Assembly: GCA_035578175.1 (NCBI GenBank)
Contig: JAQMRL010000010.1
Coordinates: forward strand, 34,418,784-34,482,783
Source: Catonia carolina
Lineage: Eukaryota; Arthropoda; Insecta; Hemiptera; Achilidae
Reading direction: 5' to 3'
DNA length: 64,000 nucleotides
Under the pieces are notes generated by a model. The model saw only the letters and a list, made by a program, of their open reading frames with translations, searched no databases and was not told where the DNA came from. Shown in pieces: positions 1 to 64,000 of this stretch. Every line of letters starts with the position of its first letter. The first letter of the stretch is position 1. A program made the translations under genes and the position numbers.

Positions 1-1
1 C

Positions 2-619
2 AAATTCAGAAATAGCGGCCAGACTTGTATTGCTGCAAATAGATTTTTAATACAAAGTGATGTGTTTGATAAGTTTATAGGTAAACTAAAAGAAAAAATT
101 CTTACTCTAAAATTGGGTAACGGAATGGAACCAGATATGGATCTAGGGCCTCTTATTAATAAAGCTCAAGTAACAAAGGTTGAAGGTATAGTAAAAGATG
201 CAGTATCTAAGGGAGCAAATGTGATATGTGGAGGAGAAAGAGCTACTGAAATTGGTGAACAATTTTATAAACCTACTATTCTAACAAATATTTCATCAAA
301 TATGACATGCTATGTTGATGAAATATTTGGACCAATTGTTGTTTGTATAAAATTCAATTCTGAAGATGAGGCGATTGAGATTAGCAATTCCAATCAAAGT
401 GGACTTGCTGGGTATTTTTATTCCAATGATGTTGTACAAGTATGGCGAGTCGCTAAGAAAATGGAAGTTGGTATGGTAGGTGTTAATGAAGGTCTTATTT
501 CATCAACGGAAGCTCCATTCGGTGGTATAAAAGAATCGGGTATAGGTCGAGAAGGGTGCCATCATGGAATTGAAGAGTTTGTTTATATTAAATACATATG
601 TTTTGGTAACTTACAATAA
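2..619 (+). CDS. ALDH5A1: Succinate-semialdehyde dehydrogenase, C-terminal part (5' end outside window)
   Basis: This is the C-terminal 205 codons of a mitochondrial-type succinate-semialdehyde dehydrogenase, which oxidises succinic semialdehyde to succinate with NAD(P)+ in the last step of the GABA shunt. The frame is open from base 2 and begins KFRNSGQTC, the aldehyde dehydrogenase signature with the catalytic cysteine at bases 26-28. It continues through GPLIN, the EIFGP motif near 320-334, GLAGYFYS, VGMVGVNEGLIS and PFGGIKESGIGREG, ending KYICFGNLQ and a TAA at 617-619. The order and spacing match the SSADH subfamily closely. The ATG/GTG codons inside this stretch are internal, not starts. 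The NAD-binding part and catalytic glutamate lie left of the window. No intron interrupts the 618 bases, so this is a long last exon or, less likely, a retrocopy. I see no frameshift or nonsense change. Confidence 0.93.
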   Translation, partial: KFRNSGQTCIAANRFLIQSDVFDKFIGKLKEKILTLKLGNGMEPDMDLGPLINKAQVTKVEGIVKDAVSKGANVICGGERATEIGEQFYKPTILTNISSNMTCYVDEIFGPIVVCIKFNSEDEAIEISNSNQSGLAGYFYSNDVVQVWRVAKKMEVGMVGVNEGLISSTEAPFGGIKESGIGREGCHHGIEEFVYIKYICFGNLQ

Positions 620-961
620 TGTAATTTTTGTTTTTTTATTTATTTTTTAAACTTAATCAGATGTTTCATCCGTATTTATTTCAAAGCTTTGTTTTTAAGG
701 GTTTAAACTTTGTTACTGTACTTAAAATATGAACACTACTCAATCTTATGCCTGAAACTGGCAGATGATATTGTAATACGACGAAATTTACGGAACTTAT
801 TAAAAAAAAACATTAATTTTGTTGAATGTTTTTGAATAATCGAAAATGAACCTACCTTAATACTTTGGCAATTGTCTTTGTAAAATGTCGAACAAATTAA
901 AAGTTTTGTTTTACATTTGACTCTTTGGCACATTAATGCTATTGCAAACGATAAAAATATG
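620..961. other. 3' flank of the SSADH gene
   Basis: AT-rich sequence following the stop codon, presumably 3' UTR and intergenic DNA. No canonical AATAAA lies close to the stop; one occurs much further on at about 1125-1130. No gene is supported on either strand. Confidence 0.4.
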
Positions 962-1022
962 ACGTGACGGGGAATCAAACCCAAAACTAATGGCGTAGAG
1001 CCAAATTGCGCTGACCACTACA
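962..1022 (-). repeat. tRNA-derived SINE head, relic
   Basis: On the minus strand this reads as a tRNA-like module: an A-box-like TAGTGGTCAGCGC followed about 35 bases later by a B-box-like GGGTTTGATTCCCC. This is the layout of the RNA polymerase III promoter of tRNA-derived SINEs. No clear tail or target-site duplication is visible. It does not look like a functional tRNA gene because the arms do not pair well. Confidence 0.55.
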
Positions 1023-1194
1023 ATTTTAAAGGTTACATAACTTTAAATATTTTGTTTGGTAAATTTAATAATCCCTATAAATTTGGTTACTAAAATGTTT
1101 GTTTTGCTTGTTTACCAAGAAGCTAATAAACATTTTGATGAAGCCCTTCTTTCGTAGTCATATATAATTTTATATTTTCACTGAATGTTGAACC

Positions 1195-1236
1195 CATAGG
1201 GTGGTCTAGTGGTAAAGTCGTCGCCCTGAGTCAGTT
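1195..1236 (+). repeat. tRNA-like SINE head fragment
   Basis: A short stretch with GGTCTAGTGGTAAAGTCG and GCCCTGAGTCA resembles the A-box half of a tRNA-derived SINE. The minus-strand relic at 61781-61870 has a very similar head, so both probably belong to one old SINE group. The B-box half is missing here. Confidence 0.45.
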
Positions 1237-1365
1237 ATTTATCTTTATTTTTTTAAAGGTATTTTCATCCATCCACTTAGAAAAAATAATCCATGGCTTG
1301 TATGTAGGTAATGCAATGAGGTGATTACTATATTCTTAAGTATAATTAACTTAATTAAACTGAAT

Positions 1366-2330
1366 TGTATAGTCTTAAAATTTTTTTTATTGTACTCATC
1401 AGATGCAGGACATTCTTTTTGTTTTCGTCTCTGTCCATTCTACTGTCAGCATACCGCTGTACACCAAAACCATTACGCTGAATGCTTCCTTGACTTGGTG
1501 CAATACGGCTGTTTAGGTAGGGTATGTTGCGCATTTGACATAATTTGTTGTAGAACTTCCCAGACATCTAAGTGTGGTGGCTTGTGTGAGTTTGATTTGG
1601 CTTGATGTTTGATGATTTGGCTTGTGTGACCTTCAAGCCACAACTCAGTCTTCTGTTTGTCATCTCTTGTGCAATTCATGATTTAAGTTCTCTTCATGGC
1701 TATTTTCTTTGCAAATTTATTCTTAAGAATAGTTTTCATTATATCTAGTGCTTTTCTTAGCTCTTCCTCGTTGTTACCAAGTAGAGCACTGTCTCCCGCA
1801 AAAAAATAGTTGTTTGTAGCATCGCTGACTATCGTTATCCCATTTTACTTCTGTAAACTCGTCCATAGCATATTCAATGCACAGATTAAACGGGAGTGGG
1901 GACAAGCTACACCCCTGTCTGACACCTTTTGAAAGTTTTGCCTGAAGTCCATTTCGACTCATTAGAGCTTTCTGATTTTGGTGTAGCTAAAGAATTATAC
2001 TTCTATTCCAGTAGTAAATGCCTACATCACTGAGAATTCTAAACTATGTGGTCCAACCCATGCTTGCAAATAGTTTTCAAAAATCAATGAAAGCTATCAT
2101 GAATCCATCCTTTAACTCAAGAAATTTTTCCACAATTATTTGTGAACTTAAAATAGCTCCAAGCAAAACTGATTTTCATATAAGTATCTCTCTACTTTTT
2201 TCGATACCTTTTCATATTTTTAATTAAACTTAATTTTATAGTCTTCACAAGTTTTTTTATTGTATACATCAAATTCAGGACTCTTTTGTTTGTTTTCGTT
2301 TCTGTTCATTCTACTGTCAACATACCGCTG
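1366..2330 (-). pseudogene. Decayed LINE reverse transcriptase (RTE-like or related), 3' part
   Basis: The minus strand carries broken reverse transcriptase coding. From 1962 downwards it reads KGVRQGCSLSPLPFNLCIEYAMDE, which is RT motif B; a frame change then leads into FAGDSALLGNNEEELRKALDIM and, to about 1640, TRDDKQKTELWLEGH. The catalytic FADD box reads FAGD, so one catalytic aspartate is lost. Outside this core, 1366-1465 and 2234-2330 are diverged direct repeats of each other (both hold a TTTTATTGTA core and CATACCGCTGTACA). This suggests two overlapping 3'-end copies or a duplication. There is no intact frame. Confidence 0.7.
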
Positions 2331-3356
2331 TACAACCAACCCATAGATAATTAAACCAACAAGAAAATTCTGATTTTTCTCATTCGTCTCTATATTTTAT
2401 TGAACAGATAAATATTACCGTTTAAATTCTGTAAAAGATTTCTACAATACAGTACAATATGTAAATTTATAAAAAAGCTAAAATAAATGCAATAAGAAAT
2501 TACAATTTCAATTAATATGGGTCAGGTACACGGTTGGATAGCCAATTTACAAAAAGTGGTTCAGTAATTTCAAATTTCTTTAGCTGTATCTAGAATTGTT
2601 ATAAACTGTGAGTTTTTTATTAAAACTTTTAAACTGTTTAATATACAACATTAATGTTGTCTCTGTAGTTAACTTTAAAAGTTTTTATTTTACACGAAGA
2701 GAAATATTTTGTTTCAAATAGTACTATCTTTATACAATACCCTAGGGTCCAATATAACTTTTTCTGTCCCATTTCTGTCTGCGCTTTTTTTAAGTATGTG
2801 TTAGAGTATAAAATAAAATTTTCAGGTTTCTCATAGTAAACGTTTATGTTCGGTTTATTCTTATCTCGTTTAGCTTATCATTTTACTGTATGAATTTCGA
2901 TATTTGTTTTTATATCTTTATTATAGAGGATATGTTTTTCGTATAAACTAAAAAGTAGTTTTCTTTTATAAGCTTAGGTTCTTTTATTTATTTTATGAAA
3001 TTAAACTGATTTTAGTCGATTATTCCGGTTTCCTTTTACCTCAGGCTTACGGTAATAGTTAAACAATGTTATAGCTGGTTCACTCTCTTAAAAAATTTTA
3101 AGTTTCATGCCAAGTTTAAAATTCTTCAATTTTAATTCTGTTAACCTTGTTAACATTAATTTACTACTTATTTAGAACGATCATTACTTGGGTGCATTTG
3201 TATAACCTCAGATGTTCTTGTTAGATGTCACAGCCATTGTTTCAAGCTTGTACTTCAATTTTGACACCAAACTGAAAGTGAAAAGTTTTACAACTTTTAA
3301 TTAAAACAATATTTTTACAGAGATTATTATATTAGCACCAATTGATCTTTTAAATA
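2331..3356. other. AT-rich DNA, nothing recognised
   Basis: No gene, RNA or repeat boundary that I can support on either strand. Confidence 0.4.
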
Positions 3357-3360
3357 TTAA

Positions 3361-3918
3361 CAAGTTGACTGTTATGTGACCCAAAGATGTGTCACACTTG
3401 TCTTTAAAAATGGGCCATGTGCATCAAAAATGAGTCACAGTACACATTACTTATTTTTAAGTCGTGTGCTGCTAATGTGGTTTCAAAAGCTATGGTTTCA
3501 GAAAGTGACATTGTACACTTAGCTTTTTCAAATAGTTGGCCGTTTACAAATAATATGATATTGCGTATAGGCTACAGGTAGTTTTTTATGTTGCTCTGTA
3601 CTAGAATGCTGCTATTATTTTAAATTTTCTTTTTACTTTTGCTTATTATTGTTGATTGAAATAGTCTAGAGTACTTGGCAACTAAACCCAGTCGTCTATT
3701 ACATTTTTATTGACACAAAAATAGTCACATGGCTCTGAAATGTAAAATCATTCCAGCAGGCCGTGTAACCCAAAAGTGTGTCACAACGTTTTTTTTTACA
3801 AAAAATCAGTATTTGTTTATAAAATAAAATAAGTAAAATAACAAAAATGGATAAAATTTAAAAAACAAACGATGGCCCCGCTATAAATTACGCAAAATTT
3901 AGTGTGGCAGTCAACGTG
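3361..3918. mobile_element. Candidate TTAA-type (piggyBac-like) MITE
   Basis: A non-coding 558-bp segment is bounded by TTAA on both sides (3357-3360 and 3919-3922). Its ends are inverted: CAAGTTGACTG at the left and, on the minus strand, CACGTTGACTG at the right. TTAA target duplication and a short inverted repeat of this kind are typical of piggyBac-related non-autonomous elements. Inside, a GTGACCCAAAGATGTGTCAC motif near 3376 recurs in the same orientation near 3767 as GTAACCCAAAAGTGTGTCAC. No transposase coding is present. Other TTAA-duplicating superfamilies are possible. Confidence 0.5.
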
Positions 3919-3922
3919 TTAA

Positions 3923-4397
3923 TATTAAATTAAATAACCCTCATATTTTTTTCTCATTGAAATCACTAAAACGGATTTTTTAAATTGGAATATTTTCTAA
4001 CATGGCTAAACATTTATTTTAAACTTAGGTCAAGAAACATGTCATTATGATTTTACAATTTTATGAATTTAGAAAAAGTACATAAAACAAACGTTTTTGA
4101 AAATTATAAACTCTACTACGATTATTCGAACGCTACTTTTATTTACGTATAATTACTTTTTCCATATTCAAACAAACAATTCGTAAAAAAACTTTTTCAT
4201 GAAACAGTATTACATGAAATAAATATCAGCTGTCTACACACAAAAAATTGCATTTTTCAAATGCACTTTACTTGGATCCAGAAAATGATACGCAGTTCAT
4301 TCATGAATCACTAACCTAATCTAACCTAAAGAATATTACACAATTACCGTGGATTAATCGATGATTCATTATTGAAACGATGTCTTAAAGGGCATAC
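3923..4397. other. AT-rich DNA, nothing recognised
   Basis: No coding or repeat feature that I can support. Confidence 0.4.
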
Positions 4398-4408
4398 ACA
4401 AAACTTAA

Positions 4409-4578
4409 TTTTTTTTTGTTTGTTTAACGTCCGACTGTTCTGCAATTACTGCTAATGCAGACGGTGAATGATGAAATGATTTTTGTAACGTATGAAAATA
4501 TGCCGTGCCTGAATGGGATTCGAACCCAAGACCGCATGATGAGAGGCGAGCACGTTACCAACTTCGCCAATGCGGCCG
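4409..4578 (-). mobile_element. tRNA-derived SINE, complete copy
   Basis: Read on the minus strand it begins GGCCGCATTGGCG, has an A box in TGGCGAAGTTGG and a B box in GGGTTCGAATCCC, then a body with CACCGTCTGCATTAGCAG, ends CAGTCGGACGTTAAAC and finishes in an A-rich tail. It aligns throughout with the copy at 56987-57170. An 11-bp target-site duplication, ACAAAACTTAA, flanks it at 4398-4408 and 4579-4589. It would be transcribed by RNA polymerase III and mobilised by a LINE in trans. Confidence 0.85.
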
Positions 4579-4589
4579 ACAAAACTTAA

Positions 4590-5419
4590 ACGAAAGTTTA
4601 CGTAGCTGTATTTGGCAAGTGAGTAACAAATCTAAAAATACCTCCAAAAAATTAAGAGAGAGCTGTTTATGAGCGAGTCACTCAATTTAATGTTGGAAAT
4701 GTTGGCACAATTTATACAATGAGAAAATTAGGCTTGTCACCCGGAAGAGGTACAGTCGTCGTAAGAAGAAGAGGGATAATAAACGGAAGCTGAGGATGAA
4801 ATGAGCTGGACATAGAAAATTTGAAGAAAGAAGAAGTAGGATGAGGCTCAAGAATCTCAGAGAAAACAGGAGAAGAAGAAGGAAAATGAAGGTTTAACTT
4901 ATGGGGCCAAAGAGTTTTAGAATTATTCTAAAGGTGAGTGATGTATTTTACTGTTTGCACTTTCCACTTCTTTCCCGTAACTTTTGATTTTTCATGTGAC
5001 TAAATTTTCAGGAAATCGTAACGTTGTTAGTTTTTAAGATAAATTGACAGTCTTTTTTTTAAAATGTCCAGAAAAACATTTTCTATAATCTGTACTATTC
5101 ATAACAAATTTGCTGTTAATAGAGGAATAAATAAAAAAATATCCAAGTTGATAAAACTGGGTAAAGATTTTAAAATTTGTAATATTCTTTTTTAAGTTAT
5201 AGAATAAATTGTTATATGAAGAGCTGTTTATAATTAAATATTAGCGAATTTCAAAAAAAAATCAGATGTTTTGGTCTAATACCAAAAATGATAGATTTTT
5301 TTGAAATTTGTACCATTTTTTTCAACCTCATTCCCGTTTTAAGGGTTGGGGTTAAAATTTTGGTTTTATTTTCATATTGCAATACACACATATATTATAT
5401 ACATGAGTTATTTGCCAAA
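4590..5419. other. Intergenic DNA with a purine-rich stretch
   Basis: About 4735-4900 is rich in GAA/GAG on the plus strand, like a decayed purine-rich simple sequence. No gene is supported. Confidence 0.35.
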
Positions 5420-6170
5420 AGTACAGCTCTCTTGAATTTTAGAGCATAAACTTTGGAAAATTGAAATTAATGAAAACAAATCGCAACAAATGACGTTTAC
5501 TCTTAGACGACAAAACTGCCCAACCGTTTACATTTATAATATTCCGCTGCCTCACACTACTCAAACACGCTATTTAGGCTTACACTTGGACAGAAAATTT
5601 ACATGTTACGCACATGTTACATACACACGCCACAAACTCAAAACACGCTTCTATCAACTGAAACGCTTACACGATAGACGTTCTAAATTAAGCATGTCAC
5701 ACAAATTAACAATCTACGAGACAGTCTTAAGACCAATCTGGACATATGGAGTTCAACTTTAGATCTGCTAAACCTTTACACACGAAACCTATTCAAGCGA
5801 TTCAGAACAAGATTCTACGAACGATAACGCAGTGCCTCATTTACATCACAAACTCAATGTTGCACAAGGACATAAAAATCTCATACGTAATTGATGTCAC
5901 GAAACAACTATACAAGACGATGCATGACAAATTTGAATTACATAACAACCCTCTCATACAAAACGAGTACATTAGGGCGATACCGGGTGCTCAGCGCAGA
6001 CATTCGAAGCGCCTCTGGCCAAGAGATATTCTAGGCCAACTGTAGGACTGTGGTGATGTCTGCACGCTCCTTCAAGTTAATCAGGTTGTGAAACATTAGC
6101 TTCACATTTAAAAATTGTTGTATTAATATAATAACAAATACTAAATTTCAATTGAAAATGTCAAAAAAAA
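5420..6170 (+). pseudogene. 5'-truncated Jockey-type LINE, C-terminal reverse transcriptase
   Basis: Coding for the thumb and C-terminal region of a Jockey-clade reverse transcriptase can be followed from LWKIEINENKSQQMTFTLRR (about 5451) through NCPTVYIYNIPLPHTTQTRYLGLHLDRKFT and LRPIWTYGVQL, then, after a frame change near 5755, on to LHTKPIQAIQNKILRTI and RRHSKRLWPRDILGQL, stopping at 6045. An in-frame stop near 5430 and the frame change show it is dead. A short 3' UTR ends in an A-rich tail at about 6150-6170 (AATGTCAAAAAAAAC). The upstream endonuclease and RT core are absent, the usual 5' truncation of LINE copies. A related copy lies at 59300-60205. Confidence 0.82.
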
Positions 6171-7499
6171 CAAAAAAGGCTTAATTACTCCTTTAACAGA
6201 TGGCAAAACTAGAAAAAAAGCAACTGTATCACCTAAAAACAAACACACGAAGGGGTTACCATCCACCGTCACAGTTACAGCTACAATATTATTACATTAT
6301 TGTACAATATCGAATAGGGGAAGGTTTACACAGAAGCTACCCTTCTTGAACACTATAGATAGAAAGCGATTCGAAGTTTCTTTGGCACTAATTGACGCAA
6401 GTCTGCCCCTGCTTACTACCTAAGTCATTATAGCTGTTGTTATTTATGAACACAACCAATTCCCTCATAACATCTTCCATCAAGCTTCAACTTTAGTACA
6501 TTACAAACCCCTCACATCAAAATATTTTTCTCAGAAATATATTTTTTCTTTTCTTTCTTTATCTTATTTCAACTTAATCATGTTCTTTCATTGTTAAAAT
6601 TTATTTGAAAATATTTTTAACTTATCGTTAACAACTTCCATCCCTTATTATCTGTCTAACGGTAATTGTTTTCTTCAACATAACAACTCAAGTACCGTAA
6701 TGAATGTTTTTAGTAATTTATAAAATATCTATTTCGTCCTAATATTCTTAATTTCACTGAATTGAGGATAAATCTGTATACAAAATATACATAACTTATT
6801 TTCTCATTAGTAGAAGCTTATTAAAACTCTTAAATTATGATATTATTTCAATAAAAAAACAAGTAAAAATTTTAGTTAAAAATTATTAACTATTACATTT
6901 ATTTTACAACTGTATAAAAACAAACAGCAAAATTGGTCACAACAAAATTAATAAAAAAAAACCAACCGCGTTAATGGCTTTGAGAAGGACACCACCCAGC
7001 AATAGCTCTCCAGAGAACGATAATTGTGTTCATTTTTTAAATAGTATTTTTGTGTACTTAATAAATGTAACAGTTGCGTTAATGTACCATGTCTATACAC
7101 CATCGGCGTTTCAGTCACCTTTGTGCGATTCCTGGTGGGTCTGCAGAATTCATATTGCATATAAAGGGATTGCTATGATTTTGAAATTTGTCTCTGAACC
7201 TGCGGTACAGTTTTAGTTATGTGTCGTTGACGTAAGAAACGCGTAAGTCATCGTGTTACGTTGTATTAGATACGTAACTCGGGCAAATAGTAATCAGTCG
7301 TAAGAATTTACTTTGAAAACCGGTTGAAGCATCGCCTTATACGCCAAGAATTTTGTAGTAATGGGTAGTCTTGACCGCTTAGCTAATAACCTTTACAACT
7401 CGCCTTTACAACTGTTTCAGTCTGTTATTTAGTAGTTGCCGCTTCTGGTTGACGTGCTTGTTTCACGTCAATCGCCTGTCTAAATACAGCCCAAGGTAC
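6171..7499. other. AT-rich DNA, nothing recognised
   Basis: No feature is supported. Short open frames around 6950-7216 overlap on opposite strands and have no family resemblance. Confidence 0.35.
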
Positions 7500-7670
7500 C
7501 AAACATTGTTTGTTTCATCAAAACCGGTCAACCGGAAGTAGTAATTTATATTCGTGTAATTTTTCACTTTTTTGCGATTTTTTCAAAAACGGCTCTTAAT
7601 TTTTTTAAATCGTCTCATTTACTACATTTTTTAGGCTCTACAAGATAGGGTAGGCGCCTACAAGATAGCG
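7500..7670 (-). repeat. Repeat A, internal fragment
   Basis: This matches the middle of repeat A in reverse orientation: CATCAAAACCGGTCAACCGG, the TTTTTCACTTTTTTGCGAT segment, and CTCTACAAGATAGGGTAGG. Both ends of the family are missing, including the (AC)n core. CTACAAGATAG occurs twice at the right edge, a small local duplication. Confidence 0.65.
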
Positions 7671-8499
7671 TCCTTGAAAATCACATGGATTGTGACTACG
7701 GAAATAGAACTTTATCTGCAGGTTTCAACTGAACCTAGCTAAAAAGGGGTCATCAGCCACTTTTATTGATGCAGGCAAGATCCTAGATGTAGCCATACCC
7801 ACAAAATACTGTGACCATCTTGTTAACTACTGGAACACAGGGAAGTTTTAAACAATTGTTAATTACTGGAACACTACAGGGAAGTTTCAAACAATTCAAA
7901 ATAAAATTCATCATGTTAGCGTAGTTCTAACCGAAGTTACAGCTAAAATAAAATCGATTTAATGTCACAAACACAGGAAAAAAGTGTATTTGCACCACAA
8001 TTTTTTTAAAAAAAATAGGAGGGTGTGCCAGTAAACAACAGTAAATATTTAGAATTAATCAGAAGATTTTGAAATATTATAAAATATAAAAAAGCAAAAA
8101 GTTCAAAACTTTCCCGACTCCCCTTAAAAAAATTGATTGTCTGAAATATTCACGGTTTTTGTCATAATCTTCATCAATTTATAGTAGTTTTACTCCTGTG
8201 TACAGATTTTTGCGTACAAACTTTGTATTTTCTAAAGTGTAGGACTTCAGCTTCAAAATATCACCCATTTTATTTTCAACCGGAAAAAAGGCTTTAGGAT
8301 AACCTCTTAACATAAAAATAAGCTCTTAGCATTGTATTAGTGAAGGAAAACCAAACCTATGTGTTTTCTGTAGGGGAATGGTGTGTTTACATTCAACCAA
8401 TCCGGAAGTCAAAAAGCTGAAAAGACAAAATTTTGACTTTGGGCTTTCTGAAATGACTGATTCACTGATATGAAGTTTTGTATTTTTTTATCTTGTGAG
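7671..8499. other. AT-rich DNA, nothing recognised
   Basis: No feature that I can support. Confidence 0.35.
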
Positions 8500-9280
8500 A
8501 CCGCAGTGGATCACTTGAGTCAATTTCTGGGCACTCTCTTCCGGTTCTTTTCTTTGATTTTCCTCTAGTATTCTTTCATTCTGGCAGATCTTTCTGCTTC
8601 TGAAAATATCACTTTCCTGCTTTCTCTTTTATCTACTTTTCCTTGGAATCTAATATTTTTATCTGTTAATAGTTTCAGCTGTTCAGTTTTATTTTCTAGA
8701 TCTTCGAAGGTGATGCCTAATTCTTCCATATCTTTCTTAATTTCTCTTAACCGCATTACTTTTGTTTTTTTTCTGGTAGAGTTTACTGACTATTTGGTTT
8801 GTGATTCTATCTTTGGGTGTTCTGATTGTATGTCCAAAGAAGGATATTCTCTTCTTCCTCATAGCTTCTATTACCGATTCGGTCTTCTGGTAGACCTGTT
8901 TATTTGTTAGTAATCTCTATTCTCCATCTACTTGGTGTCTCTTTCCGATGCAGGTCCTAAGGATCCTCCTTTCATGTTTTTGGATTTTATCTGTTCTGTT
9001 TACCTAGTTTTATTTGAATAGAATTTCGCACCCATATGTTATCTTTGGTTGTACGACCGTTTTGTAGTGTTTTATTTTGGTTTTGATTGATAGGCATTTT
9101 TTATTGTAGGTGTTGGTGTTTTAGTTTGGCGATTAGTTGTGATGTTGTTAGTTTCTTGGTTCTTTTCCCATGCTTTCTTTTCGTTGTTGTTGTAAGTGAT
9201 AATTTCTCCCAAGTATTTAAAGGATTCTACGAGTTCTATATATTGGTTCTATATTTATCGTTAATTTGGACCTTGGTTAT
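8500..9280 (-). pseudogene. Decayed LINE reverse transcriptase C-terminus (RTE-like or related)
   Basis: Read on the minus strand from about 9240 downwards, broken frames give ELVESFKYLGEIITYNNNEK, then fragments resembling the region after the RT core (HMGAKFYSNKTR, ending KHERRILRT-like), and at 8756-8565 an open piece with LREIKKDMEELGITFEDLENK. The last motif recurs in the relic at 14731-15020 (ELGLTFDDLENKTEILKNLK), showing both come from one LINE family. Many stops and shifts are present. Family assignment beyond non-LTR retrotransposon is uncertain. Confidence 0.65.
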
Positions 9281-10599
9281 ACGTAGCGGGTCTGTTACTG
9301 TTATTACAATGTTTTGTATTTATTAAAGTAAAATAAATCTAATTTTATTAAAACCCAAATTATTACATAATTTCAGTAATTTTAGAAATGTTATGAACTA
9401 AATTAATAATTTTATTCAAGATTTTAATTCTTATGAGAATTGGAAAAGTTCAAGATTTGATTTTAAAATCTCAAATAGTAAATATAAGTAACGTACAGTA
9501 ATACTTTGCGACTAATGATTGTACAGTACAGAATTAATAAGTTTTATATTAAAATACAGAGAGGAAGAAAACATCATATGAATATTTTAAAGAATTTTCA
9601 TACTATTTTGTACCCCAATGTGTAGTTATTATTGTTTATCACAAATGAAGCAGTCGGCTTGTACATTTGTTCATAGTGCGCCAAAGAGATCAACATTTCT
9701 AAGACTAGAAAAGAGCTTCAAGTGGGACAAAGAGTTGGAGTGTGGCCAGGGAACATTAAGATGACATCCCTCTACAAACGAACAAACGACAAATTTTTAC
9801 GATCAAATTAATGGGATAGCAGACCATTACACGGAATGGTTGCTGTGAACAATAATGGGGGTGGAATTCTTAACATTATTTATGATACCCTGTCTAACTA
9901 AAAACATACTCGCCAAATGGAAACAATATGACGATCGAAGTTGTCTTTTTGCAGTTAATAAATTATTTAAAAGAATAACAACTAAATCTTTTATTAGATG
10001 TATTTATTATTACATGTCACATAAATTATACTTATCATTTAAAGTATATTTCATAATTATAATTACTGATTAGCACATCTTTTTTGTCATAATGACTTTG
10101 CTAAAAATTAATTCCTACAATGTTTAAATTTCTTGTGAATGCCTTATTTTTTCATACGAGACGAAATGTAAGGTTTTAAAAATTCATAATTATTGAAAGC
10201 TAAGCCACGTACAATTTTTAACGTAGAAACCGCGACCCCTTCATCTTCTCTTATCCCTGTCCTCCGCAATTTTTCTTCGTCTCCTTCTTCTGGTTTCTCA
10301 TCTTTTATTTCTTTCTAAATTGTCTTTCAAAAGTAAACGTGAAGCATAAAGCTTTAGTTAGTTGGAGCAAACAGCCGAACAATCTCTTCTCTCGTCATCG
10401 ATCAAAATTACCGCCTCATGTGAAAGTACTTTTTATGAATCCTTATCCAAACAAATGGTAATGTACCTCAGTTTTGGTAAAACAACAACGTTGCCAATTA
10501 TAAACGTTGAAGACAATTGCTAAAACTCCATACGATTTCAATTATACAGTCCACACAAATCTATTTTTTCCGAGATGGAGAGAAAAACTCATGTTAACT
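9281..10599. other. AT-rich DNA with a short pyrimidine-rich tract
   Basis: A TCTTC-rich tract lies at about 10235-10315. Nothing else is recognised. Confidence 0.35.
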
Positions 10600-11285
10600 C
10601 CCTCACGATGGGGTAAGTTGTGTTGGACTCAATTGAGGCGTCTTCATCCAGCTCCAAGGAGACCGCAACCGCCTTACCAAACAAAAATCCGCCGCCTGGT
10701 CACTTGATCCGACATCAGCAAACAACCCTTCACCTCCCTCGGAACTGTTTATATAATACTACAAGGGAAATATCGGGTTAAAAAATTTACATACTGTCAG
10801 CGGGGCGTGGAAGGAAACCGTAGCCTAATTCCCCTCTCGCTGTCACTGACCAACACCTCACTCTCTCACGTTCATTCATCTCTTTCATTACCAGCTCAGG
10901 AAATTAGTGTGCTTACCTTACATTCTGAGATCGGACAGGATTGTTTCACTGTGAGACAGGGTGATCCCGCTGATCTCCATATGTCTCCTCCCTCCGCAGT
11001 CTCTCGACTACCCTCTCTGCAAACTTAGCGACCAACTTCCAGCTCTCCTCATCCTGCAGCATCGCTGCCCCTACTCTCTCTGGGATCCACTGTGCAACGC
11101 CTATCTTCTCAGATGTCTCCATTCTGTCGAGGTCAAAATAGGGACATCTTTCAAAAACATGAGAAATGGACTCCTCCTCTTCACTATCGCACAGTCGACA
11201 TTTCGGTACTTCATGAAGTTTGAACCTAGTCAAATATGTCCCAAAGCAACCATGCCCTGTTAGCAACTGCGTCAGCTCGCGACAA
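10600..11285 (-). pseudogene. 5'-truncated R1-like LINE: C-terminal zinc-finger region and 3' UTR
   Basis: On the minus strand the sequence opens at about 11281 with ELTQLLTGHGCFGTYLTRF and continues PKCRLCDSEEEESISHVFERCPYF, the CCHC-type zinc-binding motif (CxxC, H, C) that ends ORF2 in R1/I-group LINEs. The frame stays open to a stop just below 10946 (ending RDHPVSQ). The remaining 350 bp down to about 10600 is GC-richer than its surroundings and is probably the 3' UTR. The RT and endonuclease are missing, so the copy is a 5' truncation. The frame is intact over 106+ residues, which suggests a fairly recent insertion. Confidence 0.78.
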
Positions 11286-12800
11286 CAAGCGATTTAAATA
11301 AAAATTAGAAAAAAATATTAACTCACCAATCGGGGTTCTGGGATGTTTTCATTTTCGGTCACATGTCCACGTATTATGTAAGAATAGGTCCTAGAACACT
11401 AAAAATGATAACAATAGAAAAAGCTACAAAAATATTTGCTAGTTGTGCAGAGCTTCGCAGTTTTAAACTTAAATAGATGAAAACAGCATTGTTTTTACTT
11501 TTGTACTTCTGATTACTTGTACATACTATCTTGATAAATTTCAATAAATCTTCAATTTCTGTTTTGTTACGTTTTCATTCCACTCCTTGTATTTTTTTTA
11601 CTATTTTGCTTTCTTCTCTTCAATTTTGTTTTGTTTTAGTTTGTATAATCACATCCCTTTTTACTCAACGACAGAAGTCGATTTTGGTTTTTTTTATATT
11701 CATATCATTCAGAGAAGAAATACATTTTAATTTTGGTTCTAGTAACTTTGAAAAATTAATTAATTTTGTCAAAATATCACTTTTCTGTATGTGATTCTAT
11801 TGTAATAAGCATTCGATTTTATTACTTGAACCATTGTGACTTCCAATAACGTTAAAAGTAGTTTCAAAAAACCTAGAACCATTCGTGCTCTTTATTTAAC
11901 CGGTAACTGTTGAATATATTAGAAGTGACCTTTTAAGCCAAAAAGGGTAGTAACCCAAAGAGAGAGCACACTATCTGGAGGACCATATAACCGTGGTCCA
12001 CAAAGCACTATACCAGATTGAGTGCGATTCAAACGAGAGAGGTAGTGAAGCCATAATGAAAGTGCACAGAGTGAGATCGACCGATAAAAAGAGAAAGATA
12101 GAGGAATAACATGGACGAGGGAAAATGGGATGGGAGAGTTTTCGGGCAGTGTAAAAGAGAGACAACCTGACATTTTACGTGGACAGCTTCATTTAAACAC
12201 TCACTCAGTTTCTAGGCGCACTATATAGGGCTCACCTCACTTTGATCAAAGTGAAATCACCTACGTACACAATTTCTAATTTTCAACTTGAAAGTTTACT
12301 CGCTAAGCCTACTTGAATAGGGAAAGCAAAATGAAGTGGAATCGGTAAATTGAGAGGTTTATATAGACCTAACTTATCCTCAACAACTCTCTCTCTCTCT
12401 CTCTCTCTCCACTCACAACTCTACATAAATTATTTAGTTTCGGCCTATATTGTATTCAATTTCATTTGAATAACATCGTATTGTTTTATAACAAATATAT
12501 GGTAATTTATTCATTTCAAGTTTTCTCATTTTTATTTAATTTATAAGGTGCTCTTATACAATATTTATATATATTGTTCAAGTCGGTTTTTATTTTTGGT
12601 TATTTTTTATTTAGATCTCTATTTATTTTTCAGTACAAAGCTGTGATTCTTGACCAAATCATCATTTCCCGAAAATTATGATTTCGACCTATTGTCTTGA
12701 AATCAATCTACATAAATGTTCAGTGATTGTTTCCCGTTAACTTTTTTTTGAATTTCAGTTTATGAGATATTTAATAAAATTAATCATATTTCAGATAGTT
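11286..12800. other. Intergenic DNA with a (CT)n microsatellite
   Basis: A pure CT run lies at about 12387-12409. The stretch 11930-12200 is less AT-rich and rich in GAGAG motifs but shows no convincing coding. I see no gene. Confidence 0.35.
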
Positions 12801-12861
12801 TACCATCTTACTCGAGAACTGAACTGATAATTCTCTACTTAGCAGACCGACTGAGCCATCA
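12801..12861 (-). repeat. Possible tRNA-like SINE relic
   Basis: The minus strand reads TGATGGCTCAGTCGGTCTGC, like an A box, followed by CAGTTCTCGAGTAAG, like a decayed B box. No tail or duplication is seen. This is weaker than the other SINE calls. Confidence 0.35.
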
Positions 12862-14730
12862 GTATTATTTAGTTTCATAAAACTTTATCATCTACAAAAT
12901 TATTGTAAACCTTAAGTTTTTTTTAGTTAGGTACACTATTTCTATGCAACTAGTTCAGTAGCTATCGTGATTTTATTTAGGAATTTTTGTGTTTTCAAAT
13001 GTTCTAGGCTCTAGAGAGGAAGCAGATCTGGAACCTGTCATAACGGTCTGTTACTCTACCAACCGCCCTAATGTATTGCTCAATTTTTTAGTACGAAGTA
13101 TGATAAGGTGTTTTACTTTTGAAAACAACCTGGCAATCATTTCTTGGAACACAGAAACAATGATAGAACAAATCAACGGGTTGAGAAAACGAGTAGAAAA
13201 AGTTTAACTCCAGATTTCCTTCGAAAAACTAAATGTTTAACGAACATTAAAATAGCTCCGTGTTGCTTGAAAACACAATAAGAAAATATAGGAAAAAATA
13301 GTAGCTTTAAATACCTCGAGGAGATAATACAATCGAACACAAGCGAAACTAAAGAACAATAGCAGACGAGAAAAGATTGTCGTTGCATTATGAAGAACTT
13401 ACCACCTGTTTAAAAATAAAACAATTGGCAAGCTAAGATCAGATATTTTAAAATTGTAATAATACTAGAGCGCAATGACTGAAGCAATACGGAGAACGCA
13501 TGAATGACTTAGAATGACTGGCATATCTGATCTTAGACAAGCAGAGGAATTTAAGGCAAAGATCCTCCGCCAGATATACTTTTACGATAAGTAACTTCAT
13601 TTCGTTCATAAATTACTATTGTTATTATTATAGCAATTACTACTTACACAAATTGATAATTAAGCTGCGGGGAAATCAACCTACCCAATTATGGCACAAG
13701 TCAGGGCAAAAGTCAGTTTATAAGGCTCAAAAGTATAGTAAGTGGAAAAGTTAAGGATTAGGAGTCAACATACGTTGGATTTTGTGTCTTCACTAAGCAA
13801 CCACAGACTGACTACCGTTTTATACTTTATGATGGTCGGTAAATTTCTGATTTCAGTAGACATAAGATTTAAAAGTTTAGGATCTAAATACATCGATAGC
13901 CTTTGGTAAAATTCGGTGAAACCTCTGTGGAGTGGAACCAAGTGCTTGTTTCAGGAATTGTAACGATGTTTTTTGAGGTGTTTTTTGTTTTTAAATTTCT
14001 GAATAAGAGTTTCTCGGGGATAAACGTGTCAAATATCAAATATCAAGCACTTTAAACAGCTCATCAGATGGAAAGAGTTGGTGTTTTCTGGTTTTATATA
14101 TACTTTTAATATTGTTTTGTACACTTTTAAGTTCATACTTAAGTTAGGAACTTAGACATTTTTATAAACAAACATTATTTTAAATTAGTTCAATATAATG
14201 TTTTATTTTTCAATCTTCTAATGTATGCCAAAATTCTTTGTAATAATATCAGACAAGGCAATTTCATCACTTTAACAAAACAAAGCTGTTAAATGTTACT
14301 CGGCTATTCTCAATTGCTATTACTACTATGTGCAAGACATTTAACAACTCCCATCAAACGACCTTTGTTGTTTAAACTGGCCATTAGAGCTCACTTCGAC
14401 AATGACCAAGATGGCCGCTTTTAAGGAAATCCAAGTTTCGTTACAGTCAGTTTCATCTTCAAGATTAGATAACAAGGAATACAAATTTATTAAACAAGAA
14501 GATACATTTTTTCATCTCAAACTATTAAATAAATTACAGATAAATATAACATGGACATTTATCAGCTATTAACACCAGTATTCTACTTATTTTTATATCA
14601 CTGTTTTTTTATTAAAAAAATATAATCAATATATTGGAATGAAACTAACATTACGACAATAAAAGACAAAAAATTATCGGAATAATTATTTAAAAAAATC
14701 ATGAATAATATAATTTTTTTTGTCTTTTAT
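12862..14730. other. AT-rich DNA, nothing recognised
   Basis: Short open frames around 12989-13388 on both strands show no family motif. No feature is supported. Confidence 0.35.
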
Positions 14731-15020
14731 GACTACAATGGATCACGTTAGTCAAATTTAGAAAGCTTCTTCCTTTTCATTTTCTTTAGCTTGATGTTCT
14801 GACAGTATACCTTCATTCGGGCTGATCTTGTTATCGAACTTCCTCTGAAAGGACCGGTTTCTTCCTGCTTGGGTTTGTTCTTCCATCTGATTTTGTTTCA
14901 AATCTAATTTTCTTATTTTTTAAGATTTTTTAATATTTCTGTTTTATTTTCTAAATCATCGAAAGTTAATCCGAGTTCGATCATGTCTTCTTTGACATCT
15001 TGGATCCATGCTCCTGATGG
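14731..15020 (-). pseudogene. LINE ORF2 C-terminal relic, same family as 8500-9280
   Basis: Read on the minus strand from 15018: SGAWIQDVKEDMIELGLTFDDLENK, then broken sequence ending SEHQAKENEKEEAF. The core matches ELGITFEDLENK at the 8.5-kb relic. The fragment is short, carries stops, and lacks the RT core. Confidence 0.6.
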
Positions 15021-15472
15021 TACCATTGGAAAGAGTTTTCCAATCATCTTGTTTATAATACAATTTATTATATTAATTTACATAATTTAGTAACACATAA
15101 ACACGTTATGACATAGTTGACACTTACTGAATTGTTAACACACCAATACACTGCTAATGATTACACATATTATTAACGAATGTTAAAATTGCAAATCACG
15201 CAAGAATACTATTCAAGACTAATAAAGATTTAAAAGACATTATTGATAGAGAAAGAAACGTTCAAAAACACAAAATATTTCTTGGACTAAAAAATTTCAA
15301 AAATTAATTTAGAAATGCCGTTAACACATGTTATTATTTTCGTGTCTTATATCATAATTATTTCTAATTTTTTACGCATGAATAACCTTACACTGCTTTA
15401 CATTTAGTTTATACTTTCTGTACTTTTAAATGCATCTACGAGGCGATTTTATTATTATAAATTTTATAAGAT
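15021..15472. other. AT-rich DNA, nothing recognised
   Basis: No feature that I can support. Confidence 0.35.
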
Positions 15473-15832
15473 TATAAATGAGGCATTTTTTTTAAAAAAT
15501 CGTAGGAGCCGTTTTTTAAGAAAACGCAAAAAAGTGAAAAATGACACGAATAAACTACTACTTCCGGTTGACTGATTTTGATTAAAATGTTCGTGTCGGG
15601 TCTGGTAGTAGTATCTAACTTAAGTTTCAAGTTTCAAGATCGTATGATGTTCCGCTCTTCAGATATTTTTTTCACACACACACACACACGCACACAGACC
15701 AATCGCTAAAAACATGTTTTTTGGGGTTCAGGGGTTCTGAAAACGTGTATATACGGTGGAAACTCAATTTCGAAAAATCGACATAAAATAAATACTTTCC
15801 TTCCTATATATTCTTATAGGCAAGAGAAAATA
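15473..15832 (+). repeat. Repeat A, right half
   Basis: This starts within the family near AAATGAGGCATTTTTTTT and runs to the family right end, TATAGGCAAGAGAAAATAA. It contains the CTTCCGGTTGACTGATTTTG block, an (AC)n tract at about 15675-15698, CCAATCGCTAAAAACATG, and the terminal hairpin CCTATATATTCTTATAGG. The left half is missing. Confidence 0.8.
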
Positions 15833-16015
15833 AAAATAACAACACAAACTTGAATATCATAAAATCCCTTTGGTAGTTATCCTTTTAGATAATAGTGAAC
15901 ACACTACGACAGGCTAAATTTTTTGAAGATTTTAGACTTACCCCGCCGCCAAAATTAAAAATTAACAGCGGAAACTATAACCAATAAAATTTGTATAACA
16001 TCGATGTGACTATAT

Positions 16016-16704
16016 TGTGACCCTTATCACTAAGGTCAGTTTCGGAATCTAGGTAATTAAATAATTAATACACTAAAGTTTAAAATGACAAGTATTTATT
16101 ACAACTAAAAGATTTACAAAATAAATAATAAACTAATTACAATGAAGTAATACAATCAATAACTTAAATAATTTACTTAGTACTACTTACAAACAATTAA
16201 ACAGAATGCACATACACAAAAACTATTCACAACGCACACACACAAAAAACTGTAGAACAATAGTTGACCAACACAATGCATTGGAACCGTTGACCTGATC
16301 TAACGCACCGATAGCACGCAATAAACACTCGTCAAAGATCAAACGAATACTAACTCACTGACCGCACTTGGGCTCCCTTTATATAGGTAGTTCAAAGAGA
16401 TATTCTAGAAAAACGGGAGATTTCGATGCAAATAAAAATCCTTTTTATTTGCTCTCAAAAAATAAAAATCATAACTAGTATAAACAAGTCACAATAGAAT
16501 AAAAGGTGTTACTGGTAACCAACCGACTCTTTCACAAATAGTTGTATAACAAAGACCCTACCTTATTATACACGGCCTTTTTTAAATATCTTTTTATAAC
16601 TAACCCTATTGTTACTTTTTGACTCTATTATCTACTCTTTACCATTCTATGAATAAAAACCTATCTAGAACCCTCTCGAGCCATATTCTTTCGGTATTGT
16701 CACA
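16016..16704 (-). mobile_element. LTR-A solo LTR, copy 1
   Basis: A 689-bp segment begins TGTGACCC and ends ATTGTCACA (TG...CA with short inverted ends), flanked by a 4-bp duplication ATAT at 16012-16015 and 16705-16708. Read on the minus strand it has the anatomy of a retrotransposon LTR: a TATA box (CCTATATAAAGGGAGC) and a later AATAAA, followed by a U5-like end. It aligns with copies at 20734, 23223 and 63883. No internal region is attached, so it is a solo LTR left by recombination between two LTRs. The AT-rich 4-bp target suggests a Ty3/Gypsy-type integrase; this is an inference. Confidence 0.85.
16378..16387 (-). promoter_or_regulatory. TATA box of LTR-A copy 1
   Basis: On the minus strand CTATATAAAGG precedes GTGCGGTCAGTGAG by roughly 25 bases, a position suiting a transcription start. 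Equivalent TATA motifs occur in copy 2 (about 21051-21059, plus strand) and copy 3 (about 23613-23620, minus strand). Confidence 0.55.
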
Positions 16705-16708
16705 ATAT

Positions 16709-17492
16709 GTTAAATACAATAGAATGAATAATGTTTTTGATAATTTTGTTTTTCTTAATGTGTTTTATTGATTATGTGTACAACAGATTTTGTTATTGTT
16801 TTCGCGTAAGCTACTTTATACAAGTAGTAAAGGTTATTTCAAATCCAGGCTAATTAAAAGTAAAATGTTTTAAAATCCGGTATTATCAACGATTTTATTT
16901 AAAGTATTTATTTTTAGAATCGGTTTAAATAATTGTGTAGGTATTCGAAACGGAAATACAAGTAACTCCACTGTAATTATATCGGTATTTCTCTCTTTTG
17001 TTTGTTCGGTTTATTTTACTTTTTAATGAGGTGGATTTGATATGAGTAAGCTAATAAGCTACTGTGTAAAATTACTAAAAACCTTAAAGGCCACCGGCCG
17101 AGAAAATACTGCCTAATTACTCCCGTGTACGGAATAAAAAGCTCCTACCACTTCCCAATAAGGTCCCTAAAGAACAGTAAAAGGAAATCTCTCCTTGTTC
17201 CTGCTATTTTATTAACCTAATTAACAAAAACTTTACTCCCGTCATATTAATTTTTATTTTACTTTTATACAAAAATATTTTTGATTTATTTGTACAGAAA
17301 GGTAATACCGAAATAAACATTATTTTATATAATAACATCTTTTTATTTTTGTTACCTAATTTAAAAATTTAGTCAAAGAAAAATACATATTCTTTACTAT
17401 ATTTAATTTTCACTGAACAACTTCTAAATTATGAACTTTTCATTTATATTTACTCATTTACTTTACGACTGTAATTAGGAATTTCATTTACT
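16709..17492. other. AT-rich DNA, nothing recognised
   Basis: No feature that I can support. Confidence 0.35.
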
Positions 17493-17948
17493 TTACTTTC
17501 TCTTGCCTATATGAATATATAGAAAGGAAAGTATTGTTTTCATGTCGATTTTTTCGAAATCGAGTTTTCACCGGATCTACACTTTTTCAGAACCCCTGAA
17601 ACAAAAAAAAACATGTTTTTAGGGATTGGTGTCTGTTTGTCTTTGTGTGTGTGTGTGAACAGAATATCTCGAGAACGGAACATCATACGAACTTGAAGCG
17701 TAAAACTTAAGTTATATATACTACTAGAGGACCCGACACGAACATTTTCGTCAAAATCGGTCAACCGGAAGTAGTAGTTTATTCCCGTCATTTTTCACTT
17801 TTTTGCGATTTTCTCATAAACGAATCTTACGAATTTTTAAAAATCGCCTCATTTACTACAATTTTTATGCTCTACAAGATAGGGCAGGCGCATTGTCTGC
17901 TGAAATTCTTGAAGAGGCTGTTTTTTCGTAAAAAAGTTGTATTTATTA
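17493..17948 (-). repeat. Repeat A, right half of a split copy
   Basis: In reverse orientation this carries the family right end (ACTTTCTCTTGCC), the hairpin, a short (GT)n tract near 17644-17657, GGTCAACCGGAAGTAGTAG and CTCTACAAGATAGGGCAGG. It then breaks at 17948, where LTR-C begins. The left half resumes at 19713. Confidence 0.85.
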
Positions 17949-19712
17949 TGTAACGTTTATTGGGAAAACGTTACAATTCAATTTAATTATTTCTTTTCCT
18001 GGTTCAGTTCTGTTAGATTTATTATTTCGTTATCTTCTTATGTCATCGTAATTTAGTTATCTCGTTTCCGAATTGTTTTTCGTTCCGACTTTGTACTGCC
18101 GACTGGTGTTATCTGTAATTCTGGCGTGAGATCCGTTTCAACCCGCTTTACTTGTTTTTGGATAATTTGTCTGGTGGGGTGGAAGGGGTCGATGACGTCA
18201 GGATCCGAGGTTTCCTTCTGAGAAATTTTTGCTTCTCTCGCTCTCTTGCAGCAAATAGTCATGTCGATGGACGTGTTTTTATTCTGGTATTAGTGCCGTA
18301 ACTTTTGAGTTTTTCGGGGTGTCGTTATGTCGCTTTATGCTTGACCATTTTGCTTTCCCGTATTCGGTAAGTTCATCTTTTCTTTATTAGTAGTTAAAAC
18401 CCATTGAAGCCGAAAATGTTTTATTTAAATTTTTGTAAATTTTGTAAACCCTTTGGGTAATTTAAATTTTTTTAATTTTAAATTTTATGCTTTTCTTAAA
18501 GCTAACCATTTTTTTTTCTAAATCTTTGTTGTGCCGGTGGGATTTAGCTACCTTTTTTTTATTTTTGTGTTTTGCGGTAGCCCTCATTTTCTAAGTCCTG
18601 GTTTTTCTGCTCTTTGCAGGGACCAAGTTTGGGCAAATGTAACCAAGTTTGAGCGTAAATGTAACCAAGTTTGGGATGAAAATAACCAAAATGTAATCGA
18701 TTTTGGGGGAAGATTCTCCTTATGTTTTTTGAATCAGTCTAAGCCCAACGACGTGATGTAAATTCCGTTGGTTAAATATGAATTTTCATACGTCACCCGA
18801 TATCTTCATATCTCTTCGATTTAATTCTACTGTTCTTTAATATATAAAAAAAACTACTTTTGAAGTATCTGCTATAAGACGAAAAATCCATCATTATTAT
18901 TTTTGTAAATTATAAAGAAATGATTCAACTTTAATTTTGTTAAATTATGCAGCTATGCATAGTCTGGTCAAGACTTGTCTGGCATCTACCTAGTTTACTT
19001 ACCATAGCATAATTTTTGGTAGCTTTCCATAAATACGTTTTTTTATTATACTGTAAAACTTAATTTATTTAAGCAAAAGCTGCATAAATGATTATTTTGT
19101 AAAAATTTGTAAACTCTACTTTTTCTAGTTAACTTGCTTTTGGTTAAACGAATCTAATTATTTTCTTCTTAAAATTTATTTTATTTAACTGGATTATACT
19201 CTTAATGCTAAGCTAATTATGCTTTCCTATTAATTTAAATTTTTTTTAATATTATTTATCTGTTATACGAAAGGCCTAACCAAATTAATTTTGATTCTAT
19301 TGTTTCATTTTAAATAATAATTATTATTATATCGACATGATCTTCTTTCTTAAAATTAAATTTATTTTGTTTAACTGGATCCAGTATAATGCATGCTAAT
19401 TTAAATTGAGCTCATTTTTGTCTTTAACACATAATTTTTAGCTATCTATGATTTTTAATATTTAAACGCTTGTGTAACTTTTATTCTGCGTTAACATAAA
19501 ATCTATATGTAACTTTATCTATTATGTTAACTCACTTTATTAATTCCATATTTTATTAAATTTTTTTTACTGAATTTTTTTGGGTTTATTTTTACACCAC
19601 ATCACCGCAGTCTCTCCTTTTGGGGTGTTTTTTTTTCTTTTTTGTGTCCCCTGTGCCAATTTTGCTTTGTAGTGATTCTTGGGTTGTATCGCTCGGGCAA
19701 AAAGGGGTTACA
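17949..19712 (+). mobile_element. LTR-C: 1.76-kb solo LTR inserted in repeat A
   Basis: The segment begins TGTAACGTTTATTGGG and ends AAAGGGGTTACA, with TG...CA ends and 6-bp inverted termini, flanked by a 4-bp duplication ATTA (17945-17948 and 19713-19716). Removing it and one ATTA rejoins repeat A in register with the unbroken copies. A TATA-like AATATATAAAAAA near 18836-18850 favours plus orientation. Three imperfect 22-bp repeats with core ACCAAGTTTG lie at 18620-18690. No protein coding is recognised, so it is best read as a solo LTR; a large non-autonomous DNA element is less likely given the short termini. Confidence 0.72.
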
Positions 19713-20217
19713 ATTAACATTGCGACTTTAATATGCATTTAAGCGTAAAAATGTATATAATAAAAGTTGTAGAGAATTTAAAATTCTACAACTTTCATTT
19801 CAAACATTTTTCGTATAATGCTTAGTTTAGCGGTAATTAGCGATTTTCTGATTTTATCTCACGGAAACGTATAAAAAGTCGATTTTTTCGGTTTTCAGCC
19901 TTAGCCATTTTTTCAGCCATTTTACGAAAAAGTGGATATAATCAAATCTATAGGAAGTTAAAAGATCTACAATTTTTAATTTAAGCATTTTTTTGGACAG
20001 TGCCTAATTTAGCGTGAAAGAGTGATTTTTCTGTATTGTTTAGCCAAAATGAGGTAGATTTTCATTTTGCGTCTTTCACTCATGATTAAAATTAGGTTAT
20101 GTGTATTGAGATTAGTTTTTTGTTTATTTCTGATGTTTTATTGTTAATGTTGGGTAATATTGTTAATTATTTGCATTGGCAAGAGAAAGTTGTGTGAGTA
20201 TTTCACACCAGTTTTTT
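19713..20217 (-). repeat. Repeat A, left half of the split copy
   Basis: Reverse-oriented left half: it continues ATTGCGACTTTAATATGC, the internal hairpin with AAAGTTGTAGAG and CTACAACTTTC arms, TTTCACTCATGATTAAAATT, and the left end GGCAAGAGAAAGTTGTGTGA followed by TTTCACACCAGTTTTTT. It completes the copy begun at 17493. Confidence 0.85.
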
Positions 20218-20729
20218 TATTCCAATTGTCTGTTCGGATAATTTTTGGTATCCTCCAATCTAATAATTATGAAAATACTGTTACTATTTGTTTTTAAGAA
20301 GGTACTTCTAATTAATCTGAAAATTTTATAACATAGCCTATGTTATGAAAATACATTTTTTGAAAATATTATATTTTTATTTTTATCAGAACGAAATTTG
20401 AGTGTTTTGAAACTCAGTTAGTCCAATTGAAAAATAATTCCTTGTTACCTATATCTAAAAAAAGCTTTGATCTAAACCAGTTACCAGACGTTACGGTTGA
20501 ATGTTACGCCAATTTGTTTTTTTTAGGTTCATGAAGTGTCCGTAATATCCACCACACTCACATAAGTTGATGTTAATCTTGGTTGTAATGTGTTAACTCT
20601 TTGGAAGGTTCTAGAACACTCTGTTACGAATCTCATAGAATCCTAGCTTATTAACTTATATAAATAAGTGTGCACATAAAACTTGTTGATGAATTTTGTT
20701 CGAGATTTCGTCCTGTTAAGTTGAATAAA
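20218..20729. other. Intergenic DNA with LTR-like features at its right edge
   Basis: Just left of LTR-A copy 2 there is a TATATAAATA motif near 20656 and an AATAAAG at about 20724-20730, as in an LTR. I cannot find a matching left end or duplication, so no element is called. Confidence 0.3.
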
Positions 20730-20733
20730 GTAT

Positions 20734-21409
20734 TGTGACAATATTAAAATGAAATGTGTGTTCGAGAATTTTCGAGGAGATCGAGATTTTTAAAATGTTA
20801 ACGTAAATAATAAGAGTAATAAATCGGGTATAAATAAATAGGTGTGTAGTCAGGTAGGCATGCCTACTGTAGTACGGGTATTATGAAAAGTGGGTACCTA
20901 TTTAAATAATTGCCCTTATTGTAATACCTTTTATTCAATCTTATTGTGTTTACAGTTATTAAAATTTATACAGAAGCCGTCAGAAGGATTTTTTGTATTT
21001 TTATTCTTGTATCCAAAATCTCTCTCTTTCTCGCAATCTCCATTAGCCCAACTATATAGTTAGCCAGTTTGTTTACGGTCAGTTTTAGTTTTGTTTTGTT
21101 TGCGATTCAGTGAGTGAATTGATAGTGCATTACAGTGCGTTAGAAAAGTTCAGCGTTACTGTGAAGTACTGTTTTTTTTTTAATTTCATTTATTTTGTAT
21201 CTATTTTGTAAGTAGTATTTAATAAATTGGTTAAGTTTATTTATTGTTATTAGTTAATTAAAATTAGTTTGTTACTTATTATAAGTAATTTTCTTGTAGA
21301 TATTAGTCACTTTATTAACAATAATTTTTAGTCGTTTTAAATATTTGAACTTAAACTACAGTGTGTTAATTTACCCATATCCCGAAACGGACCTTAGAGA
21401 TGTTTCATA
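20734..21409 (+). mobile_element. LTR-A solo LTR, copy 2
   Basis: A plus-strand copy of 676 bp, beginning TGTGACAATATT and ending GATGTTTCATA (degenerate CA end), flanked by GTAT at 20730-20733 and 21410-21413. It shares the start TTCGAGGAG...AAATGTTAACGTAAATAA with copy 4 at 63883, and the end CCCGAAACGGACCTTAGAGA with the ends of copies 1 and 3. The TATA box is at about 21051-21059. No internal region is present. Confidence 0.8.
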
Positions 21410-21413
21410 GTAT

Positions 21414-23063
21414 TATTGTCGTACAGGTTTTGATAGCTTGTTGTTTTTTTAATAACAATGGATCAAATTTCTTTTGCCGACAATTTCATATAAAAATCAG
21501 AGTACGAGTAATTGTTTAACTCCAATTAACTCTGCATTTAAAAAATGTACATGACACTCACACCGTGTTTACAAATTAACGTTGTTTGCAAACATACAAT
21601 AACACAGTAGACTAAATTTGAACTGGAAGTCAATTAATTCGACAGTAGCATTCATGTACTTACGGAATATCCTCGCATGTTTAATGTACACAACATATAC
21701 TAGTTAAGTCTATTTGTGTGTATATAATTTTGGATGTACATCACTCTACGTGTTAAGTGCTAGATTGAGTTGTCAATGTGTTTACAGACACGCAATCAAT
21801 TGTATGTGACCAATATGTGCCATTAGTTCTATTAAGATTAGGTGCTATAACAATAACAATCTCTAACTAAAATAGCAATACACCTGTGCTATTTGCATAA
21901 CAAATTATATTACTGGAACAGTTCACTTACAATTTTGTGTCACACCTGGGACTTTCCAGAATATATTAGTGGACAGTTAAAGAAGTGGTTGAATTTTTAA
22001 TGCACTGATGTACACCACACGCAGACCGAAATTAAGAAACTTTATCTGCTAATAGCCTTTTGCAAGATTTCAGTCGTGTACGTTGTTTGGAAATGATTAA
22101 GTACATCATTAATATTTCTTAAATATGCATTAACAGCTAATATTTTTGGTATAGTACACTTTTTTATATTTCACGCAACTTATTAAAGTATGACCACAAA
22201 TGTTTATTTCATGAAAAAAGCGTTGATATGAGCATTGGTAAAAATCAACTGTAGTAGTAGAAACTAGTTTCTAATTGCTGTTAAAATTTCATACAAATAT
22301 GTTTATAGTTTTTAACAGAACAGGTCAAATGTTAAAACACTTTTACAGAAAATTGTGAGCAAAAGTTATGTGTATTGCATACCATAACTTACCTAGTTTT
22401 TAAAACATTCCAGTACCGTAACTAGAAATCGTGTGTTCTTCTGAGATTGTTCTCTTTTCTTTTTTCTTTTCTTTTTTTGAGGTTTTTAAAAATATTTTTA
22501 ATTTAAAGATAATAAAAAGATAGAAAAACAACCAATTTTTTATGATCTAATTTTATTTAAGAAGATAATGAAAGTGTTTTTTATTGATAAAATCACAAAT
22601 AATTATACTAAAAATATATTGAAAAAATTAAATTATACTGAAAAATTATACATTATAAATTAATGTAACTTATTAGAAGTCTAAATATGTCATTTTAAAA
22701 AGGAAATTATGAATAATTGGTTGGAGTAAAAATCACATTTCCTCATGTTCCTGAAAAAATATATGTTTTTTAATAGATACTTCATTTTGTCTTCATTGCA
22801 AGAAAGTACCAAAATATCAACATTTTATTACCCTTTTTATTATACAAATCTTTTTTATTTTTACATGTACCACAGTGAATCCTGAAAATGTAATTTTTTA
22901 AATAAATTTTATTAGAAATTTGGGAGGATTAAGTTTTCTGAATAAGAAATATATTTTCCAAAAGCTTGAGATCAGATAAACTACGAAGGTTATCAACGAT
23001 TATAATATTAAATCTAGTAAATTTTCAGATAAGATAACATCTGAGTATATTTTCAGACTCTAA
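21414..23063. other. AT-rich DNA, nothing recognised
   Basis: A TC-rich run lies at about 22447-22476. No gene or repeat boundary is supported. Confidence 0.35.
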
Positions 23064-23131
23064 TGGAATTTTAATCGAGAATTTTGACTTATAAATAACG
23101 GATATGCTACCCACTAGACCATCAAGTAGAC
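23064..23131 (-). repeat. tRNA-like SINE relic
   Basis: The minus strand reads GATGGTCTAGTGGGTAGCAT (A box) and, after about 25 bases, AAATTCTCGATTAAAATTCC (decayed B box). No tail is seen. Confidence 0.45.
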
Positions 23132-23222
23132 TATATTTCAATTTCTTGCTCTTAAAACACCTACCAAATTCTTACCAGAGAAAATTAAATTTTCTCTGAA
23201 ATTCCGTATTTTTTGTGAATAT

Positions 23223-24313
23223 TGTGACATTTATCTCTAAGATTTGTTTAGGTATCTGGGTAAACTAAATAATTTACACAATAAAGTTTAAAATTACAAG
23301 TATTTATTACAACTAAGAATTACAGTAATTATTTGACTAAAATCAACAGGTATATTAAAATGAAACTATTTAATAAATTACAAACTAATTAGGCTATAAT
23401 TAACTAATACAATAAATAACTTAATACTTAATTAATTAACTTAATACTACTTACAGAAATGACACAGAATAAATAAAAGTTAAACAATAGGCAGTTATTC
23501 GCAGTATCGTTGACTTATTGTAACGTATTGGACTACCTTTATGCATTATTGAATTCACTCCCTCAAACACAGACAAATTTAAAACTAACTCTGGATCTTA
23601 AACAACCCAACGCTTTTATAGGTGGGCTAATAGAGAGTTCGAGAAAATACTGAGTTTTTTTATATAATACCTAATAATATACAAAATCCTTGTGGCGGCT
23701 TCTGGGTAAATCTTAACAACTGAAACAAATTACGAATGGAAGGTGTCACAAAAAGGCAATTATCTAAATAGGTAACCACCCAAATCTTTCATAATAGTTA
23801 TTCAACAACAGACCCCTACCTGACTATGTTGTTTAAGTTATCAGCCGAAAGACTGGTTTGAACCTGAAGAGGTTTTACTAAGTAAAACGAGGAGTGAGGT
23901 GGTTTACCATGCCTTCCTCACTTAATGGAAAAGTACGCTTATCAGCATCCCTCTGAAAAGCACATATTTTCCACTCTGAAAATGACACCTTCACTTCATT
24001 CACCACAGGGTCTGACTGTATAATGAAATTCATTACTTTCAGAGGAGATAACTCTGATTAGTATCTTTTACACCTCTATCTCTTCTGTTCTTAAATGATT
24101 CAGTCATTAAATTGGCTGACCATGTGATAAGAAACAGAACTATTTATTCTAGCCCTGCAACGAACAGATTGAGTGTAAATAATTTGACACTCCACCTGTC
24201 TATTATGTTTTTTTAAAACTCTACTATTACTCCTCTTTATTTACGTTACATTTTTAATCTTTCGATCTTCCTCCAAATTACTCTAACCCACATTCCTTCT
24301 AGATATTGCCACA
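23223..24313 (-). mobile_element. LTR-A solo LTR, copy 3, with nested retroposon R
   Basis: This runs from TGTGACATTTATC to GATATTGCCACA, flanked by ATAT (23219-23222 and 24314-24317). On the minus strand it has a TATA box in CCTATAAAAGCG and an AATAAA near the 3' end. At 1091 bp it is about 380 bp longer than copies 1 and 2, because a retroposon R copy is inserted at 23831-24203; without it the length is about 712 bp. Confidence 0.83.
23831..24203 (-). mobile_element. Retroposon R copy nested in LTR-A copy 3
   Basis: The sequence aligns with copies at 36092, 54627 and 62798 (shared blocks GACTGGTTTGAACC, GAGTGAGGTGGTTTACC, AATGACACCTTCAC, TGACCATGTGATAAGAAAC). It is flanked by TATGTT at 23825-23830 and 24204-24209, a plausible short target duplication. 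The tail side (plus-strand left) reads GTTTAAGTTATCAGCC. Confidence 0.75.
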
Positions 24314-24317
24314 ATAT

Positions 24318-27227
24318 TATCAACTTTATTAAAGTAGAGGAATATATTGTGTAATTTTTTCCGTATTTTGACGGAGTTGAAAACAAATTTTCGTTCATTG
24401 AAATAATTAAAATTGGGTGTTCAGTTTAGAATAATTTTTACTACTTATCACACTCTATTTAAAATGTTCATTAATGTATAATTTCAAATATGTTTTTCCA
24501 GTGGCAAATCATTTTTTAAATTATAGAAACAGGAATTGTATTTTGAGAGCTCATTAAATTCAGATATAATTATCGAAATCTTTTGATAAACAATTATAAA
24601 AGAATTGTATAGCACAATGTTCGCACATAAAAATATGTGAAAATAATTAAGGAAAATAAAATTAAAAATAATGCAAAGTTAGGGATGAATCATTATTTGT
24701 TTTTTTTTTGTATTGGAATAATAATAAATACCCACTATTGAAGTGACTGTTCCGCTGTAATGTTCCAATTTAGAAAGATATATAGTATGATATATTCCTG
24801 TGTTATTATGATCCTAAAATCCTATACTAATGACGCCTGAGCCAAGCTTTTTACTCGTACCATATTGAATTTATTTTGTATATAAACAACGTTCGTCACA
24901 TTATTACTCAGCTATGTACTTTTAAGAGCGTAAACACGTATACTATGCATATATACATATTAATGTTGTATATCGAAACAGGATGATGGAGTGATAAGTG
25001 TGAAAACTTTTTCCTTTTTTCTTTTTAACAAAAAAAAAAGAATAAAAAACTTAATGATATCCAGGACAAATATGAATAAAAGAGCAGCGAAATGAATAAG
25101 GGTAAAATTTTTAATGAGAATCCGCCACGATTTTGCCGCCTTTCATCACGTCTCAACAACAACCACTCTCTACAAAGAACAATATTTCTCCATCAGATAG
25201 GTTTAAAATGTAAGCCTGCACTGAAAGAATAAATAAAACCTGATAGAGATATTATTTTTTGCAAAAAATAACATCCTAGCGTTTAAAACGTGTGTATTTT
25301 AATATTCTACTGCTATGTCAAATTTAAATTTATAACTTTTATTTTTTATGAAGCTGTTTTTCAACGGAATGACCTAATTTGTAGTATGTTTTTTTTTGGA
25401 TATCATATGATATAAAATCTGTTGTGGTTTCTTCATTTTCGAGGATAACTTCTTAAATTAAAGAAATTTTTTTATCTAAAAATTGAGCCGCTTTTTGAGA
25501 TATAGCTTGTTAAAAATGTTACCAGTCATTGTACCACGTTCTATTCATTTTGAATAATGAACTACTGGAACGCTTTGAATGAAGTTATCTAAATATCTTA
25601 AGTACTTTTATTAAGTTTATACTAATAATTTAAAAACTCTATTTTTAATTTATAACTTCCCAATTTTGTATATAAATTTTTTAGATGTAAAGCTAAATTT
25701 AAAGAAAGTTATTAGAGGTGTCTAGTATCAAAATCAGCCACATCCATTTCATTAAATTTTTCGGGAAAGCAAAAAACTGTTTAAATATAAACGGCAGTAA
25801 CTACCGTCTTAGTTAAAAGTTCAAGTTACAAGACGTATTAAATTCTATCTTGATGTGTCTAAACAAAATAAAAAATATGTCTTTTCATTCGTGGACTTGG
25901 CTGGTTTTGAAACAAAAGTTTACTGTTTTTTTTGAAAAATCATGGTTTTATTTATTGAAGTTAGCAATGAATTTCATCATTTCAACTAGTTTAATAAAAT
26001 AACTACTCCTTACTATAAAATCATATAAAAAATACATTTTTCATTAAGTATGGTGTTGTGCTAAAATTGTATTGTTCAAAAGAAATATTTTTTCAAGAAA
26101 ATTATAAGTTATCACTCTGTCACATTAACAAAATTAAACAATGTTGTAATAAAATTGTCTTAACGTAACTGCATTAACTACAAAACTTCATTTTTTTGAT
26201 AAAATTTAATGTAGTTTACCACAGAAGTTCACTAGCGCACCCAGACTATTTCTATAAGTATGAATGTGGCTTGTTTTGAAAATAGCTTGACAATTTCATT
26301 GGGTGTAGATCGTTTTGATGGAGATTCTCCTACTTACTATGTCCATAACATTGAAAACTTGTAAAAACAGAACAGAAACGATTTTATTTTATTTTGGATG
26401 AGGCCCGTTTTAATACTAGACCCCTCATTTAATCTATTTACTTAAGGCCAGAAAGTTATAACAGACGGACCTTGGTACTTGTGACAGACAATCATCGTCA
26501 TTGTGGTTTGAACTAAAACAAATTATAAAAAGCTTGTTTTAAAAATTATTTTTTAACTCGTATTTGAGTGTTTGAAATATTTTATATTAATATGAACCTT
26601 TTATTTGCTAGATGTGTTTTCTGGGTCGGGAAAATATTTAATATACTCTCTATGGTTTCATTCCTATATTTTTAATAATTCTTTTGCAATGATTACAAAA
26701 GTAGCGCTAACCGGATGTCACAAGTTTCTCGTTATTATAATACAGTAATGCAGATTTAAACAACAAAACAAATTTTTTATAAATAATTAATTTACTTCAT
26801 TCATTCGTGACCAAAAGCTTCGCCTTCTTGTTGCAATCATACATTTTTTTCAGTAACCATTCTTTTACGTCCAAGTATTTTTAATTTCATATTTTTCACT
26901 AACACATCACATTGTTTGTTCCTTAGTGGGCCCTTTTCTCTCCTGCCCATGGTCTTACCACCGAAAACTTCACTATGGAATCAAATTATTTCAAAATTTG
27001 TCTGATATATTTTGAAATTTTTTATTCGAGCTTGTAACAAGTTCTCTTTTATGTCATATTCCCAGTAATATTTCATTAACAATTTTTTTCAATTATCTAT
27101 TCATAAAATTTCGTCTCCAAACTACATCTCTATTGCTTCTAATCTTACTTAACCTGTTTTCCTAACAACCGTATTTCACTTTCATTTTAATAAAACACTG
27201 CATTTACAAAATAATTGTTCCTTTAGG
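24318..27227. other. 2.9 kb of AT-rich DNA, nothing recognised
   Basis: I found no coding, RNA gene, tandem repeat or recognisable element. It may be old decayed repeats or unique intergenic DNA. Confidence 0.35.
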
Positions 27228-27369
27228 TTGGCCCGTTGAAATGGTGCGTAGTGCAACTGGTTTTTATACCAAGGGTCCCGAATTCTAATCCCGGTCAGGT
27301 TATGGTCACTTTTCCTCTACCACTCTTCACCGTCTACACTTAATACTTAGACGCAAACAAAAACAAAAG
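27228..27369 (+). mobile_element. tRNA-derived SINE, diverged subfamily
   Basis: A tRNA-like head (AATGGTGCGTAGTGCAACTGG for the A-box region, GAATTCTAATCCCGG for the B box) is followed by TTCACCGTCTACACTTAATA and an A-rich tail ACAAAAACAAAAG. The body block TTCACCGTCT is shared with the intact SINEs at 4409 and 56987, so it appears to be an older relative. No clean target duplication was found. Confidence 0.62.
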
Positions 27370-27650
27370 AAAATTTTCTTATCTCGACATTTGGATGATC
27401 ATTCTCTATCGAATTTCGGTGACTGTGAAATACGTATTTCTTTACTACTTATCATTATTAATTTTTATTATTTATTTACTCTCATCATTAGTTATAAAAT
27501 TTCTTGAATAGTAGTACCGATGAAATAAAAATAAATACAACAGTATAATTTTACGTAGTTTAAATACTCAACCAAAAGTTTTTATGTATATAGAATTCAG
27601 TTTAATTGTCGTGCTAATTTTTTATTTTTTTAAGTGGGTTAAAATTTCTA

Positions 27651-27740
27651 GACCCTAGCCAGGAATCCAACCCGGAACCTATGAGTTGCTGGCTAGCACA
27701 GATGGAGGCTTGCACGCTACCATAATGCTACGGAGATGGC
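27651..27740 (-). repeat. tRNA-like SINE relic
   Basis: On the minus strand TATGGTAGCGTGCAAGCC (A box) and CCGGGTTGGATTCCTGGC (B box) lie about 40 bases apart, a typical tRNA-promoter arrangement. The body beyond is not recognisable. A true tRNA gene is unlikely because the acceptor arm does not pair. Confidence 0.55.
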
Positions 27741-28686
27741 ATGTCATGGTATAAGTGCGTGAAAAAATCATCTGGTCACAACCCCTTAAATTATCCAGAA
27801 AATTTGTTCAATCTTTTTAAATTTTTAGGTTAATTATCTGGTAGGTAACGTTCGATCATTGAGTAAGTTAGTTGATTTTAAAATAAATGTAATTAATTAA
27901 GTTTTAAAATAGATATTAACGGTATTTATTATTCCCATTGCTAACCGAACACTTTTATGAAGTGAGACGGAAGTTTATGTTCTATTAATTAATATTCACC
28001 ACGTAGAAATTTAGTATAGTATTTATTCAAAAATTTCTAAGTTAATTTATTTCCAGTGCTCTTCTGAACCTTATTTGTAAAGTGATTTGAAGAAATAAGT
28101 TATTTAAATCCTAGATAGAGTACAAGGATGTGCAAGTATAAAGAGAAGTAAATGTGGTACAGTTCAAAACGTTCATTCCCCCATGAGAATGAAAAGGGTT
28201 CCAGGTTCCCATAGGATTGCAAGAAACCTCTATCTAAGGGTAATCGTTTGAGGAGGAGAGATTTCAGAGTAAAACTATCGTAGAATGTACCTCGGGACAC
28301 AAAGTTACTTCTGCATAAACACACAAATAGAAGGAAACACTGGTGAGTACAGCAACGGTAATGCTGTACAACTGTCTTTGTGGTTGTTCTGTACTATCGT
28401 ATTTGACCTACACTGTACTCACTCGGCTGCTTCAAAGATCTTTAGCCAGCTGAAATAGTGCATGGTGTACTCAAACCAAATCTACTCTTACAACATATAA
28501 GTAATACACACATGTACACAAACATAGGTATGAAAATGCTTTTACACTACTCTATAAAGTACAGTGGAAGGCACCAATATTACCCCAGTGACTAATTTTA
28601 ACATTTCACTAAAATATCAGCGAGATGCGGTGTGAACATTCATGTGTTTACTGCTGACTGAGTAAATTATTTCTGTAGATAAATGT
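27741..28686. other. AT-rich DNA, nothing recognised
   Basis: An open minus-strand frame at 28100-28324 has no family resemblance. No feature is supported. Confidence 0.35.
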
Positions 28687-28836
28687 TTACTTTCTCTTAC
28701 CTTCCTACATAAATGAATACATAGGGAAGGAAAGTATTATTATCATGTCGATTTATCGAAATCGAGTTTTCACTGATAATATATGTTTTCAAACACTCGG
28801 AATCCAAAAAAGAAAAATTACGTTTTTACCGATTGA

Positions 28837-28878
<42 letters not shown>

Positions 28879-29117
28879 CGTGCGTGTGTGTGAACAAATT
28901 ATCACAAGAATAGAATGTCGTACGAAATTGAAACTTGGAACCGGGGACCCGACACGAACATTTTCATCAAAATGAGTCAACTGAAAGTAGTAGTTTATTC
29001 ATATGATTTTCACCCTTTCGTGATATCCTCGAGAACGGTTCCAACACTCTTTTTAAAATAACTTCATTTACTGAATTTTTGTGCTCAACATGATAGGGTA
29101 ACCAGCATATCTGCTAG
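28687..29117 (-). repeat. Repeat A, right half, expanded (GT)n
   Basis: Reverse-oriented right half from TTTACTTTCTCTTACC to about ACATGATAGGGTAACC. The family microsatellite is long here (about 28841-28890, GT then CG then GT). Open frames over the microsatellite on both strands are artefacts of the dinucleotide run. Confidence 0.78.
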
Positions 29118-29145
29118 TATGCGTGGGGGCAGTGCTGTTGTAGTA

Positions 29146-29751
29146 CAGTACTGTTCAAATTAATTGGAACACTGTGAGAATTTTGCTATATTTTTGTAAT
29201 AGACATTTTGGATTGTATGACCTTTCATGGACCAGGATAATTGATTCCTGTAGAAGCAATGACGAATTTTGAAAAATACAAACATTTACTCCAAGGAAGA
29301 GTAATTCCACCCTCACAAAAATTGTTTCCAGCTAGCGACGGGATTTTCTAGCCAGATCTTGCACCTTGCCATACATCTAAAAAATACTAAACTTCTTCAC
29401 TGAAAATATTATAATTTATATTCTTCCATGGCCTGGCAACTCACAAGACATAAATCACCGATCGAGAATCTGTGGTCGATTTGTAAGCAAAAACTTACCA
29501 AAGAAGATTAAAACAAAAACTTCTGTGATTTCTTCACTGATCAAAATATGGTTTCATAATGATGAACTGAAAAAAAATTGTGAGAAACTTGTTGAATCAA
29601 TGCCTAAACGTTGTCAGGAAATTATAAAGAACAAAGGAGGACGTATCAACTATTAAAATATAAGTTGTTACATTTTCGTTAATGATTGTGTATTAAAAGA
29701 AATTTGTTATTTATTATTGAATGTTCCAATTAATTTGAGCAGTACCTACTG
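29146..29751 (+). mobile_element. Internally deleted Tc1 transposon
   Basis: Inverted repeats start CAGTACTGTTCAAATTAATT at the left and CAGTAGGTACTGCTCAAAT on the minus strand at the right, flanked by TA at 29144-29145 and 29752-29753, as expected for Tc1/mariner. The interior keeps only C-terminal transposase: fragments resembling the HTS...NPIENLW region and, best preserved, NDELKKNCEKLVESMPKR followed by CQEIIKNKGG near 29560-29650. Stops and frame changes and the 606-bp length (autonomous Tc1 is about 1.6 kb) show it is inactive. Confidence 0.85.
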
Positions 29752-29753
29752 TA

Positions 29754-30415
29754 TAAATTTTACAACAAAAGCGTCCAATTTAGTTTTTAGAGTCCACACA
29801 CCCGGCTGTGTGAACAGTCCGGAGCCATGATGGATTCCTCTCCTCCAACGTAAAAAAGTAACTTTAGTTAAGTACAACTGAAGTTGTATTTAACTTAAGT
29901 TAAATTTCTATATTTATATAGAAAATTAAAGAAACTGCAACTTTTATTTTAAACATTTTTTACAGAGCTCAATGATTTTCACTTGTTTTTAGTGAAAAGT
30001 AATCATTTAATCTTTAATTTGTTCTACTACGTTCTACATTATTCCAGAAAAGCGTAGCGGGTTTATTTCTACGAGTCTTATTATATACAAAATCGTTGCC
30101 GTTCTGGGAACGACCACAGTCTCAGGTATTTAAAGGCATTAGTCCCTTTATCGGAAAGTTGAATTCAGTTTAAGTTGTCGCATGGTTTTAAATGAGTGAG
30201 AGCTAACCAGTTTATTGTAACAAGTAGTTGAAGGTAAAGGTCGTTGTATTTTAAACATTGTAATTGGTTGTACTAGTACTAGTTAATTGTTGTAATTTGT
30301 AATTGGTTGTACTAGTAGGTAAAATTGAATTATTAAGTGCAAAACAATCTTTGATATTAGTTAAATTAGCTAAGATTTAAGATTAATTTAATTGTAAATT
30401 GTTAGTAGTCTAACC
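29754..30415. other. Left flank of the LINE; possibly part of an older LTR
   Basis: It contains a perfect hairpin TTTCTATATTTATATAGAAA at 29905-29924, a TATTTAAAG motif near 30126, and a 26-bp-scale direct duplication with GTAATTGGTTGTACTAGTA near 30262 and 30300. Together with 35411-35509 it resembles an LTR split by the LINE, but no left terminus was found. Confidence 0.3.
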
Positions 30416-30680
30416 ATAATAATTAAATTGGAGTCAGAGAGTAACCAGCGTAGCGATCGGACGTGTATTGTGCGCTCTCGGTAATTGTTTGTTCAGTCAT
30501 AATTATTCGTGTAAATCTCGTTTGTTTAAACGCGTTTACGATGTCTGGTCGGTGATTCATATACTGTTGGTATTACAAAACTTTTTTGTTATTTTTTATT
30601 TTTTTAATTTATTCAGTTACTAAGTTAAGAAGCTGTTAAAAAGGAAGAGTTAATCATAATAAGTGTTGAGCATCGTATTA

Positions 30681-31556
30681 ATGAGCTCTGAAGAAAAGTG
30701 CGAAAGGAAACGTTCTAGAAGTTCTCCGAATTTAACTGACAGAAACGTTAAGCAGTGCCAAGATAAAGTTATGGGGGATGAAAAGATCGGAAATATGACC
30801 TTATCACAAGTAATGGAGTCATTTAGGGTCATGTTAGACGAGAAATTAGCACACGTAGCGTCGAAGCAGGACATTAAATTGCTTTCGGAGAAAGTGAATA
30901 GTTTAGAAGAAGAAAATCGCGTCCTTAGAGAAGAAGTATTGATGCTTAGGCGAGTGTGTTCAAAGAGTGAAGCCAAGTTAGTTGATTTAGAAGGGAGGTC
31001 AAGGCGCAATAATCTGATATTCAAAGGTTTGGAAGACTTTCGGGGAGAATGTGTATCGAAAGTAAAGCGTTTTTGTACAGAGGTCCTTAAAATCGAACAG
31101 GAAGTGGAAGTTAATCGTGCTCATTTACTGGGAAATAGGAGCAATACAATAATCGCGCATATACCTAAGGATAGTGACATTGCTAAAATTCTCGAAAACG
31201 TTAAAAAGCTGAAGGGCACCAAGTTTGTAGTTCACAAGGACTTTCCAGAAGAGGTTCGTGTAAAGCGTAGAAAACTGTTAGAGCTGAAAAGCGAACTAGT
31301 AAAAGTAGTAGGGAATGAACCGGTGTACCTGGGATACGACTTTTTGAAGATAAAGGGTACAAAATATTTTTGGACCGAGAATATGAAACTGATGGCGGGT
31401 AAGGAAGACGGGGTACAAAAGCTGAAATCGGTATTTAAAATCGACTTGGCGGAGGTCGTTAAGAGGCTGGCGAATGTACAGGCCGTGGAATATCAACAAG
31501 CATTGGCCCGGAAGTCTGGTGGCGTCTGGAACAAGTCGACGGAGCAGAATATTTAG
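30681..31556 (+). CDS. LINE ORF1 protein (RNA-binding, coiled coil), intact
   Basis: ORF1 encodes about 291 residues from the ATG at 30681 (MSSEEKCERKRSRSS) to a TAG at 31554-31556. The N-terminus is basic and serine-rich. Around residues 65-100 lies a coiled coil (LSEKVNSLEEENRVLREEV), followed by LVDLEGRSRRNNLIFKGLED, the hallmark start of the RRM-like region of L1-type ORF1 proteins, then a basic C-terminal domain (FVVHKDFPEEVRVKRRKL). Such proteins trimerise, bind LINE RNA and act as chaperones in the ribonucleoprotein. No frameshift or stop interrupts it, in contrast to ORF2. An upstream in-frame GTG at 30663 is unlikely to be the start. ORF2 follows in the same frame directly after the stop. 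Confidence 0.82.
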   Translation: MSSEEKCERKRSRSSPNLTDRNVKQCQDKVMGDEKIGNMTLSQVMESFRVMLDEKLAHVASKQDIKLLSEKVNSLEEENRVLREEVLMLRRVCSKSEAKLVDLEGRSRRNNLIFKGLEDFRGECVSKVKRFCTEVLKIEQEVEVNRAHLLGNRSNTIIAHIPKDSDIAKILENVKKLKGTKFVVHKDFPEEVRVKRRKLLELKSELVKVVGNEPVYLGYDFLKIKGTKYFWTENMKLMAGKEDGVQKLKSVFKIDLAEVVKRLANVQAVEYQQALARKSGGVWNKSTEQNI

Positions 31557-34500
31557 GATCTTCCCGCAGCTCTTCAAGATGGTGGCAGTGAAAATAAAGT
31601 TGTGAATAGTGATGAGAAATCAAAAGTCAAGGTGTTATTTTATAATATATGTGGTTTAAAAGGTAAGGTAAAGGATAATCATTTTTTAAGTTTTTTAAAA
31701 GAATATGATATAATTTTACTGTGTGAAACTTTTATTATACAAGAAGATGTTACTTATTTTCAATGTTTTTTCAATAACTTTAAGATACGGTGGGTTTACG
31801 GAGAAAAGGTTTCTCATTTTGGGAGGGCTAGCGGGGGAATGATGTTAGGAGTTAGAATTGATTCAAATTATGTGGAAAATTGTAAATATGCAAACATAGG
31901 TAGTAGGCCAGTTGTGACATTAAAATTAAAAAATAGTAGAGAGGTCAATATATTGCCGGTATATATTAATTGTAATAAGTGGGATGCTGATTTCAATAGT
32001 TTATATGATGATCTTTTGCAGAATTCGGACATGAATGTAATAGTGATAGGCGACATGAATATACGAATCGGAGAAGAACAGGTCTTGTCGAGTAGAACGA
32101 ACACAGGTAATCGTTTTGCAAAATTTAGGAAATCGAAAGATAAGATAGTGAATGGCAGGGGGCAAAGGTACTTAGAGATGTGCGATGACCTAGGGTATGT
32201 TATTCTTAATTGAAGAACTGATGCGGACAAAGAAGGGGAAATGACATTCGTGGGAGGGATGGGCGTGTCGGTTAATGACGTAGCAGCAGTATCTGGCAGT
32301 GTTTTAGATCTAGTGTATGATTTTAAAGTGCAAATGCAGTCGTATTCGGACCATATGCCGATAGAATTGGAATTAGTAATCGAAAATAGTAAAATCAATG
32401 ATATATCCTGTTTGCCTTTGTTGCCGAAGCTATTATGGAGGGAGTCGAGTGATAAAAACTACAAAGATAAATTGAACAATTCATTGCGTAATCTTTCAAT
32501 TAATACAGAGTCTAATCAGGCTATCAGTAGTATATTAGAATCAATTAGGAAGGCAGCGGGGAGTCCGGTGGTTGGGGGTCAAGGTCAGGCATCTGCTAAA
32601 AGTAAACAATCGTGGTTCGATTACGAATGTGTACGTTCACGTAAAGAAGTATTATCGTTATTAAATTTATACAGAAAAACAAATGCGAATAGTATTAAAG
32701 ATCTATACTTAGTTAAAAACAAAGCATATAAAATGTTATGCGACGTAAAGCGTAAACAATATCAAAAGGCCCTATTAGGTATGATCTCGTCGGCAAAAGA
32801 CCCAAAAACTTTCTGGCGGGCATTAAACAGGTTCAAAAGAAGATCAAACTCGGTAAGCAATAAAATTAATAACGGGGAGTGGATTGATTATTTTAAAACA
32901 CTTTTAAATCCAAATTTGTTAGCTGGACCTGTTTTATATGCGGAACCGTACATAGAAAATCCTACATTAGACAATGAATTTAAATTATAGGAATTGCAAG
33001 CTGTAATAAGTAAAGGCAAAGATAATAAAAGTCCGGGTTTTGACGGTATTCCATACGAATTTTATAAAAAGGCACCTGTAGCTACTACTGATTGAAAAGT
33101 TACTGCAAATTTTTAACAATATTTATAGAACCGGCAGGGTACCGGATAGTTTTAAGGCGTCAATTATATTTCCGCTGCATAAAAAAGGGGCAATGGAAGA
33201 TGTTTCTAATTATCGAGGTATATCCTTTATGAATGTGGTAGCAAAGTTATTTACGGGCCTGTTACTGGGTAGATTGAACAGGTGGGTTGAAAATAATAAT
33301 ATTCTCAACGAATTTCAGGCTGGGATCCGTAAGGGATATTCAACGGTGGATAACATATTTGTCTTGTCATCTATTGTTAAACTCAGATTGGCCAAAAAGC
33401 GGGGAAAACTTTACTCTTTTTTTGTAGCTTTTTCCTCAGCCTTTGATACAATTGATAGAAGGGCCTTGTGTTACAAATTATCTTGTCTAGGGCTATCAAC
33501 GAGAATGTTAAAAGTAATAAAGTGTTTGAATAGGGGTACAACTGCAGCGGTATGGAGTAAGATTGGTATGACAGAAAGTTTCGAAACCGGCATGGGAGTG
33601 AGACAGGGGTGTTTGTTGAGTCCTTTGTTGTTCGCAATATTCCTTAATGACTTGCACGATGAATTAGAGGGGGGGATATTGGTAGGAGGGATAAGAATAA
33701 AATTACTACTATATGCAGACGATATAGTAATTATGTCAGAATCTCCAGTGGGATTGCAGTACATGATAAATAAATTGGAAAAATATTGTCAGAGTTGGAA
33801 TCTAAAAGTAAATTTGCAGAAATCCAAAGTAATGGTCTTCAGAAATGGGGGTAGGCCGGGTAATAATGAAAAAATGGTTTTATAAAGGAGAGCTGATAGA
33901 ATGTGTTAATGTGTACAAATATTTGGGTGTCTTCCTTACTCCCTCGATGAAAACAGAATACCATTTGCAGAAAAAAATGGTCTCAGCCAAATCGGCACTC
34001 AATGTAAGTTGGGAGAACGTAATAAAAAATAAAGAAGTGACGTGGGCAACCAAAACCAGTCTGTTCAGCGCATGTGCTAGGGCAATTATTTGTTACGCAG
34101 CCCAGGTATGGGGCTACAAGCAACACGACAGTGTGGAAAAGCTCCAGCGTTATTTTATAAAAAAGGCCCTTACTCTTCCAAATAATACCCCAAACTATAT
34201 GCTTTATATCGAAACAGGTATGGAACCATTATATCTGTATACTTTAAAATTGCACTTTAATTATATAATTAAAGCACTAAAAATGAAAGATGAAAGGCTA
34301 CCGAAAATCATGGCTTTGCAAATAATTAAAAATAATATAGGTTGGTTCAGGGAATGGGGGGAAATTGTGTCAAAGTTAGGTCTAGGGGTGAGATTTGAAA
34401 TAGGCAATATGGTGAATTGGAAGGGATGGTTTAGGCAAATTATATTATCACTCCAGGATAAGCAGAAGGAACGTTCTCTCGCAGAAATTAATGCCACAAG

Positions 34501-34807
34501 ATATCACAGTTGGTACAAACAGCTAAACGTAGTTCTAGGTGAAGCCAGTCATTTTAATGTAATGGAGGATCTGTCAAAAATCAGGTGGATCATTAAAGCG
34601 CGTGGTGAATTGATAGACCTAAATTACAAACCATGGGTTGTGGATAAAAATTTTAATTGTTCTATGTGTAATTTGGGAGAAAAAGAGGACATATTTCACT
34701 TTGTGGGAAGATGTCCAGTACTTAGGGAATGGCGCCGAAAATGGTTGGGGCAGAATGAATTGGGACAGGAAGCTTTTCTGGAACTTTTAAATGGGAAAGA
34801 CTGGTAA
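31557..34807 (+). pseudogene. LINE ORF2: endonuclease and reverse transcriptase, broken
   Basis: ORF2 keeps an APE-type endonuclease (VLFYNICGLKGK near 31630, IILLCETF near 31715, VIVIGDMN near 32040, YSDHMPIELEL near 32345) and a reverse transcriptase (FKASIIFPLHKKG, NYRGISFMN, GVRQGCLLSPLLF near 33600, YADD at 33712-33723), then a C-terminal CxxC...H...C motif (CSMCNLGEKEDIFHFVGRC) near 34660. Damage: in-frame stops at 32211-32213 (where the family has a glycine after asparagine) and 32988-32990; a stop plus frame change at about 33090-33103; and a frame change near 33875 inside an A run. RT motif A reads FFVAFSSAFDTI, with alanine (codon 33427-33429) where the first catalytic aspartate belongs. 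The element cannot move itself. Confidence 0.85.
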
Positions 34808-34948
34808 GGGCTAGTGTTCTTTTGTAGAGATGCTTGGAGATATAGATGGGCATTGGTTACAGAATTTAATTACTGAGGCGTAAAAATTTGATTGATTGTT
34901 TTGTGCTTCTGTTGTGTCTAGGAAGAGGGATGAATAGGGTGATGGGTT

Positions 34949-35255
34949 TTGGTTTTTAAATTTATTTCCTATTGTGTTTTAATTTAAATTTTCATTATGT
35001 CATTATGTTTCAAAATGTATGTCTGTCATTTTTTATTATTTTATAAAGTTGGTGTATAGTTTCTTTTTTCTAATGTATTGCGGATTATAATATACTGTAT
35101 TTGGTTTTTTAAATTTATTTCCTATTGTGTTTTAATTTAATTTTTCATTATGTCATTATGTTTCAAAAAGTATGTATGTCATTTTTTATTATTTTATAAA
35201 GTAGGTGTATAGTTTCTTATTTCTAATGTGTTGCTGATTGTAATATACTGTATTT
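34949..35255 (+). repeat. Tandem duplication in the LINE 3' UTR
   Basis: Two adjacent copies with a period of 152 bp, both starting TTGGTTTTT and running through TTTCCTATTGTGTTTTAATT, CATTATGTCATTATGTTTCA and GTGTATAGTTTCTT to ATATACTGTAT. They differ by a small number of substitutions and 1-bp indels. Duplicated 3' UTR modules can affect recognition by the LINE reverse transcriptase; whether this is family-wide or private to this copy cannot be told here. Confidence 0.85.
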
Positions 35256-35360
35256 TTTATTATTGTAATTAATTGTGAGTAAGTGTACTCTGATTTTCCG
35301 GCTGATGACTGCGGTCAAGCTGTAAGATGTGTGTAACTTTTGTAAAAGTGAAAAATAAAG

Positions 35361-35397
<37 letters not shown>

Positions 35398-35410
35398 AAT
35401 AATTAAATTG

Positions 35411-35793
35411 TAGATTATAATCTCGTAAATAAATAATTGCTTTAAGTGTGAAGGAAGTTTCTTTATTATTTATTATACCTAAATCCCGAACGATCCTAGT
35501 CAAGTGTTACACTATTTCATTTATTATTGTTTATTTATTTATGTATAAAATAATATTTTGTGTCTTGTTTACAAATAAATTTTATTGCTGTAATTTAAGT
35601 AAATCAGTAAAATAATATTATCCAAAGCATTTGTAATAATGTTTCATGTTTTATTAAGTGGATCTAAAAAGCCTCGTAGTTATTTATGCTTTATAAATTT
35701 TGTAGTCATGTTATACCATTTTCAAGTCGTTGAATATGAAAATGTACACGTACAGTAATTTTTAGCCAAGAACAATACTGTAACGATCCCCCA
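35411..35793. other. Right flank of the LINE
   Basis: It contains AAATAAATAATTGC at about 35426 and CCCGAACGATCCTAGTCAAG before GTGTTACA at about 35510, which resembles the 3' end of the LTR-A group (CCCGAAACGGACC...). This may be the right part of an older LTR split by the LINE. Otherwise nothing is recognised. Confidence 0.3.
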
Positions 35794-35935
35794 GCCTCCA
35801 TATTTGCTAGACATGGCTTCGTGTGATTTCTCCTATTTCCAAAAATAAAGAGAACCTTAAAGAGCCAAACGAACGGAAATCGCTGAGCTCATAAAAACAC
35901 GTCTAACCTTACAGGCTGCCACAGACAAAGTGAAC
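35794..35935 (+). pseudogene. mariner transposase C-terminal fragment
   Basis: The frame reads PPYLLDMASCDFSYFQK, matching the mariner catalytic-triad region (PPYSPDxxxCDFxxF) with the third aspartate in LD, then, after stops, RTEIAELIKTRLTLQAATDK. It is a short, decayed piece without recognisable ends. Confidence 0.65.
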
Positions 35936-36091
35936 AATGAATACAGCTGAAAATTTTATCATACTTTAGGGGCACGTATACCAATATAGTAAAAAAAATC
36001 TTGAAAATCGGACTCTCCAAACGCGCAAAATTTAAAAATTTCGTTATTTTCTGAACAGAGCTCGTACGTTGTTATTTTTCCAGGGCTACAA

Positions 36092-36385
36092 ATTCAGCTA
36101 ATAATATGACTGAAGCATTAACGAACAGAAGATGTAGAGATTTAAAGGACACTAGTCAGAGCTATCTTATCTGAGAGTAATGAATTTCATTATACAGCCA
36201 GACTCTGTCGTGAATGAAGTGAAGGTGTCATTTGCAGAGTGAAAAGTAGATACTTTTCAGAGGGCCTGGCATACTGATAAACATACTTTTCCACACAGTG
36301 AGGAAGGCAGAGGTAAACCATCTCAATCCTCGTTTTACTTATTAAAGCTTCTAGCTAGAGGTTCAAACAGCCTTCACACAAACAA
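36092..36385 (+). mobile_element. Retroposon R, 5'-truncated copy
   Basis: This shares ATGACTGAAGCATT, GGACACTAGTCAGAG, AGTAATGAATTTCATTATAC, GTGAAGGTGTCATTTGCAGA and CTCAATCCTCGTTTTACTTA with the other copies and ends in the AAACAACAACC tail. About 100 bp of the 5' end is missing compared with the copy at 62798, as expected for incomplete reverse transcription. Confidence 0.78.
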
Positions 36386-36677
36386 CAACCACTACGTGTT
36401 ACTCACTTATGATTCGTACTCCCAACACAACCATTCTACACAAGTTTTTCATTTGTTCATTTGTTCCACTAGAGTAAATTGTAGATTTACTGTAATACAA
36501 AAATTTAATAAGGACAGATTTGTTTGTTTTTACCGTTATTTATGTCAGACAAATAATAATCATTCTCAAAAGAGTTTTTGCGTTGCCTAGTTGAAAAGTG
36601 AAGAGTACAGGATATTTTTGAACATTCAGAATATACGAGTATTCTCTCAAAGAACTGATAAAACATAAAACACATAT
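36386..36677. other. Intergenic spacer
   Basis: AT-rich sequence between retroposon R and the DNA transposon; no feature is recognised. Confidence 0.3.
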
Positions 36678-36689
36678 GAGGAGCTCTTT

Positions 36690-38460
36690 TCCAAAACCTG
36701 CTAAGTCAAAAATATCGTATTTCTCTTTTTTTGGTTATATGGGTTGTTTTTGAACTAATCTAGCATATGTTAAATGTTTTTTTCCAAATGCTGCAAACTG
36801 CTGTATTACTGGCATAACAAAAAATTATTTTTTTTCCAAACACTGTTTAGTCAATCAAAAGTTTTTTTCCATAATCTGCTAAGTCACTACGCATGCGCAG
36901 TTGGTAATTCTGAATCGTATAATGTAAACCTAACCTCTAACCTTAGTGTGGAAACTTTGGAAAGATGAAAGACTTAATCAAAAACAAGCAATTTGTTCAT
37001 TCTCTAAATACTATAACATTTTTGTTAGTTGTTTTAATTTGGGGTTTGGTAATCCGAGGACAGACATTTGTTCGTTCTGTCAGTTACAGGCCAGCAAAAT
37101 AAAATCTGCTAGACATCCTTTGCAAAAACTTGATCTTAACACTCAACTTCGGCTTCATAAACTGCGAGCTAAAAAGTTTTACCAACAATTAAAGGAAAAA
37201 AAGCCTGGTACTGTTAAAGTTGCATTTGATATGCAACAGAATCAGCCGCTGCCCAAATTAAGTGTGAATGATGTGTACTATTCTCGTCAGATTTGGCTGT
37301 ATAACCTGACCTTTGTAATACATAATGCTGATGGCCATCAAAATAAAGATAATATTTTCATCTATGTTTGGACTGAAAATGAACAAAAGCGTGATTCCAA
37401 TACTCTGTTTGTTCTGCTGTTATGGATTTTCTTCAAAATATGGAAAGTAAATTTTCTGCTCTGGACGATAAACCAACAAAGTTGATGCTTTTCTCTGATT
37501 CATGTTCCGGTCAGAATAGGAATAAGGAGATGTTATACACTTTAGCTCGTTTTATTAGTAAGACAGGTATATTTAACAAAGTTGAGCATATATTTCTTGT
37601 AGTGGGGCACAGTTATTTACCTCCAGACAGAGTTTTTGGGAACGTAGAAAAAGTACTGCGTAAAACTGAGTCAATAGTTTCTCCTAATCATTATTATAAA
37701 ATTCTTGAAAATTTTGGCCACGTAAAAGTGTATGGAAGAGACTGGGTTTGTTTTAATATTAAAACGGTTGCAGAGCAAACAATGAAAGTAAAACTACCAT
37801 TTTTGACTACACAACAAAAAGCATTTGAATTTAAAAAAGGATCAAGAACTATTGGGTGTAAAACTGTATACACTATGGACTACGTACAATGTATAGTTAA
37901 ACGGCGGATCGTGTCATCTTTCTCAAAACTGCCATTGAAAAGATTAGAGAGTAGAAATACAGTTAGTGAAGAAAAGAAGAAGGATGTAAGGAAGCTTTTA
38001 AAGTATGTTCAACCCTTGTCAGCTGAGGCAAGGCTATTTTATGAGGAATGTTTTAAGGAGAATGCAACAGTACAAGTAGAAGAAGAAGATAAAATATTGA
38101 AGAAAATAGTGTTTATTTGTTGTAACTTTTTAAATAATGTAAAGACTAATGCTTTTTTTATTTAAGTTAGATTAAGAAAACTATTGTACAATGAATTTTT
38201 ATTCCATTATACTTTCTCTTTTAAACTGTGATTCATTGCTTATCCCTTACTCTCTACCGAATGTTAGAAAACATTTCAGAAGATTTTTGAACTATAATAA
38301 TAATAACATTATGTCCAAATGGCTAACTTTTAAGGCAAACTATAGTAAATCAGCTGTTTTGTTATAATGACATACTAAACTGTTTCAGTTGATGTCATAA
38401 TATAACCCACTATTTTTTTCCAAAATATGCTTAGTCAGTGACTAACCAGGTTTTGGAAAA
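36690..38460. repeat. Subterminal repeats of the DNA transposon
   Basis: The core TTTTCCAAAACCTGCTAAGTC from the inverted repeat recurs as diverged copies near 36778 (TTTTTTCCAAATGCTGCAAA), 36832 (TTTTTTCCAAACACTGTTTA) and 36866 (TTTTTTCCATAATCTGCTAA), all in the same orientation. At the right end, near 38411, there is TTTTTTTCCAAAATATGCTT, then the inverse AACCAGGTTTTGGAAAAAAA at 38442-38466. Spaced subterminal copies of this kind usually serve as transposase binding sites; that role is inferred. Confidence 0.65.
36946..38165 (+). pseudogene. DUF7869-like transposase, frameshifted and lacking N-terminus
   Basis: The open frame from about 36934 reads FNLGFGNPRTDICSFCQ (a CxxC zinc-binding segment), LRLHKLRAKKFYQQLKEKKPG, VKVAFDMQQNQPLPKL and YYSRQIWLYNLTFVIHNADG. 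It shifts frame near 37400, after KRDSNT, and continues from SVCSAVMDFLQNM as LMLFSDSCSGQNRNKEML, then FLVVGHSYLPPDRVFGNVEK, to a stop at 38163-38165. The conserved acidic residues (AFDMQ, FSDSC, PPDRVFG) have the layout of an RNase H-fold nuclease and match a protein family common in insect genomes annotated as DUF7869. No ATG begins the frame; a stop lies at 36931. A splice acceptor-like CTAACCTCTAACCTTAG precedes it, so an upstream exon may have existed. One 1-base shift disables it. Confidence 0.7.
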
Positions 38461-38664
38461 AAAAACTTTTTGTTATTCACAATATTTTTTTAAAATATAC
38501 CCCGAAATGCCTGTAAATGTCAGTATAACACTCTTTCTATGGACACTACATTATAGCAAAAAATCATTCATGAGACTTGTAGCGTTTGCCGACACTAGTT
38601 TTTATCATTTTCTGGAAAAATGATATTTCTGACTTAGCAGGTTTTGGAAAAGAGCTCCTCATAT

Positions 38665-40788
38665 GTACCTACATTATAAACACCGAATGTACAATAAACA
38701 CAACGCAAACCAATACGGTTACTTTTTATCGATTTTGAGAGAGTTCAAAAAAATACATATTTACAAATCTATTTTGTATGTGTCGCTTGGAGCCCACCCG
38801 TCAAACCTTGTTGTTTTATGCAAATTAGCAAATGCATGTACAGGTAAAAGTGGCTGCAATGTATTCCCCACTTTCCAATATTAAATCTGCTGCTGTACCC
38901 TATAGAAATGTCCGATTATATTTATATTTTCATTTCTCTAACAAAATACCAATGAAACAGTACAGTACTGATGCACAGATTTGCAAATATTGAAAACAAA
39001 TTGAACGTTACTAAAATACAAACAGAATTGACTGTTTGGTTTTTTTAACAACATTGAATAATTTTGTTGTTCCTCGGAATTTTATCTTTTTTGTTTTTTT
39101 TAGTAAAGGAAATGATCCAATATACAACATAATAATAACTACTGTTTTTTAAAGTAAAATTTTTAATACAATTTCATACAGCAAGTCAATTTCAAAAATA
39201 TGAATAATAATTTGTTATACAATTTTTTAACTGTTGTTTATTTTTTTAGTTATTTGGTATTTTATAACGTTGTCTTGTTAATTATATGAAATTCAGTATT
39301 GTAATTACTTTTTTTGACAGAATGTACAAATTTATTATTTACATTTTTATTTTTATCGTGCATGTAATTAACCGCTGTGAACTTTGAACTGTATTGCCTT
39401 CATTTAGTTATTTTTTATCTGGTTTTATATTATGTACCAACAGTATTTTTTCAAATCGACATAGCTCTAACTTGTGCCAAATGTTTAACCCATTATTCGT
39501 ACATAACATTTTATTTTACAATTGTAGAATTTTTTAAATTTTTTTACAAAACTAGTAAATGAGATGATAAATAAGTGATAAAAACGACGTGAATATAAAT
39601 TGGTCCATTGATCGATTTTGACGTGAAATTTTAAGTCGTAAATTCGAATTATAACTAAATTTAAAAGTCACCTGTATAAATCACTAGTCCAATTTCCTAG
39701 TCTTTAGTCTTCTAATTCACTATTCTGTCTGTAATTTTTGGAGCCTGTCACAATACAACACCACATATGATTTACCTACACCAGTTAAAAGGACTCAGAA
39801 AACAAACGCTCCTTTTGCGTAACCAATCACTTTACAAGTAGAATTTGTCAACAGTTTTAAACATTGGAAACATAATGCATAAAAAGACCAATTGAGCATA
39901 CAAATCCAAACCTTTAACTCAACTGCATTCAACTGCCTCTTAACAGACGACTGAAACGAAGTTGGAATAGGGATCTACAAAGACCACCATAAGACGTATT
40001 TCAGATCAACTTACCGTAACTTAGTTATGAAAATAATTTTATAAGATCCTAGTGAGAGACCCTTCTTTCGATCTAGTCAGTCAAGGACTACGATAATCAT
40101 GAATGTATTACTCCTTTAGTTTCTTTGCTTGAGTTCTTATTTTGGAACTAGAGTTTTCCTTCTTCCTCTGTTTCTTCAAAGATTACACTTTGATACGTAT
40201 TTTTTAAATTATTGGGTTCTTAAACTGCCTAGTTTTTATGATACATGAAGTAAACCAGATTTACCCCTTGGCCTACCGCATTAGATTGATTTATCTTAGT
40301 TAATTCTTTTTTTAAATATAAAGAACTTACCACATCTAAACCCGTCTTAAGCAGAAATGGAGCAGAGATCTGTTCATATAAATAATGAATGACATTCACA
40401 GTTCCCACTAAAGAACGTAACACTTCCATATTTTTATGAATTCACAGAATTCATGGACTTAACCACTAAGTGCAATATTTAAAACAAAGTTTTGAAGGAT
40501 TCTATTTTACTGGTACCGAATAACCGTAGCCTTAATAAAATTAGACTTAAAAAATTTTGCACTATTGTCGTAGGCTAAATTAAGAAGACCATAAATAAAT
40601 CTTCTCAGTTTTCCGAGATATTGTAAAGAAGTTAAAAAATGAAGGTAACTAGATTTTTTAGTTCACTTCAAATATTCTATTTTTGCTCGATTAAAAATAT
40701 TAAATATGCCTTCTCATTCTATCATCTGGAAAATGTTAAGTTGCAACAACTAACAAGGTTAATATCATGGCAACATATTTAGAATTAA
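38665..40788. other. AT-rich DNA, nothing recognised
   Basis: Several short open frames (38663-38884, 39377-39562, 40229-40429) have no recognisable family and low-complexity AT-rich composition. I do not call genes here. Confidence 0.35.
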
Positions 40789-40792
40789 ATAT

Positions 40793-41499
40793 TGTCGCCG
40801 ACGACCCCACAATTATCAGCGCTGCAAACGGTCGTAGTACCGGCCGCGGGGGGAGCTAATGACGCGCAGCAGGCAGTGCCTCCCTTCCACCATGAAAATT
40901 GGACTCGCCGGAGGGGGGTTTAAGCAGCCGTACTGGACTGCGAGTCGAATTCGCCATCCAATTCCCGAACAGAGAAGAAGAAAGAAGATCTCAGATGAGA
41001 CCGGACGCAGCCATCCCTGGTCGACGGTACCGGTAACGGGCGCCACATTCCCGCACCGGTCAACCACGCAAACCCGGCCACCGAAGAAAGCTCGTGGGTG
41101 CCTCATGGCACCACGGTGAAGGGTAAGTTCAGCGCGAGACCGGAGAGAACCGCTTCGGCCGACGCCCTACGCTGACCCAACACTGCGGGGCTCTGGGGGC
41201 CACCACTCTCACGCTGCAGCGGGGACTCAACTGCCACTGAGGGAGAGTTAGGCTTGAACCCGACAGCCGAGTCGTCACTCTTCGGACACCGCTCTCAACA
41301 CGCCAGCTCCCAATTTCCGACCATCTACAATGGCACTTTTCAGGGCCACCAAAAAAACTCAATCGGCCCTTTTCAAGACAATCAGTCCGTTACATCAACG
41401 GTCCTTTTCAGGACCCCCAACCAATTAAACGGCCCTTTTCAGGGCCACTAACTTTGCAACCAAGGTTTTGCCACGTGTCGTCGGCCCCGATTGGCAACA
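40793..41499 (+). mobile_element. LTR-B: GC-rich solo LTR
   Basis: A 707-bp island, much more GC-rich than anything else in the window, begins TGTCGCCGACGACCCC and ends CCGATTGGCAACA. The ends have the TG...CA form with inverted TGTYGCC, and ATAT flanks both sides (40789-40792 and 41500-41503). Length, ends and duplication match a solo LTR of the same general kind as LTR-A. It has no TATA box or AATAAA on either strand; one ATTAAA occurs at 41424-41429. A splice-donor-like GAAGGGTAAGTTC lies at about 41117. Near the right end is an array of histone-type stem-loops. Plus orientation is inferred from those stem-loops only. No protein family was recognised in either strand. Confidence 0.68.
41332..41446 (+). 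promoter_or_regulatory. Array of four histone-type 3'-end stem-loops
   Basis: Four 16-base units spaced 33, 35 and 31 bases apart. Those at 41400-41415 (GGTCCTTTTCAGGACC) and 41431-41446 (GGCCCTTTTCAGGGCC) are perfect 6-bp stems with a UUUC loop, meeting the metazoan histone mRNA stem-loop consensus. The one at 41332-41347 (GGCACTTTTCAGGGCC) has one mismatch, and the one at 41365-41380 (GGCCCTTTTCAAGACA) is degenerate. The flanks are also histone-like: AATTAAAC before and ACTAA or CCCAACC after. In histone mRNA this element binds SLBP and directs 3' processing without polyadenylation. No histone gene is present. Their role in an LTR is unknown: 3' processing, or palindromic protein-binding sites. 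Confidence 0.62.
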
Positions 41500-41503
41500 A
41501 TAT

Positions 41504-42317
41504 AATTAATTATATATTATCTTTAATACCGAATTGTAAATTATTTGGGTATCGATCCAAGAAAATGAGTTGGTATTCATATACATAATTTACTTAACAA
41601 CCAAAGAAGCCAAAATTCTATTTTTATTTTTAAATAAAAAACTAAATATTTTATTTGTGCCACAAATTGCTCTATATTTATTTCCTTTTACTATACCCGA
41701 AAAAAGGTACAATCAAAGGAAGATTTTGTTTCGATTTTCCGATGTGTCACCTGATCCCACTACCCAATTATCTATTCCTGTTACATTCCATCCAATTTGG
41801 GAAACTTTCTGCTCGAAATATAATCCTATAATATGATTCTTCATTTCCTTTACGTCTGTGTCTTTTGTTTTTTACTTAGGGTTATTTCATCAATTTTGTT
41901 TCAATTTCCTCTTTTGCTGATTCATCTAGTTTACATATTAATATTTATAAATTTTCTGCTATTGAAATTATGCTATTTTTCAGACGCACAATAAAAAAAT
42001 AACAATAAAAGAATAATAATAATAAAATAAATTATAAAAAGTGATATAATAATAATAATTAAAATAATAGTATTAATAACATATTACATTATTATTCTAT
42101 TAATACTAATATAATAGAAGTCATCGCCATCTTCAGCTTTGACTATTTCATGTTTCAATATTAGGCACAGTACAGTCAAGTTTAGTTTCATCTTTCCTTC
42201 ACGAGTAAGTTTTTTTTTGTAACACCAAGTGTGTTTTGTATTTTATTTTCATTCTAAGAACATTAATATATTTAAAGTTTTACCATCTTTGCTTAGAGTT
42301 TATAATTTCATTTAAAA
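41504..42317. other. AT-rich DNA with an ATT/AAT-rich tract
   Basis: Interrupted AAT repeats occupy about 41993-42120. The plus frame at 41570-41836 has no family resemblance. Confidence 0.35.
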
Positions 42318-42946
42318 ATCTGGTTTGAAACAGTCAGACGGCTTTCTCTTTCCAATGGAAATAACGAGCAACATAACATAACATTACAAATAAAACAAAA
42401 GAAATAAACAAAAAACTAACCTCAAAAACATAACCTAATTTTAATCATGAGTAAATGATGTAAAATTGACATTCGCTTAATAATAAGGAAAATCATTTTT
42501 TGACGCTAAACTAGGCTCTGTAGAGAAAAATGCTCTAAATAAAAGTTATAGATCTTCTAATTTCCTAAGTATTTGATTATACACTTTTGTCGTAAAATGC
42601 TTACTAAGGCAGAAATCTTAAAAATTCATTTATTTTACAGATTTTCATGAAAAAACCAAAATCACTAATTACCGCTAAACGATATGTTATACAAAAAAAA
42701 TGTTTGAAATAAAACTTTTAGATTTTTAATTGTCTACAACTTTAATTATATATATTTTTGCGCTTGAATGCATATTAAGGCTGCAATCTTAGAAAACCAA
42801 TTTTTTATCTTAAGAGACCAGCCTCCTCAAGAATTTTAGCAGACATGGCACCTACCCTATCTTGTAGAGCATAAAAATTGTAGTAAATGAGTCAACTAAA
42901 ATCAATAAAATCGAAATCAATGAGTCAATAAAATTGTTGGAGCTGT
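42318..42946 (+). repeat. Repeat A, left half of a split copy
   Basis: It begins ATCTGGTTTGAAACAG and runs through TTTAATCATGAGTAAATGAT, TAAACTAGGCTCTGTAGAG, the GTTTGAAATAAAACTTTTAG region and CCTACCCTATCTTGTAGAGC to TTGGAGCTGT, where the LTR retrotransposon begins. A local duplication with AAATCAATAAAATCG / AAATCAATGAGTC lies at 42890-42935. Confidence 0.83.
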
Positions 42947-43561
42947 TGTAGCGTGCCGAATTGACTGAACACCTGGAATTGTTTATTTTTTCTATTTATT
43001 AAAATGATAAACATCTCCAGCTGATTATTTTTTAAGAATTATTTAAAATTATTTCACATCAACAAAATTATTTTAATAAAAGTTATTTATTTCAGTTGCT
43101 AGGCGACTAGAGAAGAACAAGATAAATTTTATATGAAATTAATTTTAGTGAGGGGCAAGATGGCGGAGGAGTAGGCGGGCCTCTCACTCAGTTCTTTAAA
43201 AAATAGTTAATATCAAGAGGAATATTTATTTATTTATGTTTCACTTACTCAATCTTACATAGGAACATTTTTAATAAAAAATAGTAAAAAATGTATTGAT
43301 TCAAATAATGTAAATGTGCGTAATGTATTGTAATGTGTTGATTGCTGTTCGTGTTAACAGATTGTTGTTATTGAGTTCAGTTTACTAATTTTTATACAGT
43401 TTATAATAATGAACTATAAAATAAATATCCAACAAATTTACTGAATTTTATCGTGAGTAACATTTATTTATATTACAAATTGTCCATCCCTTGTGAGTAC
43501 TATTTTAATTTCTCTACAAATTGGCATCCAGCTTGTGTGGAGAATATTTTATTTCTCTTCA
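42947..43561 (+). repeat. 5' LTR of the gag-only element
   Basis: It contains AGGGGCAAGATGGCGGAGGA near 43153, an AAATAAATATCC possible polyadenylation signal near 43420, and two of the four PBS-like repeats at its 3' end. Confidence 0.9.
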
Positions 43562-43640
43562 AATTGTCAATCCCTCGTGGGGAATAACGAAGAGGCATAT
43601 TAATTTTTCTTCAAATTGTCACCCTGATGTGGGGAAAGAC
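43470..43640 (+). repeat. Four PBS-like tandem repeats across the LTR-leader junction
   Basis: The unit reads roughly ACAAATTGTCCATCCCTTGTG, ACAAATTGGCATCCAGCTTG, TCAAATTGTCAATCCCTCGT and TCAAATTGTCACCCTGATGT, each followed by a GTGGGGA-like or GTGGAGA-like end. The first two lie inside the 5' LTR (and the 3' LTR), the last two in the leader. They loosely resemble a tRNA-Lys-type primer site; the true primer is not established. Confidence 0.6.
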
Positions 43641-43674
43641 TTATCACCTTTGGATTAGAAAATAGGGAACAAAT

Positions 43675-44421
43675 ATGAGTAATAATAGCAGGAATAATAA
43701 TAATGGTAATATATCGATAAACATGTTACAACAACTCATGTTGTTAGTAAAAAATTTAAACAGCAAATTTGATGAACAGGTAGAAAGTTTAAACAGCAAA
43801 TTTGATGAACAGGTAGAAAGTTTAATCAATAAAATGGATAGTCGAGAGGAAAGATTGGGAAGGAGAATAGATAGTTTAAACTATAAATTGGATAAGCGGG
43901 AGAAAAACATAAAGGAATTAAGAGAAGGGATCAAACAGGATAATATAAAATTAATAGAGAATGTAAGAAAAAGTCTAGAAGAAGTTAATAAAAATACTAA
44001 ACCAATACAAAAAGAAGTACCAAATATTATAACAGATAGTAATGACAATAAGAATAATGATAAAAATGTGAGAGAAAAACAAATATTTGAGGTTATATCA
44101 ACAAAAAATTATTTGGATGATGGTTTGAAAGAATTAAGAAATCAAGAAACAATAGATGGTCAAGTAATCACGGATCTTTCATTGGAAAAAGGAATTCAAT
44201 CTGATTTAACAGAAAATAGCAAGAAATATTTAAAATTAATAAACAGGAAAAAAGTGATTTCACAGTTTATGAAAAAATTAATCTATGAAGGTATGAATGT
44301 TATAAATAAATATGATAAACATAGTGACTGGAAACCAAGTGTTGATAGGTATACAAACCACAATAAGTGTAAAGAAAAGAAATCAATGTACATTATGTTG
44401 TTATATGTGTTATGTTTATAG
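43675..44421 (+). CDS. Gag-like coiled-coil protein of the LTR element
   Basis: A 248-residue frame from ATG at 43675 to TAG. The N-terminus is asparagine-rich (MSNNSRNNNNGN). Residues 28-85 form a coiled coil with a perfect 11-residue duplication (LNSKFDEQVES twice) followed by variants (RIDSLNYKLDKREKNI). The middle is lysine/asparagine/glutamate-rich, and a basic C-terminal part (KVISQFMKKLIYEGMN, DKHSDWKPSVDRY) precedes a short hydrophobic end that looks like read-out into non-gag sequence. There is no zinc knuckle and no pol domain. Position between the leader and 3' LTR supports a truncated gag; the function is inferred from position and coiled coil only. Confidence 0.6.
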   Translation: MSNNSRNNNNGNISINMLQQLMLLVKNLNSKFDEQVESLNSKFDEQVESLINKMDSREERLGRRIDSLNYKLDKREKNIKELREGIKQDNIKLIENVRKSLEEVNKNTKPIQKEVPNIITDSNDNKNNDKNVREKQIFEVISTKNYLDDGLKELRNQETIDGQVITDLSLEKGIQSDLTENSKKYLKLINRKKVISQFMKKLIYEGMNVINKYDKHSDWKPSVDRYTNHNKCKEKKSMYIMLLYVLCL

Positions 44422-44550
44422 TTTGGTTATAGTTAGTTTATAGTTTGGTTATAGTTTGTTTATAGTTTGGTTATAGTTTGTTTATAGTTGTTTATGGTTT
44501 GTTTATAGTTTGTTTATAGTTTGTTTATAGCTTATAGTTTATAGTTTATT
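44415..44550 (+). repeat. Minisatellite in the LTR element
   Basis: A run of GTTTATAGTTTGGTTATA-like units with a 9-base core GTTTATAGT repeated more than ten times, starting at the end of the gag-like frame. Confidence 0.8.
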
Positions 44551-44688
44551 TGATCAATGGAATTGTAAGGTCGCTTAGTAACAATTTTTAAAAAAAAACA
44601 TTTTGGAATTAAATTTATCAAACAAATTCAAAATTTAGATTATCATAAAAATTTCTTTTTGTTTTCAAAATTGAATTGTGGGGATATT

Positions 44689-45303
44689 TGTAGCGTGCCG
44701 AATTGACTGAACACCTGGAATTGTTTATTTTTTCTATTTATTAAAATGATAAACATCTCCAGCTGATTATTTTTTAAGAATTATTTAAAATTATTTCACA
44801 TCAACAAAATTATTTTAATAAAAGTTATTTATTTCAGTTGCTAGGCGACTAGAGAAGAACAAGATAAATTTTATATGAAATTAATTTTAGTGAGGGGCAA
44901 GATGGCGGAGGAGTAGGCGGGCCTCTCACTCAGTTCTTTAAAAAATAGTTAATATCAAGAGGAATATTTATTTATTTATGTTTCACTTACTCAATCTTAC
45001 ATAGGAACATTTTTAATAAAAAATAGTAAATAATGTATTGATTCAAATAATGTAAATGTGCGTAATGTATTGTAATGTGTTGATTGCTGTTCGTGTTAAC
45101 AGATTGTTGTTATTGAGTTCAGTTTACTAATTTTTATACAGTTTATAATAATGAACTATAAAATAAATATCCAACAAATTTACTGAATTTTATCGTGAGT
45201 AACATTTATTTATATTACAAATTGTCCATCCCTTGTGAGTACTATTTTAATTTCTCTACAAATTGGCATCCAGCTTGTGTGGAGATAATTTTATTCCTCT
45301 TCA
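44689..45303 (+). repeat. 3' LTR of the gag-only element
   Basis: Nearly identical to the 5' LTR and of the same length. It is followed by CTGT and then the right half of repeat A. Confidence 0.9.
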
Positions 45304-45590
45304 CTGTTTATCATAAAATCGCAAAAAGTGAAAAATGATACGGATAAATAATGACTACTGCTGCCGGTTGTCCGACTTTTATTAAAATGTTTGTGTAGGG
45401 TCCAATAGGAGTATCTAACGTAAGTTTTATGTTTTAATTGTACGATGTTCTGTTTTTGAGATATTTAGCTCACACACACACACACACCAATCGCTAAAAA
45501 CATGGTTATTTGTTTCAGGTGATCTAAAAACATGTATATGTGGTGAACACTCGATTTCCTTTCTATATATTCATATAGGCAAGAGTAAAA
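45304..45590 (+). repeat. Repeat A, right half of the split copy
   Basis: It resumes with CTGTTTATCATAAAATCGC, continues through GAAAAATGATACGG, an (AC)n tract at about 45472-45487 and CCAATCGCTAAAAACATG, to the terminal hairpin and GGCAAGAGTAAAA. Joined with 42318-42946 minus one CTGT it gives a continuous family member. Confidence 0.83.
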
Positions 45591-46754
45591 ATTCGATTGT
45601 AAATGCATTACCCTTGGTTAAAAAAGTGCAGATGTGAATAATTGCTGATATTAAAAAATAACCGTTTGATTACAGCTACATTAGACCGTGTAGAATATGC
45701 CTGCGCTGAAAACGCATTGACCTGGACCTAGCTTGGAAATTGATTATAGTATAATTTGGAAGTTTAGATTAAGTATTCTACCAATTAAGCTATTGAAACA
45801 GTGTGCATCAATCGTAAATGTAAATAAAATAAAGATCTCACTTAAAAATAAATGTGCTAACTTATTACTTACATCACGATTGATTTGCATAGTAATTTGA
45901 AGAAATTTTATAAATTTAATCTAAGAGAATTTAAAAAACATTTTATCAAAACTATCAATTATGTTAAACAAAATATAAAATAATTAACTTGTATAAACAA
46001 GGTATGAAAAATTCACCACTTTTTTGGACAAATATATAAATAAACAGATAATGAGAATGTTTATGATAATTTTGTGTATTAGCAAACTGTATTTACAGTT
46101 AATTTACACATGAAGTTTATTTGCTGTTAAAACCATCCAATTAACTAGCTATTTGATTAAATCTATTAAGCTGGATATTTGGTCAACATTGATTATGCTT
46201 GTGCAACGAAAATGATGATATTGATTTATTTATCATATATGCCAAACTAAATTGACAAATAACTTAACCACATCAATGGAATTGTATTGTTGGTTTAATT
46301 TAAAATGTTACTCCAATGTTAAAGTTAATGTGGTAATATAAAAATTACATTTTTTCTTAATACCTATTTCAATTTAATTTTGTTTTAATTTTTTAATTTA
46401 ACATTGATAATAATTGTAAACAAATACTGTTTTTAAGGAATAGGGTTACGGTCGAGTAGTCTCAACTAATATAAGTAGCAGTCTTAATGAGAGAAAAAGC
46501 AGCGTTTCTCTTTATCGGAGTTTCTATATACCATTTTTTTAATAAGGTACCTACAATAACCTACAATATTTCGATATGTGGAGTTTCGACTGTATCTCTT
46601 ATTATAATGCAATAAATAAATATGTTCGCTCTTGTCACTCAATGCCTTATTACAGGTTTTTGAAACACTCCACCGAAGAGTGCACGTGTAATTAGTAAGT
46701 TGTATCTGACACAGAATGTACCAATTTGTTTTCCAATGTTTTTGAAACTTATGA
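45591..46754. other. AT-rich DNA; possible tRNA-like relic and pogo-like end
   Basis: On the minus strand 45765-45800 reads AATAGCTTAATTGGTAGAAT, an A-box-like motif. Near 46570-46595 ATTTCGATATGTGGAGTTTC then GACTGTA resembles the terminal motif at 60226-60296. Both are weak. No gene is supported. Confidence 0.3.
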
Positions 46755-47489
46755 CGAGTGGGTATTAAATAACGAGACTGACGTAAAAAAATTTATTTTT
46801 ATTTTATACATAATAACTTATCGTCACCTTCAATATACACTTCTTCTCTATCCCTACAACGCTCCATGCAAATTTTCCATAAATGGAAACAGTGCTGGAA
46901 GTCTTCTTCTGTCAGCTCCTTCAGGACACGTTCCGCTTTCTCTTTTACAGCTTTTACAGACTCAAATCTTGTTTCTTTTTAATGCAGATTTTACCTTAAG
47001 GAACAGGTAGAAGTCACATAGTTCAAGATCCGGTGAATAAGGTGGATGTTCTAACATTGAGATGCTGTACTTGGCTAGGAACCTCTTGACAGATAACGCG
47101 GAATGAGCTGGCGCATTGTCTTGGTTGAGAACCCATGATTTGTCCTTCCAAATTTTGGGGCATTTTTTCCTTACTCTTTGACGTAGTTTAGAAAGTATCT
47201 CAAGGTAGTAATATGGATTAATTGTTTGACCTTTAGGAACCCAGTGAAGGTAAACAATCCAATGGATATAAAAAAAACAAGATCATAGCTTTAAATATTG
47301 ACTTGCTCATTCGAGCTTTGTTGGCTCTCGGTGAAGTTTGGCTCTTCCAGTGCATGGATTGGCGCTTCGTTTCCGGATTATAAGTAAAAAACTCCGTTTC
47401 ATCACATGTTATTACCGTTTCCAAAAAATTTGGGTCATTTTCAATCGCGTACAAAGTGTCAGTACAAACATTTTTGCGAGCTTCATTTC
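46755..47489 (-). pseudogene. mariner transposon, 5'-truncated, with DD34D transposase remnant
   Basis: On the minus strand: CTDTLYAIENDPNFLETV, VITCDETEFFTYNPETKRQS (first catalytic D), VPKGQTINPYYYLEIL, WVLNQDNAPAHSAL (second D), LEHPPYSPDLELCDFYLF (third D, mariner spacing), then after a frame change FESVKAVKEK to about YIEGDDKLLC. The end near 46755 carries an inverted-repeat-like CGAGTGGGTATTAAATAACG. The N-terminal DNA-binding half is gone, and frame changes occur near 47255 and 47000. At about 47489 it meets an opposite-facing mariner 3' end. Confidence 0.82.
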
Positions 47490-47687
47490 AAACATTTTTG
47501 AGCAGCACGTGTCCTAAAGGAGTTGACAGAAGATGACTTCCAGCACCACTGTTCCCAACAATAGAAAATTCGTATGGAGTGTTGTAGGGATAGAGAAGGA
47601 GTGTATATTGAAGGTGGCAATAAGTGATTATGAATAAAATAAAATAAAATTTACAATGTCAGTCTCGTTATTTAATAGCCACACCTC
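47490..47687 (+). pseudogene. Second mariner 3' end, facing away from the first
   Basis: On the plus strand this reads VLKELTEDDFQHH, then RMECCRDREGVYIEGGNK, the mariner transposase C-terminus, followed by the 3' inverted repeat ending GTTATTTAATAGCCACACCTCG and a TA at 47688-47689. It parallels the 3' end of the minus-strand copy, so the two share 3' ends pointing outwards. Confidence 0.75.
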
Positions 47688-47689
47688 GT

Positions 47690-48240
47690 ATTCCTTGACA
47701 ATCTTGTGCCAAGTCCAAGGTAGCAATCTTCTTTGATTCTCTTCTTCATTATTCTATTTACTGTTTTGTCAATTTATCTAAGAACATACAGCACATAGGA
47801 ACTGTTGAAGCAGCAATTGAAGTGTTCTTAGTTTTTTTTATTTTATCATGTTCTATGTACCAGTCTTCTCCATCAAACTCATTTTGTCACTAGTTCTGTT
47901 AGAACCGAGTTCAAACAATTCTAGATAGAAATGTAAAAAATGTCAGTCAACAACCGACTGGAATTATCCTCTATTAAGTTACTCGCCCCCAGCATAATGA
48001 GGAATAAGTAGATATACCATTTCTTCCTAACTGGGTAGAAAATGTAACTATTTACCTCTACGTGTTTTCTGAAGAGCATTTACTTTTCCATTCAAACAGC
48101 ATTATTCATTCATTCACTATAGGTTTTTTCTGCGTGAAAAATATATATTTTCACACCAGATGATTCTAATAAACTCACTCATTTCATAATTTGTTTTTAA
48201 GAACTTTAGTCATTTTATTACGATTCTATCTGAAAATTAA
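47690..48240. other. AT-rich DNA with a perfect hairpin
   Basis: A perfect AT-rich palindrome lies at 48134-48154 (GTGAAAA arm, ATATATA centre, TTTTCAC arm). Nothing else is recognised. Confidence 0.35.
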
Positions 48241-48990
48241 AGCCTGGCTCAGAGACAATATTCTGACATTGAATGTTAAAAAACCCAAATATATACTTTT
48301 TCACATGACAGCCGCACACAGCCTTCCGTGATAATTCCTCTTAAGCTGCATGTCAGTTGTAATTGTTATTGTCAATCGCTATTAAGTGTCAATATACAAC
48401 TATTCAGAAAGTTAATACGATAAGGTATCTCGGCGTTATTGTAGAGAGCCATTTAAAATGGAATGAACAAAACTACCATTTGTGCTTTAAATTAAAATAT
48501 TTTATTTTTGTGTTTTATAAAAATAATAAAATAAATAGCTTACAAATTATAAAAATGATATACTATGCTCTGTGTCAGTCGATCTCGTCGTATGGCTTAA
48601 TTGTTTGGAGCGCTGCCCTTGACTCGCATATGCAAAAATTATTTCTTATCAAAACATTTATATTGAAAATAGAATAAGGTAAGGATAGAGTGTATCTGCC
48701 AGATTGCTGTTCAGAGAATCTAAAATACCCACCATTACACAGATGTACGGTATGTCTAAAGATTATTATTATGTATACAATAATATACAAGATTTTGAAA
48801 TCCATAACACTGACCACAAACTGCGCGATACTTCATTCAGCAGATATAAAACTCCTAAAATAACTTCAACATTAACTATTAAACAATATAAATACGCTGC
48901 TTGTAAACCGATAAGTATCACGAATTCACTGATCAAACCTCCAAGAAATTTGATCCCACAAAATAATCTTGCTCTTCAAATTATAAAAAA
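48241..48990 (+). pseudogene. LINE reverse transcriptase C-terminus (CR1-like group)
   Basis: Broken frames give LKAWLRDNILTLNVKKPKYILF, then IQKVNTIRYLGVIVESHLKW, QIIKMIYYALCQSISSYGLI and WSAALDSHMQKLFLIKTFIL, the RT thumb and connection typical of CR1-type LINEs, then in another frame LFRESKIPTITQMYG and CKPISITNSLIKPPRNLIPQ. At least two frame changes and several stops are present. It runs without a visible 3' UTR into the left end of a repeat A copy. Confidence 0.72.
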
Positions 48991-49914
48991 ATCTGCTTTG
49001 AAACACTCACACAACTTTCTCTTGCCAATGCAAATAATTCATTAACTATATAACCTAACATTAGTAATAAAATATTATAAATAATCAAAAAAATTACCTC
49101 AAAAAACATAATCTTATTTTAATCATGAGTGAAAGACAAAGTGAAAGTCAACCTTAAAAATACGGAAAATCACTCTTTCACGCTAAACTAGGCTCTGTAA
49201 AGAAAAATGCTGTAAATAAAAGTTGTAGATCTTTTAATTTCCTATAAATTTGATTATACTTTTTTGTCGTAAAATGCATAATAAGGCTAAAATCTTTAAA
49301 AAGTCCATTTTTTACACGATTTCGTGGGAAAAAAACATAAAATTGCTAATTACCGCTAAACTAAGCGTTATACAAAAAACGTTTGAAAAATAAGTTGTAG
49401 GTTTCTAAATTCTCTACAACTTTTATCACATACATTTTTTCACTAAAATCCATATTTAAGTCGCAATTTTAAAAAAACAATTTTTTACGAGAAAACAGCC
49501 TCACCCAGAATTTCAGCAGTCATAGCGCCTATCCTATCTTGTAGAGCATAAAGAATGTAGTAAATCAGGTGGTTTTAATATAAATCGTATGAGCCGTTTT
49601 TGAGAACTCGCAAAAAAGTGAAAAATGACACGAATAAACTACTTCCGGTTGACTGATTTTGATGAAAATGTTTGTGTCGGATCCTGTAGTGGTATCAAAC
49701 TTAATTTTCAAGTTTCAAGTTCGGACGATGTTCCGTTCTTGAGATATTTTGTTCACACACACACACACACACACACATAGACCAATCGCTAAAAACATGT
49801 TTTTTAGGTTCAGGGAGTCTGAAAACCTGTAGATCCGGTGAAAACTCGATTTCGAAAAATCGACATGAAAACAATACTTTCCTTCCTATATATTCATAAA
49901 TCAAGAGAAAGTAA
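48991..49914 (+). repeat. Repeat A, complete copy
   Basis: From ATCTGCTTTGAAACACTC to ATTCATAAATCAAGAGAAAGTAA, about 924 bp. It has all blocks: ACTTTCTCTTGCC near the left, the AAGTTGTAGG / CTACAACTTT hairpin, TATCTTGTAGAGCATAAAG, CTTCCGGTTGACTGATTTTG, an (AC)n tract at about 49755-49776, CCAATCGCTAAAAACATG, and TTTCGAAAAATCGACATG. No coding capacity. Confidence 0.85.
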
Positions 49915-51354
49915 AAATGGCTACCAGAAAATGTATATTTTGATTTACATTTTCTGACCTTAAAAATAAAGAAACTTATCGCTAAAAGAATAAGAATTAA
50001 AGAAACTTCGTAAAGTCAGCCCGTTATTTCTTGGTTTATTTTTATATTTTGCCTTTTACTTCATTTGGTTTCAAATTATTAGTAGTACGAAATAATGGCT
50101 ATGACGCAAAATGGCTGAATGAACTCAACAGTCGGAGCCCAAGACCCGCTTCTGCTGGTTGCCTAAGAGGCAGCATTGATTTATATGTTATTCTAAATTA
50201 TGTATTTTGTTAAATTGAAAAAAGTATGTATCAATTGTAAAAATAAATAAAACAAATTACTTCTGGCTCTAAAATTAGTAGGTTCAACGTAATTAATATT
50301 AATGTATAAATTCAGGCAGCTAAATGGTTAGTTTTGTTACAGTTTTAGTTCTTAGTATTGTATAGAAAGTTTTTAAGTTGACTACTTAACTTTAGTATTT
50401 TTTAAGAAGGCGTAACAAATTTAGTATGTTGTCAGTAGGCGGACAGATAATTGATGAAAGTGTGTTATATACTTAATAAAGGTCCTCGTAGAAAGATGCG
50501 TTATGATGGAAGCTTTTTTAGCATGTAGACGAAGTGAGGGTTAGATATAAAAGAATAACTCTTGTAATCTGTGACAGTTTATCAAGGTGAAAGTTTTTCT
50601 CCATAAACCCTGATGATGCCATTATTATATTCTTGTATAAAGGAGAATGGGGTTGAAGAGTAAGGTAAAGGTCCAGAAGTTTTCTTTTAAAAATATATCT
50701 GACAATGTCTCGAAGGCAGGTAGCTAGATAAAAGTGTAGAGGAAGAGAACGCACCCGTTCTCTCGCGAGGATTCTGAAGGAAACAACAAAAGTTGAGACA
50801 TCTTTCAGCATTTGTCTGACAATTTAATCCCTGATATAAAGTGCAGTGACAAAATAACAGTATCGATCACATAGTTCATTCTTCTTCTACTTCGTCTATT
50901 CTCTCTCCTTTTCTATTTCTTTTACATCTTTTGGTCCTTCACTTTTGTTTATCTATCGTTTTCTTGTCTTCTATATTTACGTCTCTTTTTATTACATCAT
51001 TTCTTTTATACTTATAAAAAATTTCGACTTATCTGACGGTGACATTTTCAATCCTAATAGATTTTTATAATATAAAAATTGAGCCTGAAAAATCTTTATC
51101 CCAGTTATTCTTGGCCGTGACTAAAAACCGCTTCCAGTTTCTAATAAATTATACTATTTTCTGATCAAAAGAATTGGTTTCTTGCAATATTTTATCACAA
51201 TAAAATAATAGAACCACAAAGAAAAAATAACTCTAGAAAAATGGAAAACTTTCTTGTGCTAAATGTAATGAACTATGTCATAAATATAAATCAAAGGTGA
51301 TACGAATCTAATAATAAATACAATTTTTCCTCTGATTCGATGTGACAGATAACT
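49915..51354. other. AT-rich DNA, nothing recognised
   Basis: A TTC-rich pyrimidine tract lies at about 50880-50995. The minus frame at 50518-50811 has no family resemblance. Confidence 0.35.
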
Positions 51355-51560
51355 TCTGCTTACTACTCTAACTATAACTTAATTCGTTCGAATACTATAT
51401 ACTTAACTTAAATACTTTATTACTTGGAATACTTTAATTGAATACTTGTATACTTGAATACTGGAATACTGGAATACTTGAATACTTTAATTACTTGAAT
51501 ACTTAATTCGATAACTTCTACTTATACTACTCTAACTATAACTTAATTCGAATACTGTTT
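51355..51560 (+). repeat. GAATACTT minisatellite between direct repeats
   Basis: Irregular tandem copies of GAATACTTG/GAATACTG span about 51395-51505. The array is bounded by two copies of CTACTCTAACTATAACTTAA followed by TTCG (near 51363 and 51522), suggesting slippage or a segmental duplication. Confidence 0.75.
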
Positions 51561-51719
51561 TTTTTTTTAAATAAAAGTATAAAACCTGGTTAACAAATAT
51601 AATAAAATTTATTTAGGTTTTTAATTTAAATAACCGTTTCTATCCTGTTCCATTCCTCATATTTCTTCTCCTCTCCCTCATTCTCGTTATCATTTACTTA
51701 TGACCATCTTCGTAGTTAG

Positions 51720-52710
51720 TCATTGAATCAATTTCCTTCTTTTAATGGTGCTTATAATTTCAGTGGACATATCTAAACGTTGGAATATCTCATTGTTGTA
51801 GATTATTTCTATCCACGAAAAACAAGAAGAAGAGACAACCGGTGCTATAGTTTTCATTCAGGTAATACAATTTTTAAAAGTTCTTATACATCCGTTGACG
51901 CAATGTTATCACAATGCAGTTGCTTTTTATAAGTCACCAAAAGTTATGGATTGGTGAAGTAGATTATCTAAACAGGCAGCTATCGAGGAGTTAGTACAGG
52001 AAAAATGTTCTGATCAAATCACTGTGTTTAATCAGTTTTGGTTTATAATATAATGTAAAATGGAAATAAAAAACAGCTAATTATAAGCTACTTTTGCAAT
52101 GCACTTTTGAATAAATAGGCCTAAGTTCTAAACGGAATCTCTATGAGACGGGATAGTTTTTAAACCATTTAAATACAACGGCATTATTAATTGTCACAAA
52201 TAAGTGGATATAACATTTAATTCTTCATTTGCCTTACATTTTGAACTTTGATAACCATCACAGCAATTTGAACTTTATTGTTAACGAGTCTAAAGCGTGC
52301 ATTCCTATCCATCCACACCGTACTAATTCCGTAAGTGTTTAATCTTGATGTTTTTCGTCGATCGGGATTACGTGTGCTAGTTGTTATTTTCCTTTGTTTG
52401 ATTTTTTTGTGTTTATCGAGCATCGACTTCTATGGTTATGGTATTTTGCAATATTGACTACCATTTTGGTTATATTTTGCAATAATCCACATTTTTGACA
52501 TCTCATTTCGTATCCAAAGTATTATATATTTTTCCTTCAATAGTGCTTATAAATTCAGTACACTTACCTAACCGTTGGAAAATTTTGAACTTTGAAGTGG
52601 TAAATCTTTTCTATACCTGAAATTTTCAACATTCTCTTCAAGCACCACTTCTCGAATGCTTCAAATTATTTCATGTCGTTAATGTTTCTAGCCTTCACAT
52701 CTTTCAAAAA
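51720..52710 (-). pseudogene. LINE reverse transcriptase C-terminal fragments (RTE-like or related), duplicated
   Basis: On the minus strand near 52690-52540 the sequence reads EAFEKWCLKRMLKISGIEK then FPTVR, resembling the AFE.WC.RRMLRI.W motif C-terminal to the RT core in several insect LINEs. A second copy of its downstream part (NEIFQRLDMSTEIISTIKRR) lies at about 51795-51725; the DNA blocks 51737-51795 and 52537-52592 are diverged direct repeats. The 700 bp between shows no clear coding. Confidence 0.5.
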
Positions 52711-54626
52711 AATTGGCAACACATTAAAGAGAAATAGGCTAATTTGTAAGAAAAGTTTTAAGTCGTTACTACATAAAACTTTTCCCATTTTCCTGATTGC
52801 TATACAAGCATGTTCTATTCTTGATCTGGTCTCCATTCAACTATCCTAATCTGTTTTTAACAGAGATTTAAGATTGTTAACTTGACAAACGTTATAATTA
52901 AAAACAAGAAAATAGACGTGAAAAATAAAAGCGAGATTTTTGTGTTTTTAAATTAAATTTAAATGTACCGCTTTATTATTTTTATAATAAATGAAAGATA
53001 AATCTCAACAGGAACACCAAGATGGTTAACTAAGAAACTATTAAGACGACTGGTTCATTTTTGACAATGTGACCGAGAATGGGTGTATAGGGTGGTGGAA
53101 TTGGTAGGTAAATAACTGGCTAAATGAATACGGGTTATACCGGCGCGTAGGCCTAGGTTTGTTTGTCTGTTTATCTTTTATGTTAATATTCAAAAAATAT
53201 TGATGTTCTTTTTTTAATTAGGAATATCTTCATTATTATGCATGGAAATGAAAAATTTTACGTAATCAAACTTGTTTATCTTTAAACGTTTCGTAATTTC
53301 GATTATAAAACATTTTTGGTACATTGACTTTTAACGGAGATATTCATAGTTTTTTGTTTACTCCTCCCTCCCTTTTTGATATTAAAAAAATTATAGCCTA
53401 TTTTCATCCCGATTATGTCCAGAACGTAAATAACGAAATTCATTGAATTTGGTTCAGCGGTTCTTGCGTGATGCCGTAACATACAAACAGACATTCAGAC
53501 AAAAATTCTGCTAAACTTATTTTCTGTGTTTACTTGGTAGATCTGGCGTAGAAGAAAAATGGTTTTAAAAAATTTTACAGACAAACTCACAATTTCATTT
53601 ATATAGATTATAACTAAATTTTACAACTAACCTATCTATTATTGTAACTAATCTACTTGGTTAACACATAATTTTGTTACGCACTCTGATATGGGATTTT
53701 ATTTTTTTAATTTAAGAACAATAGCTGTGTGTTCGTGATATAGTTAAAAATGAATACTGTATAAACGAATAATAAATGTTCTATTAAGACATAATCTTAA
53801 AAGAATTGTTAATCTCCCTCTCGAGATAGAATTGTAAAAATATATAAATGCTCTCAGGTTCCCCTCGTTCATAAAAAAGTATTATAAAATAGGAATTCTT
53901 TAAAAAGTATGGTAAAAAAAAGAAAAGCCTGATAGGCCAATATTTTAATGCATTTTCTTTTTTAATGTATGATAAGGAGTTAGTAAAGAAAGAAATTAGG
54001 AGGGTGCGGATTGTTAGAAGAATTGGGAAGGGAGAATCCTGTGGGAGAAAAAAGGGAATGAGGTGGAGAAATAGCCTACTATGTGAACCTTAGGTTATTA
54101 AAGTTTTGTGATAACTGGTATAATCCCTGACGTTGCCATCTTCTCCCGCTCTCTTCGCTTCTGGTAGCAAATTAATAATTTCCTAGTAGTAGCCGTTGTG
54201 GCCAAGAAATTAGACTTCTGATGGATTAATTCGGATTAAAGTGTTCTTTACTGAGGAAAATATAAAACGAAAAAGTTAAGAAAGAAATATTATTTTTAAT
54301 AATAAATAATTGATAAAAAAATTCATGGGAAGAGACAATTTTATTTCACATTGAAGAATAATTAATTTATTTATAGGTAAAGTTTAGCAAAACAATGAAA
54401 AGATGAGAAGTTTTTTTTTATTAATAGATAGAAAGCTTGATAAGTTAATAATATTACGGAAAGCAAAGACATACAATTTACAGTTTATTTAGTAAAATAT
54501 TTTAATATTTTTTAGAATCAAGAACCAAAATATCAGGATGTGTCCATTATGATTTTTACGGTGATATTTTGAAGATTCTAAACTCTTTTCTGAAATTTTC
54601 ATTGAATGTTTAGAAGTCAATAACCG
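52711..54626. other. AT-rich DNA, nothing recognised
   Basis: No gene or element that I can support. Confidence 0.35.
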
Positions 54627-55014
54627 TGTTGTTGTTGTTTACATCAGCTGAAAGAGTGGTTTGAACCTCTAGAAGCTTTACTGAGTGAAATGAGGAGTGA
54701 GATGGTTTACAATTGCCTTCCTCACTAAGTGGAAAAGTATGCTTATTAGCATGCCAGGCTCACCGAAAAGCATCTGCTCCACCCTGCAAATGACACCGTC
54801 ATTTCATTCACCACAAGGTCTGGCTGTATAATGAAATTCATTACTCTGGGAAGAGATAACTATGACTACAGTCGTTTACTCCTCTACCTCTTTTGTTCTT
54901 GAATGCTTCATATAGTATATAATTGACTGACCATGTGATAAGAAACAAAACTATTTATTTGTAGCCCTTAAACTAACAGATCAAGTGCAAATAGTTTGAC
55001 AATTCACCTGCCTA
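54627..55014 (-). mobile_element. Retroposon R, near-complete copy
   Basis: On the minus strand it starts near TAGGCAGGTGAATTGTC, carries the family blocks, and ends CAGCTGATGTAAACAACAAC with an (AAC)n tail. Length is about 388 bp. AATAAC-like sequence on both sides may be a short target duplication but is not convincing. Confidence 0.75.
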
Positions 55015-55164
55015 ATAACTTACCTAAATAACCTTAATTAAACTTAATAACCTTATGGTGACAATTTAACAATATTAATTTTCATTCTAATGTAATTTCT
55101 TTAAAAACAAATTAAGGCGTTACTACTAACTGAGCATGTTCGTTGATATTAGATAAGAATAAAA

Positions 55165-56128
55165 ATCTGGTGTGAAACACTTGCACAACTTTCTCTTGCC
55201 AATGCAAATAATTAACAATATAACCTAACATTAGTAATAAAACATTAAAAATAAACAAAAAACTAACCTCAATAAACATAACCTAGTTTTAATCATGAGT
55301 GAAAGATCCAAAACCAAAATCAACCTCAGTTTGGCGTAATTATACGGAAAATAACTTTTTGACGATAAAATTTTTCTCTGTAGAGGAAAATGCTCTAAAT
55401 AAAAGTTGTAGATTTTTTAATTTCCCATAAATTATATAACACAGTTTTTTCGTAAAATGCATACTGATTTCTTTTTGTTTAACGTCCGACTGAGGCTGAA
55501 ACGCATACTGAGGCTGAAATATTAAAATATCGATTTTTTACAGATTTTCGTGAAAAATAAGCAAAAAATCACTAATAACCGCTAAACTAAGCGTTATACA
55601 ACAAATGTTGAAATAAAAGTTGTAGGTTTTTTAAATTCTCTACAACTTTTATTAGATAAATTTTTGCGCTAAAATGCATATTAAAGCCGATATCTTAAAA
55701 AACAATTTTTTTACGAGTAAACAACTTCCCCAAGAATTTCAGCAGACATGGCGGCTACCCTATCTTGTAGAGCATAAAAAATTTAGTAAATGAGGCGATT
55801 TTTTTAAAAAGTCGTAGGAGCCGTTTTTGATAAAATCGCAAAAAGTGAAAAATTACACGAATAAACTACTTCTTCCGGTTGACCGATTTTAATGAAAATG
55901 TTCGTGACGGGTCCAGTAGTAGTATTCAACTTAAGTTTTAAATTTAAATTTCGTTCTTGAGATCTTCTGTTCACACACACACCCACACAACAATCGCTAA
56001 AAAATATGTTTTTAGGGTTCAGGGGCTCTGAAAACGTGTAGATGTGGTAAAAACCCGTTATCGAAAAATCGACATGAAAACAATACTTTCCTTCCTATAT
56101 ACGTATTCATATAGTGAAGAAAAAGTAA
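55165..56128 (+). repeat. Repeat A, complete copy carrying a SINE-tail insertion
   Basis: From ATCTGGTGTGAAACACTTG to about GTGAAGAAAAAGTAAAA, with all family blocks and a short (AC)n tract at about 55973-55990. A small insertion related to the SINE 3' tail interrupts it at 55468-55502. Confidence 0.85.
55468..55502 (-). repeat. SINE 3'-tail fragment inserted in repeat A
   Basis: TTTGTTTAACGTCCGACTG is exactly the 3' end of the SINE at 4409 (minus orientation). GCATACTGA stands on both sides (55459-55467 and 55503-55511), like a target duplication around a severely 5'-truncated copy. The remaining AGGCTGAAAC duplicates the flanking repeat A sequence. Confidence 0.6.
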
Positions 56129-56973
56129 AAAATGTGGTTTCGTTAAATTAAATAATAAATTTCAAAAAAAGAGATAAATAAATGAGAAATTTATATTACT
56201 GAAATATATATTAAAGTCAAGTTGTGTTCTATGATAGTAATGGTTATTTTAACCTTGTCTGCATTTAAGTCGGATAACTTTCCTTATCCATATTCTGAGA
56301 CTAGAATGAATGTTAGACTTTGGAAGGTTCAAAATTAATTTTGCAACTTCCAGCCGGTACTAATGTCCTACAACTTCGGATGACAGTTGGCTTGCTGCCC
56401 TCTCTATACACTTACTAAGTTACTACTTTCCCTTGGAAAACTAGTGACAATACCTTAACCAACCCTTCTGAAACTTTAAAACATTCTAGTGGACATTGTA
56501 GCTTGGCAACTTTAATATTTAATATCTTTTTAGAAGAAACAATATCGATTTAAAAATGTACACTTCTTGAAATCTTAGTGTTACTTTTTTTAATCTGTTC
56601 AATATAAGATGTGTTTTAATAATTAATAAATTACGTACAGTCAGTTTTAAACTTTGTAAATGAGCTTGTAACAAAATGTTTACAAAGAAGGCGTCTAGCA
56701 ATACCTGTTTTATATTATTATAGAAACGTAATAATTTTTCGAATTTATATATATGTAAAATATGATTAGGTACGGTTAAATCATGTCACATTGTCACAAT
56801 TATTTACAAGATTTACTGCCAAAAAATTTAAATGAGAATCTACCCAACTTTTTTTTATATATTTTACGAAAATTTTTAATTTTGTGTTTTACGGATGGAA
56901 CTGTCAGGTATTCGTAGATTTTACTTTTTTAGAAAACCAAAGAGCATTAACCAATTTCGTAGAACCATGTTTT
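56129..56973. other. AT-rich DNA, nothing recognised
   Basis: No feature that I can support. Confidence 0.35.
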
Positions 56974-56986
56974 GAAATCTTTGGGG

Positions 56987-57170
56987 CCGGCCGCATTGGC
57001 GCAGTTGGTAACGTGCTCGCCTCTCATCGTGCGGTCTTGGGTTCGAATCCCATTCAGGCATGGCATTTTTTCATACGTTACAAAATATCATTTCATCCTT
57101 CACCGTCTGCATTAGCAGTAATTGCAGAACAGTCGGACGTTAAACCAAAAAAAAAAAAAAAAAAAAAAAA
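56987..57170 (+). mobile_element. tRNA-derived SINE, complete copy with poly(A)
   Basis: It begins CCGGCCGCATTGGCGCAG, has an A box (TGGCGCAGTTGG) and B box (GGTTCGAATCCC), the body block CACCGTCTGCATTAGCAG, the end CAGTCGGACGTTAAACC and a 24-base poly(A). A perfect 13-bp duplication GAAATCTTTGGGG flanks it (56974-56986 and 57171-57183). The clean tail and duplication mark a young insertion. A longer open frame running through it is an artefact. Confidence 0.92.
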
Positions 57171-57370
57171 GAAATCTTTGGGGATTAATAAGTTGCTGGA
57201 ATAGGGATCCAATATAAAATTCCGATGAAGTTTTACCAGAAGGTGATCACCTCAATCAAGACAAAGCATTGCACTACACTTTCACATTTCATAGATCCTC
57301 TGATAATTAACTACCATAATCTGTTTATTTTTTCTTAACAATAAATAATTTATTTGTCAAAGAAAGTGAA

Positions 57371-58298
57371 AAATTTTGTGTGAAACACACACAGCTTTCT
57401 CTTGCCAATGCAAATAATGAACAAAATAACCTAACATTAGCAATAAAATATTAAAAATAAACAAAAAACTAACCTCAAAAAACATAACCTTATTTTAATT
57501 ATGAGTGAACGATGCAAAATGAAATTCAACCTCAGTTTGGCTTAAAAATAAGAAAAATCTCTCTTTCACGTGAAACTAGGCTCTTAAGAGAAAAATGCTC
57601 TAAATAAAAGTTGTAGATATTTTAATTTACTATAAATTTGATTAGTATATATACACTTTTGTCGTAAAATGCATACTAAGGCCGAAATCTTAAAAAATCA
57701 ATTTTTACACATATTCGTGAAAAAAAACAGACAATCGCTAATTACCGCTAAACTAAGCGTTGTACAAAACAACTTTGTAAGTTTTTAAATTTTCTACAAC
57801 TTTTGTTATATACATTTTTGCGCTTAAATGCATATTAAAGCAGCAATCTTAAAAAAAATATTTTACGAAAAAACAGCCTTCCCAAGAATTTCAGCAGGCA
57901 TGGCTCCTACCCTATCTAATAGAGCTTAAAAAATGTAGTAATTGATGCGATTTTTAAAAACATCGTAGGAGCTCTTTTTGAGAAAATTGCAAGAAAGTGA
58001 AAAATGACACGAATAAATTACTAATTCTGGTTAACCGATTTTGATGAAAATATTCGTGTTGGGTCCTCTAGTAGTACCTAAGTTTCAAGTTTGCACGATG
58101 TTCACACACATACACACACACACACAGACACACGCACACACGCACACACACATACACAGACAGAACGATAAAAACATGTTATATTTAGGTTCAGGGGGTC
58201 TGAAAACGTGTAGATGTGGTGAAAACTCTATTTTGAAAATTTGACCTGAAACATTTCTTTCCTTTCTATATATTCAATATAGGCAAGAGACAGTAAAA
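57371..58298 (+). repeat. Repeat A, complete copy
   Basis: From TTTTGTGTGAAACACACAC to TATAGGCAAGAGACAGTAA, about 928 bp, with all blocks. The microsatellite at about 58105-58160 is a compound (AC)n with interspersed AG and GC. Confidence 0.85.
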
Positions 58299-59201
58299 CA
58301 CTGAAGGGAATAAAACAACAGTGAGTTATGTATTAATAAACATAACAAAAAATATGTGAAATAACAGTAAGGTATTGTTATTGCAACATCTACAAAGGCA
58401 AGTCCAAAAAATTTCTTCAACCTTGAATTTTGATTTAAAACTTTGAACTTTGAATACTAATAAATAGATTGATAATAAATTTTAATGTTCATAAAGTCTA
58501 TTCAAACATTTAATATTGAATTCTGAAATTTTTGTTTAACATCCTCCCAGCCAGCAGATATTTGCTCGATATTAAAATTTTAATGAAGAATATCTCTGTG
58601 AGTGACTAAAGCGTAGCTTACCAATTTATAAAATAATATCCAAGATATTTTGGTCAACGTGGTATTGCTTCTGGTAAATGGTACGGGATATAATATTGGT
58701 GATGTGGTATGGTAAATTTGGTCGGTTTTTGCGGCTTTTTGCAAGTTAACAATGCGAATATTGGGAAACCATTACTGGTTGGTTATAACTAAGTCATAAT
58801 AATAAACGCTTCGTAATAATAATAGAATGCGGTATAAATGATAATCAACTATTCTAATTTCGTTCCTTTTAACTAAATTAATAAATTACATGAATTTTGT
58901 TTATTTTCATAGTGTTTGTCTTTTAATTATTTATCTAGGTTAACATCATTAATGTATTCGTTAACAATATTGCAGTGATTGTCTGCGCGTATCAAAATTC
59001 TAGTCGGGTACTCGGTTTGTTAACATTTAATATTTCAAACTTTTTAAGTCATATCTACCATCGTTATTATTGAAATTTGGTAAGAATTTTGATGTTGACA
59101 TTGAATGGAAAGTTTATCAAACCTTAGACTGTGCAAAATATTGAATAACATTACCCATAGTAATAAAATTAAATACTGAAAACAAAAATTTAATAAGGCT
59201 T
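58299..59201. other. AT-rich DNA, nothing recognised
   Basis: No feature that I can support. Confidence 0.35.
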
Positions 59202-59270
59202 ATTACTTTCTCTTGCCTATATGAATATAAAGGAAGAAACAACTTTATTCAATAGGAAGGAAAACTGTAT
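59202..59270 (-). repeat. Repeat A, right-end fragment
   Basis: ATTACTTTCTCTTGCCTATA and the terminal hairpin in reverse, followed by a decayed AATAGGAAGGAAAACTGT that corresponds to the next family block. Confidence 0.6.
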
Positions 59271-59299
59271 TTAATTCATCATACAACGTGAAAAAAATT

Positions 59300-60205
59300 G
59301 TTAATAAATATTAGCTTGAGTTCCCCAAGGAGCAGTTTTGTCACCCCTTTTGTACTCCATCTACGTATCCGATTTTCCTACTACACAAAAAACTAAAACT
59401 GCAACATTTGCCGATGATACAGCAATATTAGCCACCAAAGCCAGGTGTGAAGACGTAACACTTAATCTTCAACATCACATGAACACTGTACAACATTGGT
59501 GTACTACTTGGAAAATTCCAGACGACAAACTTGTCCCCTAGTTTATTTACACAATACACCGATCCCACAAAAACCCTCAGTGAAATACTTAAAATTGACA
59601 CTAGACAGAAGACTGACATGGAATCCACGTACCAGACTGAAAAGGCAATCTCTTAACGCGCGGTTAAATTTTCTTTACAGTCTTATTTACCATAGATCTT
59701 CTCTTCCAATTACTCAGAAACTTAACTGTTACAAGGTACTTCTTTGTCCTATTTGGACCTAAGGTTCAGTGATCTACGGATCAACTAAAGTATCTAACAT
59801 AAAACGTATTCAGACATTCCAGAACAAAACTTTACGCATCATCATAGGCTGTCCAACATACGTTAGTAACAAAACATTGGATAGAAAACTTAACATCGAA
59901 ACGGTAGAAGAAATAATAAAGAAACTATACAGACGTTTTCATAGCGAACTACACTATCACACAAATCCACATATTCAGTCATTGTCCGCTCCTCGCCTAT
60001 CACACAACTCACCTAGACGACTGAAAAGGCAATGGAATGGAGACGTTTTGTGAATCGTCTTGAGGGGTTGCCGTTGGGCGACACCTCACACAAGTGACAT
60101 CAAGACAATTATATAAAACTATTGACATTTAAGCTGCTGGTTATGTCAAATTGTTATATAGTTGTAGTTTATTTTTCTTAAATAAAGTCAAAAAAATTAG
60201 CTCGG
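59300..60205 (+). pseudogene. 5'-truncated Jockey-type LINE
   Basis: This starts inside RT motif B (VPQGAVLSPLLYSIYVSDF, preceded by a stop where the family has glycine), then FADDTAILATKARCEDVTLN (catalytic box intact), then after a frame change near 59520 CPLVYLHNTPIPQKPSVKYL, LTLDRRLTWNPRTRLKRQ and CYKVLLCPIWT, a nonsense codon at 59760-59762, and SVIYGSTKVSNIKRIQTFQN to a stop near 60051. The 3' UTR carries TTAAATAAAGTC near 60180 and an A-rich end. ATTAGCT occurs on both sides (about 59310 and 60197), a possible 7-bp target duplication. It is related to 5420-6170. Confidence 0.85.
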
Positions 60206-60225
60206 AAATTCTTGTTACTTAGTTA

Positions 60226-60296
60226 GAACGAATACCTCGATTTAACGAATTTTTTCCAAGGGTTCTCAATTTCGTTATATCGAAGTTCGACTGTAT
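60226..60296 (-). repeat. Possible pogo/Tigger-like terminal fragment
   Basis: The minus strand begins ACAGTCGAACTTCGATATAA followed by CGAAATTGAG, and TCGTTAAATCGAGG further on, the kind of inverted-repeat end seen in pogo-type MITEs. The second end was not found. Confidence 0.4.
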
Positions 60297-61780
60297 TATA
60301 TTTTAAATAACTTCGGTTAAATATTACCCATACATTAAGGATTGTCTTATTGAAATATCAGTAAATTGTAATTTATACGATTGAAACTCAAAATTATAAT
60401 TATAAATAAACATAAATACTAATAATATTTCGATCAAAATTGTATAGATTATCAAAATAAGCTAAAATAATCATGTATATATGTATACACTGTTAGAGAT
60501 TTTAGTATCAAATAGAACAGAGTAATTTCCGTTCAAAGTTATATTGAACACACATTTCCTGTGTCCAAACTCAATTAAATTACAACTATTAACGTCCGGT
60601 GACAACCGCATTAAAATTAATGTGTATTGTGCACCCATTCTCTTATATCTCTTTCCATATATGGTTAATCGTTTACTACTGCTATATAACCATTCTCTTC
60701 TGTTATATTTGGTCTCTATAGTCAGTGCTACAATGAACATCAAACTGGGTGTTTAACCGAAGTGAATCTTTCTCTGTCACCCTCAAAATAATATCTCTTT
60801 CTATCGCACTGATTCTCTCGTTTTGCAACCAGTCAACCTTAATGTTTGTATATTGGTTCCATGATTGAATAATTGTATTAATGTAATTTACAATTACAAT
60901 ACTAATTATTTTGTAACCATATGCATTGTGTATTTAAATTTTGATTGACTATTCAATTTACAGTATGTTACATCTAATTACTCTGTAATATTATTGTTAT
61001 TTTTATTTATTGTTAATGATGAATATATAATACATTTTATCTTACGTCACTCATTAAATTTATGTTATTCAAGTGTTATTCATATAAACCTTACCGGTTT
61101 ATATAAATTTAACTTTTAAGTCACCCTCTCAAAATTACTGACAAAATTATATTACTAATAAAATCATCATCAATAATAAATTGTAAATTTTACATAATTA
61201 CTTTTCTTAATTATTTAAAAATAATTTGTTGAATATAAAAATCTACTTAATTCAAAATAATTAAATATCTATTTGAATTATTATATGATACATTTATATA
61301 AACTATTTGAATAAAATTTAAATACAGAAAAACTATGATATATAATCTATGTAAAATTTCTATCCATTGATGCTACATTAGTCAAGAACAAAGACATTTA
61401 AAACGGAGCTTGCTTTCTACCACCCAGTGATTGGATTGCAATTTTTAACACGTTATTCTTTCACGTTATTTTTCTTCTTTACATTTTTTAAAAAAAATTC
61501 AATCTAATGTGTATACGTTGGATTCTGTTCAATTTAAGAACATTAAGCAACCCCATGACCTAATGAGATGAGGGTGATATGTAGGCCTATGACGTGATAA
61601 TGGGTGACCATTTCTAACTGACCATTCCTGAGAGAGTTGGGTTAATTAAACCACAAACTTCAAAGTACACCTGCAACCACTATCTGTATATTTTAAGTAT
61701 TTTATCATACTTCTATCATATCATACTTCTATCAAATACTATCAGTATTTTAAATCCGTATAAAACAAACTAACTTTACT
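60297..61780. other. AT-rich DNA, nothing recognised
   Basis: Frames at 60471-60756 overlap on opposite strands without family resemblance. No feature is supported. Confidence 0.35.
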
Positions 61781-61870
61781 AGGATTTGTACCACGGAACC
61801 TTCGTCTCCGAAAATGAACGGTTAAACAACTGACTCGCGGCGATGACTTTACCAACTATATCAACCCTGT
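61781..61870 (-). repeat. tRNA-like SINE relic
   Basis: The minus strand reads ATAGTTGGTAAAGTCATCGC then CGCGAGTCA (A-box part), and GGTTCCGTGGTACAAATCC (B-box part, with an insertion). The head resembles 1195-1236. Confidence 0.5.
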
Positions 61871-62787
61871 AAGTTTAATTTGTACGTCAAGGAAATACAT
61901 GCATATCACAAGGAAATTGCAACTCGAGCGATCCAAACGTCAACCTTGGCGCGGAAGCATTACCCCTACCATTGTAGTATTTCGCAGTAGAGACTCGGCA
62001 ACAGAATGTTTGATGTAACGTATAGTGAGGCTATTTTGTAGTGGAGATTTACCCCAACTTCCTGACGCATGCGCACTGGGACTGCTACATCCTACCGATA
62101 TAGCTATAGTAATGTAATGATTTTAACAGTTCACTTCATTGTATACCTGCTTTTTATTTTTTGTTTTGTTTTAAAATAGAAAATTTATCACGATTTTTAC
62201 AATCAAATTATTGAAATATTTTTTCATGTCCAGTAAATATTTTTGCTTCTTTTATATTACTGTAAAAATTTTCGAGGAGACCACTACTCATTAGCAGAAT
62301 CTTTGCGTTTAATTGTTATATCATTGACAACGTTTATGAATAAGGTCATATTACACGAATGCTTAAATGTTACAAGATAGTTTTAATAGCAATGATTTAA
62401 TATTAGAACATTAAAATTATTTTAATAATTTGAGTTAAATTTAAAATAAATCAGATGACTAGTAACTTTATAACAAACATACGTTCTTTGTTATAACTTT
62501 GTTTATTACTTTGTACATTCTACGAAGCCGATGATTGGAGCTACGTGGTAAAAGTGGATAGTTTCGACCGCGGATGAGTGGCTGGTTATTGTTTTCTGAA
62601 TTTTTTAAACCGCTCGTATGTTTTACTTATGTAAGGGATCTGTATGTATGATTAGAAACGTATGAAGGAACGTTAACATTTTTCCTCTGCATTTTTATTG
62701 AAAACGTTGTAGTTTTACCTTGACTAAGAGTTTAGCTGTGTTTTACTAGACTTAAGACTCTGGTGTAAAATTCAATTACAGGTGAAA
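61871..62787. other. Intergenic DNA, nothing recognised
   Basis: Slightly less AT-rich around 61880-62100 but without coding or repeat signals that I can support. Confidence 0.35.
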
Positions 62788-62797
62788 TATTGAAGCA

Positions 62798-63194
62798 GTA
62801 TGCCCAAACAGGCAGGTGGAGGTTCATTTTTTTTCACTGAATCTGTTAGTTACAGGGCAAAAATATAGTTCTGTTTCTTACCACATGATCAGCCAATTGA
62901 ATGACCGAAGCATTTATGAACAGAAGAGGTAAAAGTGTAAAAGACACTAATCAGAGTTACTTTCTCTGAAAGTAATGAATTTCAATATACATCTAGACCT
63001 TGTGGTCAATGAAGTGAAGGTGTCATTTGCAGAAAGGAAAATATGTGCTTTTCAGAAGGTCTATCATGCGGAAAAGCATACTTTTCCACTCAGTGAGGAA
63101 GGCCATTGTAAACCACCTCACTCCTCGTTTTACTTAGTACGAGAACCTCTACAGGTTTAATCCAGCCTTTTAGCTGATGACCTAAACAACAATC
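62798..63194 (+). mobile_element. Retroposon R, complete copy with 10-bp duplication
   Basis: It runs from GTATGCCCAAACAGGCAGGT to GATGACCTAAACAACAATC, 397 bp, flanked by TATTGAAGCA at 62788-62797 and 63195-63204. This is the reference copy for the family. The A-rich (AAC)n end and 10-bp duplication point to retroposition. No A or B box is evident, so it may be a 7SL- or 5S-unrelated SINE, a LINE 3' end, or a mRNA-type retroposon. Confidence 0.82.
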
Positions 63195-63204
63195 TATTGA
63201 AGCA

Positions 63205-63878
63205 ACTACCTAGAAAAGGGTTTTTTGTTCCTAACAGCACTCTTAAATGCTATTCTTCGTACTACGAATTCCCGATGCCATGGAAATAAATTTTGAATAT
63301 TTGTTCCAATTCTAAACCGAAGTAACACTTCTTACCTTCCTCATATTATTTTTATTGTTGGAAATAAACCAGTTTAATCCAGAAAATTCAGGAATAAGAC
63401 ATATATAAAATTGATATAAACTTTTTCTTCAAGCCGGTATTTTATTGATACAATATTTTACAAGAAGAAAATAAATTCTAATTATATTATAATAAAAGTT
63501 ACCCACAAAATTCACCACTAACGTTCGATAAAAGCGTAATATTTTTCTATCACAACTGATAAAAAGGAATTTTATTAACCTAAACAAAAGAAAAAACCAT
63601 TATTTACAGCGGGTTGTAAAAGATTTACGGTTTAAAAACAACTTAAAAAGAATATTGATAGCTTTTTAATAGGAAAATGCTTTTTGCGATCAATTACAAT
63701 TTTTATTGTATTACCGATTTACGTTGAAAATAAAAAGTTGAAGGGTATTTTTAGATTCTGCTATAGGGATGTTTTATACGGGCAATAATTATATGTAGTA
63801 GTAATTGCGCAATCTGTAGTTACCTGTTTCAGTACTTTTGCATTACTCCTTTAAAAATATATTGTAACACCAGCCAAT
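63205..63878. other. AT-rich DNA, nothing recognised
   Basis: No feature that I can support. Confidence 0.35.
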
Positions 63879-63882
63879 ATAT

Positions 63883-64000
63883 TGTGACAATATCTAAAGG
63901 GAATATGTATTCGATAATTTTCGAGGAGGACAAAGATTTTTAAAATGTTAACGTAAATAATAAGAGTGATAAATAGAGAGTTTCAAAGAAATATTTATAA
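63883..64000 (+). mobile_element. LTR-A, copy 4, left end (continues past the window)
   Basis: TGTGACAATATCTAAAGGG follows ATAT (63879-63882) and aligns with copy 2 through ATTTTCGAGGAG, AAATGTTAACGTAAATAATA and AGAGTGATAAAT. The window ends inside U3, so it cannot be told whether this is a solo LTR or the 5' LTR of a complete element. Confidence 0.8.

Follow-up and report, generated by a model that had tools for sequence, protein, structure and literature searches.

The histone-type stem-loop array near the end of a solo LTR in the hemipteran Catonia carolina is best read as the 3'-end signal of a Ty3/Gypsy retrotransposon family, which appears to have taken on the 3'-end module of histone mRNAs. 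We consider it somewhat more likely than not that the SLBP/U7 pathway cuts the element RNA after the last hairpin, thereby setting the R/U5 border and leaving no poly(A). The LTR lies in a 64-kb stretch of genomic DNA, hereafter the window. What carries the case is the occurrence of the hairpin throughout the LTR family and not the motif by itself, because bacteria, although they lack a histone mRNA pathway, can have palindrome arrays of this sort.

Hairpin units in the window LTR

The histone hairpin has the consensus GGYYYU-UUUC-ARRRCC with SLBP-type flanks, and this consensus, together with the Rfam model RF00032, served as the hairpin test. The LTR resembles the metazoan histone mRNA 3' end (RF00032; SLBP, U7 snRNP, CPSF73) in its 16-nt hairpin with a UUUC loop, AAC before and an ACCA-type flank after it, and in a conserved downstream block at the place where the U7-binding histone downstream element would lie. 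It differs from histone genes in that the hairpin sits within a retrotransposon LTR, often in tandem copies. The features, in window coordinates, are as follows; L034 is a coding member of the family described below.

40789..40792, no strand: left 4-bp target-site duplication ATAT, an exact duplicate across the LTR
40793..41499, plus strand: solo LTR of the Ty3/Gypsy family, TGTCGCC...GGCAACA, 707 bp, from the GC step, the genome matches and the orientation of L034
41332..41347, plus strand: histone-type stem-loop unit 1, one mismatched pair, 22.0 bits, below the RF00032 cut-off
41365..41380, plus strand: histone-type stem-loop unit 2, degenerate in its 3' arm, with the 5' arm and the loop preserved, from pattern match and alignment
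41400..41415, plus strand: histone-type stem-loop unit 3, perfect, GGTCC/GGACC, 19.6 bits, below the RF00032 cut-off
41424..41429, plus strand: ATTAAA, variant poly(A) signal, read from the window sequence
41431..41446, plus strand: histone-type stem-loop unit 4, perfect, GGCCC/GGGCC, nearest the LTR end, RF00032 35.7 bits
41447..41451, plus strand: 3' flank of the last hairpin, ACTAA in the window copy; cleavage is predicted after it, at the predicted R/U5 border
41452..41499, plus strand: predicted U5 if the RNA ends after unit 4, from the LTR alignment; the primer-binding site comes next in L034
41462..41469, plus strand: AAGGTTTT, conserved block, a candidate for either a histone or a GU/U-rich poly(A) downstream element
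41500..41503, no strand: right 4-bp target-site duplication ATAT, an exact duplicate across the LTR

The sequence-only reading of this DNA had described a 707-bp solo LTR with four stem-loop units, two perfect, one with a bad pair and one degenerate, and both descriptions hold. The element has TG...CA ends, ATAT on both sides and a sharp step in GC content (0.58 in the LTR vs 0.29 in the flanks), and the unit starts are 33, 35 and 31 bases apart. The 3' arm of unit 2, degenerate here, is intact in several other copies. The last hairpin is 53 nt from the LTR end, leaving a U5-like end of about 48 nt behind the hairpins; its 3' flank, ACTAA in the window, is mostly ACCAA in other copies, and the AAGGTTTT block begins 15 nt past it. 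With up to two mismatches, the pattern GGNCCTTTTCAGGNCC has four matches in the 64 kb vs 0.12 expected, and four were reached in 0 of 100 shuffles, so that chance is excluded at the unit density of the window. Likewise, GGYYYTTTTCARRRCC occurred in none of 5000 dinucleotide shuffles of the window LTR. On the window, RF00032 places unit 4 above its cut-off (35.7 vs 34 bits) and units 1 and 3 below, and does not list unit 2. The array folds at -34 kcal/mol, compared with -21.1 +/- 3.0 for 200 shuffles; in this fold only units 3 and 4 form hairpins of their own, and unit 1 is paired with unit 2.

Upstream of the array, the LTR contains a 93-codon open frame (40838-41116) whose ATG stands in the context CCACCATGA, followed by a splice-donor-like site, GGTAAGT; this could possibly be a leader exon. 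No protein relative with an E value of 1 or lower was found for an antisense reading frame of the LTR. An Initiator/DPE promoter in the LTR was considered, given a window TCAGTC (+1 at 41384) with GGACC at +28 to +32, a pair found in 58 of 5000 shuffles; it was rejected, as TCAGTC stands there only in the window copy among 40 aligned LTRs.

Several other elements share the window. At about 42948-45290 lies a second LTR-type element, with direct repeats 97% identical over 300 bases and 1742 apart, which by eye look longer (TGTAGCGTGCCG...); a 251-aa reading frame inside it (43666-44421) has no Pfam match, and it is perhaps an internally deleted element. A non-LTR retrotransposon spans 30663-34807, with endonuclease (PF03372) and reverse transcriptase (PF00078) spread over several reading frames. 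Among the best 120 of 160 matches, its reverse transcriptase (33082-33885) is most like metagenome proteins; of the named matches, those with the highest identity come from Nilaparvata (67%, covering 33% of the query) and Cimex (60%, covering 36%), which makes an insect, perhaps a hemipteran, the likely host. A reading frame at 37395-38165 carries PF25273 (DUF7869); the frame overlapping and preceding it (36934-37485) has no Pfam match. An inverted repeat pair, 95-96% complementary, lies 52 kb apart at 4409-4578 and 56988-57158.

The LTR family and its coding members

In the 1.47-Gb genome, the LTR search gave 3105 candidate places, of which 40 were scored; the 39 outside the window correspond to 38 fetched loci and are 73-81% identical to the window LTR over their main stretch. 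The 40 LTRs analysed are those of the 38 loci, two of them in L034, and that of the window. An exact 4-bp duplication flanks 19 of the 32 copies in which both ends were found, 7 of 39 being unscorable. Most of the sampled copies are old and decayed. All 40 LTRs contain at least one unit with two or fewer mismatches, 109 units in total, while shuffled controls gave 0.0 per copy; one unit was found in 6 LTRs, two in 13, three in 10, four in 10 and seven in one. When up to five mismatches are allowed, the count rises to 145 units, with four units in 20 of 40 copies, at a chance contribution of about 0.3 per copy; among these 145 the loop is TTTC in 95 and TCTC in 21. Most units have TTTTCA at the centre and differing flanks, AAC before and ACCAA after, and SLBP-type asymmetric flanks are found across subfamilies. 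In a young subfamily most units are intact, for example 4 of 4 in the 3' LTR of L034. The copy with seven units (L059, G000:C101:36154189-36156175) has GGCCC-like and GGTCC-like types in alternation, as if a two-unit block had been amplified.

The hairpin test identifies a histone-type hairpin not only in unit 4 of the window; yet a unit exceeds the RF00032 cut-off in only 11 of the 38 loci, and only 28 of 38 have any unit at E 0.05 or better, which counts against the proposed reading. A scan of the genome with RF00032 itself, in which 75 of 344,617 candidates were scored, reported 72 matches, 66 of them above the cut-off. Of these places 42 were examined, 30 supplied by the scan as loci plus the 12 weakest, and BLAST matched every one of them to this LTR; no H3 or H4 gene was found in the roughly 300 nt upstream of those 12 weakest.

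Full elements with this LTR, a check proposed along with the sequence-only reading, do exist in near-complete coding form at three loci (L034, L130 and L132), with the 5' LTR truncated in each. The LTR pair of L034 is 98.6% identical over 571 bp. Its internal part has three separate open stretches with Pfam matches to Ty3_capsid and Retrotrans_gag, to RVP, RVT_1 and RNase H, and to Integrase_H2C2 and rve; a stop separates the two polymerase stretches, and no repair was applied. Directly behind the 5' LTR stands TGGCGCCCAACGTGGGG, the primer-binding site, and a G-rich tract precedes the 3' LTR. The primer-binding site is present in all three elements and the G-rich purine tract in L034, L110, L114 and others. 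The internal part of L034 recurs in L130 and L132 at 97%, and its second half in L131 at 98%. L130 and L132 both have the full internal part and are 137 kb apart; in L130 the 5' LTR starts exactly at a hairpin unit, with AT-rich DNA before it. In viral contigs no relative of the L034-type polymerase was found; two metagenomic relatives of it have 74 and 66% identity.

By its LTR ends, 4-bp duplications, domain order, primer-binding site and purine tract, the family is classed as a Ty3/Gypsy LTR retrotransposon. It shares with this group (Metaviridae) the gag and the protease-RT-RNase H-integrase order, TG...CA LTRs, 4-bp duplications, primer-binding site and purine tract, and differs from other Ty3/Gypsy elements in the hairpin array at the presumed R/U5 border and in lacking a family-wide AATAAA or ATTAAA. 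Since the primer-binding site directly follows the LTR, the hairpins are in the sense strand, near the predicted RNA end at which R and U5 should join. An LTR running opposite to its stem-loops, with no stem conservation among copies, had been named as an outcome favouring simple palindromic protein sites, and it was not observed.

The common 3' end and its conservation

The LTRs vary upstream and in unit number, and have a common end: a hairpin with AAC before it, ACCAA after it, a variable stretch and then AAGGTTTTGCCACGTG. LTRs retain this end module whether they have a single unit, two or more. The tail was found in 86 of 89 loci (up to 9 mismatches in 25), and a last hairpin is recognisable in 82 (four or fewer mismatches). 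The spacing from hairpin to AAGG is exactly 15 nt in 75 of the 82, one place being counted twice (L093 and L127). Because 30 of the 89 loci had been picked by the histone model itself, the LTR-selected loci were also counted separately. Taken as a whole, the layout is, at the level of sequence, that of a histone 3' end, with a putative SLBP site, a predicted cut region and a candidate downstream element.

Conservation was measured under two anchors. The hairpin-anchored set comprises 53 of the 59 LTR-selected loci, six having been dropped (two without the tail, four with a decayed last hairpin). Here the information content in bits per column is 1.46 at -3 to -1, 1.63 in the hairpin, 1.59 at +1 to +5, 0.97 at +6 to +15, 1.56 at +16 to +23 and 1.16 at +24 to +44; the footprint from -3 to +5 has 1.60 vs 1.19 around it (p = 6.5e-6). 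With the tail as anchor (57 of 59 loci), the value for the footprint is 1.39 bits vs 1.06 at -10 to -4 and 1.14 at +6 to +15, and compared with the whole rest, in which the tail itself is high (1.67, 1.41), p is 0.39. The footprint thus exceeds its direct neighbours under either anchor, and the strong p value hinges on the choice of anchor.

A MAFFT alignment anchored on neither hairpin nor tail (38 of 40 rows, excluding L059 and the 5' LTR of L034) gives a mean pairwise identity of 0.807 for hairpin cores vs 0.685 for the spacers between units (p = 0.004). Compared with the LTR stretch that precedes the array (0.782, p = 0.45), the cores show no higher conservation, and their excess over the stretch behind the array is doubtful (0.749, p = 0.09). 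The AAGGTTTT block reaches 0.876, compared with 0.689 just before and 0.735 after it.

The sequence-only reading had also seen compensatory change between units 3 and 4, whose stems differ in sequence and still pair. The change recurs in other four-unit copies, but it amounts to essentially one event, and stem covariation among copies is weak. There were 23 double changes in the stems, compared with 10.1 expected by independence and 11-17 in shifted controls, and 15 of the 23 still pair; doubtful units are among the rows, and part of the double changes could stem from the decay of CG dinucleotides.

Predicted 3'-end formation and the alternatives

In the proposed mechanism, SLBP would bind the last hairpin of the element RNA and U7 snRNP the downstream AAGGTTTT block, whereupon CPSF73 would cut after the ACCAA of the last hairpin, giving a genomic RNA that stops at this point and has no poly(A). 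Such a cut would determine the R/U5 border and place an R with at least one hairpin at both RNA ends for strand transfer; the synthesis and retention of full-length RNA would fall mainly in S phase. Single-unit LTRs suggest that one unit can suffice; the extra units upstream may be duplicates that back up the signal. For comparison, the histone H3 mRNAs of C. elegans have the sequence AACGGCCCTCTTTAGGGCCACA, and in this worm the ends of histone mRNAs lie 3-6 nt past the hairpin (PMC1924863).

A first alternative, which we regard as unlikely while giving it real weight, is that the hairpins bind SLBP for stability, export or translation in S phase, and that the usual cleavage and polyadenylation machinery makes the 3' ends, guided by ATTAAA or weak variants, with GGTTTTG as the downstream element. 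The window LTR has no AATAAA, as the sequence-only reading correctly stated; it does have the variant ATTAAA noted above. Within 260 nt before the tail, 85 copies include 20 with ATTAAA and 7 with AATAAA, which would suit such a process, as would the AAGGTTTT block conserved behind the last hairpin, which may just as well be the downstream element of a poly(A) site. Human H2AC18 has both types of signal, overlapping (PMC9756948), and in C. elegans histone genes a poly(A) signal lies close behind the hairpin (PMC1924863). What speaks against ordinary polyadenylation is that both hexamers are missing in 60 of the 85 copies. Among LTR-selected copies alone, ATTAAA is found in 18, AATAAA in 6 and neither in 35 of 57. 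ATTAAA is frequent in the subfamily of the window and absent from the young coding subfamily, where the alignment has CAATCAAAC in its place. Because 60 of 85 copies are without either hexamer and the young subfamily has CAATCAAAC there, a family-wide poly(A) hexamer is thus absent; unusual signals are possible.

It is improbable that the units act instead as DNA, that is, as palindromic protein sites for an enhancer or insulator, for integration or for silencing, with the histone likeness arising by chance or borrowed. The palindromic arms in tandem would fit such sites, and near-identical arrays are found in bacteria, without a histone mRNA pathway. A 257-Gb prokaryote collection yielded similar palindrome arrays at six loci, one of which (L003, a Siccirubricoccus contig) has GGCCCTTTTCAGGGCC twice, 35 bases apart, flanked by near copies. 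At four of the six, the array resembles one short word repeated in series, as is seen in repeats inside transposase-like genes. Viral contigs gave no matches for two array patterns and 19 loci with a looser one. A two-fold DNA site, however, needs neither the TTTTCA centre nor the asymmetric AAC and ACCAA flanks, which match the histone site, and the position at the LTR end and the spacing to the downstream block likewise argue against it.

Least probable of all, by a little, is that the LTR acquired a histone 3' end in a single event and has since carried it along with no function today. In favour, every sampled copy goes back to LTRs with the module, most are old and decayed, the footprint conservation is not independent of the anchor chosen, and Tm1-HH (below) suggests that transposons do capture hairpins (PMC3169594), but the cores are more conserved than the spacers between units, the young subfamily has mostly intact units (as in the L034 3' LTR), and the end module is retained whatever the number of units.

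The sequence-only reading knew of no LTR family of this kind. Among the papers listed in the literature searches no LTR element with a histone hairpin was found, which, with subscription papers mostly outside the coverage, is not proof of absence; the nearest relative is a DNA transposon, Tm1-HH of root-knot nematodes. As described (PMC3169594), Tm1-HH resembles our family as a set of dispersed mobile elements with a histone hairpin, which in Cg-1 lies near the transcript 3' end. It is there a Mutator/Foldback element with composite terminal inverted repeats and 9-bp duplications, with eight elements in M. incognita. The C. carolina family is an LTR retroelement with reverse transcriptase and 4-bp duplications, lacks the defining features of Tm1-HH, and has thousands of candidate places (3105 and 3471 at first look, 40 scored per search). 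As far as these sources reach, an LTR family with a histone module appears to be new, and a histone hairpin in a mobile element is already known (PMC3169594).

A 2007 paper states that no genes apart from the replication-dependent histone genes of animals are known to give mRNAs that lack poly(A) tails (PMC1924863). We put it at slightly better than even that in this family SLBP and U7 snRNP take the place of the poly(A) machinery in defining where the genomic RNA ends, and with it the R/U5 border, with the life cycle tied to S phase and a genome-wide load of histone-type processing sites. If this is true, the elements would have a new route to terminally redundant RNA without poly(A), and their transposition would be coupled to DNA replication. 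Histone-type processing sites would also have spread through the genome, possibly in thousands of LTR copies, where they could end or regulate host transcripts.
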